46,019 bases of DNA from Cytophagaceae bacterium (GTDB taxonomy: Bacteria > Bacteroidota > Bacteroidia > Cytophagales > Flexibacteraceae): the NCBI GenBank assembly GCA_027485575.1, contig JAIXQU010000060.1:1-46019 (forward strand). Direction: 5' to 3'. The position numbers and the translations under genes were made by a program. The notes beneath the pieces were generated by a model. It was not told where the DNA came from and made no database searches. It saw only the letters and a list, made by a program, of their open reading frames with translations. Of this stretch, positions 1 through 46,019 are shown one piece after another. Position 1 is the first letter of the stretch. Each line of letters starts with the position of its first letter.

Positions 1-1
1 A

Positions 2-1438
2 TACCTGATTTGTATCTCTGTTTTTTTTACAATTGCCCTTCAAGTTGAAGGGCAATTTCATTTTGGAAAAAATTTTAAATCCAAAAATAAGGAGGTTTCT
101 GCCATTTTTGAACGGTTTGGTAAACTACCACAACTCAAGGGTTCTAGTTTCGGTGTGATTGTGAAAGATTCAAAATCAGGCGAAAATCTTGTCCATTACA
201 ATTCTGAACTTAACCTAATCCCAGCTTCAAATATGAAGCTATTAACCAGCTTAAATGGGTTGAAGAATTTAGGTCCTGATTTTAGATTTAAAACGAAAAT
301 TTACCTTTCAGGTCCGGTTATAGAAAAAGAATTGAAAGGGAATATTTTCATTGAAGGTACTGGTGACCCAACCATTTATTCAACAGACAAAGAAAAATTT
401 AATGATAACTTTTTTAAGAAATTATTGAAATTGTTCGTAGAGGCTGGCATTGAGCGGATAGAGGGTCAGGTTCTTTTAAAAAACAACAGCAATCCATATG
501 AAGGTATCCGATCCGATTGGAGTTGGAGTGATGTTGGAAACTACTATGGTTCAGGAATTTATCAGATGAATATAAATGAGAACCAATATTCACTTTTTTT
601 ATCTGCTCCTAAATCGGGAAAGCCAGCTCTAATCAAAAAAAAGGACCCAATTACAGATGTTAATATTGATCAGGAAGAGGTAATTGCGGATGGCCCAAAT
701 ACACCGGATTTATCCTATATTTATTGGAAGCCCGGTACAGCAAAAGCAAAGATTGTTGGTTCACTTCCTCAGGACTCTAATCTTCAGAAAGTAAAAGGGG
801 CACTCCAAAATCCCCAAAAAGTATTTTTAGAGGTGTTAAATTCTGAACTTGAAAAGTCAGGAATTAAACTGGAAAACAAATCCATAGAATCAAATGAACT
901 CACAGAATTGGGTTCCGTTGAATCTCCACCTTTGAAAGAAATTATCAAGGAAGTTAACCTTTCTTCGAATAATTTTTTCACTGAAAGTATTGCTTTTGGT
1001 CTTGCCGGTAGCAAAGATAAACTTGACCAATCAGGTTGGACTCAATTGGCTAAATTTGGCAATCAGATTGGATGTCCTCAAGGTTTTTATTTTGCTGATG
1101 GTTGTGGATTATCTCCCACAAACCGGATTAGTCCCATGGGCTTTTGTAAGGCATTGGGATGGGCAATGCAGCAATCTTTCTATGGCGATTTTTATGCATC
1201 CTTACCCATTTCTGGCATTAGTGGAACCATGAAAAATTTCTGTAAATCAGAAATGGCAAAAGGAAAAATAAGGGCCAAAAGTGGAACCTTAACCCGTACT
1301 TTTTGCTACAGTGGATATGCCCAATCAAAAAGAGGGGCTTTGGTTTTTTCAGTTATGATAAATTCCTATTCGGGAAATTTCAAAGAAATGAAATCTGAAT
1401 TGGAAAAGATTTTAGAATCTTTGGTTGAAATACAGTAA
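2..1438 (+). CDS. dacB: D-alanyl-D-alanine carboxypeptidase/endopeptidase (PBP4, peptidase S13), 5' partial
   Basis: Periplasmic penicillin-binding protein of the S13 family, which trims or cleaves D-Ala cross-links in peptidoglycan. The three active-site motifs are visible in order: SNMK (the SxxK box, Ser codon at 227), SNN in the run LSSNNFF (SxN box, near 965) and KSG in RAKSGTL (KTG box, near 1277). The frame stays open to the left edge. Bases 2-154 encode a hydrophobic stretch resembling the end of a signal peptide (LICISVFFTIAL) and then mature-looking sequence, with no ATG. The GTG at 155 is therefore probably internal and the true start lies outside the window. It converges on the giant gene on the opposite strand, about 170 bp away. 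Family assignment is firm; the gene symbol is the usual one for the family. Confidence 0.9.
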   Translation, partial: YLICISVFFTIALQVEGQFHFGKNFKSKNKEVSAIFERFGKLPQLKGSSFGVIVKDSKSGENLVHYNSELNLIPASNMKLLTSLNGLKNLGPDFRFKTKIYLSGPVIEKELKGNIFIEGTGDPTIYSTDKEKFNDNFFKKLLKLFVEAGIERIEGQVLLKNNSNPYEGIRSDWSWSDVGNYYGSGIYQMNINENQYSLFLSAPKSGKPALIKKKDPITDVNIDQEEVIADGPNTPDLSYIYWKPGTAKAKIVGSLPQDSNLQKVKGALQNPQKVFLEVLNSELEKSGIKLENKSIESNELTELGSVESPPLKEIIKEVNLSSNNFFTESIAFGLAGSKDKLDQSGWTQLAKFGNQIGCPQGFYFADGCGLSPTNRISPMGFCKALGWAMQQSFYGDFYASLPISGISGTMKNFCKSEMAKGKIRAKSGTLTRTFCYSGYAQSKRGALVFSVMINSYSGNFKEMKSELEKILESLVEIQ

Positions 1439-1446
1439 AAGATTTC

Positions 1447-1460
1447 GTCCCCAAGGGGAC
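1447..1460 (+). terminator. short hairpin after dacB, possible terminator
   Basis: A perfect GTCCCC/GGGGAC hairpin with an AA loop starts 9 bp after the dacB stop and is followed by TTAAACTTTT. The arms are short and the T run is interrupted, so it is at best a weak intrinsic terminator. Confidence 0.4.
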
Positions 1461-1553
1461 TTAAACTTTTGCTTATTCTTAGTTCTACCAACATCGCCTA
1501 TCTAAAGGAAGGCCATTATCTTTTTTCCTAGGTGTCCCAAAGTGGAAAACAGG

Positions 1554-1588
1554 AAAAAAAAATGCCCGACATTTAATGACGGGCATTT
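1554..1588 (-). terminator. intrinsic terminator of the giant surface-protein gene
   Basis: Perfect 9-bp arms AAATGCCCG (1560-1568) and CGGGCATTT (1580-1588) enclose an 11-nt loop. Read leftward, the hairpin is followed by a run of nine U (A run at 1554-1562, partly within the arm). It begins 19 bp past the stop of the leftward giant gene, the expected position. Confidence 0.75.
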
Positions 1589-1607
1589 AAAATGAAGACC
1601 TTATTTT

Positions 1608-4600
1608 CTAGAAACCGACAACTATTTTTTGCCGGACATTCCAGCCATTGTTGACCAATTCAACCAGATAGACTCCTTTTGATACAAAGTTCAAATCTAA
1701 AATTTGGTCTTTGGCGCTCACATTTTCGGCAATAATTTTTCCTTCGATGCTTAAAATACGGATGCCGGTGTTTTCTATACTTTCATCCATTATCCTGAAT
1801 TTTTTATTTTCGGTTGGAATAATTGATAAAAATGGTTTTTCAGGGTCGCTGGTCGCCATATTAACCGACCTGACCGGAGACTTTATTGTTTTTTCATCCT
1901 TAGCAGAAGCTTCAATCTGGTAATAATATCTTGGAGACCCCATCAAATTATTAGCATCGGCTGCCTGGAAACTGGTTTCACAACCAGAATCGTCTACCTT
2001 TAAATCGGAGATTTTTGACAATGAACTGGCATTAACTCCTCTTTTAATTATAAAGTTTCCATTTTTGAAGCATTCAGCCATTTTCCAGTTTAACTGAACC
2101 GAATTTCGCTTCCTGAAAGCCCTGAAGTCAATAAAATCCAAAGGCAATGCTTCTTCTCCACCTCCAAGTGCAAAATCACTGAATCCAGTTAGTCCGGACC
2201 TTCTAACCGATCCATCAGATTGGATATAGGTAAATGTATTTTCAGGATTACTTAAAGATCCGGTAATTGCCCATTCATTTCCCCCCGTAGCCCTTTTGAA
2301 AATACTATATTGAGGGAATGTCGAGGTAAAGCTAGGAAGCAACCAAACATCATAATTGGCTGAACCCATATCAGGATTAATACTCCAGTAACCATTAGGT
2401 ACGACTGTTGAGAAGTATGAACCTCCCTCCAGAAAAGGAGTTACAATTGAGGCTACAGGACTCGTATTTGGGTCATTGCCAGTGAATCTGGTCGTCAGAT
2501 ATTGCAATCCACCAGAGATTGAATTGAAGTTAATCAGTGAATTTTCGAGCGTGGTAAGATTGCCAACCGGAAAATAATAGGAACTGCCTGTTGTTACTTT
2601 TCTTTTTAAAGCACCATTAACCCAACTTGTATTTGAAAATGCCGCAGCTGAACTTAAGCTACTTTCAATGGTAATTAGGTGACTTCCCATATCCAATCTT
2701 CCATTTGTCAATATAAGAGTTTGGTCTATGGTAATTGGATTTACAGCAAAAGCATGACCCGGGGAGTTGATTTGAAGATTGTAAAATCTACCCTGAACTT
2801 CCACAGGCGTTGCCGCATTTGTTAATGCCACTCTTCCTCCACCAGACCCGGTAAAACTTCCTCCACCCGGAACCACTCTTTCAGAAATGGTTAAGGTACG
2901 GGTTCCATGATTGATGATTGAATTGCTGGTTTGGAGCCAATTTTTTACCGATGTGTTGATGTTGATGGCAATTCCTCCTGTATTTGATATGTTTAGAACA
3001 TCAAAATTTGTAGGGACAGTTCCACCTATTGTCTGACCGGTAAAGTTTCCTCTGAGATTTAGTTTTGCATTTGGGTCAATATTGAAGGCAGTTGCCCCGT
3101 TGTTTATCCAGTTTGCCCCATCCAGATTCAATTTGGTTCCGGCAGGTAAATTGAGGATACTACCAGCACCAAAAGTCAGGTTTCGGGAATCTATATTATT
3201 TCCAATCAAGGTTAGAGAATCTGTAATGTTGAGCACCTGGTTGTCCCCAATGTTCATAGAACCTGCATTTTTTACTTTTTTAATAATGATGTCATTCACT
3301 CCTGTAGATTCAGAATAGAAATCAGCAGCGGCATCTACATTATCCAAAACCAGGGTACAACCATTTTTAGTACGCACTTGAGTATCGATATTATCAAGAA
3401 TTCCTGATATTTTTAGATCTTTGAAAGTAACTTTAGGAATTCCATCCAGGGTAAGGTAAGCCAGGTCATCCATTTCATTAACGAGGTTTACAGAATTGAT
3501 GGCACTTTTTGGCTTAATCACAAGGGTGGCATCTCCAAAGGTACAACCGGGAGTAAAGATTCTGCTAAACGTAGCTGGAGAGGAATACCTGGAATACAAA
3601 CTGGGGCTTGAAGTATTTTCTGTTAGAAGAAGAGTAACCTCGGAGGCATCTGTTCCTTTAAAGGATAGCCATGTCGCCGCTGCAGATAAAGTATTAAAGG
3701 TAGGCTTAGGACTGCTTCCACCGACAGTGAAAACAGAAGCGAGATAGGGTTCATTTTCAATAAAAATCAGTTCGGATTGACTTCTGGATGACCCACCCTT
3801 TGTAGCACCGCCGTTAATATCTTCATTCGAGCCTTGAGCAGATTGACCAAAATTGCATCCAATGGCTAGGCCAGTTACATCCGCATCTGGTTGAGAAAAC
3901 CAGGCAACACCACCTCCACCTCCACCTCCGGCTCCATAATATCTTTTCTTATCGGTGGTAACACCAGGGATGCCAGCCTCACAAATGGTGGCAACTGAAT
4001 TTCCACCATTTCCACCATTGACCCGGCATTTAACAAGGTCAGGATAAGTATCAACCATCAGAAGAACAGCCCCGCCGCCGCCGCCGCCACCGGCACCATC
4101 ACCAGCTGTACTTTCACCATTTTCGCCTTTTGCAAGTATTTCATAATTGTTGGAAGTAAGTGCATTAGCTTTTAAAATCACAATTCCACCACCAAATCCA
4201 CCAGAACCATTGCTTTGGGCTCCTGCTGTGGCATTAAAAGCATGGCCACCACCACCACCGCCACCAAGAAAAATCCGGCAATTGGCTGGTAGATAGAAAT
4301 AAGAAGTGGAGCGTAAAACATTTTTGAATCCAACCGGAGTTGAAGGATTGGTTCCTCCCCCCAGACCACCTCTCGCCAGGTCACCATCGCAAGGATATAC
4401 AGTCGAGGCACATAGTGATGTTGGACTATCGATGTAGCTTGACTTGCCACCTCTTCCACCATCCTGCCAGTTGGCGCCACCGCCACCACCTCCTTCCGGT
4501 TCTACACCGCCACCGCCACCAGTTGCATACCTTCCTTTTCCTCTCAAGGAGGCAACCGGTATATTGGTTATGCCTTCTCCTTTTTGGCCTGCCCTTGTAT

Positions 4601-7600
4601 AGTTTGAGAAATTAGTGGCAAATTCAACTGGTCCGCTGCATGTTGGGCTAATATCTCCTTTATCGCCAAACATTCCTCCGGCAAAGCCCATCCCGGTCAT
4701 ATGGATTGAATCAAGCATGGTTAAATTTCCATCTACCTCTAATGCCAGTATTCCTCCTCTTTTTCCATTCCATTGCATGCCAGTCAAACCTGTAACAGCC
4801 AATGCTTTGGCTTTATAAGCAGGTAGGTCAAATGGAGGTACTGTCGGGTCTGGAAGCGTAATTATAGGCGGTTTGTAATAGCCAGCACCTGCATCAACTA
4901 CCTGAATTTCATTAATTTGCCCTAAATTATCGGTTAATGCACGCAAGGTTAAACCAGCTCCACCCATAACCGGAGTAACGGTAAATCCGGTTGTGATTAT
5001 AGAATTTGGCGGATATCCCATGCCTTTACTGGTAAGGCGGATGGCTGAAATTGAATTTGAGGGCTTTACATTATAGTTTCCGGTGTATTTTGGAATCTTT
5101 ACCAACTGGACAAAAGCCGAGGATGAATATTGTTTTTTTGTACACCGTTTAAAAAATACAATGTCCCCACTCACAGAATCAATATCAAGATATTCATGAT
5201 TTCCAGCAGTTCCAATATCCGTAATGTATCCATACGTTATATCAGTTGGTGAAGCTGGCAAAGAAATGCCTGCTCCTTTCATTTGTATTATCATCGCCCT
5301 ATCTCCTGCTGCAAATTGACTTCCTAATCCTGTACCTACTGTGCATTTTAATGAACCAACAGGAAGTGAACTTGGTGCAACAACTTCTGCATATTTGTTA
5401 ATTACTCCTGTCAGGCCAAATGGGTCAGGAATGACATTAAGAATTTTGCTGTCACTAATCTGGCCACATCCACCGGCATTTACTGTAAGTGTCAGCGTGA
5501 TTGTTGGTGCGGAATTTATTGAAGCCTGATAAGTTGCTGCACCTGGGGTGGACCCGGAATTGTTAAAAAACACACCATCTGGTGCTGACCATACGCCTCT
5601 TGTAGCCCATCCTCCGAAAGAACCTCCCAATGCACCAGTAAAACCTCCTTGCACCACATCTGGAATAGCCGGACCGGCAGAAACTGTAGATGGCTGGTCG
5701 ACCCTTATCTGAATTGATGGACTAACATTGGCGCATAAAGCTGTATTTGTTATTCTTCTATACCAGGTAGTTGAACCAATTACCCCTGGACTATATGTTG
5801 GAGAAATTTCTCCCGGAATATTTGAAAATCCTGACGAAGCACTCGTTGTTGAGGATTCCCAACTATAAGAATATGATCCACCGCCTCCTGTTGGAAGACT
5901 TCCATTTAAAATTGGAGAGGCATTTCCTATACAAATACTATCAGAGGAACCTGCCAAATTATCTGCAATGGCGGGAGTAACTGTAACTGCAATTGTATCG
6001 GAATAATTTACAGGACATGCTCCCGAAGTGACTCTTCTTCTATACCACCTATTGGCAACAATAACTGTAGGAGAGTAATTGACACTGGTAGCGCCTGCAG
6101 ATGAAAAGGTTCCTGGCAAAGAGTTTGAAAATTCCCACAAATACGCATAGCTTGTACCGTTACCCCCTGCCGCAACTGTACCAATTAAAGTGGCTGGTGC
6201 AGTGTTGGCACAAATGGTTTGGTTGGCGGATGCATCATTATTTGTAATTGGTTGGTTTACAGTAATCGTTACAGGTGCAGAGGGGTTGTTTGGACAAGAG
6301 TTTGAAACCACAATTCTTCTGAACCATGTCGTATTTGAAAGAGGTCCGGAAGCGTAAGTTTGTCCTGTTGCGCCAGAAATGGCCGTATAACCAGCAGATG
6401 AACTTGTTGTGGAAGACTCCCAGAAATAGGAGATTCCACCTCCACCTCCCGTAGCCAAAGCTCCATTAAATCCAGCTGGCGTGGAACCACTGCAAATGGT
6501 TTGAGATAAGGTAATTGTATTGTTGGTAATTGAAGGAATAATAGCAATGAAAACGGTATCGGAAAGAGTTGAGGCACATACACCCGAGGTTACCCTTCTC
6601 CTAAACCACCTTGCAGTATTTTGATTTGGTAGTGACAGGTCCATTGTTCCTACACTAATAGAAGAATAGGTTCCATTAAGGCTGTTAGATGCTTCCCATG
6701 AGTAGGAAAAAGAGGTTCCATTTCCGCCTGTTGGCAGACTTCCAGTAATTAATGCAGGGGTTGTTCCGGAACAAATGGTTTGGCTTCCGGTAATGTCATT
6801 GTTAACAATGGGTTCATTTACAGTAATTTGTACGGCCAATGAGGTGTTTGCAAGGCAAGGTGGGGAAGAAACTATCCTTCTGAACCAGGTAGTCTGTGTT
6901 AATGGTCCAGGTGCCAATGCAGCTGACGTTGCTAAAGAAATTGGGGAAAACCCTGTTAAGGCACTTGTTGTCGAGGATTCCCATTGGTAGGTATAGGTGC
7001 CTGATCCACCACCGCCATTTGGATTGTTACCTGTTAAGGTAGCAGGGCTTGATCCGCTACAAATGGTTTGGGCGGCCGAAATAGTATTGTTTCCTATAGT
7101 TGAATTGATAATTACGGCCACAGCAGTAGAGGTACTATTTGCACAAGGACCAGAGGTAACTACCCTTCTGAACCATCTGTTGCCAGACAAAACGCCTGAG
7201 GTGTAATCCTGCGTATTGGTTGAACCAATTGCAGAAAAACCTGAGGTTGCATTGTTTGAAGAAACTTCCCATGAATATGTATAAGCACCATTTCCATTGG
7301 TTGGCAAAGAACCTGTGAACGTGGCTGGTGCTGTTCCTGTACAAATGGTTTGTGTTGAAGGCGTAACCACATTGTTTGCAATGGACTGTTGAACCGTAAT
7401 TTGAATTGCGTCTGAAATATTTGCAGCACAAGGAGCTGAAGAAACAACTCTTCTATACCAGGTAGTTGTTGTCAAGGCAGGTGGTGAATATCCAGAACTA
7501 GTGGCTGCAGGTACGATTGGGGCAAAACCAGTAAATGCATCTGTTGTTGATGATTGCCACACATAAGAATAACTTCCACTACCTCCTGTTGGTGTTGTTC

Positions 7601-10600
7601 CGTTCAATGATGCCGGTGCAACTCCTGCGCATCTTGTTTGTGCGGATGAAATTATATTGTTTCCAATATTATTTTGTATGGTTATCAGAATGGCAGGTGA
7701 AACATTGGCTGCGCACAAAGTTGAAGTAACGACCCGTCTAAACCAAGTATTTTGGGTCAATGGGTCAGGGGAATAACCTGACGAAGTTGCCAAAGAAATA
7801 GGTGAAAATCCTGCAGTTGCACTGGTAGTTGAAGATTCCCATTGAAAGGAATATGTTCCGGCACCTCCTCCTCCATTTGGATTGGTACCCGTCAAAGGAG
7901 CAGGACTTAGACCAGTACAAATGGTTTGGGCGGCCGAAATTGTATTGTTTCCAATAACTGGATTGATAACCACGGCCACAGCGGTAGAGATATTATTTGT
8001 ACAAGGAGCAGAGACAACTACCCTTCTGAACCATCTGTTGCCAGACAAAACACCTGAGGTGTAATCCTGCGTATTGGTTGAACTAATTGAAGAAAAACCT
8101 GAGGTTGCATTGTTTGATGAAACTTCCCATGAATATGTATAAGCACCATTTCCATTGGTTGGCAAAGAACCTGTAAACGTGGCCGGTGCTGTTCCTGTAC
8201 AAATGGTTTGTGTTGAAGGTGTAACCACATTGTTTGCTATGGGCTGTTGGACCGTAATTTGAATTGCGGCAGAAATATTTGCCGCACAAGGAGCAGAGGA
8301 GACAATTCTTCGATACCAGGTAGTTGTTGTCAAGGCTGGAGGTGTATAGCCAGACCCTGTAGCCGCAGGTACAATTGGGACAAAGCCACTGAATGCATCT
8401 GTTGTTGATGATTCCCAGACATAAGAATAACTTCCATTCCCTCCATTTGGGTTTGTTCCGTTCAATGATGACGGTGCCACGCCTGCGCATCTTGTTTGGG
8501 CGGATGAAATTATATTGTTTCCAATATTATTTTGGATGGTTACCTGAATTGATGACGAGACATTATTTGCACAAGGGCCTGATACAACAGTTCTCCTGAA
8601 CCAGGTTGTTTGGCTTAGGGAACCTGATGAATAATCTATTGAGTTTGCCCCTGGGATTAATGTAAATCCAGCAGAAGAACTAGTTGTGGATGATTCCCAA
8701 ATGTAGTTAAAAGAGCCATTTCCACCCGTTGGAGTGCTACCAATTAAGGTTGTTGGAGAATTGCCTGTACAAATGGTTTGAATGCCAGAAATTGTATTAT
8801 TTCCAATCAATTGATTGACAGTTATTGCAATTGTATCTGAGTATGAAACTCCACAAACACCAGATGTAATTCTCCTTCTATACCATCTGCTCACAGTCAT
8901 TGTTCCAGGTGAATAATTCGGCAGGTTGTTGGTGCCACTTGCATTTGCATAAGGCCCGGCTAAAGAAGTAGCAGATTCCCATAGATAGGCATATACACCA
9001 GTTCCGCCTGTTGGGGTTGAGCCAGTTAATGCCGCAGCAGATGTATTGTTACAAACCGTTTGAGAAGAAGAAATGTCATTATTTAAAACAGGAAGATCGG
9101 CCTGGATTGCCAAAACATTAGAAAAAGTTCCTGGACAGTTGCCTGAAACCACAATTCTTCTTATCCATGTCGGGCTCAAAATGGGATCAGCAGTAATGGA
9201 TTGAGAAAAAGCTGTTTGAATAGATGTAAAACCAGCAGTTGCACTGGTAGTTGAAGATTCCCATTGATAGTTATAAGTCCCGTTTCCTCCGGTTGGAAGC
9301 GAACCTGTTATGTCTGGTGTTGCACCAAAGCAACCTGGAGCAGTGGTGCTTATTGAATTGTTTGCTATGGCTGTATTCAGTGTGATAACAACTGGAGCTG
9401 ATGTTTTTACGCATCCATTTGAAGTAACAGTTACTGAATATGAGCCTGCTGTTGAAACACTTATTGAAGAAGTGAGCTGACCAGAACTCCAAACATTACC
9501 AGTCGGATAAGAAGAAGTTAATACCAACGAACTGGCCGGGCAAATGTATGTGGCTGGTGACGTAATAACTGGAACTGCAATATCCGGATTAACAGTAAGT
9601 ATGGCAGGATTTGAGCTGTTTGTGTCTCCTGAAATAAACCACCTTGCTCTGTATTGGTTCCCATTATCTCCAAAGGATGTTGAAAAAGTATAACCTGGAT
9701 TTATTGCTCCGGGAATATTGGTCCAGTTTGTTCCATTATCAACACTGCGTTGCCATTGAACTGACGGGCTTGGAGATGCAGTAGCCGCCGATAAAAAAGT
9801 GACAGGCTGTCCGGCACAGATGGTCTGGCTGGTTGGCTGGGTAGTAATGTTTATTGTACTGCTTGTGCTGGTTACAACCACAAGTTCCGGAAAAAAAGAA
9901 GCTGCTTCTTTGGAGTTAATATCTACGCGGCTTGCAGTTGGAACCGGGCTGGAAAGGGAAAATTCCAAAGTTGTTTTACCAGCCGCAACACTTGAAATTA
10001 TAAATGAGGATAAATCCCACTCATAGTATTGTTTGGTGGTTCCTGCCATGGTTTGAGTAGCTAAAACTGTAGGAAGAACGGCCGGTTTGGTGTTCCAGGT
10101 AACAGTGCCCTCATTCCAAACATTTGTAGTTCCAACTTCTCTAATTTCTACTATAAGGGAAGGATTAAAGTTGTCACTTAGGCTACCATAAAGTCTCAGC
10201 TTTGATTCTAATGGTGCTCCAACCAGTGTACTAAGATTGAAACGAATTAATGATTCCCTTACGGTATTCGGATCTGCATTTGCTTTAACGATAAGTGTGG
10301 CGGCTGACCCATAATTGGTGTTTGCATTTGTTCCTGCATTTACAGCTGCATCATGACTTGGATTGAAAATTATGGGAGACCCGGTAGCAAGAAAGGCCAC
10401 TAAATTTGGATTAGAACCGGGTATGGTAAAGTTCTGGGATTTGGTTCCACCTTGACTCCAATATTTAAAATAATTTGAGCTTTGAGGCGTAGGAAAATCT
10501 AAAGTATGCACGCTTCCTTCAATTAAGGTACTGCTACTGGGAGTGCTCAAAACAGAACCATCCAGATTTACATTGAAACCGGAAGGCGAAGTTGCCAGAG

Positions 10601-12464
10601 AAAGAGTCCTTAATCTGGGTTGAATATCTCTGAAAATAGTATCAAGGGCCCCTTGCGGGTCTCTTGCAACTAGAACAAAACGATAAAAAACATTATTATT
10701 GGCTTCAATAGTGTTTGGAATTATGTAAGACCCGGAAAAACCAGCAGGAAGATTTACGTTTGAGACTTCGAGCCCATTTCTAAAATATTTTACACTCCAT
10801 GTTAGGTTGGGACTTAAAAGCGGACCCGTTTCCGGATCCACACCAGATCCAGAATAAGATATAGATTGTCCCATGGCATAAGTTGAGCCTAATGCCGGGG
10901 TAGATATTGTGGGTGTTGGTTTTTGGTTTATCAACAAAACTGAAAGTTTTGCAACATTTGTTTCTGCCACCCCAAAACCCAATCCGTATCCAACCTCGAC
11001 TGTATAATACCCTGTGTCGGTGGGTTGAATGTTGGAAAGATTTAAGGTTGCTGATGTTGCTCCAGAAATCGCTACACCATCCTTTTTCCATTGGTAAAAA
11101 AGTGGTTTAAGACCTTTTGCAACGACTGAAAAAGCACCGTTATTGTTAACCGAAACTAAAGTATCCTTTGGATTTGAAAGAATTACCGGAATTAACTCAT
11201 AGGGTGTAATGACCAATTGTGGAGGATTACTTCCCGCCTCTTTGGATAAAAAATCCGCAAGTGCATTTGAACCAGGATCCTGACTTAATTTCAGGTTGAC
11301 CAGGTTTTTCATGGCTATTTCCTTTTGAGCTATAATATAGGATGTTACATCCCATTCATAGTACTTTTGGGTTGTGCCGGAAACTATTTGACTCGTTATT
11401 TTTCCACCTGATTCTGCAGGTTTGTTGTTCCAGTTCACACCATTTTCGGTCCACGTACCATTGGGGTTTAAGCCGGTGGCATTGACGAGTGCATTTCCTG
11501 AAGTACTGCCATTTATTGCTCCATAAACCCTAAGTTTAGCAGATCCAATATGATAAGATACACTGCTTAGATCAAACCTTAATAAGGATTCAGAAATTGA
11601 ACCGGAACCATTGTTCAAAGAACCCAAACCTGGACTGGAACCAAAATTTGTTGAGGCTTGTGCTCCATTTTTTACAATGGCATCAATTACGGGGCCTAAA
11701 GTGATTGGATTTTTTACCGGAGGTGTTTTTTGATAATAACGGATATAATCCACCTGGAAAGAAGAAGGAAGTTGGCTATCGTCAATTGGAGCTGTGTAAC
11801 CGATACATGTTAGCCATATATTAACTTTTCCGGTTATCAGGTTTCCAACATAACGCTTGTCTACCTGTAAGTTGTTATAATAAAATGTAATGCTGTCTGC
11901 CTCATACAAACATCCCACCTTTATAAAGGCAGAATTCAAAGCAGCTGTATTGTAAACTTTAATTCCCAGATTTGCAACCGGGTTATACTTTCTGTGTAAA
12001 CAGGTAAAGCTGTTCAAATTTCCAGATTCGTTTTCTAAAATATCTATTTCCAATGTAGCCTTGGCAACGCCGGTTCCTCCGGTTCCATCCTGCTTCATCA
12101 ACCAGAAGCCACTGTGCCAACCTGCACCTTGAGGAGTTTTTAATGTGGCTTCGTAATAGCCGTAGTGTAAAGTATCTTCGGAAATGAGGCCACCTCCCGT
12201 ATAATTTTTACCGCCAACAGTTTCCTTTTTTAAGGCCACATTTAAAACACCGTTTTTTAAGGTGCTATTTGCTGGCAATTGGGTACTTAAAGCTTTTGAA
12301 TCTCTACGAAAATCCCATCGGGTAGAATCAACCCTGGCACCAGTGAATTCATCACTGAAAGCAAGATAGTATGTGTTGCCACGTAGGGTTACTGTTCCCG
12401 GCTGAGCATTTGAATAACCGAAAATGAAGAAAAGCAAGTAAAATATCGGGAAAGATCTATTCAT
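1608..12464 (-). CDS. giant secreted GH16 / Ig-like-repeat / glycine-rich protein with T9SS type A sorting domain
   Basis: A 3618-residue exported protein. A signal peptide (residues 1-20, ending YSNA) precedes a glycoside hydrolase family 16 domain (about 30-250) with the intact catalytic motif EIDILE (E139, D141, E144), as in beta-1,3- or beta-1,3/1,4-glucanases. Then come a DNRLRE-like beta domain (about 253-418), an Ig-like domain and a PKD-like segment (about 420-625), a second DNRLRE-like domain (about 695-860), further Ig-like domains (about 868-1025), and 13 tandem repeats of about 93 residues (about 1026-2255) with the core QTICxGxxP, PTGGxGxYxYxWESSTTS and TTWFRR. Next is a region with long glycine runs (about 2578-2895), then beta-rich sequence and a C-terminal type A sorting domain (about 3543-3618). 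It is likely a cell-surface or released polysaccharide-binding hydrolase or adhesin; the glucan target is inferred. The start is fixed by the signal peptide. It is monocistronic, with its own terminator. Confidence 0.9.
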   Translation of the reverse strand: MNRSFPIFYLLFFIFGYSNAQPGTVTLRGNTYYLAFSDEFTGARVDSTRWDFRRDSKALSTQLPANSTLKNGVLNVALKKETVGGKNYTGGGLISEDTLHYGYYEATLKTPQGAGWHSGFWLMKQDGTGGTGVAKATLEIDILENESGNLNSFTCLHRKYNPVANLGIKVYNTAALNSAFIKVGCLYEADSITFYYNNLQVDKRYVGNLITGKVNIWLTCIGYTAPIDDSQLPSSFQVDYIRYYQKTPPVKNPITLGPVIDAIVKNGAQASTNFGSSPGLGSLNNGSGSISESLLRFDLSSVSYHIGSAKLRVYGAINGSTSGNALVNATGLNPNGTWTENGVNWNNKPAESGGKITSQIVSGTTQKYYEWDVTSYIIAQKEIAMKNLVNLKLSQDPGSNALADFLSKEAGSNPPQLVITPYELIPVILSNPKDTLVSVNNNGAFSVVAKGLKPLFYQWKKDGVAISGATSATLNLSNIQPTDTGYYTVEVGYGLGFGVAETNVAKLSVLLINQKPTPTISTPALGSTYAMGQSISYSGSGVDPETGPLLSPNLTWSVKYFRNGLEVSNVNLPAGFSGSYIIPNTIEANNNVFYRFVLVARDPQGALDTIFRDIQPRLRTLSLATSPSGFNVNLDGSVLSTPSSSTLIEGSVHTLDFPTPQSSNYFKYWSQGGTKSQNFTIPGSNPNLVAFLATGSPIIFNPSHDAAVNAGTNANTNYGSAATLIVKANADPNTVRESLIRFNLSTLVGAPLESKLRLYGSLSDNFNPSLIVEIREVGTTNVWNEGTVTWNTKPAVLPTVLATQTMAGTTKQYYEWDLSSFIISSVAAGKTTLEFSLSSPVPTASRVDINSKEAASFFPELVVVTSTSSTINITTQPTSQTICAGQPVTFLSAATASPSPSVQWQRSVDNGTNWTNIPGAINPGYTFSTSFGDNGNQYRARWFISGDTNSSNPAILTVNPDIAVPVITSPATYICPASSLVLTSSYPTGNVWSSGQLTSSISVSTAGSYSVTVTSNGCVKTSAPVVITLNTAIANNSISTTAPGCFGATPDITGSLPTGGNGTYNYQWESSTTSATAGFTSIQTAFSQSITADPILSPTWIRRIVVSGNCPGTFSNVLAIQADLPVLNNDISSSQTVCNNTSAAALTGSTPTGGTGVYAYLWESATSLAGPYANASGTNNLPNYSPGTMTVSRWYRRRITSGVCGVSYSDTIAITVNQLIGNNTISGIQTICTGNSPTTLIGSTPTGGNGSFNYIWESSTTSSSAGFTLIPGANSIDYSSGSLSQTTWFRRTVVSGPCANNVSSSIQVTIQNNIGNNIISSAQTRCAGVAPSSLNGTNPNGGNGSYSYVWESSTTDAFSGFVPIVPAATGSGYTPPALTTTTWYRRIVSSAPCAANISAAIQITVQQPIANNVVTPSTQTICTGTAPATFTGSLPTNGNGAYTYSWEVSSNNATSGFSSISSTNTQDYTSGVLSGNRWFRRVVVSAPCTNNISTAVAVVINPVIGNNTISAAQTICTGLSPAPLTGTNPNGGGGAGTYSFQWESSTTSATAGFSPISLATSSGYSPDPLTQNTWFRRVVTSTLCAANVSPAILITIQNNIGNNIISSAQTRCAGVAPASLNGTTPTGGSGSYSYVWQSSTTDAFTGFAPIVPAATSSGYSPPALTTTTWYRRVVSSAPCAANISDAIQITVQQSIANNVVTPSTQTICTGTAPATFTGSLPTNGNGAYTYSWEVSSNNATSGFSAIGSTNTQDYTSGVLSGNRWFRRVVTSGPCANSTSTAVAVIINSTIGNNTISAAQTICSGSSPATLTGNNPNGGGGSGTYTYQWESSTTSALTGFSPISLATSAALAPGPLTQTTWFRRIVSSPPCLANTSLAVQITVNEPIVNNDITGSQTICSGTTPALITGSLPTGGNGTSFSYSWEASNSLNGTYSSISVGTMDLSLPNQNTARWFRRRVTSGVCASTLSDTVFIAIIPSITNNTITLSQTICSGSTPAGFNGALATGGGGGISYFWESSTTSSSAGYTAISGATGQTYASGPLSNTTWFRRIVVSNSCPNNPSAPVTITVNQPITNNDASANQTICANTAPATLIGTVAAGGNGTSYAYLWEFSNSLPGTFSSAGATSVNYSPTVIVANRWYRRRVTSGACPVNYSDTIAVTVTPAIADNLAGSSDSICIGNASPILNGSLPTGGGGSYSYSWESSTTSASSGFSNIPGEISPTYSPGVIGSTTWYRRITNTALCANVSPSIQIRVDQPSTVSAGPAIPDVVQGGFTGALGGSFGGWATRGVWSAPDGVFFNNSGSTPGAATYQASINSAPTITLTLTVNAGGCGQISDSKILNVIPDPFGLTGVINKYAEVVAPSSLPVGSLKCTVGTGLGSQFAAGDRAMIIQMKGAGISLPASPTDITYGYITDIGTAGNHEYLDIDSVSGDIVFFKRCTKKQYSSSAFVQLVKIPKYTGNYNVKPSNSISAIRLTSKGMGYPPNSIITTGFTVTPVMGGAGLTLRALTDNLGQINEIQVVDAGAGYYKPPIITLPDPTVPPFDLPAYKAKALAVTGLTGMQWNGKRGGILALEVDGNLTMLDSIHMTGMGFAGGMFGDKGDISPTCSGPVEFATNFSNYTRAGQKGEGITNIPVASLRGKGRYATGGGGGVEPEGGGGGGANWQDGGRGGKSSYIDSPTSLCASTVYPCDGDLARGGLGGGTNPSTPVGFKNVLRSTSYFYLPANCRIFLGGGGGGGHAFNATAGAQSNGSGGFGGGIVILKANALTSNNYEILAKGENGESTAGDGAGGGGGGGAVLLMVDTYPDLVKCRVNGGNGGNSVATICEAGIPGVTTDKKRYYGAGGGGGGGVAWFSQPDADVTGLAIGCNFGQSAQGSNEDINGGATKGGSSRSQSELIFIENEPYLASVFTVGGSSPKPTFNTLSAAATWLSFKGTDASEVTLLLTENTSSPSLYSRYSSPATFSRIFTPGCTFGDATLVIKPKSAINSVNLVNEMDDLAYLTLDGIPKVTFKDLKISGILDNIDTQVRTKNGCTLVLDNVDAAADFYSESTGVNDIIIKKVKNAGSMNIGDNQVLNITDSLTLIGNNIDSRNLTFGAGSILNLPAGTKLNLDGANWINNGATAFNIDPNAKLNLRGNFTGQTIGGTVPTNFDVLNISNTGGIAININTSVKNWLQTSNSIINHGTRTLTISERVVPGGGSFTGSGGGRVALTNAATPVEVQGRFYNLQINSPGHAFAVNPITIDQTLILTNGRLDMGSHLITIESSLSSAAAFSNTSWVNGALKRKVTTGSSYYFPVGNLTTLENSLINFNSISGGLQYLTTRFTGNDPNTSPVASIVTPFLEGGSYFSTVVPNGYWSINPDMGSANYDVWLLPSFTSTFPQYSIFKRATGGNEWAITGSLSNPENTFTYIQSDGSVRRSGLTGFSDFALGGGEEALPLDFIDFRAFRKRNSVQLNWKMAECFKNGNFIIKRGVNASSLSKISDLKVDDSGCETSFQAADANNLMGSPRYYYQIEASAKDEKTIKSPVRSVNMATSDPEKPFLSIIPTENKKFRIMDESIENTGIRILSIEGKIIAENVSAKDQILDLNFVSKGVYLVELVNNGWNVRQKIVVGF
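6830..8545 (-). repeat. tandem 858-bp duplication of a three-repeat block within the giant gene
   Basis: Two consecutive blocks (about 6830-7687 and 7688-8545) are far more alike than the other 93-residue repeats. Long stretches around 7063-7680 reappear near-identically around 7921-8540, a constant offset of 858 bp, exactly 286 codons or three Ig-like units. In the protein these are about residues 1307-1592 and 1593-1878. This looks like a recent in-frame unequal-crossover or slippage duplication. Edges are approximate. Confidence 0.8.
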
Positions 12465-13509
12465 AGTGATGAGTAAAATGGATTGGATAAAAACTGAAAA
12501 TGCCGGGTTTTGATAATTTTAATGAATCAATTTCAATTGAAAATACTTTTAAAAACAGTTGACCTGAAAATACAGAGGCAACCACCCCATTATTGAATGG
12601 GTTTTGATTTGTAAGGTTTTTAATAAAAATGTGAATGCAACTGCTTGTACTCAATTTTTTTAAAATGTTAAATTTTGCCATAATTGGGTTGATGGTCAAA
12701 TGTTTTGCAAATATATAGTAAAAAATAATTCAGATAAAATCTTTTTTTGACCAATATAGAGTACTTCTAAATCGAAAAATTTAAAGTAATAAATATCGAT
12801 GTGTGTTGTGTTATTTTAATTAAGTGTTATATTTAATTCTATGATTAATACAATTTTAATGTTGTATATCCAATGTTAAGCAGTTTTAATCTTCCATTAT
12901 TTTTTAAAAAATGAAAGATTAATCGGGTCGTTTTTTTGATGAATTTTCAAATTGGGTAAACCCAAAATTTAAAACAGCAAAAAAACATTGCCTGCAGTCG
13001 AAATATAAAATTAAAACTGAGTTGTTTTCAATCGGAGTGGCTGGGTGTAGCTATTATAAATAGGATATACGCAAATTCTAATCCGATCGAGTCTAACAGG
13101 TGCCAAAGGTGGGTAAAGATTCTGGTTTTTAATTTTCTAAAGCAGGTTTAAAAGTTACATCAGAAACTTTTCTGCAAATTTCTATTCTAAAACTACAGAT
13201 CTTAGAAAATGAATTTATGATAATTGAGTATGAATGAAAAGATTCAGCCTTTCAATAAAAGGCTTGATTTTTTATACCTGCTGGATGTTTTCTGCTTTTG
13301 ATAGGCCCAGACATCTTTATCTTTTTTTTCAATGGGGAGCAACTAACTTTTGCCTGTCATTTTTCCGACCTCCAACAACAAACTTATCTACTTCTGCATT
13401 TCTCACCAAAAGCATTTTTCCTGTGCTTTTCGTGGCTTGCATTAACTTCTTTTAGAATAAAGACTATGGTTTTATAAAGAAAAGAAAGCTTTTGGTTTGG
13501 CTATCGAGG
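12465..13509. other. 1,045-bp AT-rich intergenic region
   Basis: This region lies between the start of the giant gene and the stop of purB, both leftward. I see no gene with recognisable content; short open frames here (for example 12457-12699 leftward, 13234-13455 rightward) have no family features. It probably holds the long leader and promoter of the giant gene and the end of the purB transcript. A 14-bp AT palindrome (ATTTTTTAAAAAAT) lies at 12899-12912. No GC-rich terminator for purB was found. Confidence 0.5.
12708..12715 (-). promoter_or_regulatory. candidate Bacteroidota -7 element for the giant gene
   Basis: The leftward strand reads TATATTTG, matching the Bacteroidota -7 consensus TAnnTTTG. 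No good TTTG -33 element is found at the usual spacing. If used, it would give a leader of roughly 235 nt. Confidence 0.3.
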
Positions 13510-14859
13510 CTATTTGGGTAAAACCCCGGTATAGTTTTCCGGCGTTATATTTTTCAATTCCATTTTTATTTCATCTGGCAAATCCAGACTTTCAATAAAA
13601 TTTTGAAAATCAGAAATGGTTAATTTCTGACCCGTACGAGATAGTTTTTTTAATGCTTCATAAGGCATTGGAAATTGTTCTCTTCTCAAAATGGTTTGAA
13701 TGGCCTCGGAAATAACTTCCACATGGTCATTGAGATCGTTTTTAATTTTGGTCGGGTTTATTTCGATTTTTTTCAAGCCTTTTAAAATGGATTGATAGGC
13801 CACCAGACTATGGCCAATTGGCACTCCAATGTTTCGCAAAACTGTACTGTCTGAAAGGTCGCGTTGAAGCCGTGAAATCGGGAGTTTATTTGAAAAATGA
13901 TTCATAATGGCATTGGCGATTCCCAGATTACCTTCCGCGTTTTCAAAATCAATCGGATTTACTTTGTGAGGCATGGCAGAAGAACCTACCTCGCCATGGC
14001 TTATTTTTTGCTTCAAATAGTCCATGGAGATGTATTGCCAAACATCTCTGGCGAAGTCAATTAAGATTGTGTTTATCCTCGAAAGGCAATCCATATAAGC
14101 AGCCAGATTGTCATAATGCTCGATTTGGGTAGTGTATTGGCTCCTTTTTAATCCAAGACCTGTTACAAAATTATTTCCAAATTCGACCCAATCTACCTTT
14201 GGATAGGCTACAAAATGCGCATTAAATCCCCCTGTTGCCCCGCCAAATTTTGAAGAAAACGGTATTTGATTTAAAAGCTGAATTTGCATTTCCAGACGCT
14301 CAGTAAAAACCAATAGTTCTTTTCCAAATCTTGTTGGTGAAGCGGGTTGGCCATGGGTTCTGGCCAACATGGGAACCAAAAGCCATTCATTGCCAAGTGA
14401 CTTTATTTGGTCTACCAATCCTTGTATTTTTGGAAGCAACACCATTTCTGTGCTTTCTTTTAGCAATAGCGGAATGGCGGTATTGTTAATATCCTGTGAG
14501 GTTAAACCAAAATGGACAAATTCCATCCATGGGTTTAACCCCTCATTTTCCAGTTTTTGCTTGATGAAATACTCGACCGCTTTTACATCGTGGTTTATTT
14601 GTTTTTCAATCAATTTTACACTTTGGGCCTGTTCAATATCAAAATTTTCAACCCATTTTCTAAGGATTTGCGCTGTTCCCTGGGGTAGGGGAGGGCAATT
14701 CTTTAAGTTGAGGTCAGAAAGAGAAATAAGGTACTCAATTTCTATTCTTATCCGATATTTTATTAAGGCAAATTCAGAGTAATATGGCGCAAGTTCTTGA
14801 ATATGAACGGAATATCGACCATCAAGTGGTGAAATGGCCATTAAAGATTGTTCAGACAT
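13510..14859 (-). CDS. purB: adenylosuccinate lyase
   Basis: A 449-residue cytoplasmic enzyme of the fumarase/aspartase superfamily. It acts twice in purine synthesis, splitting SAICAR to AICAR and adenylosuccinate to AMP, each time releasing fumarate. The superfamily signature SSAMPHKVNP is intact (S293-S294 in the flexible catalytic loop), and TRTHGQPASP-like sequence (ARTHGQPASP) and DLSDSTVLRN match the E. coli-type enzyme, as does the length (about 456 residues there). The N-terminus SLMAISPLDGRY is the typical start. It stands alone, divergent from the VanX-like gene across 573 bp. Confidence 0.96.
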   Translation of the reverse strand: MSEQSLMAISPLDGRYSVHIQELAPYYSEFALIKYRIRIEIEYLISLSDLNLKNCPPLPQGTAQILRKWVENFDIEQAQSVKLIEKQINHDVKAVEYFIKQKLENEGLNPWMEFVHFGLTSQDINNTAIPLLLKESTEMVLLPKIQGLVDQIKSLGNEWLLVPMLARTHGQPASPTRFGKELLVFTERLEMQIQLLNQIPFSSKFGGATGGFNAHFVAYPKVDWVEFGNNFVTGLGLKRSQYTTQIEHYDNLAAYMDCLSRINTILIDFARDVWQYISMDYLKQKISHGEVGSSAMPHKVNPIDFENAEGNLGIANAIMNHFSNKLPISRLQRDLSDSTVLRNIGVPIGHSLVAYQSILKGLKKIEINPTKIKNDLNDHVEVISEAIQTILRREQFPMPYEALKKLSRTGQKLTISDFQNFIESLDLPDEIKMELKNITPENYTGVLPK

Positions 14860-15432
14860 TTTCGGTTTCTAAAAGACAAAGGTCTTAATTTTATCTCATT
14901 TGAAAACCATTAATATCCTTGACAGCTCATTCTGTAAAAGGAATTTGGCGGTTTGTTTTAACCGGAATGAATCAAAAACCAGTGAATGCGATATGAAAAT
15001 ATCATCTAAATGGATTCAGTTTGCTATGGGTCAGGATTTAAGAGAAATGATGGGAGGAAAAAAGCCATATATTCCCAAGGTTAACTCCCTCAGCTGTAGC
15101 CGATAATAGGTTGCCGGTTAACCCGGTTGCGTTTTAGCGCCAGAAAAAAGACGACTAAAAAATTTTATTTTAACAAAGTTGTTCGTTTTTGAATGAATTT
15201 TGGCATTCGCAAAGAAGGAGTTTCTGATAAAAATGTTAAATCAGATGGATTCAATGTCCTGGAAATTAGTCATTAGGCCGTGCTTTGGATTTATGTAAAA
15301 AGTCAGGAGGGCATTCAATCTTTAAGCCACGCCAACAAAATCCGGCTTAGTTTGAGCAAAACCATGGTATGGCAGAAAAATCCGGATGAGGTTTTATAGA
15401 AAATAGTCGTTTATCAAATAGGAATAGTACGC
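14860..15432. other. 573-bp divergent intergenic region
   Basis: This region separates purB (leftward) from the VanX-like dipeptidase (rightward), so it should carry both promoters. I could not pick a convincing TTTG/TAnnTTTG pair. A GGTTAACC palindrome lies at 15116-15123. A 68-codon rightward open frame (14900-15106) has no recognisable content and is not called. Confidence 0.4.
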
Positions 15433-16113
15433 ATGGTCAGGTTCTTTTTTTTTCTTTTTTTCTTTTCAATTGGGATTACCAGCCCTTCCAATGTGCCGGA
15501 GCCCTGCGAAGCGGAACAAATGTTAAAGAAACTTGGCTTGGTAGATTTGCAGGAAATAGACCGAAGTATTCAAGTAGAACTCAAATACTCAACCACAGAT
15601 AATTTCTTAAAATTTGATGTATATGGTTGCCTGTCAAAAGCTTATCTTCAGAAAGAAGTTGCAGCTAAACTGTCTGACGCATCTGACGTGTTGAAAAAAA
15701 CGAATCCTGAACTCTCTCTTCTGGTTTATGATGCTGCCAGACCTTCCTGGGCTCAAAGACTACTTTGGGACAAAATCGATAAACCAGAATCATCAAAGCA
15801 TATTTATGTGGCAAACCCCAGGCGGGGTTCCATCCATAATTATGGATGTGCTGTGGATCTTACCCTGGCCTATTCCAATGGAAAACCACTTGATATGGGA
15901 ACCGATTTCGACTATTTTGGAAATCTGGCACAACCAAGACTGGAAAATGAAAATCTAAGAAAAGGCCTGTTGACAAAAGTGCAAATAAAAAACCGGCAGC
16001 TTTTAAGAAAAGTGATGCAGGAAGCAGGTTTTCAATTGACCAGTTCGGAATGGTGGCATTTTAATTTTTGTTCACTCAAGGCAGCCAGAAAGAAGTTTAA
16101 GATCATTCCTTAG
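15433..16113 (+). CDS. VanX-like D-alanyl-D-alanine dipeptidase (peptidase M15D)
   Basis: A 226-residue exported zinc peptidase of the VanX/DdpX group, which cleaves the dipeptide D-Ala-D-Ala. Zinc ligands are visible in SIHNYGCAVD (H135, D142) and EWWHF (H209), with the catalytic base E206 and the conserved arginine of YDAARP (R103). An N-terminal hydrophobic stretch (residues 3-16) suggests export. With no vanH/vanA partner nearby, cell-wall dipeptide recycling or nutrition is more likely than glycopeptide resistance; this is inference. Downstream lies the DnaA-box cluster. Confidence 0.88.
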   Translation: MVRFFFFLFFFSIGITSPSNVPEPCEAEQMLKKLGLVDLQEIDRSIQVELKYSTTDNFLKFDVYGCLSKAYLQKEVAAKLSDASDVLKKTNPELSLLVYDAARPSWAQRLLWDKIDKPESSKHIYVANPRRGSIHNYGCAVDLTLAYSNGKPLDMGTDFDYFGNLAQPRLENENLRKGLLTKVQIKNRQLLRKVMQEAGFQLTSSEWWHFNFCSLKAARKKFKIIP

Positions 16114-16504
16114 TTTTTTTGAAATTTTTGTCACATTTTTTTTGATTTAATGCCAATCGGTATTATGCCTGATATTCTTTTCCGATGTAAGATTGGTATT
16201 AGTCGATAAATAAGCTTGTCTCCTTCGATTTTCGAAGTTTGGGGTTGAAAATGTGGATAAGTCGGCGAAGTTATCCACATTATCCACATTATAGAACCAG
16301 TTTATCCACAAATGGCTGCATACATCACAATCGCCAAATAAAAAAATTTAGTTTGAATGGATGTAATTTTTTTGTGAGAATAAGTGGTTTTTGGAAGTCA
16401 TTGTCTCTAGAAATATGCTTAACACTGGATATCTGCTTTTGGCCCAATTTTGGTTTTTATTTGAAATCCCGGATTGGCTTTCTTTTTTGAATGTTAATGC
16501 AGTG
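16114..16504. other. 391-bp intergenic region with origin-like features
   Basis: This lies between convergently transcribed genes (VanX-like rightward, binding lipoprotein leftward), so promoters are not expected. It contains two imperfect direct repeats (AATCGGTATTA near 16155 and GATTGGTATTA near 16191), a CTTCGA/TCGAAG hairpin at 16223-16237, four perfect DnaA boxes at 16252-16310, and AT-rich DNA at about 16330-16380. No gene is recognised here. Confidence 0.6.
16252..16310. other. cluster of four perfect DnaA boxes: candidate oriC or DnaA-titration site
   Basis: The DnaA consensus TTATCCACA occurs exactly at 16271-16279, 16280-16288 and 16302-16310 on the + strand and at 16252-16260 on the - strand (TGTGGATAA). 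Two boxes abut head to tail. Immediately rightward is an AT-rich stretch (about 16330-16380) that could be a DNA-unwinding element, and immediately leftward a small palindrome (16223-16237). Four exact 9-mers in 59 bp are not a chance event. Whether this is oriC or a datA-like sink cannot be settled from this window. The flanking gene orientations show no obvious leading-strand switch. Confidence 0.7.
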
Positions 16505-17401
16505 TTATTTTTTATTTTTCAAATCATTAATTCCTTCAAGGAACCTTGGGCCTGGTCGACTTGCGAAATCATCATTTAGTTCAAATATTTTTTTGTTTTT
16601 GTAGGCATTTATATTTTTCAATTCCGGGTAAATCCTGAAAAGTGTAGAGTCCAGCTTTTCGAAACTCCCTCCAAAAACTATATCTGGATTTAGTTTTAGA
16701 ACCGCTTCCCTTTGAAGCGTAGGATAAGGTTTATCGAGGACTTCCTGTAAGCTGTTTTTTCCCCCGGCAAGCCACATTTTGTCACTCATCCAGGTGTCAG
16801 CACCGTAGGCAAAAATTGGGTCTATCCAAGTGATTGCCAGCATGGAGGGTCTGTTTTCAATTTTTATTTTTCCCGAAATATTTTCAAGGTTTTCAAGATT
16901 TTGGTGCAAAGAATCAAGAAGCGATTTTGCATTTTCTTTTGAAGGACACCAACTGAAGATCGAATCCATCGCATTTAAGATGTCCCTGGTTTTTCGGTAT
17001 TTAAAAACATAAATGGGTATCCCTGTTTTTTCGATTTGAGCAATATCTGCCAAAGAAGTTATTCCTTCTTCAGAGAAAATTATGTCTGGATTAATAGCTA
17101 TAATTGCCTCTATGTCTAAGGGATAGGTGTTTATTCTCTTTTTCCTACTCACTGCCTCCAGAGGGTAATTACAGGTATGTGTAACACCCACAATATTATT
17201 TTCGGGAACAATACTGAATAATATTTCGGTCATTGCTGGTGAAAGGCCAAGAATTTTAAGCGGCTTTTTGGGAACAGTGACTGTCCTGTTCAATCCATCT
17301 AAATGGGTAATCGACAGGTTTTCTGAGATTTTCGTGTTGGTAGATTGACAGGAAAAAAGGCCAAAGAATAAGCCAATAATTATTAATCTGATAAGATTCA
17401 T
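16505..17401 (-). CDS. BtuF-like ABC transporter substrate-binding lipoprotein
   Basis: A binding protein of the Peripla_BP_2 (BtuF/FhuD/HmuT) family, which captures cobalamin, heme or ferric siderophores for an ABC importer. A lipobox LFSC places the acylated cysteine at residue 18 when ATG 17401 is used. That start gives the better signal peptide than the upstream ATG at 17413, which would add MICK. Typical family segments are present: ILGLSPAMTEILF, EAIIAINPDIIF and LNPDIVFGGSF. No permease or ATPase is adjacent, so it serves a transporter encoded elsewhere. It is divergent from hldD with only about 60 bp between. The ligand is unknown. Confidence 0.82.
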   Translation of the reverse strand: MNLIRLIIIGLFFGLFSCQSTNTKISENLSITHLDGLNRTVTVPKKPLKILGLSPAMTEILFSIVPENNIVGVTHTCNYPLEAVSRKKRINTYPLDIEAIIAINPDIIFSEEGITSLADIAQIEKTGIPIYVFKYRKTRDILNAMDSIFSWCPSKENAKSLLDSLHQNLENLENISGKIKIENRPSMLAITWIDPIFAYGADTWMSDKMWLAGGKNSLQEVLDKPYPTLQREAVLKLNPDIVFGGSFEKLDSTLFRIYPELKNINAYKNKKIFELNDDFASRPGPRFLEGINDLKNKK

Positions 17402-17464
17402 TTTGCAAATCAAAGCGATAGATTCAATTTACTAATATTGCAGTTCAATTCTTAAAGCAAAAAA

Positions 17465-18430
17465 ATGATAGTTGTAACAGGCGCAGCAGGATTTATTCCC
17501 AGTTGTTTGATAAGGAAACTAAACGATGAAGGTTTTTATACAATTGTGGCTGTGGACGATTTTTCGCATCCTGAGAAGGAAGAAAACCTGAAAGGAAAGC
17601 AGATATCCCAGTTTGTAGATAGAAAAGATTTTTCAGGATGGCTGCGAAAAAATGCCTGGGAAGTTGAATTTGTATTTCACCTTGGTGCAAGAACCGATAC
17701 AACTGAAAAGTCCGTTGCCTTGTTTGATGAACTCAATCTGAATTATTCAAAGGAGGTTTGGTCCATTTGTACGGAATTTCAAATTCCCCTGGTCTATGCC
17801 TCGTCGGCAGCCACTTATGGAAACGGTGAATTGGGCTACGATGACAACCACGACATTATTCCACAGTTAAAGCCTTTAAATCCCTACGGCCAATCCAAGC
17901 AAGACTTTGATGTATGGGTGTTACAACAGGAAAAATCTCCGTTTTTCTGGGCAGGACTTAAGTTTTTTAATGTTTATGGTCCAAATGAGTACCACAAAGA
18001 GAAAATGGCATCTGTTATTTTTCATGCCTATCATCAAATAAAGAAAAACAGGAAAATGAATCTCTTCCAAAGTCATAGGCCTGGCATTGAAAATGGACAT
18101 CAGAAACGAGACTTTGTTTATGTAAAAGACGTAGTTTCAGTTTGTTATTGGCTTATGCACCACCGAAAAGATTCAGCCATCTACAATCTTGGATCGGGAA
18201 AAGCCAGAACATTCTTAGACCTGGTGAATAGCACCTTCCAGGCCATGGATTTAGAACCGAAAATCGAGTTTATTCCAACTCCAATTGAGATAAGGGATAG
18301 TTACCAGTATTTCACTGAAGCAAACATGACTAAAATAAAAGCAGCAGGCTATCCCTTGGAATTTCATAGTTTAGAAAAAGGAATAGACGAATATGTGAAG
18401 TCTTACCTGATTTCGGAAAGGTATTGGTAG
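17465..18430 (+). CDS. hldD: ADP-glyceromanno-heptose 6-epimerase
   Basis: A 321-residue short-chain extended (Rossmann) epimerase that interconverts ADP-D- and ADP-L-glycero-beta-D-manno-heptose for lipopolysaccharide core or S-layer glycans. Features are the N-terminal NAD(P) motif GAAGFIP (residues 6-12), catalytic S113/S114 with Y141-GQS-K145 and the heptose-epimerase segments FHLGARTDTTE and FNVYGPNEYHK. The third glycine of the usual GxxGxxG is replaced by proline (P12), which is unusual for the family. Length matches HldD (about 310-330). A terminator follows 29 bp after the stop. Confidence 0.88.
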   Translation: MIVVTGAAGFIPSCLIRKLNDEGFYTIVAVDDFSHPEKEENLKGKQISQFVDRKDFSGWLRKNAWEVEFVFHLGARTDTTEKSVALFDELNLNYSKEVWSICTEFQIPLVYASSAATYGNGELGYDDNHDIIPQLKPLNPYGQSKQDFDVWVLQQEKSPFFWAGLKFFNVYGPNEYHKEKMASVIFHAYHQIKKNRKMNLFQSHRPGIENGHQKRDFVYVKDVVSVCYWLMHHRKDSAIYNLGSGKARTFLDLVNSTFQAMDLEPKIEFIPTPIEIRDSYQYFTEANMTKIKAAGYPLEFHSLEKGIDEYVKSYLISERYW

Positions 18431-18459
18431 ACAATTTTTAAAAATAAGGAATAAAAAAA

Positions 18460-18490
18460 GCCTTACCCAGATGGGAAAGGCATTTTCTTT
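18460..18490 (+). terminator. intrinsic terminator after hldD
   Basis: GCCTTACCCA (18460-18469) pairs with TGGGAAAGGC (18472-18481) with one mismatch and is followed by ATTTTCTTT; a run of A precedes it. It sits 29 bp after the hldD stop. Confidence 0.7.
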
Positions 18491-18707
18491 CACTTTTCAA
18501 CCCAAAAATAAAACTTGCGTTTTATCAGCCACAAATTTGATCCATCATAAAAGCAGAACCAAATAGATATGATGAAAATGATTAAAAACTAATTCAAATG
18601 TAAGTTTCTGCCCATGAGTCGAATTATTAATTGGATTTGTTTTAAGGAACTGGTTTTTGTTTCTGGTTTCTGGTCAACGAGACCAACCTTATTAATAGAA
18701 GAAAAAA

Positions 18708-19361
18708 ATGCTAAGAAGAGATAGGTATAAAGCCATACTAGAATATTTTTCCAAAAATTTTTCAATTGCTGAAACGGAATTGGAGTATCAAAATCCATTT
18801 CAATTGTTGGTTGCTGTTGTTCTTTCAGCCCAATGTACGGACAAGAGGGTGAATATGGTAACTCCGGCTTTGTTTAAAAGATTTCCGGATCCAGGCACTT
18901 TGGCCAACTCTGATTTTGAGGATGTTTTTCAGTTAATCCGAAGCATTTCTTACCCAAATAACAAGGCAAAGCATTTGATTGGGCTTGGTAAAATGCTTGT
19001 TGAAGATTTTAATTCTGAGATTCCGGAGTCTGTTGAAGACCTTCAGAAATTGCCGGGTGTAGGTAGAAAAACGGCCAATGTTATTGCTTCAGTTGTCTAT
19101 AATCAGCCTACCATGGCCGTGGATACCCATGTTTTCAGGGTGAGCAAGCGGTTAGGGTTAGTGAATCAGAACTGTAAAACTCCGCTTTCTGTTGAGCTTC
19201 AATTGTATAAATACCTGCCAAAAGAGATTATACCCAAAGCGCACCATTGGTTGATATTGCATGGAAGATATGTTTGCCTGGCCCGAAAACCCAAATGCCA
19301 GGAATGTGGGTTGGCCCCGTTTTGCAGATATTTTAGCTCAGAATTAGAAAATGAGGGATAA
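18708..19361 (+). CDS. nth: endonuclease III (DNA glycosylase/AP lyase)
   Basis: A 217-residue base-excision-repair enzyme that removes oxidised pyrimidines and nicks abasic sites. The helix-hairpin-helix LPGVGRKTANVI contains the catalytic lysine (K121), and VDTHVFRV the catalytic aspartate (D139). The C-terminal 4Fe-4S loop is complete: C190-x6-C197-x2-C200-x5-C206. Length fits E. coli Nth (211). It stands alone. The 277-bp gap upstream holds the hldD terminator and nothing else recognised. Its stop codon lies inside the left arm of a long hairpin shared with pdxH. Confidence 0.96.
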   Translation: MLRRDRYKAILEYFSKNFSIAETELEYQNPFQLLVAVVLSAQCTDKRVNMVTPALFKRFPDPGTLANSDFEDVFQLIRSISYPNNKAKHLIGLGKMLVEDFNSEIPESVEDLQKLPGVGRKTANVIASVVYNQPTMAVDTHVFRVSKRLGLVNQNCKTPLSVELQLYKYLPKEIIPKAHHWLILHGRYVCLARKPKCQECGLAPFCRYFSSELENEG

Positions 19362-19404
19362 AAAATGTCTGACCAATTGTTCAGGCATAAGTTATTTTTT
19401 ATCC
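19356..19404. terminator. bidirectional hairpin between nth and pdxH
   Basis: Perfect 11-bp arms GGATAAAAAAT (19356-19366) and ATTTTTTATCC (19394-19404) enclose a smaller inner stem (CTGA/TCAG at 19369-19372 and 19381-19384). Each arm offers a U run to the transcript from its side, as expected between two convergent genes. The nth stop codon (19359-19361) is inside the left arm. Confidence 0.6.
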
Positions 19405-19475
19405 GGAAACTAAGTGCTAAAAAATTTGATTGTCAAGGATTTAATTAAATAGAAGCATGATAATTATCTGAAGGG

Positions 19476-20111
19476 TTAAGGAGATAACCTCCCTGTTTCC
19501 CATGATTTTTCATTGGTGTGTTTGTAAAACAAACGGTCGTGGAGCCGGCTTTCCCGTCCCTGCCAAAACTCAAAATAAGTTGGAATTAGTCTAAATCCAC
19601 CCCAATATTCTGGTTTTTGAAGTAAAGTGGATTCAGGCAAAGACATCATGTCTTCATATTTTTTTTCCAAATCCAATCTATCGACGATTAATGAGCTTTG
19701 AATGGAGGCAATGGCTCCTGCCTGAGAGCCCCGGGGCCGGGTTAAAAAGTATTCTTCAGATTCAGATTCAGATATTTTTTCTACTGTTCCGGTTATTCTC
19801 ACCTGTCTTGCTGGCGCTGGCCACCAAAAAGTAAGAGATGCTTTCGGGTGTAATTCCAGGTCCATTGCTTTTTGAGATAAATAGTTGGTAAACCAAACAA
19901 AACCATGGTCAACGCCTTTAAGCAGAACTACCCTCCCTTGCGGCCAACCTTCCTTATTTAAGGTGGATAAAACCATGGCATTGGCATCGGCAGGATTTAT
20001 TTTTTTGGCTTCTTCAAACCAAAATTCAAACATATCAAATGGACTTTCCATTAGGTTTGACTCCAGTAAGGCATCCTTTTTATACTCCTCCCTTAAATTT
20101 CCATACTTCAT
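19476..20111 (-). CDS. pdxH: pyridoxamine 5'-phosphate oxidase
   Basis: A 211-residue FMN enzyme that oxidises pyridoxine or pyridoxamine 5'-phosphate to pyridoxal 5'-phosphate, the last step of vitamin B6 synthesis and salvage. FMN- and substrate-binding segments typical of the family are present: QGRVVLLKGVD, FTNYLSQKAMDLELHPKA, the turn RPRGSQAGAIAS, and the C-terminal domain WGGFRLIPTYFEFWQGRESRLHDR. The full length matches E. coli PdxH (218). It is divergent from the NUDIX gene by 87 bp and convergent with nth. Confidence 0.95.
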   Translation of the reverse strand: MKYGNLREEYKKDALLESNLMESPFDMFEFWFEEAKKINPADANAMVLSTLNKEGWPQGRVVLLKGVDHGFVWFTNYLSQKAMDLELHPKASLTFWWPAPARQVRITGTVEKISESESEEYFLTRPRGSQAGAIASIQSSLIVDRLDLEKKYEDMMSLPESTLLQKPEYWGGFRLIPTYFEFWQGRESRLHDRLFYKHTNEKSWETGRLSP

Positions 20112-20186
20112 AGATTTTCAATTTATGGCCAATACTATATCCGTTTTTGTTCATAAAAAAGGACTTAAACCAATATTTAAATAATT

Positions 20187-20194
20187 TAGATTTG
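20187..20194 (+). promoter_or_regulatory. TAGATTTG element directly before the NUDIX gene
   Basis: TAGATTTG matches the Bacteroidota -7 consensus TAnnTTTG but ends only 4 bp before the ATG, so it would give an almost leaderless mRNA. A TTTG at 20146-20149 is too far upstream for a standard -33. Weak. Confidence 0.22.
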
Positions 20195-20198
20195 TAAA

Positions 20199-20636
20199 AT
20201 GGAACAGGCAGCCAGGCAAGAATTTGGAGGAAAAATAAGACTCAGGATTTGCGGCATATTGATTGAAGATAACCGAATTTTATTGGTCAAACATTTGGGA
20301 ATTGGCCCTTCCGGATTTTTATGGAATCCACCTGGCGGTGGTGCCAACTATGGAGAATCCTATGCGGAAACTTTGAAAAGAGAGTTTTTAGAAGAAACCC
20401 ATCTTGACATAGAAGTTGGCGATTTTATGGTTTTCAACGAGCATATTTCCGACAATTTACATGCGCTTGAGCTCTTCTTTAAGGTAAAGCGACTATCCGG
20501 AGATTTATGTTTGGGTTCAGACCCAGAACTTGGTGTAAATGCTCAAATGATGGTTGACTTAAAATTCTGGTCCAAAGAGGAAATTGCTGAGCACCCGGCA
20601 GTTTGTTTTCACAAAAGACTACCGGATTATTTTTAA
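20199..20636 (+). CDS. NUDIX hydrolase
   Basis: A 145-residue pyrophosphohydrolase of unknown substrate. The Nudix box is clear: G47-x5-E53-x7-R61-E62-F63-L64-E65-E66-T67-H68-L69, with histidine instead of the usual glycine near its end, which some subfamilies allow. It sits in the normal strand-helix context (RILLVKHLG before it, VKRLSGDLCLGSDPE after). Convergent with the outer-membrane-protein gene, 21 bp away. Candidate substrates (oxidised nucleotides, ADP-ribose, CoA derivatives) cannot be told apart from the sequence. Confidence 0.88.
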   Translation: MEQAARQEFGGKIRLRICGILIEDNRILLVKHLGIGPSGFLWNPPGGGANYGESYAETLKREFLEETHLDIEVGDFMVFNEHISDNLHALELFFKVKRLSGDLCLGSDPELGVNAQMMVDLKFWSKEEIAEHPAVCFHKRLPDYF

Positions 20637-20657
20637 CGGCAATGGGGTTATAGAGCG

Positions 20658-21305
20658 CTATTTTATCAATTTTCCGGCTAATCCAAAACTTACCCAGCCT
20701 ACAGGACCTTTTCCACCTTCGACAAACAAGCTGTATTTTGGCGTTGGAATCCATTTTAAGCCAATAACAAGACCAACAGAGCCAAAGGATGCATCGGTAA
20801 AATCTTGTGTATCAGTGTAAATGGGAGCAACCTGCCATTTGTAGTTATTCCAACCTGCAGACATGGTACTATACAAATCCCATTTTTTTACATTTATAAC
20901 CTCGGCAAAAGCATTGTTGAAAATGTCCGAAAAATGAAGGGTTAGCCTTAAGCCACCATTAAAGGCTTTGATTTTGGCTGAATACTCTTCATTTCCGAAA
21001 TTGTCGGTGTAAGTGGAATTAAAAAATCCCCCATAAACGCCTATAGCCCAATGGTTATCAAAAGAATGGTCTATTGAAAGCTGCAAAGGAGGCAGGCCAG
21101 ATTGGGAACCAAAAGTTGGATAAGTAATAAATGCCCTGGACATTTGAAGGCTTACCCATAAAGACCCGGATCTGTAAGGCCATTTATTGCCTATAACAGG
21201 AAGGTTCATTCTTAAAAAATCCCTTTTTGGCGCAGGGTTTGAAAATGCCGCTTTTGGTTTAAATGAAATGAAAAAAACCAAGAGAAGTAGACTGTAAAAT
21301 TTCAT
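20658..21305 (-). CDS. outer-membrane beta-barrel-like protein of unknown function
   Basis: A 215-residue exported protein. A signal peptide (residues 1-22) is followed by alternating polar/aromatic strands with Gly/Tyr/Trp turns (WAIGVYGGFFNSTY, GGLRLTLHFSD, YSLFVEGGKGPVGWVSFGLAGKL), the pattern of a small outer-membrane barrel. It does not match a family I can name. Leftward and apparently single; a 470-bp noncoding stretch lies upstream. Confidence 0.65.
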   Translation of the reverse strand: MKFYSLLLLVFFISFKPKAAFSNPAPKRDFLRMNLPVIGNKWPYRSGSLWVSLQMSRAFITYPTFGSQSGLPPLQLSIDHSFDNHWAIGVYGGFFNSTYTDNFGNEEYSAKIKAFNGGLRLTLHFSDIFNNAFAEVINVKKWDLYSTMSAGWNNYKWQVAPIYTDTQDFTDASFGSVGLVIGLKWIPTPKYSLFVEGGKGPVGWVSFGLAGKLIK

Positions 21306-21775
21306 AAGGCAAAGTGTGGATTAATAGAAAATCGAATGGCCTTTCATAATTTTAAAGATAGGAAATTCACTTGCCAGCTTCCTTAAATATTTACCTTTTT
21401 CAATATGAAGTAACTTTCTGATTTGGTTTAATTCTAAACTGTTTTCAAACCTTGGAATAATTCAATCTGAATAATTCAAGATTTATATTTTTATCAAAAA
21501 ATGCCCATTAATAAGCGTATTTCCGGTTTTTATTGGAGTTTTCTGACAGGTAAGTTTTTTGACTTTTATTTAAGGAACGATGTGTTATTGATGATTTCTT
21601 CTTTTTTGTTTTGGTAAGAAATTTTTATGGGAGCCAAAAGGGGGTATTTTGGTTAAATTCAAAATAAACTCAGCATTACCTGACTTGCCCAAATCAGGTC
21701 TCCTTTTTTGCAGAATCAGTAAGCCCATTCGGGTTCTGAATCTCTCTTCTATATCACAATTTCAAATGGTGATTT
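21306..21775. other. 470-bp intergenic region with an orphan rightward terminator-like hairpin
   Basis: Both flanking genes are leftward, so this holds the promoter of the outer-membrane-protein gene and the 3' end of the DUF1624 operon. No protein gene is recognised. It is AT-rich and contains the hairpin listed separately, which faces rightward where no gene is known. Confidence 0.4.
21678..21708 (+). terminator. terminator-like hairpin with no assigned rightward gene
   Basis: ACCTGA (21678-21683) pairs with TCAGGT (21694-21699), the stem continuing with TT/AA around a short loop after one mismatch, and is followed by CTCCTTTTTT on the + strand. The orientation fits a rightward transcript, but no rightward gene lies in 21306-21678, leaving a small RNA or chance as explanations. 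Confidence 0.35.
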
Positions 21776-22897
21776 TTACAGGTAGCTCAGCCACCATTTT
21801 TCTTTATTTCGGGTCTTGTACTGGTCGAACTTTCTGCATAGTGGATATAGTGCCAGAATAATTCCTGTCCAGACCACATATACAACCCAAAGGCGGAAAC
21901 CATGCATAGCCAACTGGTTAGCCAAAAGGCTTAACGTATGGATAAGATAAAGATGCAACACATAGTAAAAGAAAGGGACCCTTCCAAAGGTGCTGAAAAA
22001 ATCAACTATTCTTCCTTTCAAATTTTCTGAATTGGCCATAAAAACCATTGCCGGTCCCAAGGTCATCAGCAAATACAATAGAGAAGGAGGGTATTTTTCA
22101 GGGTTTAGAAATGAAATCAGAGACTGGGAAGTGTTTTCGAATTGAACCCAGGGTCTTGGGTTTCCAAATAGGTTAAGCCCTCTGATTAAAAAGAAAAGTA
22201 CTATGGAGGTGACCCCGACTATGTTCAGTATCAACCTCCGGTTTTCTGGCTTAAACTCCTTTTTATAAATGCTCCCGAAGTAATAACCCAAAGACATAAC
22301 TGCGACCCAGGGAATAACCGGGTAACCCACATAAAAAGTAATATTTTCAAATTTAAATTGTCCGCCACGATGCATGGCCGTCCATAGTAAACTGCCTTCA
22401 AATTGAACTTTGTCAAAAAAGTTATGTCCAAAAATTAGTAAAAGACTAAAGCCCAATAGTATGGGTTTTGGCAAATAAACCAGACCAGATAAAACCACCA
22501 TTGAAACACCAAGGGACCAAATGACAATCAGGTAAAACGTGTTAAATTCAGTTGAAAACGACCAGCCAAAATTTATAATTGTTAGCTCCAGGAAGATAAG
22601 CCAAAGCCCTCTTTTTAATAAAAATTCTGAGACCTCTTTTTTCGATTTTTTAAGGCCAATCAGAAAGGCAGAAATTCCTGCAAGAAACGAGAAAGCAGGA
22701 GCGCAATAATGTGTAATCCAGCGGGTTAAAAAAATGGGCAAGCTTGTGGTAAGCGGATCCTCAACACCGTAGTGGAAACTATAGGCATGAAAAAAATCCC
22801 GGGTATGGTCGAGTGCCATCACCACCATCACAATGCCTTTTAGCAAATCGAGAGACCCGATCCTGTTTTTTGATAGATTTTCGGTTAATACCTCCAT
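21776..22897 (-). CDS. DUF1624 / heparan-alpha-glucosaminide N-acetyltransferase-like membrane protein
   Basis: A 373-residue integral membrane protein with about ten hydrophobic helices. The N-terminal RIGSLDLLKGIVMVVMALDH followed by TRDFF is the hallmark of the HGSNAT/DUF1624 family (D30, H31, R33, D34), whose members move acetyl groups across membranes onto sugars. Its start overlaps the end of the upstream esterase-like gene by 13 bp, implying translational coupling, and it is the last gene of a three-gene operon. The acetyl-transfer role and its substrate are inferred from the family. Confidence 0.82.
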   Translation of the reverse strand: MEVLTENLSKNRIGSLDLLKGIVMVVMALDHTRDFFHAYSFHYGVEDPLTTSLPIFLTRWITHYCAPAFSFLAGISAFLIGLKKSKKEVSEFLLKRGLWLIFLELTIINFGWSFSTEFNTFYLIVIWSLGVSMVVLSGLVYLPKPILLGFSLLLIFGHNFFDKVQFEGSLLWTAMHRGGQFKFENITFYVGYPVIPWVAVMSLGYYFGSIYKKEFKPENRRLILNIVGVTSIVLFFLIRGLNLFGNPRPWVQFENTSQSLISFLNPEKYPPSLLYLLMTLGPAMVFMANSENLKGRIVDFFSTFGRVPFFYYVLHLYLIHTLSLLANQLAMHGFRLWVVYVVWTGIILALYPLCRKFDQYKTRNKEKWWLSYL

Positions 22898-24600
22898 GAT
22901 TTTAAATCAGCTCCTTTTGGGGCTCTTTTTTTCATTTCTTCTGCCCATTTGGGAATGAACATCTGGTGATACCGCATCCTGCTGATGTAGTTGGGTAGTT
23001 TGTGGTCGCCATTCCAGCAATGTTCAGCCCGGTCACCATAATCCACTTCGCAATTGCAAGCGGGATTGGAAAGTTTTTTTAGCATTTCTTCTGCTGTGTA
23101 AACTGCATTGTTCAGGTAATAATTATCCATGTCACCTACATAGATGTGGATTTTACCTTTCAGCTTTTCTCCGATTTTTGGCCAGTCTCTTTTGATGATG
23201 TGGGTCAAGTCATAATTGTCCCGCCAATATCTGGCAACGGACGTATCAATTGCGCCGGTGTATTTGTCATAAATCCTTTTTGGATAGCCATCCACATCCA
23301 TTGGAGAATAAACAGCTTCCCATATATCAAACTGGTCGCCGCTTCGGCTTCGGGTGCCCAAGGCCAATTCTCTGTGATTCATTTGCTTAAGTGTGGCGCT
23401 TACATGCCCGAGATAGTTTCTATGGCCCGGTCGTTCCAGTTTTTTAAAATCACTTTCCACGAAGTAGGCATTTTTATCCTTGTAAATATCCAAGGTTGTA
23501 TAATGCTGAAAATCAACAGGGTCCGGGCAGGCAGCGTAGCAGCCGTTGTATTCTTCAGGATAAAAAACCTGGGCAGCCAAAACTTCCCAGCCTCCGGTAG
23601 AACCTCCATACATAAACCTGGCCCAGCCTTTTCCGATTCCTCTGAACCGCTTTTCTATCTCCGGAATTAACTCGTAGGTGATTGCATCGCCATAAGGGCC
23701 AAGATTTGCGGAGTTAACCGCGTAAGAATCGTCATAATAAGGATTTGCATGTTGAATTTCTACGGCCAGCACCCTGGGGAAATTGGGACCAGTCCATTGC
23801 TGAAAAAACCTGTAAGACTCCTTTTGCTCAATGATGTTCAGGCCGGTAATATGAAAACGGGTACTTGTATCCGGAATCAGATTTGGGTCGGGTGGATTGG
23901 TACGGAATCCACCAAAATCTGAAGGGAAATGTCCATGAAAAATAGCCATTGGATACTTTGCATTTGGGTGGCTTTCAAATCCTTCCGGCAAAAGAATGTG
24001 CGCCCCAAGAAACATGGGCCTTCCCCAAAACTCAGTCAGCAGCTTACTTTGGATTTTAATGTGTTTAATGTATTTTGTGTCTTCCGGTTCTTTTATGGGG
24101 GGTATTTCTTTGTTGATTGTCAGAGAAATTTCATTGGATGATTTTGGGTCAATTCTGATTTTGATTGGTTCGGAATAAATATTTCCCGGTGCTTCATTCC
24201 AATGCTGACCTTCGCCCCGGTCCATAGGCAGTTTAACGGTTTGACCAGTTTTTAATCGAAAGGTTTCATATTTATGTAAGAGTGCTTGCACGTAATAATC
24301 ACCCGCCGGAATTTCATGTAGCCGCTCTATGGGATAACCAAAGGCATCTTCACTCACCAATTGTGATTTTCCAGGCTGCCAGTTGTCCACATCTTTTCCA
24401 AAAACCATTTGGGTATTTGTGGCATCGTTGATCTGAAATCTAGGTTCCTTAATATTGGTTTTGGCAATGAGCAAAAGCAATCTTCCATCCAGACTTGTTT
24501 GGTTAAGTTCTTTGGAAATGGTTACCCGAAAGCTTTGACAATTGGCCGCCATCAAGGCAAATAACAGCCAAATAGAAATGCATAATTTTTTTATAATCAC
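22885..24600 (-). CDS. secreted esterase-like alpha/beta hydrolase
   Basis: A 571-residue exported protein with a signal peptide (cleavage near LMAANC; the cysteine could also make it a lipoprotein). The N-terminal half is beta-rich. The C-terminal half resembles the esterase D / enterochelin-esterase-like alpha/beta fold, with the nucleophile elbow GGSTGG (S334) and a late histidine in GDRAEHCWNGDH. WARFMYGGSTGGWEVLAAQVFYP is the elbow context. It lies 28 bp downstream of the M20 amidohydrolase and overlaps the DUF1624 gene. The substrate is unknown; the cluster would suit an acylated amino acid or sugar. Confidence 0.7.
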   Translation of the reverse strand: MIIKKLCISIWLLFALMAANCQSFRVTISKELNQTSLDGRLLLLIAKTNIKEPRFQINDATNTQMVFGKDVDNWQPGKSQLVSEDAFGYPIERLHEIPAGDYYVQALLHKYETFRLKTGQTVKLPMDRGEGQHWNEAPGNIYSEPIKIRIDPKSSNEISLTINKEIPPIKEPEDTKYIKHIKIQSKLLTEFWGRPMFLGAHILLPEGFESHPNAKYPMAIFHGHFPSDFGGFRTNPPDPNLIPDTSTRFHITGLNIIEQKESYRFFQQWTGPNFPRVLAVEIQHANPYYDDSYAVNSANLGPYGDAITYELIPEIEKRFRGIGKGWARFMYGGSTGGWEVLAAQVFYPEEYNGCYAACPDPVDFQHYTTLDIYKDKNAYFVESDFKKLERPGHRNYLGHVSATLKQMNHRELALGTRSRSGDQFDIWEAVYSPMDVDGYPKRIYDKYTGAIDTSVARYWRDNYDLTHIIKRDWPKIGEKLKGKIHIYVGDMDNYYLNNAVYTAEEMLKKLSNPACNCEVDYGDRAEHCWNGDHKLPNYISRMRYHQMFIPKWAEEMKKRAPKGADLKSWRY

Positions 24601-24628
24601 TTGATTTTCAATTAAAATTTTTTAAACC

Positions 24629-25954
24629 TTATTTATTATTCAATTCCATATAGTCAAAAACCAGATGGCAAAATGCCTTTACGCCGGTTTTAAAAGAGCC
24701 ATCATCCAAAATAAATTCGGGCGTGTGGTGTGGGCCAGCCTCTGATGCATTTTTGCCTTTGGGCAAACCACCAATTCTAAAAAATAGAGCAGGCACTTTT
24801 TGGGCATAAAATGAAAAATCCTCAGCCCCTGTATTCACATTTGCCAGAACCGTATTTTCCTTACCTGCAGCTTTTTGGAGAGAAGGAAGCATCCTTTCAG
24901 TAAGAGATACATTGTTGAATGTTACCGGATAATACAACATTGTTGGAGGAAGGATAACTGTGGCAGTTGCACCGGCAGCTTCTGCTGTTTTTTCAACTAT
25001 CTGCCGTAGTCTTTTGTGAATCAGGGCAGTATCAGATTCGCTGAAAGTCCTGATGTCACCTTCCATTTCAACCTCTGTGGGAATAATGTTTGGACGGTTT
25101 CCCCCTTTGATGGAACCAATGGTTATCACGGCCGGGTTTTGGGTCAGGTTTACATTTCTGCTTACGATGGTTTGAATATTGGTCACAATTTGCGAGGCAA
25201 CCAGAATCGGGTCCACGCCAAGCCATGGTTTTGAGCCATGACTCGGTTTCCCTTTTACCTTGATTTTAAAATCGCTTACGCTGGCATAGCTGCCTCCTGG
25301 TCTGTAGTCAATTTTTCCTGATTCCAGCAATGCATTTGTATGCAATCCAAAAATGACGTCCACGTTTGGATTCCCAAGGACACCTTCTTTTACCATCAAT
25401 TTGGCGCCTCCTTCTTCACCTTCCGGCGGGCCCTCTTCTGCCGGTTGAAAAATGAACTTGATTGTGCCTTTGATGTCTTTCTTCATGCCTGCCAAAATTT
25501 CTGCAACACCCATTAAAATTGCCGTATGTGCATCATGTCCGCAAGCGTGCATCACGCTGGTTTTCTGGCCTTTGTACATCGTTTTGACTTTAGAGGTAAA
25601 GGGCAAATCATTTTTCTCTTCAACCGGAAGTGCATCCATATCGGCTCTCAAAGCTATCACCGGGCCGGGTTTGTTTCCTTTTAAAATCCCCACAACGCCG
25701 GTGTAGGCGATTCCAGTTTTTACTTCAAAGCCAAGAGATTGCAAATGTTTGGCTACCAAGGCAGCTGTTCTTAATTCTCTGTTTCCAAGTTCCGGATTTT
25801 GGTGAAAATCGTGCCGCCATTCAATGACTTTAGCCTCAATTTTGTCAGCGGCCAATTCAATCGCAGTTGAATGGTTTTTTTGCGCATTGGTCAATGCCGG
25901 AACAATCAGAATGAAGATGAGAATTTTGAATTTTATATACACTCTTTGGTTCAT
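24629..25954 (-). CDS. exported M20 amidohydrolase (N-acyl-amino-acid / hippurate hydrolase family)
   Basis: A 441-residue zinc amidohydrolase with a signal peptide (residues 1-24, ending LTNA), so extracytoplasmic rather than the usual cytosolic form. M20D metal-site sequences are intact: RADMDALP (103-110), HACGHDAH (136-143, with the C138 and H140 ligands), the catalytic PAEEG (E173, E174), GLHTN, and the C-terminal GPHHTPEF histidine. These enzymes release amino acids from N-acyl conjugates or hippurate-like substrates. First gene of a leftward operon with the esterase-like and DUF1624 genes. The exact substrate is not deducible. Confidence 0.9.
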   Translation of the reverse strand: MNQRVYIKFKILIFILIVPALTNAQKNHSTAIELAADKIEAKVIEWRHDFHQNPELGNRELRTAALVAKHLQSLGFEVKTGIAYTGVVGILKGNKPGPVIALRADMDALPVEEKNDLPFTSKVKTMYKGQKTSVMHACGHDAHTAILMGVAEILAGMKKDIKGTIKFIFQPAEEGPPEGEEGGAKLMVKEGVLGNPNVDVIFGLHTNALLESGKIDYRPGGSYASVSDFKIKVKGKPSHGSKPWLGVDPILVASQIVTNIQTIVSRNVNLTQNPAVITIGSIKGGNRPNIIPTEVEMEGDIRTFSESDTALIHKRLRQIVEKTAEAAGATATVILPPTMLYYPVTFNNVSLTERMLPSLQKAAGKENTVLANVNTGAEDFSFYAQKVPALFFRIGGLPKGKNASEAGPHHTPEFILDDGSFKTGVKAFCHLVFDYMELNNK

Positions 25955-26384
25955 TTGCTTGAAGAAAAGGCAAGGAAACCAATTTCTTTGAAAATAAAAC
26001 CAATTTTTAATGCCATTTCCAAAATCAAAAGCAGACCTGAGTCCAGACCGAATTTTTTTCTCAATCTGTGCGGCAATAAAACGGCTGTTTTAGTTTCGGC
26101 TTCTTGGTTATGCAGGATGTGATTACAAGGATCAATCACAGGAATTCCACCTTATTTATATGGCAAAAAGTGATTTTTTGAGGTAAGGTGAAAAATTAGA
26201 GGCTAATGGCTCAAGAGGCAAAATGAAATTATCAGGCATTGAGGAATCGACATCAAAAAAACGGAAGTTTTTAAATGATTGCGGGAAATACAGGACTGAT
26301 CAAAATCAAAAAAAGGACTGTTGAATGATTGCTTTCAACCAGAGAAATTATTGAATCTTGGCTGTGAAAATTTTTATAAATGCC
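25955..26384. other. 430-bp divergent intergenic region
   Basis: This lies between the M20 operon (leftward) and an outer-membrane-protein gene (rightward). It contains inverted repeats TGTGATT (26118-26124) / AATCACA (26134-26140) and CACCTTA (26148-26154) / TAAGGTG (26184-26190), which could be operator or RNA structures for one of the two genes. No gene is seen. Confidence 0.4.
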
Positions 26385-27116
26385 ATGAGAAAATTAAATT
26401 ATCAATTCAAAGTTACAGTTTTAATTTTAGGTTTTAGCCTTTGTGCCGGAGAAAAATCTGAAGCTCAACCATACTCTTTTCAAAATGGAATTACCTCAGC
26501 CGGAGGTATTTCTTCAACTACCCACCTGGATGCCGATTTCAAAAAAATAGCCGAAAAAAATATCAAAGAAGAGCTGGGTTTTTCCTGGGAAATAGGATAC
26601 TTAAATACCAAATCGTTAAACGAAAAAGTTGCTTTTACGTATGGCATTTCGGTGATGTCGCTAAGAAATACTATTAAAACCGGCGCATCGAAATACACAA
26701 GAAAGGACGGAAGTAAGGAGGAAATTAATTTTATAAATAGCCAGCAACGACTGGACCGGTTTCTGCTTGGAATTACGTTTAAGTGGTCCTTCTTTTTAAA
26801 CCAAGGCGCCGGCCGTTTCTATGTGGGTCCAGGCTTCGCATTTGCGGCTCCGGTGTTTAATGTTTCTGATATTTCAGGGTCTACGCAGGTTTCCGATTCT
26901 ATTTCCTTTAAAGACAAATATTTCACAGAAACAGGTCCATATCTATTCATTCCGGTGGAAGGAAATGTTGGCTATCAAAGAGAATTTCAAGATTGTTCCT
27001 TACTACGAATTGAAGCATTTTCGTTTTTCAGGGCAGATGGAATTATTATGAAAGCCAATCCCAGACATCTGGAAAAGTGTTTTGGCTTAAGGTTGGCATT
27101 CTTTTTTTCACAATGA
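26385..27116 (+). CDS. outer-membrane beta-barrel protein of unknown function
   Basis: A 243-residue exported protein starting at ATG 26385. A TTG at 26358 in the same frame is less likely because the signal peptide begins cleanly at MRKLNYQFKVTVLILGFSLC. After cleavage near KSEAQ the protein shows alternating strands with glycine-rich turns (FYVGPGFAFAAPVFN, VEGNVGYQREF, LLRIEAFSFFRADG) and an aromatic C-terminus (RLAFFFSQ), the pattern of a porin-like barrel of Bacteroidota. No named family recognised. Single gene, convergent with the next one. Confidence 0.65.
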   Translation: MRKLNYQFKVTVLILGFSLCAGEKSEAQPYSFQNGITSAGGISSTTHLDADFKKIAEKNIKEELGFSWEIGYLNTKSLNEKVAFTYGISVMSLRNTIKTGASKYTRKDGSKEEINFINSQQRLDRFLLGITFKWSFFLNQGAGRFYVGPGFAFAAPVFNVSDISGSTQVSDSISFKDKYFTETGPYLFIPVEGNVGYQREFQDCSLLRIEAFSFFRADGIIMKANPRHLEKCFGLRLAFFFSQ

Positions 27117-27185
27117 TTTATTCTTTTCTCCATTTCGGATATTTGGTCATTTAAAATGAGTCTACCCGGACAGGTTAACTCAGGA

Positions 27186-28220
27186 TCAATATTCTATGGT
27201 TAGCATTTCTTCTATATATGCCCGATAAGCCAGGTCATAATCTTTTTCGTGGACCAGACGTTTTTCTTCCAGGTCTTTTACTACTTCATTCGCTTTTTTA
27301 ATGTTGGCATTATAATCGGCAATGGCAATCCGGTACCGGTCTTTTTCTTTAGGGGTTAATTCACCCTTTTCTTTTGATTTAAAGTGATGCTTGTAAAAAT
27401 CCTGTTCATGTTTCCTGAAATTCAATAGTTGAACCAACGCTCCACTTGCCTCTGCTCGATATAACCGGAGGCTGTTTAGTGCTGAGTTCTTTAAACTTCT
27501 ATCATTTTTATGGGTAGGCAGGCCTTTTAGTTTTAAAGTGCCCTCTTCGGCAGCAAGTATTATTGTCTGCCGTATTTCATCTGGCCTATTTCCAGTGTCT
27601 TTCCCAATGGAATTTAAAAACAGCCGCTCGATATGCCGTGTACTCATGACACGTTTATTTATTTCGATACAATACTCCTCTACCTTAATGGCCTCGATAA
27701 AAATAGAATTGATTCCGATCTCTTTTGGCCTGTCGGGAATTCGGTTTACCAAACAAAAATTTTGTTGTTCCTCATGGATCCGAATAGAAGCTTTGTACAA
27801 CAAATCAAGATTGAATATAAAAGATTTCTGGATCAGAAATACAGAATCAGCATTGTAACTTTCGGTTTCCGGAAAATCAAATACCTGCTGGGTAGTAAGG
27901 TAGTTTTGAACAGATTCTAAAAAATATAAACTTTCTTTTTTCAGGCTTTCCTGTCCTACAAAATCTTCTTTTTTTTCGAACCTGGCTCTTTCCCTTGCGG
28001 TATTATCGAGAATGTTTTTTTTTAGATCTTCAGCCTTGTTCTTATTTGTTTTTATGAACAGATGTTTGTTAAAGGCAAGAATATCAATGGCAATTTTTTT
28101 TACGGGTTCTTCAAAAAAGTCAAGGTATTTGTTTGCCAGATTATTGGTCTGGCCAAAAGCAGGCTTCAATAGCAGAATAAAAATAAATGCGACCAGGGGT
28201 TTTCTGTTCATGGTTTGCAT
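27186..28220 (-). CDS. exported helical protein of unknown function
   Basis: A protein of about 344 residues. The ATG at 28220 (or 28211, giving MNRKPLVAF) fits a signal peptide ending KPAFGQ; a GTG at 28232 overlaps the upstream SDR stop. The mature part is charged and predominantly helical, with long Lys/Glu/Arg-rich stretches (KKNILDNTARERARFEKKED, KSKEKGELTPKEKDRYR) suggesting coiled coil. It follows the SDR gene by 8-17 bp, so it is probably the last gene of the ppsA unit. I do not recognise the family and infer no function. Confidence 0.6.
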   Translation of the reverse strand: MQTMNRKPLVAFIFILLLKPAFGQTNNLANKYLDFFEEPVKKIAIDILAFNKHLFIKTNKNKAEDLKKNILDNTARERARFEKKEDFVGQESLKKESLYFLESVQNYLTTQQVFDFPETESYNADSVFLIQKSFIFNLDLLYKASIRIHEEQQNFCLVNRIPDRPKEIGINSIFIEAIKVEEYCIEINKRVMSTRHIERLFLNSIGKDTGNRPDEIRQTIILAAEEGTLKLKGLPTHKNDRSLKNSALNSLRLYRAEASGALVQLLNFRKHEQDFYKHHFKSKEKGELTPKEKDRYRIAIADYNANIKKANEVVKDLEEKRLVHEKDYDLAYRAYIEEMLTIEY

Positions 28221-28228
28221 GATTAAAA

Positions 28229-28978
28229 TCACCTTGCAATCATCCCACCATCTACCACAAGTTCTGCACCTGTCATAAAGGAGGATTCGTCTGACGCAAG
28301 AAACAACGCGGCATAGGCAAGTTCCATTGGATCAGCGAGCCGACCTTGAGGTGAAGTTGCTTTTATCAATTCCTCTGCTCCGGGAACCGCGACAAAAAAC
28401 TCAGTCATTGGGGTCAGAACCCCGCCTGGGTGGAGCGAATTTGCCCGGATTTTGTCTTTCGCAAATTCAACCGCAAGGTCTTTTGTGAGGAGAGTCAACC
28501 CAGCCTTTGAGGCGGAGTAGGCGGGTCCATTTCCACCCACCAAACCTGCAATGGATGATACATTCACAATTGAACCTCCGTGTATTTTTAAATAAGGAAG
28601 TGCAGCTTTTACCCCAATGAAAGGACCGGTAAGGTTGATGGCGAGGACCTTTTCCCAGCCGGTTTTGTCGGTGTTCTCTGTATTGGATCCAGCAGGGAAA
28701 ACGCCTGCATTATTCACCAGAATATTGATTTTCCCATAGGAGGAAATGGCCTGTTCCACAACCTTTTTCCAGTCATCTTCCGAAGTGACATCATGAGAGA
28801 TACATTCAATGGAAAGTCCGGTTTTTCGGGCATCATCTACCCAGCGTTTCATTTTATCATATTGAATGTCAGTGGCCAATACATTTGCACCTTCCCTGGC
28901 AAAAAGAAGAGCTTCGGCCTCACCCATGCCGCCTGCGGCGCCAGTTATAATGGCCACTTTGTTTTCAAGTCTTTTCAT
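28229..28978 (-). CDS. short-chain dehydrogenase/reductase (SDR)
   Basis: A 249-residue classical SDR. NAD(P) motif TGAAGGMG (12-19), NNAG (90-93), catalytic S143, Y155 and K159 in the SSIAG ... YSASK arrangement, and the C-terminal MTGAELVVDGG. It lies 15 bp downstream of ppsA, so it is likely cotranscribed. The substrate cannot be predicted; relatives annotated as glucose dehydrogenase, cyclopentanol dehydrogenase or 3-oxoacyl reductase all share this pattern. An aspartate at the end of beta-2 (ATDI, D38) favours NAD over NADP. Confidence 0.88.
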   Translation of the reverse strand: MKRLENKVAIITGAAGGMGEAEALLFAREGANVLATDIQYDKMKRWVDDARKTGLSIECISHDVTSEDDWKKVVEQAISSYGKINILVNNAGVFPAGSNTENTDKTGWEKVLAINLTGPFIGVKAALPYLKIHGGSIVNVSSIAGLVGGNGPAYSASKAGLTLLTKDLAVEFAKDKIRANSLHPGGVLTPMTEFFVAVPGAEELIKATSPQGRLADPMELAYAALFLASDESSFMTGAELVVDGGMIAR

Positions 28979-28993
28979 TGTGTTTTTTATTAA

Positions 28994-31390
28994 TTAATGA
29001 TGTATCAAAATGCTTTCTTCAGCTTTGGCTATGTTTTCAATGCCACGAATCAAAGAATCGGGGTTGAAGGATATGCTATCAATCCCTTCTTCAACGAGGA
29101 AATGGGCAAATGCCGGATAATCACTTGGGGCCTGGCCACACAGCCCAATTTTTGTTCCTGTTTTTTTGGCCTTTTGAATGGCAGTTTTTATCATCCACAT
29201 GGGTGCCGCATTGCGTTCATCAAAAATATCGCTGATGATGGAAGAATCGCGGTCTATCCCCAATGTCAACTGCGTGAGGTCGTTTGAGCCAATCGAAAAA
29301 CCATCAAAAATTTTGGCAAATTCTTCAGCCAAAATCACGTTGGAAGGAATTTCAATCATCATGTAAATTTCAAGGCCATTTTCTCCGCGGGTCAGACCAT
29401 AATTCTCCATGATTTCCAGTACCTTTTTGCCTTCTTCAACAGTTCTGCAAAACGGAATCATGAGTTTTACATTGGTAAGGCCCATTTTGTCTCTTACAAA
29501 TTTCATGGCTTCACATTCCAGTTTAAATCCTTCTTTGTATTTCGCATGATAATATCGGGATGCACCCCTGAAGCCAATCATAGGATTCTCTTCTTCCGGC
29601 TCAAAGAATTTGCCACCCAAAAGCGAAGCGTATTCGTTGGTTTTGAAATCGCTCATCCTAACAATTACATCTTTTGGAAAAAAGGCAGCAGCCACCTGAC
29701 CAACCCCTTCTGATAGCTTTTCTATGAAATATTGCTTCTTGTCCGGAAATCCATAAGTTTTGCCTTCAATGATGGATGTATCAGGTCCATCGGGCAAAGT
29801 TTCGAAATATGCCAGGGCCATGGGGTGAGCAGCAATTGTATTGTTGATGATGAATTCCATTCTCAAAAGTCCAACGCCTTTGTTTGGGTAAAAGGAAAGC
29901 TCAAATGCCCTGTCCGGGTTTGCCAGAATGAGCATAGGATCTGTATGGGTTTCCGGCAGATTGTCAAGCCGGAACGATTTTTCTTCCCATTTCAGGGCAC
30001 CCTCAAACACCCTTCCGATTTCTGAATCTGCGCAACTTACGGTTATCATTTGCCCATCCTCAATCAAATCGGTTGCTTTATTTGTTCCAACCACAGCGGG
30101 GATACCGAGTTCCCGGGCTACAATGGATGCATGGCTCGTCCGGCCCCCTTTGTTGGTTACAATACTGACAGCTTTTTTCAATAGGGCATTCCAATCCGGA
30201 TTGGTAATGTCTGCAATAATGATATCTCCTTGCTGCAATTTTCCGGCATCGGCAAGAGAATTGATTACGCACGCCCTGCCACTTACAATGCTGTGCCCTA
30301 CGGATTTACCGGAACAGATTTCTTTGCTTTTGGTTTTTAGTGTAAAGGTTTTGGCCAGTTTACCAGAAGTTTGACTTTGAACCGTTTCGGGCCTTGCCTG
30401 AACAATGTATATCAAATCATCAATTCCATCTTTTGCCCATTCTATATCCATTGGCCCGTTATAATGGTCTTCAATCAATTGACACCAATTTGCCAGCTGA
30501 TGAATCTCTTTATTTGTCAAAACCAGTTGTTTTCGTTTATCCAGACTTGTGTCCTCGTTCAAGGTTTTTGGTCCTTTGCTGCCTTTCTGGGCATAGACCA
30601 TGGTTTTTTCCTTCAGACCTGCCTTCTTTTTAAGGATGGCATAGAAGTCTTTTTTCAGGGTAGGTTTGAAGACAAGGTATTCGTCCGGGTCAATAGCTCC
30701 TTGTACAATATTTTCGCCCAATCCCCAGGCTCCGGTCAGGTAAATAACATTTTTAAAGCCACTCTCAGGGTCAATTGTAAAAGCCACCCCGGCAGAAGCC
30801 AGATCGGAACGTACCATCTTCTGAATGCCGATGGAAAGTTCCACATCCATGGGTTCAAACCCATTGTCGATCCTATACTTAATTGCCCGGTCGTTAAACA
30901 AGGAAATGTAACAAGCCTGGCAACTTTTGATCAACTCTTCTTTTCCTTTGATATTCAGAAATGATTCATGCTGACCAGCGAAACTAGCCGTTGGTAAATC
31001 TTCTGCAGTTGCTGAACTTCGAACCGCCACAGAAAACGATTCATCTTGTTGTTTGGCAAAATCCTCATAGGCCACAACAATTGCGAGTATTAAATCCTCT
31101 GGCATTTTTGCCTTGCCCACCAATTCCCGGCAGGCTTTTCCAATTTCGGGGAGATTGCTAAGCTGGTCTTTGTCAAGTTGGCTTAGCAGCCCGGTCAGTT
31201 TTTTGTTAAGTTGGTTTGAATCCAGAAAATGCCGGTAGGCTGTAGAAGTAATAGCAAAACCGTCTGGTACACGAATGCCCAAAGGAGTCAGTTGATTAAA
31301 CATCTCGCCGAGGGATGCGTTTTTACCGCCTACTTCCGCCAAATCGCGGAGGCTCAATTTTGAAAATGGGATGATAAAAGAATTTGACAT
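28994..31390 (-). CDS. ppsA: phosphoenolpyruvate synthase
   Basis: A 798-residue cytosolic enzyme that converts pyruvate, ATP and water to PEP, AMP and phosphate, the entry into gluconeogenesis from pyruvate. The order is as in E. coli PpsA: an N-terminal ATP-grasp domain (VGGKNASLGEM, then VRSSATAEDLPTASFAGQ), the central phosphohistidine domain GGRTSHASIVARELG with H420, and a C-terminal TIM barrel ending with GLCGQAPSDYP (catalytic C751). All key residues are present. First gene of a unit with the SDR and the helical protein. Pyruvate carboxyl recycling links it to the acetyl-CoA enzymes upstream. Confidence 0.96.
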   Translation of the reverse strand: MSNSFIIPFSKLSLRDLAEVGGKNASLGEMFNQLTPLGIRVPDGFAITSTAYRHFLDSNQLNKKLTGLLSQLDKDQLSNLPEIGKACRELVGKAKMPEDLILAIVVAYEDFAKQQDESFSVAVRSSATAEDLPTASFAGQHESFLNIKGKEELIKSCQACYISLFNDRAIKYRIDNGFEPMDVELSIGIQKMVRSDLASAGVAFTIDPESGFKNVIYLTGAWGLGENIVQGAIDPDEYLVFKPTLKKDFYAILKKKAGLKEKTMVYAQKGSKGPKTLNEDTSLDKRKQLVLTNKEIHQLANWCQLIEDHYNGPMDIEWAKDGIDDLIYIVQARPETVQSQTSGKLAKTFTLKTKSKEICSGKSVGHSIVSGRACVINSLADAGKLQQGDIIIADITNPDWNALLKKAVSIVTNKGGRTSHASIVARELGIPAVVGTNKATDLIEDGQMITVSCADSEIGRVFEGALKWEEKSFRLDNLPETHTDPMLILANPDRAFELSFYPNKGVGLLRMEFIINNTIAAHPMALAYFETLPDGPDTSIIEGKTYGFPDKKQYFIEKLSEGVGQVAAAFFPKDVIVRMSDFKTNEYASLLGGKFFEPEEENPMIGFRGASRYYHAKYKEGFKLECEAMKFVRDKMGLTNVKLMIPFCRTVEEGKKVLEIMENYGLTRGENGLEIYMMIEIPSNVILAEEFAKIFDGFSIGSNDLTQLTLGIDRDSSIISDIFDERNAAPMWMIKTAIQKAKKTGTKIGLCGQAPSDYPAFAHFLVEEGIDSISFNPDSLIRGIENIAKAEESILIHH

Positions 31391-31527
31391 AGAAACAGGT
31401 GTTTTGAAAAGCTAAAAATGCAGATAATAAAAAGTGACCGAAATGAGAAAGCGCAGCCTGAAAGTGGACAAAAATCAACTTTATCAAATGGTGGGAAAAG
31501 GGAAGTATTGCGGGTTAAGTTATTTTT

Positions 31528-31544
31528 AAATCAACGGTTGATTT
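31528..31544. promoter_or_regulatory. 17-bp palindrome upstream of ppsA, candidate operator
   Basis: AAATCAAC and GTTGATTT form perfect 8-bp arms around a single G, centred 146 bp upstream of the ppsA start. Its symmetry and size suit a dimeric regulator. No regulator family is assigned. Confidence 0.35.
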
Positions 31545-31602
31545 TGGGAATTATATTGAGTCTGAATAAAAATTGAACATAAATTACCATTACAGCCCCA
31601 TT

Positions 31603-31634
31603 CCGGTTTCTTTCGCCAAGGCGAAAGAAACCGG
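31603..31634. repeat. perfect 15-bp inverted repeat with 2-nt loop
   Basis: CCGGTTTCTTTCGCC (31603-31617) and GGCGAAAGAAACCGG (31620-31634) are exact reverse complements separated by AA. No T run follows on either strand, so it is not a standard intrinsic terminator. It may be a REP-like palindrome, a protein-binding site or an RNA-stabilising hairpin in the ppsA leader. Confidence 0.6.
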
Positions 31635-31831
31635 GAGAAATGATTTTAGGCATGTTCAATTTTTAAATGGACCTAACATAATTGAGATGAAGTTGTAAGT
31701 AATGGTTGAGAAATTTCGTTGTATGGAGGTTGCGAATTGTGTGTTATATATCCTAGAATCGGGATTTCTGGTCTGCTTGAGCTTACCATAACCGTTATCC
31801 CGGATTGCCAGTCCAAAAGCTATTTCTTTTT

Positions 31832-31865
31832 AAAAAAGCCCGGATAATTGTAGCCGGGCTTTTTT
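31832..31865 (-). terminator. strong intrinsic terminator after hsp20
   Basis: Perfect 12-bp arms AAAAAAGCCCGG (31832-31843) and CCGGGCTTTTTT (31854-31865) around a 10-nt loop, starting 5 bp past the hsp20 stop. Read leftward the GC stem is followed by six U. It also works rightward. It marks the end of the long leftward unit. Confidence 0.85.
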
Positions 31866-31870
31866 GTTTG

Positions 31871-32314
31871 TCAGTCGATTTTGACTGTTTTTTTGGAAGC
31901 AGACTTTGCCTCTGTTTTCTTTGGTAAAACCAATTTCAAAATGCCATTTTCATATTTGGCATCTATTTTTTCTACCTCAGAATTTCCGGGCAAAGTGAAA
32001 GAGCGTGAAAAGGAATTGTATGAATACTCTTTTCTTGTAAATCGCTCATTTTCATCTATTTTCTCGTCCTCTTTTTCAGCAGAGATATTAAGCATATCGC
32101 CTTCCAAATCGATTTTGAAATCTTCTTTTTTATAGCCTGGTACAGCCAGCTCAATATTGAAATTTTTGGCGTTTTCTTTTATGTTGACGGCGGGTACTGT
32201 TTTTTCCAGTTCTCTGTTCAACCATCCTGGCCTGAAAAAATTATCCGTATTGAAGAAATCGGAAAATAGGGTAGGGAATGTATCCCCGTTGGTTTTTGTT
32301 TTTACTAGAGACAT
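31871..32314 (-). CDS. small heat-shock protein (Hsp20/alpha-crystallin)
   Basis: A 147-residue ATP-independent holdase that binds unfolding proteins as large oligomers. The alpha-crystallin domain spans about residues 38-135, with ending motif GILKLVLPK (the GxL signature) and the preceding SRSFTLPGNSEVEKIDAKYENG. An N-terminal Phe-rich stretch (FPTLFSDFFNTDNFF) and a charged C-terminal tail complete the family form. Last gene before the terminator of the stress/acetyl-CoA array, 154 bp after the permease gene, so it may also have its own promoter. Confidence 0.93.
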   Translation of the reverse strand: MSLVKTKTNGDTFPTLFSDFFNTDNFFRPGWLNRELEKTVPAVNIKENAKNFNIELAVPGYKKEDFKIDLEGDMLNISAEKEDEKIDENERFTRKEYSYNSFSRSFTLPGNSEVEKIDAKYENGILKLVLPKKTEAKSASKKTVKID

Positions 32315-32468
32315 GATTTTTAATAATTAGGGTGAAAGAATAATTTCAATACAAATGAAAACCAACCTGATGTTCTTTGAAATGAAGTTTATCAGTCTCT
32401 GAATTAATTTTAGTCCGGTTTGGAACTGATATAAATCAACTGAATATCCGATTTCAATTGTAGAATGC

Positions 32469-33503
32469 TTATCTGGTCTTTCCATCTCCTAAAAGTATGG
32501 ATAGCAATTCCAGACCTTTGATTCGATCCGCAATCAGCTTCAATATACTGGTTAAAGGGATGAACAAAATCATTCCGGCCGGGCCCCAAAAAATACCGCC
32601 CAGGACTATCATTATGATAATGGCGAAGGTGTTTATCTTTAACTGATTGCCAACAGCAAAAGGAAAAATGAAATAAGCTTCCAGAAACTGAACAACAGAA
32701 AAAACCAGTATCACGCCCAATGGATACCAAACAGAATGAAACTCTATCCAGGAAGCAGCTATGGGTAGGAGAGAGGCAATCATAATTCCGAAGTATGGAA
32801 TAAAGGTTAAAATGGAAGCCATAAACCCAAATACAAAAGGGTGGCTAATGCCAAGAATGGCAAGGCCTATGCTATTCAGAAGTCCCACTATTAAATAAAC
32901 AGCTGCCATACCTTTTACAAAATTGAAAAAAGCATCAATTGTCCCCAATAAAATGCCGTTTATCGTTTCCTTTTTCTCTTTTGGGAAAATCTGAAAAAGA
33001 GCATTGACCAACATCTGCCTATGGTAGAGCTGAAGGCCTGAAAAAATCGATATCATCACCAGGAAAAAAAAGGAATCGGAAAGAGAATAGGCCGTGCCAC
33101 GGATGATTTCCACTATTTGTGAACCTGAGTTGTCAATCAGGTTTTTTAAAAGGGAGGTTTGTTTTGAAACACTAAATCCAAATCGTTCCGTTAAAAAGGA
33201 GCTTAATTGGCCCAATGCATCGGCAATGGATGATTTAATGGAGGCCCAATCCTGATAGAATTTAGACAATTGTAGAAGGAGTACATAAATAATCAAGCCT
33301 AAAAAAAAAGTTACAGTTGCAATGGCAATCGCGGTTGCTACATTCCGATTGACTCCTTTGGCTTCCATCCACTTACAGCCCGGGTAAAGGACCAGACTAA
33401 TAATGGTTGCAAAGCTTAATGGGATGAAAAGCGTTTTTCCAAAATAGAGCAAAGCCAAAATCAGGCTTAAGCTCAGGAGGTTTGATTGTAAACCAGACTT
33501 CAT
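32469..33503 (-). CDS. AI-2E family transporter (PerM/UPF0118)
   Basis: A 344-residue integral membrane protein with about eight hydrophobic segments and the family layout: two N-terminal helix pairs, a central amphipathic linker (WASIKSSIADALGQLSSFLTERFGF), and conserved C-terminal helices around FIPYFGIMIASLLPI and GGIFWGPAGMILFIPLTSILKLI. Members export small molecules or act as Na+/H+ antiporters; export of autoinducer-2 is shown for only a few, so that role should not be assumed. It lies between the universal stress protein and Hsp20, which points to a stress-related function. Confidence 0.88.
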   Translation of the reverse strand: MKSGLQSNLLSLSLILALLYFGKTLFIPLSFATIISLVLYPGCKWMEAKGVNRNVATAIAIATVTFFLGLIIYVLLLQLSKFYQDWASIKSSIADALGQLSSFLTERFGFSVSKQTSLLKNLIDNSGSQIVEIIRGTAYSLSDSFFFLVMISIFSGLQLYHRQMLVNALFQIFPKEKKETINGILLGTIDAFFNFVKGMAAVYLIVGLLNSIGLAILGISHPFVFGFMASILTFIPYFGIMIASLLPIAASWIEFHSVWYPLGVILVFSVVQFLEAYFIFPFAVGNQLKINTFAIIIMIVLGGIFWGPAGMILFIPLTSILKLIADRIKGLELLSILLGDGKTR

Positions 33504-33605
33504 TATGAATTATAAGAGTTTTTAAAAGAGGCTATAAATGCCATTTCAGTGTTTTAGGAATGCTTAAGATAAAAAATCAAATTGATTTCGACCCTGAGGC
33601 TTTGG

Positions 33606-34439
33606 TTAGTCGGATTCATGCATAGCCAGAACAGGTATGTGGCTGTGATAGGCCAATCTTTTGGTCAGGCTTCTGTCAAATATTTTTTGGAATAAAGACC
33701 GGTGCCGCATGCTCAAAACCATAATATCAGGTTTAAATTCTTTCATATATGCATCCATGCCTACATATACATCCGCGCTTACAGCCATGCATGTCGTTAT
33801 CTTTAGATAATTGTTTACATGCATTACATGGGTTTTTAGTGCATTGATTTTTGCTTCACCTGAAGACCTTTCACTTTCACTTTTTACAAAATGAAGCATG
33901 ATTATTTCTGGTTCGTAGGTTTTTGCAAAATCAACCAGCTTGTTGAGATTTCTTTGGTTATAAGGGCCATAATCTAAGGCATAGACCATTGTTTTCAGGC
34001 CGTTAAAAACTGCATTTTCAGGAATTGCCAAAACGGGTACGCTGGCATTTTCCATAACAGTGGCAGCAATGGTGCCCAATAAGAATTCTTTTAAACCTCC
34101 CGTCCCATGCGTTCCCATAATTATTAGGTCAGCAAGGTCTTTTTTTGCCTGTAATTCAATAACATCTGAAGCCATTCCCATAGAAGCAACCACTTCAAAT
34201 TCTATCAAAGGATATACATTCTCATAAATGTTTTTTGTTTCGTTTAACTGTTTATAAGCTGAGTCTTCAATTTGGGTTAGGGATATTGCCTGTAGGGCAA
34301 ATTCATCGGCTGGAACCGGAATATGGAAAGAATGAAAAATGATGATTCTTGCCTTAATTTCTTTGTTGAATTCACAAGCATAGGTAAGTGCATTTTCAGC
34401 ATTTTCAGAAAAGTCTGTGGGTACCAATATGGTTTTCAT
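33606..34439 (-). CDS. tandem-domain universal stress protein
   Basis: A 277-residue cytosolic protein made of two UspA domains. The first begins MKTILVPTDFSENAENAL and ends with a canonical ATP-binding motif, MGTHGTGGLKEFLLGTIAATVM followed by VPVLAIP. The second (from about residue 150) begins KTMVYALDYG and ends MRHRSLFQKIFDRSLTKRLAYH, where the glycines of the nucleotide loop are replaced, so only the first domain is likely to bind ATP. Such proteins accompany growth arrest, starvation and low oxygen. It follows the acyl carrier protein gene by 68 bp. Confidence 0.92.
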   Translation of the reverse strand: MKTILVPTDFSENAENALTYACEFNKEIKARIIIFHSFHIPVPADEFALQAISLTQIEDSAYKQLNETKNIYENVYPLIEFEVVASMGMASDVIELQAKKDLADLIIMGTHGTGGLKEFLLGTIAATVMENASVPVLAIPENAVFNGLKTMVYALDYGPYNQRNLNKLVDFAKTYEPEIIMLHFVKSESERSSGEAKINALKTHVMHVNNYLKITTCMAVSADVYVGMDAYMKEFKPDIMVLSMRHRSLFQKIFDRSLTKRLAYHSHIPVLAMHESD

Positions 34440-34507
34440 AATTGTATTTTTAAGTTTTAATATTTCGAAGTCCTGTTGTTTTTCACATTTTTATAAATTC
34501 AAAATAT

Positions 34508-34753
34508 TTAATGAATTTTTTCCCCCAGATAGTTTAGCAAGTGCTCTAAGGTATCTGTTTTTGCATAGTCCTTTTCAGGCACATCTACACCCAGATGTTC
34601 ATCGAGTGCAACAATAAATTGTAAAGCATCAAAAGAATCGATTCCCAGAACATCTCTGATTTTGTCATTATCTTTCAGGGCTTCCGGTTCTGTATCAGGT
34701 GCAATTTGTTTTAATAGTCCGCAAATTTTCGTGCGCAATTCTTCTCTGTTCAT
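34508..34753 (-). CDS. acyl carrier protein (phosphopantetheine-binding)
   Basis: An 81-residue four-helix carrier. The phosphopantetheine attachment site is S40 in LGIDSFDALQ, a DSF variant of the usual DSL. Its ATG overlaps the stop of the E2 gene by 4 bp (ATGA), so it is translationally coupled to the 2-oxoacid dehydrogenase. It is not next to fatty-acid synthesis genes and so is probably a dedicated carrier, not the housekeeping AcpP. A role in holding an acyl group made by E2 or the neighbouring acyl-CoA synthetase is inference. Confidence 0.88.
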   Translation of the reverse strand: MNREELRTKICGLLKQIAPDTEPEALKDNDKIRDVLGIDSFDALQFIVALDEHLGVDVPEKDYAKTDTLEHLLNYLGEKIH

Positions 34754-35919
34754 ATTGTTTCTGGTTTTTGTAGAAATTGGTTAAAGGCTGACAGAAAGCG
34801 ACTTCCGGAGAGTCCATCGCTTGCACGATGGTCAGCAGCGAGCGTGACAGAAACACAGGAGCGAACATCAAGCATCCCGTTTTCAGCCCAGGGTTGTTCG
34901 GATATCCTTCCAATTCCGATCAGGCCGGTTTGTGGTGGATATATGATGCCATAGAGGGTATCGGCTCCGCTTTCTCCTATACTGGTTAAGGTGAAAGTGG
35001 AATCGCTCAATTCTGAACTTCTTAATTTAAGGTTTCTGGCTCTGGGAATGAGGTCGTTCAGGTCGGCCATGAGCTGGTCCAGACTTTTTTGATCCGCATT
35101 ATGGATGGCAGGAACTATGATGCCTCCCGCCTTAAGGGAAACCACAAATCCGATGTTGATTTCCTTTTTTAAAATAAGTCCATCTTTCCATTCGGCGTTC
35201 AATTCAGGACATTGTTTCACAGCCAGAGCAGCCGCTTTTATATATAGAACTACTGGCAACAACCGGTCTTTCGGACTTCGTTTTACATTCATTTCCGACA
35301 ACCATGCCAGAGCATTCCGCATGTCAATCCTCGATTCCAGATAGTAGTGTGGGATTTCCCGATTCGATTTTGACATGGCCGCGGCCACCGCCAACCGAAT
35401 ACCCAAACTTTGATCTACCGGGGATTTAGATTTTTCGGTTTTACTGGTTTGCGCAGAAATGGCCAATTCAACATCTTCTCTGGTGATGGCCCCGCCTTCT
35501 CCCGTGCCGGTGAGGTCACCCATCTGAATGCCTGAATCTTCCGCCATTCTGCGGGCCAGGGGAGAAATTTTAATCCGATGGGATAAAGATTCATGGGCAG
35601 ATTCCATATCCATTGGTTTAGTTTCATCTGGTTTAATGGTTTCAGGAATCTCAATTGCTGGTTTTTGTTGCGGTAAAGATTCTGCCCCATCATTTATGAC
35701 AGCAATCGTGGTGCCCACTTTTACTTTGTCCCCTACCTGAAGCAACAACTGGTCCACCTTGCCTTCTTCAAAGATTTCGATTTCGATCAATCCCTTCTGG
35801 GTTTCGATTTCGGCAATGATATCGCCTCTTTTCACAAAATCTCCTGGCTTTTTCCGCCATTCTATCAGTGTGCCATCTTCCATATCGGCACCCAGACTGG
35901 GCATTTTGAATTCTATCAT
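34750..35919 (-). CDS. 2-oxoacid dehydrogenase E2 (dihydrolipoamide acyltransferase)
   Basis: A 389-residue core subunit with a single lipoyl domain (residues 1-75, lipoyl lysine K42 in ETQKG, a variant of the usual ETDKA), a peripheral-subunit-binding domain (about 110-145: [23 protein letters not shown]) and a catalytic domain whose DHRASDG motif (H364, D368) matches DHRxxDG. It passes acyl groups from E1 to CoA. It overlaps E1beta by 4 bp upstream and the acyl carrier protein by 4 bp downstream. The short form with one lipoyl domain occurs in pyruvate, branched-chain and acetoin dehydrogenase complexes. No E3 gene is nearby, so the housekeeping lipoamide dehydrogenase is probably shared. 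Confidence 0.92.
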
Positions 35920-36893
35920 TTGCTGAGCATTTTTCTGATTTGTGAAACAATTTGTTCTTTCTGCGGGACACAGGCATCCTCAAGATGTTTGGGATACGGA
36001 ATGGGAACTTCCAATCCACATAGCCTTTCAACCGGAGCATCCAGGTCGTAAAACACATTTTCCATAATCCTTGCTGAGATTTCGGACGAGATGCTGACCG
36101 ATCGCCAGGCGTCTTCCAGAATGATAGCCCGATGTGTTTTCTGAACAGAAGTAAAAATGGCTTTTTCATCCAACGGCCTTAGCGAACGAAGGTCCAATAC
36201 TTCAATATCCATACCCAACACAGCAAGATCTGCCGCAGCTTCCAAAGCTTTTATCACTCCTGAACCATAGGTGATTAAGGATAAATCTTTGCCTTCTTTC
36301 CTGATTTTTGCTTTTGTAATATCGACCTCGACGGCAGTTTCAGGTACTTCGCCTTCCACATTTAACAGGCCGGTGTATTCGAAAAGTATGACAGGATCAG
36401 GGCTTTTTAGTGCTGTCAGTAACATTCCTCTGGCATCTTCATGGGTTCCGGCTGAAATCACATTTAATCCCGGAATATGCGCAAACAAGGGTTCCCAACT
36501 ATGGGAATGCTGCGCCCCAAGTTGCTTTCCAACCCCGCAACTGATCCGGATAACGATGGGTACATGAATCTGGCCACCCGACATATGCAGCAGTGTGGCG
36601 GCATTGTTTACAATCTGGTCCATAGCCAACAGGCTGAAATTGACTGTCATAATCTCCACAATAGGTTTCATTCCACCCAATGCAGCCCCAATTCCAGCTC
36701 CGGTAAATCCTGATTCTGAAAGTGGAACGTCCATAATCCGGTCAGGGCCAAACTCCTGAAACAAACCTTTGCTCACCGCAAAAGCACCGCCATAGCGGCC
36801 CACGTCTTCTCCCATCAGGAATACTTTTGGGTCAGCATGGAGGGCTTCTCTCAATCCCTGTTTCAGGGCTTCGCGGTAGGTAATTTTTGCCAT
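35916..36893 (-). CDS. pdhB: pyruvate/2-oxoacid dehydrogenase E1 beta subunit
   Basis: A 325-residue subunit that forms, with E1alpha, the thiamine-diphosphate heterotetramer that decarboxylates the 2-oxoacid. Family segments: [18 protein letters not shown], the conserved [18 protein letters not shown] (catalytic glutamate region), [16 protein letters not shown], and the C-terminal domain with [17 protein letters not shown] and [13 protein letters not shown]. It is 31 bp downstream of the zinc-ribbon gene and overlaps E2 by 4 bp. Pyruvate is the likeliest substrate given the acetyl-CoA synthetase and PEP synthase nearby; acetoin or branched-chain oxoacids cannot be excluded. Confidence 0.92.
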
Positions 36894-36924
36894 TCTCTTT
36901 TGATTTTGGGGTTGAATTGTAGAG

Positions 36925-37197
36925 TTACAAAAGATGGGGATCGCCCTTCCAGCGTTTCAGATGGGGCAACGTATCCAGGGACTTTTGGACCAAACCGGGT
37001 GGCAGGTTCATTTTTCCCATCTGGGTTTTCAGTACGCCCTCCATTTCAAAAAAGGTCATATCCGGATGGACGAATGCGCCATTCTGATAGCAATACATAC
37101 AGTATTCATTGCTTTTAGAACCGTCTTTTTCGGTTCCCTTTAGCGCCTCTGAATCGAGAGGCATAGTACAGCTTTGGCATAAATCTAACTTTTCCAT
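36925..37197 (-). CDS. small zinc-ribbon protein
   Basis: A 90-residue protein with two Cys pairs, CQSC (7-10) and CMYC (33-36), followed by [15 protein letters not shown], which matches the small putative zinc-ribbon family (zinc_ribbon_2 type) common in Bacteroidota and Firmicutes. The C-terminal [11 protein letters not shown] is also typical. It sits between the E1alpha and E1beta genes, splitting a pair that is normally contiguous. Function unknown; a redox- or metal-sensing role for the complex would be speculation. Confidence 0.85.
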
Positions 37198-37266
37198 GGT
37201 TTTTTCTTTAGGATTAAATGTTAAGAAAAGAGCTGGTTTGAAGCTCTTTACAATTTATTTTGGTTT

Positions 37267-38259
37267 TTATTCTTTGGGTGAATAAACATAGTTCTGAAGG
37301 TTTTCTACGGGTTCCCATGAGCCGGCCTCCGCAAAATCTACCGCTTGTTGAACTTCTTGATCACAGGCAGACTCAAGGTCTTTAAGCTCAGACTCTATGA
37401 ATTGAAAATTTTCAAGCAGATACTGTTGCATTTTTGGAATCGGGTCCAGCTTTTTCCAGGTTTCTACTTCCATTTTATCCCTGTATAATTCCGCATCAAA
37501 CATGGAGTGGGCTTTGAACCGGTAGGTATTGCACACCATAAAAAATGGCTTCCCTGTCAACCGGATGTATTCAATGGCTTTTTCTGCAGCAGATCTAACC
37601 GACAACACATCCATTCCATCAACGGTTGCAGACTCAATTCCATAGACTTTTCCTTTTGCTTCGATATCCGGATTTGAGTGTGTGTATTGCACAGCCGTTC
37701 CCATAGCATACCGGTTGTTTTCACAGACCATAAGTAGCGGCAATTGCCACAAAGCAGCCAGGTTCATGGCTTCATGAAATTCGCCTTCGGCCATGGCGCC
37801 TTCTCCAAAAAAACAAGCTGTGAGGTCAGCTTTTTCCTGTTTTTTGCTTGCCAAAGCAAGGCCAACGGCAACAGGCAAATGACTGGCGACAATGGCATTT
37901 CCACCATAGAATTTCTTTTTTGCATCAAACAAGTGCATAGATCCTCCGCGTCCCTTGCTGCATCCTTCCACCTTGCCATACATTTCAGCCATGATTTGGT
38001 TGGCAGAAATTCCCCTGGCCAAAGCATGACCGTGCTCCCGATATGTAGCTAAAATATTGTCTTCCGGACCCAGTAAATCCGTAATTCCCACAGCAACAGC
38101 CTCTTCGCCGATGTATAAATGCAGGAATCCTCTGATTTTCGCTTTTGTGTACATCTCAGCAGCTTTTTCCTCAAAACGGCGGATTCGCATCATCTGGAGA
38201 AGAAGGAACACACCTTTCTCTCTTGTAATTTGTAAAGATTGGGACATGTTGTTTTTCAT
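37267..38259 (-). CDS. pdhA: pyruvate/2-oxoacid dehydrogenase E1 alpha subunit
   Basis: A 330-residue thiamine-diphosphate subunit. The TPP motif runs from [15 protein letters not shown] to VCENN (about residues 152-182), with GEG in place of the common [14 protein letters not shown] (about 73-83) and [10 protein letters not shown] (104-112) are family signatures, as is the phosphorylation-loop region [10 protein letters not shown]. An alternative start is M5 (38247). It is 12 bp downstream of the acetyl-CoA synthetase gene and 69 bp upstream of the zinc-ribbon gene. The length fits PdhA- and AcoA-type E1alpha. Confidence 0.92.
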
Positions 38260-38271
38260 TTCAGGTTGAAT

Positions 38272-40017
38272 TCAGGATTGTTCTAAAGTTGAAAGATCGC
38301 CTTCAGGCAGGCCCAGTTCTTTAGCTTTCAGAAGTCGTCTCAGTATTTTACCGCTTCGGGTTTTTGGCAGGTTATCTGCAAACTGGATTTCTTTGGGGGC
38401 CACGGCTGGTCCCAGTTTTTTTCTGGCAAAGGCAATGATGTCCAGTTTCATCGCATCATTTGGAATTTGGCCTGATTTCAAAACCACGAAAGCTTTAACC
38501 AATTCTCCAATCAAAGGATCTGGTTTTCCAATAACTGCCGCTTCTGCTACTGCCGGATGACCCATCAGGCAACTTTCCACTTCAAACGGACCCACCATAT
38601 GGCCTGAAGTTTTGATAATGTCGTCAGCCCGGCCTATAAACCAGAAATAACCATCTGCATCTTTTCTGGCAAGGTCGCCACTGATGTACCAACCATCCCG
38701 GAAACATTTTTTAAACCGCTCTTCTTCATGCAGATAGGTGCGAAATTGTGACGGGAATCCTGCTTTTAAAACCAATTGTCCCTGTTGGTTAGCCTTCTCC
38801 AGAATCTGGATTCCGGTTTCGGTTAACTGTCCGATTGCGGCCTCAATTCCGGGCAGGGGTTTTCCCATAGAGCCTGGACGCACTTTCATGGAAGGGTAAT
38901 TGGCAATCATTATTCCTCCCGTTTCGGTTTGCCACCAGTTGTCAAGAATAGGAAAGCCAAAGGTCTTTTCTCCCCATAAAACCGCTTCGGGATTCAGTGG
39001 TTCGCCTACACTCAGGATCTGCCGAAGGTGAGAAAGATCATATTTTTCATTGGGATTAAAGTCAAGACGCATCAACCGTCTTAAGGCAGTAGGTGCGGTG
39101 TACCATACATTTACTGTGTGCTCCTCCAAAATGGAATACCAGCGCATGGCATCAAATTCTTCCTCATCAAAAATATTGGTGACACCATGAACCAAAGGAG
39201 AAATGATTCCATAGGAAGTGCCTGTCACCCAACCCGGATCGGCAGTACACCAGAAAACATCTCCCGGATGAAAATCCAGTACATATTTACCTGTTGTATA
39301 GTGGGTTAAAACGGCTTTGTGCACATGAAGCGCACCTTTTGGCATGCCGGTGGTTCCACTGGTGAAATGCAACAGGGCGGGATCTTCCGGATCGGTGGGT
39401 GGAATATGAAAAATGGGGAAAGCAGTTTTTATCAATAAAGGAAGTGACAGCACCTTTTCTGAAAGGTTTATATCTGTATCAGTAATCAAAATGTATTTCA
39501 ATTCGGGAAGTCTTTCCAGCATCGGTTTTATCTTTTTCTCAAATTGGGCCAGTGTTGTAACCAAAACCCTGGCTTCACCTTTGCTCAGTCTTTGAAAAAT
39601 AGGTTCTGGTCCGAAGACAGAAAAAAGCGGGCAAAAGACAGCCCCGCATTTGAGAGTTCCGAGTACGGAGATATACATTTCGGGAATTCTTCCCATAAGA
39701 GAAAACACCCTTTCTCCTTTTACAATACCCAAATGGGCAAGCACATTGGCAAACTTTGAAGTCAGGATTTTGAGTTGACCATAGGTAAAATCTTCAAAAC
39801 TTCGGTCCTTTCGTATCCAGCGCAGGGCAACGGTATTCCGGATTTGGTTATCGGCATGTCTGTCAACGGCTTCATAGGCAATATTAATCCCCTGATGATC
39901 CGGCAATCCATGGAGAAATTTGGCTTCTCTTTCCCAGGAAAAGTCGCTGAATGTACTTTCATATTCCAAAAGATTATTCTGGATTTTAGCTTGTTGAAAA
40001 ATCTGTGAAGTCTTCAC
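38272..40017 (-). CDS. acetyl-CoA synthetase / acyl-CoA ligase (AMP-forming)
   Basis: A 581-residue ANL-superfamily ligase that activates a short-chain acid as acyl-AMP and transfers it to CoA. Motifs: LLHFTSGTTGMPKGALH (P-loop), DNWWQTETGG (A5), SGDLARKDADGYFWFIGRADD (hinge), and PKTRSGKILRRLL with the catalytic lysine near residue 557, the site of regulatory acetylation in Acs. The tryptophan in WWQTETGG favours acetate. It is shorter than classic Acs (about 650), matching the AcsA form seen in Bacillus. It is 6 bp after the phosphoribosyltransferase gene and 12 bp before E1alpha. Confidence 0.92.
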   Translation of the reverse strand: MKTSQIFQQAKIQNNLLEYESTFSDFSWEREAKFLHGLPDHQGINIAYEAVDRHADNQIRNTVALRWIRKDRSFEDFTYGQLKILTSKFANVLAHLGIVKGERVFSLMGRIPEMYISVLGTLKCGAVFCPLFSVFGPEPIFQRLSKGEARVLVTTLAQFEKKIKPMLERLPELKYILITDTDINLSEKVLSLPLLIKTAFPIFHIPPTDPEDPALLHFTSGTTGMPKGALHVHKAVLTHYTTGKYVLDFHPGDVFWCTADPGWVTGTSYGIISPLVHGVTNIFDEEEFDAMRWYSILEEHTVNVWYTAPTALRRLMRLDFNPNEKYDLSHLRQILSVGEPLNPEAVLWGEKTFGFPILDNWWQTETGGIMIANYPSMKVRPGSMGKPLPGIEAAIGQLTETGIQILEKANQQGQLVLKAGFPSQFRTYLHEEERFKKCFRDGWYISGDLARKDADGYFWFIGRADDIIKTSGHMVGPFEVESCLMGHPAVAEAAVIGKPDPLIGELVKAFVVLKSGQIPNDAMKLDIIAFARKKLGPAVAPKEIQFADNLPKTRSGKILRRLLKAKELGLPEGDLSTLEQS

Positions 40018-40023
40018 TTGTTT

Positions 40024-40653
40024 TTATGATTTAGGTTGATGCTGTCCTTCGTGGATCCAATAGATTACTTCATCATCTGTAACCGGTGAAAAATCTTTGT
40101 AATACTGGCCTACAGACTTAAAATCCCTTGCCTGATGAAGGCATATAAATTCATCTACTCTGTATCTGAAATAATCAGCCGCTTCAGCAGGAGCAACTGG
40201 AACAACGACTACAATTTTTTTTGGATTTTGGTCCCGTACCATTTGTATGGACTCCAGCATTGTGTATCCCGTTGCGATGCCATCATCAACCAGAATCACC
40301 GTTTTGTTGGTAAGCGAAACCGGTTTTTGGTCACCCATAAATCGTTCATATTGGTCATGAAGAAGTTCACGAATGCGGGCGGTTTCCTCATTGATATAAT
40401 CCGAATCTATGTCCTTTCCCGGATCCAGAATCCTGCCAATCAGACTTACTGAACCTACTGCAAATTCCGGGTTGCATGGATAACCGATTTTTTTGGTCAT
40501 CATTAAGTCGAGGGGAAAATGAAGATGGCGGGAAATGAGAAATGCGATGGGGACGCTGCCTCTGGGTATTGCCAGAACGACACCGTCTTCTTTTCTGTAT
40601 TTCTCCAGATAAGGAAGCAATTGTTGGGCTGCGTCAAAGCGATTTTTATACAT
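40024..40653 (-). CDS. phosphoribosyltransferase-family protein
   Basis: A 209-residue type I phosphoribosyltransferase fold. The PRPP loop is clear: VILVDDGIATGYTM (119-132). The N-terminal GVVLAIPRGSVPIAF and MMTKKIGYPCNPEFAVGSVS belong to a group often annotated as a predicted phosphoribosyltransferase and found with universal stress and Hsp20 genes. The substrate is unknown. First gene of the long leftward unit (6 bp before the acetyl-CoA synthetase), so its upstream region (40654 onward) should carry the main promoter; no convincing one was identified. Confidence 0.85.
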   Translation of the reverse strand: MYKNRFDAAQQLLPYLEKYRKEDGVVLAIPRGSVPIAFLISRHLHFPLDLMMTKKIGYPCNPEFAVGSVSLIGRILDPGKDIDSDYINEETARIRELLHDQYERFMGDQKPVSLTNKTVILVDDGIATGYTMLESIQMVRDQNPKKIVVVVPVAPAEAADYFRYRVDEFICLHQARDFKSVGQYYKDFSPVTDDEVIYWIHEGQHQPKS

Positions 40654-40877
40654 TGGAATAGGGTTAAAAAGAACGATTGATAAAAACTAAAAGACAAGGA
40701 ATACGAAGGTCTTATTTTATGAAAACCAACTTTCTATCCTCTTTCTGGTCAGACTTTTAGCAAGACCGGCTTTATTTCGAAAATTCAGATTTTTATCAAA
40801 AACGATTCATGATTATTTGCAAGAATTTTTATGATTTTGGTCATCTAAGAAGCAATGGTTTTTTTAAAATCAAGTAC

Positions 40878-41022
40878 CTCAGTTCAGCGAAGTCTCAGAC
40901 TTCGTTTTTTTGTATTCAAAACTTAGTTTTGATAGGGCCTAAAAATGCATATGTTCAGTTGGCAGCATATGGGGATTACAAATCCGCTATATCCATCGAC
41001 CGGGATGCCCTTTGGAATATCT
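40878..41022 (+). repeat. structured intergenic repeat, copy 1 (3' end degenerate)
   Basis: Same family as 43466-43620 and 44290-44444, same orientation. Its first hairpin is perfect (CGAAGTC, TCA, GACTTCG), as is the second (TCAAAAC, TTA, GTTTTGA). The third has one G:G mismatch, and the fourth loses its 3' arm. Similarity stops about 10 bp before the MITE-like segment. Confidence 0.85.
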
Positions 41023-41033
41023 GCAAATTATTT

Positions 41034-41296
41034 AGGGCCTACTGAAAAAAGAATAACAAGTTTTATAGCAATTAAATAAGGCCGCGTTTTAGGAATCAGG
41101 TGCATGGGTTTTAGCTTTAATTCTTAAAAACCTTGCACATAAAATTTATATAATTAGCACTTCTGCTGCTGCATTTCCCATTTTAACCTTACGCCAAAGG
41201 CGCACAAGCACCCCAACCCCTCTCCAGAGGAGAGGAGCTTAAAAATTAGCGAGATAAAAATACAAGAATTACTGGCTTACTTTTTCAGTAAGCCCT
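41034..41296. mobile_element. MITE-like segment, 263 bp
   Basis: The ends read AGGGCCTACTGAAAAA (41034-41049) and, as the reverse complement of the right end, AGGGCTTACTGAAAAA (41281-41296): 15 of 16 identical, differing just beyond by one A. The segment is flanked on both sides by ATTT (41030-41033 and 41297-41300), a possible target duplication, though low in complexity. No transposase frame is inside. An internal CCTCTCC/GGAGAGG hairpin lies at 41219-41235, and the right end itself folds (GGCTTAC at 41274-41280 with GTAAGCC at 41288-41294). Confidence 0.5.
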
Positions 41297-41370
41297 ATTT
41301 AATATCCTCAACCATCCACGCAATTCCCAGGTCAGACCGAGGGTGATGTAAATCAGGTTCTGTTTTCTTT

Positions 41371-43356
41371 CTATCTGCTATCCATCAATAGGACCTGCCC
41401 GACTTGTCTTTTGGGTACATTATCTTTGTTTACGAAGGATATAATCCAAAAATAAACGCCATCCGGGTGTCCCTTTCCTTTCCATCCATCCTTTTTCAGG
41501 TCGCTTACAACGGCTATCCTTTTTCCCCATCGGTTATAAATTTCCATGGATGCTTCTGCTATTCCAAGTATGTGTTTTGGCTCAAAAACTTCATTCCATG
41601 GATCTGAATTTGGGGTAAAAAGAGTTGGCATCTCCAATTTTTCACATTCGGAAATACGGGTTTCAAATCGATTAATACAATTTCTAACTTCCACATCTAC
41701 AAAGTAATCGCCAGGTTCATTTGCTAAAAAAAGCGTATCTGTAGAGCCATCCTGCCAACGAATTTTGGCATCGGGAATTTTGGCCACAAGCCTTACCGGT
41801 CCATCGCCGCAAAAAATATTTGTTCGACTAATCCCGATTTCGGGAATCTTTTGAATCCCTATCTGAACGGTATCCACAAGGGTGTCCAGCTGGCAATTGT
41901 CTATCGCCCGCACCCAATATTTTCCCGGTTGATCAATGGTGATTTCTTTTGCCTGGCTTCCGGTTGACCAGATGTATTGATCAAAAGCTATGGCAGTTTT
42001 ATTTGCCAGTTTTTGAGGTACTCCTTCACAAAAGCTTGTATCTTTTCCCAAATCCAGAATTGCCTGATCTCCGCAATACGTTGTATCCGAAAAAGTAACA
42101 TTCCGGATGGTCGCTGTTTGTGGAACAAGATTCCAGGAAAATGGAAAACTTGTTGTCGGAACAAGTTGGCTGTTGAGAGCAAGGCTGTCGTTTGAATTTG
42201 GATAAACCACTGAGGAATCGCGGCAACCAGTTCCCAATTGGGGATTTGTACGGGCTAATACTAGGGATTCACCGTTGAGAATGACATTCCAATTAAAATA
42301 TCTGCCCGCCATCAAAACAGATCCGTCTTCCAAAACCTGAAGGTCAACCGGAGCCAATGTTTCCGGGTAGTCTACCAAATTGAGAACGTTGCTGCGAATA
42401 AGGTTAAAATCCTGGTCATATTCACTGAGCTGTGGCAGTCCGTTCAACCTAATCCTTTGGATTTGATCTGCCCTTATCCAACCTCCATCTTTCTTTTTCC
42501 TAAAGGGCGTATGTGTCAAATTCATTTGGAATTTTCTTTTCTCAAGGACTTGCTGGCCATCTTTCGAAACACGAACCATATACCAACTGTACAGACCGGT
42601 TTGATTAAAAAAAACATTCAATGGAATCCAATATCCATTATCACCCTCATATGGAAGTACGTATGGAGTAGCGTTTACCAGGAAAATCCGGGTCCATACC
42701 ACTTCGCCATCTGAATTGGTTTTAACAAGGGTATTTCCAGTCCGAAACAAAAAACCGTTATCCGTAGTACAGAAGCCTTCGCCATAAGACCAGCCACGAT
42801 TGTAAGACCTACTCCATAATAGAATCCCATCCGGAGAAAATTTGCTGAGATTGTTATACGGTTCTCCACCACCAATGCGACCTAAATTGCTGTAAATAAA
42901 AAGATTCCCAAACCGATCCTGATCCAGAGAATATGGGTATTGCTCGAATACATTATCATCTAGTACAAATGAAAACACCACATTTCCCAGGCTATCCAGC
43001 TTTGTAAGCATCGCCTGGTTTTTCTGGTTTCTTTTTACCCTATTCAATAAGGCATATCCTCCATTGCTGGTCAATTTAAAAAACGTACGGGTCGTTATGT
43101 TGTTTGTACCGCTCAAAATTTTAAGACCTGGAAAAGAATAAGATAAGCCTTTTTGCAAAGCACCACAAGCAGTAAACCGGAGTAAAATACTGTCATTGGA
43201 CAGCAAGGCTATTTCTCCTCCCTTCAACCCAAGGATCCGGCTTCTGATTCCTGGGTTGGGTACATTCAATCGCTTAAAAAAGACCTGACCAAACAGGTTG
43301 ATTGAACCAAAAAACGGTATTAGAAACAGGGTTAATCGTAGAAGGAGCATTATCAA
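41371..43356 (-). CDS. secreted protein with CHU_C (gliding-motility-associated, T9SS type B) C-terminal domain
   Basis: A 661-residue exported protein. Signal peptide (residues 1-24, ending NLFG). Residues about 30-400 contain repeated short beta units resembling a propeller (SKFSPDGILLWSRSY, VKTNSDGEVVWTRIF, VRVSKDGQQVLEKR), as in proteins annotated as SBBP or delta-60 repeats. About 430-560 is Ig/PKD-like (LDLGKDTSFCEG, YIWSTGSQAKEITIDQPGKYWV). The C-terminal CHU_C domain (about 575-661) is recognised by LFTPNSDPWNEVFEPK and MEIYNRWGKRI. The domain directs export and surface attachment by T9SS. Function otherwise unknown. Flanked by repeat copies 1 and 2. Confidence 0.88.
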   Translation of the reverse strand: MIMLLLRLTLFLIPFFGSINLFGQVFFKRLNVPNPGIRSRILGLKGGEIALLSNDSILLRFTACGALQKGLSYSFPGLKILSGTNNITTRTFFKLTSNGGYALLNRVKRNQKNQAMLTKLDSLGNVVFSFVLDDNVFEQYPYSLDQDRFGNLFIYSNLGRIGGGEPYNNLSKFSPDGILLWSRSYNRGWSYGEGFCTTDNGFLFRTGNTLVKTNSDGEVVWTRIFLVNATPYVLPYEGDNGYWIPLNVFFNQTGLYSWYMVRVSKDGQQVLEKRKFQMNLTHTPFRKKKDGGWIRADQIQRIRLNGLPQLSEYDQDFNLIRSNVLNLVDYPETLAPVDLQVLEDGSVLMAGRYFNWNVILNGESLVLARTNPQLGTGCRDSSVVYPNSNDSLALNSQLVPTTSFPFSWNLVPQTATIRNVTFSDTTYCGDQAILDLGKDTSFCEGVPQKLANKTAIAFDQYIWSTGSQAKEITIDQPGKYWVRAIDNCQLDTLVDTVQIGIQKIPEIGISRTNIFCGDGPVRLVAKIPDAKIRWQDGSTDTLFLANEPGDYFVDVEVRNCINRFETRISECEKLEMPTLFTPNSDPWNEVFEPKHILGIAEASMEIYNRWGKRIAVVSDLKKDGWKGKGHPDGVYFWIISFVNKDNVPKRQVGQVLLMDSR

Positions 43357-43465
43357 ACAAAACCAGGTTTAGAGTTGGCAATCTAGCAATGAAACAGGTC
43401 TTAATAAACAGAAATTAAAAACCAAACTGCATTCCAGGCTCGCGTTCGTATCAAAGAAGTATTTT

Positions 43466-43620
43466 CTCTGTTCGGCGAAGTCACAGACTTTGTTGTTTTG
43501 TATTCAAAGCATAGTTTTGATAGGGCCTAAAAATGCATATGTTCAGTTGGCAGCATATGCGGATTACAAATCCGCTATATCTATCGTCCGGGATGCCCTT
43601 CGGAACATCCGGGACAGCGG
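43466..43620 (+). repeat. structured intergenic repeat, copy 2 (155 bp)
   Basis: The best-preserved copy. Four hairpins in a row: CGAAGTC/GACTTTG (43476-43482, 43486-43492), TCAAAGC/GTTTTGA (43504-43510, 43514-43520), GCGGATT/AATCCGC (43559-43565, 43569-43575) and GTCCGGGATG/CATCCGGGAC (43586-43595, 43606-43615, one internal G:G). It ends 25 bp from the stop of the PIN-like toxin gene. Confidence 0.9.
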
Positions 43621-43645
43621 ATTAGTGATAAGGCGGGCAATTAAT

Positions 43646-43990
43646 TCAGCCCTGGACTACCAGAAAACCAAATGATTCCGAGCTTATGAATTCCTTTATC
43701 TGATCTACATTTTTTCGGATGATATCAGCCAAATATTGGTTGGTAAGATTACCGGTATTCAGAAAAACTACCTTTGGTGGACTGCCAAACAGAAGTGACA
43801 ATTTTATAAAGTCTTCATCCCTTGTCAGAATGTGGTAACCATTTTCTTTTGCATATTTCCAAACCAAATGATCGGAAACTGGGGGAACAAGACCAGTTTT
43901 AGGTGACAATAAATAAGTAATTTCTCCCAGCGAATCGTTAAGAAGTGGAATAATTCTCCTGGAGATATTTTCATCCAAAAGAAATTTCAT
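43646..43990 (-). CDS. DUF5615 PIN-like toxin
   Basis: A 114-residue protein of the DUF5615/Mut7-C-like PIN superfamily. The N-terminal KFLLDENIS (D6, E7) and the later GYHILTRDEDF (D58, D60) supply the acidic residues expected of a metal-dependent ribonuclease; PPKVVFLNTGNL is also typical. Its ATG overlaps the antitoxin stop by 4 bp (43987-43990). In such pairs the PIN-like protein is presumed to be the RNase toxin. The pair is bracketed by two structured repeats. Confidence 0.9.
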   Translation of the reverse strand: MKFLLDENISRRIIPLLNDSLGEITYLLSPKTGLVPPVSDHLVWKYAKENGYHILTRDEDFIKLSLLFGSPPKVVFLNTGNLTNQYLADIIRKNVDQIKEFISSESFGFLVVQG

Positions 43991-44214
43991 GCAGCAATAA
44001 TGCGGGTAGTAGATTCCTTGTCAGCCGCAAAGGCAAGTGCGGCCAAAATCTGTTCTTTGTTAAGTTGCGGGAAATCTGAAATAATATCTTCGTAAGTCAA
44101 ACCGGAGGCAAGAAAACCCAGAATATCAGCCACAGAGATACGTGTACCCGAAATGCAGGGCTTACCAAACCGAATTTCCGAATCAATCACAATAAAAGGT
44201 TCCCAGCTTTTCAT
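43987..44214 (-). CDS. DUF433 antitoxin
   Basis: A 75-residue DUF433 protein, an HTH-like small protein regularly encoded just before DUF5615 toxins. Diagnostic sequence: IVIDSEIRFGKPCISGTRISVADILGFLASGLTYEDIISDFPQLNKEQILAALAFA. It probably binds and neutralises the PIN-like protein and represses the operon, as other antitoxins do. It is the first gene of the pair. Confidence 0.9.
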   Translation of the reverse strand: MKSWEPFIVIDSEIRFGKPCISGTRISVADILGFLASGLTYEDIISDFPQLNKEQILAALAFAADKESTTRIIAA

Positions 44215-44557
44215 TGATGCAAATATAGAAAAAACAGTCCTAACTTCCTTTTAACTTTGATTCGTTTAGAAACATTGACTGCGGTATGGCTCTGTTCGGC
44301 GAAGTCACAGACTTTGTTGTTTTGTTTTCAAAACCTGGTTTTGAAAGGCCTATTAAATGTTTGTGCTCAGTTGGCAGTAGGTGTGGATTACAAATCCGTT
44401 ATATCTATAGTCCGGGATGCCCTTCGGAATATCCGGGACAGCGGTATTACTGAAGGGTTTTGCCATCATATTCTGAAAACACCTTGCCAACCATTTTTAA
44501 ATCAGACAACCGGTCTGAAATTTCAACAGGAACCCAAATGAACAGAAAGGGATATCA
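44215..44557. other. 343-bp intergenic region containing repeat copy 3
   Basis: Upstream of the toxin-antitoxin pair and downstream of the FISUMP gene, both leftward. It must hold the pair's promoter (within about 75 bp of 44214) and the structured repeat at 44290-44444. Nothing else is recognised. Confidence 0.5.
44290..44444 (+). repeat. structured intergenic repeat, copy 3 (155 bp)
   Basis: Same length and orientation as copy 2. The second hairpin is longer here (TTTCAAAACC with GGTTTTGAAA). In the third, two G-C pairs of copy 2 are replaced by G-U and U-G pairs, and in the fourth one pair becomes G-U, so pairing is kept while sequence drifts. Confidence 0.9.
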
Positions 44558-45829
44558 TCAGTTCCTCACACATCGAACAAAATAGCCCATCGTCTTCTTT
44601 GAAAAACTGGTTCCATTGTCAAAACTGGCACTTCCATTTGAAAGGTTAACACTGAAAGCCCATTCTGCACTGCCTCCATCTTCTGCTGCCCACCAAATCA
44701 TTTGATTACCAGCGTTGGTAATTCCTGGAAAGTTGCCATCCCAATGGCGATAATTGCCTGGATTTGCGGTAAATCCACTTTCATTGGTGGCACCCAGGTT
44801 GGGAAATTTCCATCGGCTTGTTCCCACCTCCTTCATCTTACCTCCTGCTACCTCGGAGCCTCCGAGGTGGGTGCTCAATGTGCCCCATTCCGTAATTGAA
44901 GGCACATGCCAACCTGCAGGACAGAGGTTCGCGTTTGCTGCAATGTACCAGTTGTATATGCCTCCTATGGAGTCTTTATAATGGACGTCGTTGTTGTACC
45001 AGCAATAACCGGGACTTGTAAGATTTGTCCAATCGGTCCAGGCTGGAACAAAAGGAAGGTCAGAACCATTGCTAAACTTTGTCGTTTTCAGGTTTTCAGC
45101 CATCCAGACCTGGGACCCAATTTGAACGGTAGGGTAGTCGTTGCCTTCTCCATCTGTGCATTCAAAAAAAGTAATTGGAATCAGGATGCTGGCCGAAGGA
45201 ACAATTGTCGTAACAGAAGAATAAGTTTCCGAAAATGCTTCTACCAACAACCATTCTCCATCGTTGTATTGCATGCCCGTAGAATTGGCGGTCGTGGTGC
45301 TGATTCTGGAGCCCTTGTCCGTAAGCGACTTGCCATCTGAAAAACAAATATCTGCAATTTCGTTTCCTGAGTATTGGCTCATCAGTTTTTCCGAGAAAAA
45401 ATATGTCGGAGAACTGATTGCCAGAAGATTCAACCCTTCATTCAGGTTATTCAACTGAAAGGTGTGTTGACCTTTTTCTAAAAACAGGTCGGAATGAATC
45501 CATCTTTTTCCTGAAGTGTTGAAAATAGCAATGTTTGCCGGACAAGTTTCAGGTGCTTCGAATTCGATTGTACATTTTTGGCCCATTGGATTGGGATAGA
45601 TTCGAAGTGATTTATTGGTGCTGTTGAATGTATTTGGCACATCAAGAACTCCTTGCAAGTTTAATGTATCGGTTCCCGCAAGCGTTAAAGCGGTTCCCTG
45701 GGTAAGATTCCGGACCTGGATTGAATCTATGCTGTTGGAAGCTCCGGTGGCAGCAAAAGTCAGGCGGTAGTTTTGGGCATTGGCTTTATAAAATGCCAGA
45801 ACCATGAGGATAGCTACTAATTTGTTCAT
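44558..45829 (-). CDS. secreted FISUMP (Fib_succ_major) protein with internal T9SS type A-like domain
   Basis: A 423-residue exported protein. Signal peptide (residues 1-19, ending KANAQ), then a short beta domain (YRLTFAATGASNSIDSIQVRNLTQGTALTL), a T9SS type A-like sorting domain at about 75-152 (SLRIYPNPMGQKCTIEFEAP ... GLNLLAISSPTYFFSEKLMS), a linker, and a Fibrobacter succinogenes major paralogous domain at about 223-423 (CTDGEGNDYPTVQIGSQVWMAENLKTT, LCPAGWHVPS, MGYFVRCVRN). Sorting domains are normally at the very C-terminus; here one is internal. Related proteins in Bacteroidota share this order, so it is probably a real architecture and not a fusion artefact. Function unknown; surface-associated. 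Confidence 0.85.
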   Translation of the reverse strand: MNKLVAILMVLAFYKANAQNYRLTFAATGASNSIDSIQVRNLTQGTALTLAGTDTLNLQGVLDVPNTFNSTNKSLRIYPNPMGQKCTIEFEAPETCPANIAIFNTSGKRWIHSDLFLEKGQHTFQLNNLNEGLNLLAISSPTYFFSEKLMSQYSGNEIADICFSDGKSLTDKGSRISTTTANSTGMQYNDGEWLLVEAFSETYSSVTTIVPSASILIPITFFECTDGEGNDYPTVQIGSQVWMAENLKTTKFSNGSDLPFVPAWTDWTNLTSPGYCWYNNDVHYKDSIGGIYNWYIAANANLCPAGWHVPSITEWGTLSTHLGGSEVAGGKMKEVGTSRWKFPNLGATNESGFTANPGNYRHWDGNFPGITNAGNQMIWWAAEDGGSAEWAFSVNLSNGSASFDNGTSFSKKTMGYFVRCVRN

Positions 45830-45894
45830 AAGAATTTTTAGAATAGGGTTGAAAAAATGGTGCAGAAATTTTTCCTTGAAAAATTCCAGCCTCC

Positions 45895-45902
45895 CAAATT
45901 TA
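45895..45902 (-). promoter_or_regulatory. candidate -7 element for the FISUMP gene
   Basis: The leftward strand reads TAAATTTG, a match to TAnnTTTG, about 65 bp upstream of the start. No matching TTTG at the usual -33 spacing. The rest of 45830-46019 shows nothing recognisable. Confidence 0.25.
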
Positions 45903-46019
45903 CCTGTTGATAATCTGTTTTAATTGATAATGAATTCAAGAAAAGTTGATTTGCATCAGTTCCTGAACAAAAGAAAAACAGAATGATTTTTTGGAGGAGT
46001 ATTTATTCATCATTGGGTG

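Follow-up and report, generated by a model that had tools for sequence, protein, structure and literature searches.

The 46,019-nucleotide window analysed here is one entire contig (C27) of a Cytophagaceae genome (G000; 3.9 Mb in 198 contigs), and it carries a compact cluster of four exact DnaA boxes between two genes. We lean, without great assurance, towards reading this cluster as a genus-specific DnaA-binding element that lies outside oriC and serves as a sink or control site for DnaA. The binding of DnaA, the number of molecules bound, titration rather than nucleotide conversion, and an effect on timing are all part of the proposal. An earlier note on this DNA had put the cluster forward as a candidate oriC and had named a datA-like titration site as the main alternative. 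That alternative fits better, the boxes being conserved and an unwinding element being absent; the origin of this genome is probably at C35:13189-13525, between fumC (fumarase C) and a TPR-protein gene on another contig than the window.

The DnaA-box cluster and its surroundings

All four exact matches to TTATCCACA found in a scan of the whole window fall in the cluster, three on the plus strand and one on the minus strand, with two of them abutting, just as the earlier note had described. When one mismatch is allowed, the window holds 21 matches against 13.9 expected, a count that was reached by 3 of 100 shuffles. The parts of the element and its flanking genes are listed below; the genus set comprises five genomes including the host (G000-G004), and the family set comprises eleven (G000-G010).

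15433..16113, plus strand: M15 D-Ala-D-Ala dipeptidase-like gene; flanking, adjacent in all five genus genomes
16223..16237: small palindrome CTTCGA TTT TCGAAG; not conserved in the genus
16252..16260, minus strand: DnaA box 1 (TTATCCACA); exact match, outward-facing member of a divergent pair, invariant in five of five genus genomes
16261..16270: 10-bp spacer of the divergent pair; length constant in five of five, pattern [GC]TCnnCnnA[GC]
16271..16279, plus strand: DnaA box 2; exact match, invariant in five of five
16280..16288, plus strand: DnaA box 3, abutting box 2; exact in two of five genus genomes, TTTTTCACA in one, no box in two
16302..16310, plus strand: DnaA box 4; starts 31 bp from the start of box 2 (30 bp in the other four genus genomes)
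16361..16366: ATGTAA; the sole invariant run of at least 6 bases beyond the boxes and the bases touching them
16505..17413, minus strand: BtuF-like periplasmic substrate-binding protein gene; flanking, adjacent in five of five (the G002 contig ends inside it)

The host genome has 60 exact boxes, compared with 33 matches to the same pattern read backwards, and the window cluster is the densest group among them, since four exact boxes within 59 bp occur nowhere else. A Poisson estimate for clusters of this kind in the genome is about 5e-9, which together with the uniqueness of the cluster argues that it is not there by chance. Fifty-three further exact boxes lie outside both the window cluster and the C35 cluster. 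In G000 and G001, with full box lists, groups of at least three exact boxes close together are found at the C35-type and window-type loci only, and the same is true of G004 among the 40 of its 47 boxes listed; in G002 and G003, same-strand exact pairs within 25 bp are likewise confined to these two types of loci. The excess over the reversed control, a single control pattern, is seen in all five genus genomes (exact/reversed: G000 60/33, G001 50/30, G002 29/8, G003 44/15, G004 47/18), hinting at many single DnaA sites.

The surroundings of the cluster largely bear out the earlier description. The flanking genes are convergent, the M15-like gene on the plus strand and the BtuF-like gene on the minus strand, and the 3 kb around the cluster hold no exact match to the Bacteroidota promoter consensus; both points speak against an ordinary role as a promoter. 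The dnaA gene is indeed outside the window, on contig C42 (2924-4411), which has one exact box; the encoded protein retains its DNA-binding domain in a profile scan. Two smaller claims held in part. The palindrome is present but is not shared by the genus, and the AT-rich tract after the boxes is real (77% A+T in the 60-bp bin from 16324) but does not stand out within its spacer, where other bins reach 75% (from 16114) and 78% (from 16474). Elsewhere in the window, a minus-strand open reading frame of 3618 aa (1608-12464) matches CBM96, Ig-like and GH16 models and, below threshold, a C-terminal secretion-sorting model; its product is probably a large secreted protein.

Conservation of the element

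The boxes sit between the same two genes in all five genus genomes (in G002 the contig stops within the BtuF-like gene). The three core boxes (1, 2 and 4) keep their sequence, order and near-fixed spacing in every one of them, with box 1 and box 2 always 19 bp apart from start to start. In the alignment, every one of the 27 core-box columns is invariant, compared with 46 of the 249 ungapped columns that make up the remaining spacer. The flanking proteins of the relatives share 50-59% identity with their counterparts in the window, and the 45 bp on either side of the boxes show an identity of 0.38-0.40. Because the boxes are invariant and the adjoining 45 bp have diverged, selection appears to keep the boxes and their phasing, and not an unwinding element. 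The ATGTAA run stands about 50 bp past the last box in all five genomes, amid otherwise diverged sequence.

The earlier note had proposed conservation of the boxes between these two genes in relatives as a check, and the answer differs with distance: the boxes are kept within the genus but are absent beside the BtuF-like orthologue outside it. The BtuF-like orthologues of G005, G006, G007, G008 and G010, genomes that represent four other genera, are free of exact boxes out to 1.5 kb; the G005 match is distant (29% identity), yet it stands beside an HldD gene, as in the window. The M15 orthologue of G009 has no exact box nearby either. As far as tested, the element thus seems to be young or local, and confined to the genus among these genomes.

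An exact divergent pair spaced by 10 bp is rare: it was found in 10 of 390 genomes of the order, five of which are this genus, and the reversed pattern in one genome. In G006 such a pair falls within the gene adjoining the boxes on the TPR side, some 1.3 kb ahead of the TPR gene, and in G014 it is distant from the TPR-side boxes (6.29 versus 3.67 Mb). A two-box place on contig C9 of G006 was considered as a counterpart of the window element and dropped, as it is inside a 1310-aa open reading frame.

A proposed sink for DnaA

Under the proposal, DnaA would bind the divergent pair (boxes 1 and 2 with their 10-bp spacer), presumably with high affinity, and further DnaA would bind at the box some three turns of the helix away, with the abutting box assisting in some species. 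Several DnaA molecules would be kept in this way at a locus that doubles on passage of the replication fork. Free DnaA would then fall after initiation and re-initiation at oriC would be damped, as has been proposed for datA and for the clusters of Bacillus subtilis. We consider a sink the most economical reading because the promoter and Rfam scans gave nothing, the genes are convergent, the geometry of DARS is absent, and neither an IHF site nor Hda came to light. With the Hda model, nothing in the host genome scored above the curated cut-off of 194.8 bits, the matches below it being DnaA itself (112.3 bits) and one weak match on C60 (20.5 bits); Hda-type inactivation is therefore not evident.

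There are points that speak against a sink. The element has few boxes, and the 53 other exact boxes could titrate DnaA too. According to a passage in PMC11317965, the DnaA of E. coli favours, in vivo, tandem boxes with 2-3 bp between them, and the window element has no exact-box pair with that spacing. The restriction of the element to one genus, as far as tested, and the lack of an E. coli-type IHF consensus nearby also count against it.

Among the nearest known systems is datA of E. coli, which is described in passages of PMC5295017 and PMC4585315 as a negative regulator of initiation. Like datA, the window element is a non-coding, lineage-conserved set of DnaA boxes outside oriC, of high affinity as judged from the consensus only. 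However, datA is given as about 1 kb with five boxes and a requirement for IHF (in the relevant parts of PMC5295017; the need for IHF also in PMC4585315), and its box matches spread over about 250 bp in our scan, whereas the window boxes span 59 bp and have different neighbours. In datA an IHF site lies between essential boxes; in the 3 kb around the window cluster there is no match to the E. coli IHF consensus WATCAANNNNTTR (which appears in a passage of PMC10380432), a scan by which a divergent host site would be missed.

The DnaA-box clusters (DBCs) of B. subtilis resemble the window element in being clusters outside oriC, which is what we find here. Passages of PMC5295017 report that deleting all six leads to early initiation, and the same source also states that these clusters have no significant role in initiation. 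B. subtilis has six clusters and belongs to a different phylum; in the window genome one was found. Titration sites have also been described near the E. coli origin (in part of PMC12371093). DnaA-box clusters outside oriC are thus already a known kind, and to judge from its sequence the window element would belong with them, and not with datA or DARS. Among the matches listed from the open-access literature, a scope that leaves most subscription papers outside, there was no datA-like or titration locus for Bacteroidota.

The comparison with the C35 candidate in the same genome suggests a more specific idea. Both loci have an outward-facing pair (one member on C35 has one mismatch) followed by plus-strand boxes, but the C35 candidate alone also has two exact boxes in tandem, a run of trio-like triplets and an AT-rich tract that is conserved. 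The window element may be a lineage-specific DnaA control element of the Bacteroidota that mimics the outward pair of its host's oriC without the unwinding part, and so a decoy of oriC that sets timing. We regard this as a tentative idea, clearly less probable than the general proposal of a sink.

Two further box groups are recorded here for completeness. In G033 (C5:255171), two exact boxes in tandem, separated by 2 bp, precede a ribonucleotide reductase small-chain gene by about 290 bp, echoing the control of nrdA by DnaA in E. coli, and the pair is also seen in G048 (C8:83872). In G067 (C73; L098:7706-7786), a genome of another family, five exact boxes, one minus and four plus with a first spacing of 19 bp, lie between threonyl-tRNA synthetase-like and AntA-antirepressor-domain genes.

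Other explanations for the cluster

The cluster may be a transcriptional element: a bidirectional terminator hairpin for the convergent genes on either side, or else a promoter under DnaA control that drives a small RNA missing from the annotation. Taken together with the two bases that follow, the divergent pair forms a perfect 11-bp inverted repeat with a 10-bp loop, and a stretch of 111 bases around it folds better than its shuffles (z -3.16), although the small palindrome contributes to this value. The location between convergent genes and the invariant ATGTAA nearby would suit such an element as well. On the other hand, box 4 (16302) is beyond the hairpin yet equally invariant, and what is retained is the exact DnaA consensus and not pairing alone. 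There is no T-run after the stem of the hairpin, and no Rfam match was found in the window. Since the genes are convergent and neither the promoter consensus nor an Rfam match was found, regulation of the neighbours is unlikely, though the part that forms the hairpin may conceivably act as a terminator; we hold the transcriptional explanation as a whole to be improbable.

Somewhat less probable still is a DARS-like site that would reactivate DnaA by swapping ADP for ATP. The three core boxes, one opposed to two, make a compact and conserved unit away from the oriC candidate, which resembles the compact three-box core of DARS1 and DARS2 of E. coli. According to passages of PMC8682772 and PMC10380432, reactivation by DARS needs boxes I and II opposed head-to-head. 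The E. coli geometry was read by a box scan, and the three-box naming is our own. A passage of PMC11317965 places DARS1 upstream of uvrB and DARS2 upstream of mutH; the uvrB-ybhK and mutH-ygdQ stretches of E. coli held no boxes in our scan. In both E. coli elements the opposed boxes face each other across 5 bp, and the third box follows after 3 bp. In the window element the pair is divergent, 10 bp separate its members, and the last box comes 21-22 bp later. We have found no facing boxes I and II with a box III next to II, and on this geometry we reject membership of the DARS class.

The cluster might also be a relic or an ectopic part of oriC, or the origin of an integrated replicon, functionless today. 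The outward pair followed by plus boxes at the host's own C35 locus, which is of the oriC type, has a start-to-start distance of 17 bp with the one-mismatch member on the plus strand; the oriC-type locus of G014 has an exact outward pair, also at 17 bp, and the pair inside the neighbouring gene in G006 is spaced at 19 bp. Against this, no plasmid or phage family was found among the 12 window proteins scanned, and the boxes are invariant while the remaining spacer has diverged. Since such a pattern bears the signs of purifying selection, a functionless relic is disfavoured, and we consider it very improbable.

A probable origin on contig C35

The box cluster on C35 (13252-13463) comprises three exact and four relaxed boxes. 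The mnmG/gidA gene, a frequent neighbour of oriC, is the fourth gene on its fumC side, about 4 kb off. In all five genus genomes, the C35-type locus has tandem exact boxes 4 bp apart and, 12-16 bp on, a run of 5-7 triplets with a middle A. As the count demands only the middle A of each triplet, three consecutive triplets are common by chance, and the argument rests on conservation and on runs of 5-7 consecutive triplets; the window cluster has no more than 3 in succession (4 on its other side), and these are not conserved. The AT-rich tract of the C35-type loci has a mean identity of 0.77 over the 45 bp downstream, compared with 0.38 at the window element. A passage of PMC8287927 gives box, spacer and trio as the order of an origin unwinding system, and the C35-type arrangement matches it.

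The position of this locus is kept far more widely than that of the window element. In all eleven family genomes, the 1.2 kb upstream of the TPR orthologue hold at least three exact boxes. Beyond the family, boxes are found upstream of the TPR gene in the three genomes checked from families f5 (G014 with three exact boxes, G048 with six) and f10 (G037 with two exact and three relaxed), and no exact box is found there in the three from families f2 (G030, G045) and f12 (G053). G014 is a single contig of 8.98 Mb with 77 exact boxes, and among the boxes listed the TPR-side group is the only one with three within 500 bp. In G045, twelve exact boxes lie within about 690 bp (C1:2058889-2059576), and there is no exact box by its TPR gene at 3.22 Mb; the origin of family f2 may sit in another gene context.

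GC skew, which we regard as a weak signal here, was sampled in the window, on C35 itself, on C6 of G048, on C9 of G006, and in G005 and G014. In the window, the skew is positive before and after the cluster and does not change sign at 16.25 kb. In G014, all five samples taken from 2.02 to 3.56 Mb are negative and that at 3.65 Mb is positive, near the TPR-side boxes at 3.67 Mb; directly past these boxes it is negative again, and later samples are mixed. On C6 of G048 it rises at 35 kb, by the boxes, from about 0 to about +0.1, and is negative again at 55-75 kb. No clear switch is visible in G005 or on C35.

The possibility that the window cluster is itself the chromosomal origin, as the earlier note had it, can draw on a DnaA-box cluster of four perfect matches in 59 bp beside an AT-rich stretch, on their conservation in the genus and on the weak skew at C35, but we give it very little credence and reject it in favour of the C35 locus, which combines boxes, trio-like triplets and a conserved AT-rich tract, has mnmG/gidA close by and stays next to the TPR gene throughout the family, while the boxes at the window locus are restricted to the genus and no skew switch accompanies them.

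Implications

A family-wide oriC candidate between fumC and the TPR gene, near mnmG, is useful for annotation in itself. If the idea of a decoy were true, the window element would be a control locus with a geometry unlike that of datA or DARS, in bacteria that have no evident Hda. Replication timing in Bacteroidota seems to have been little studied, and the element offers a defined target of 59 bp for such work.
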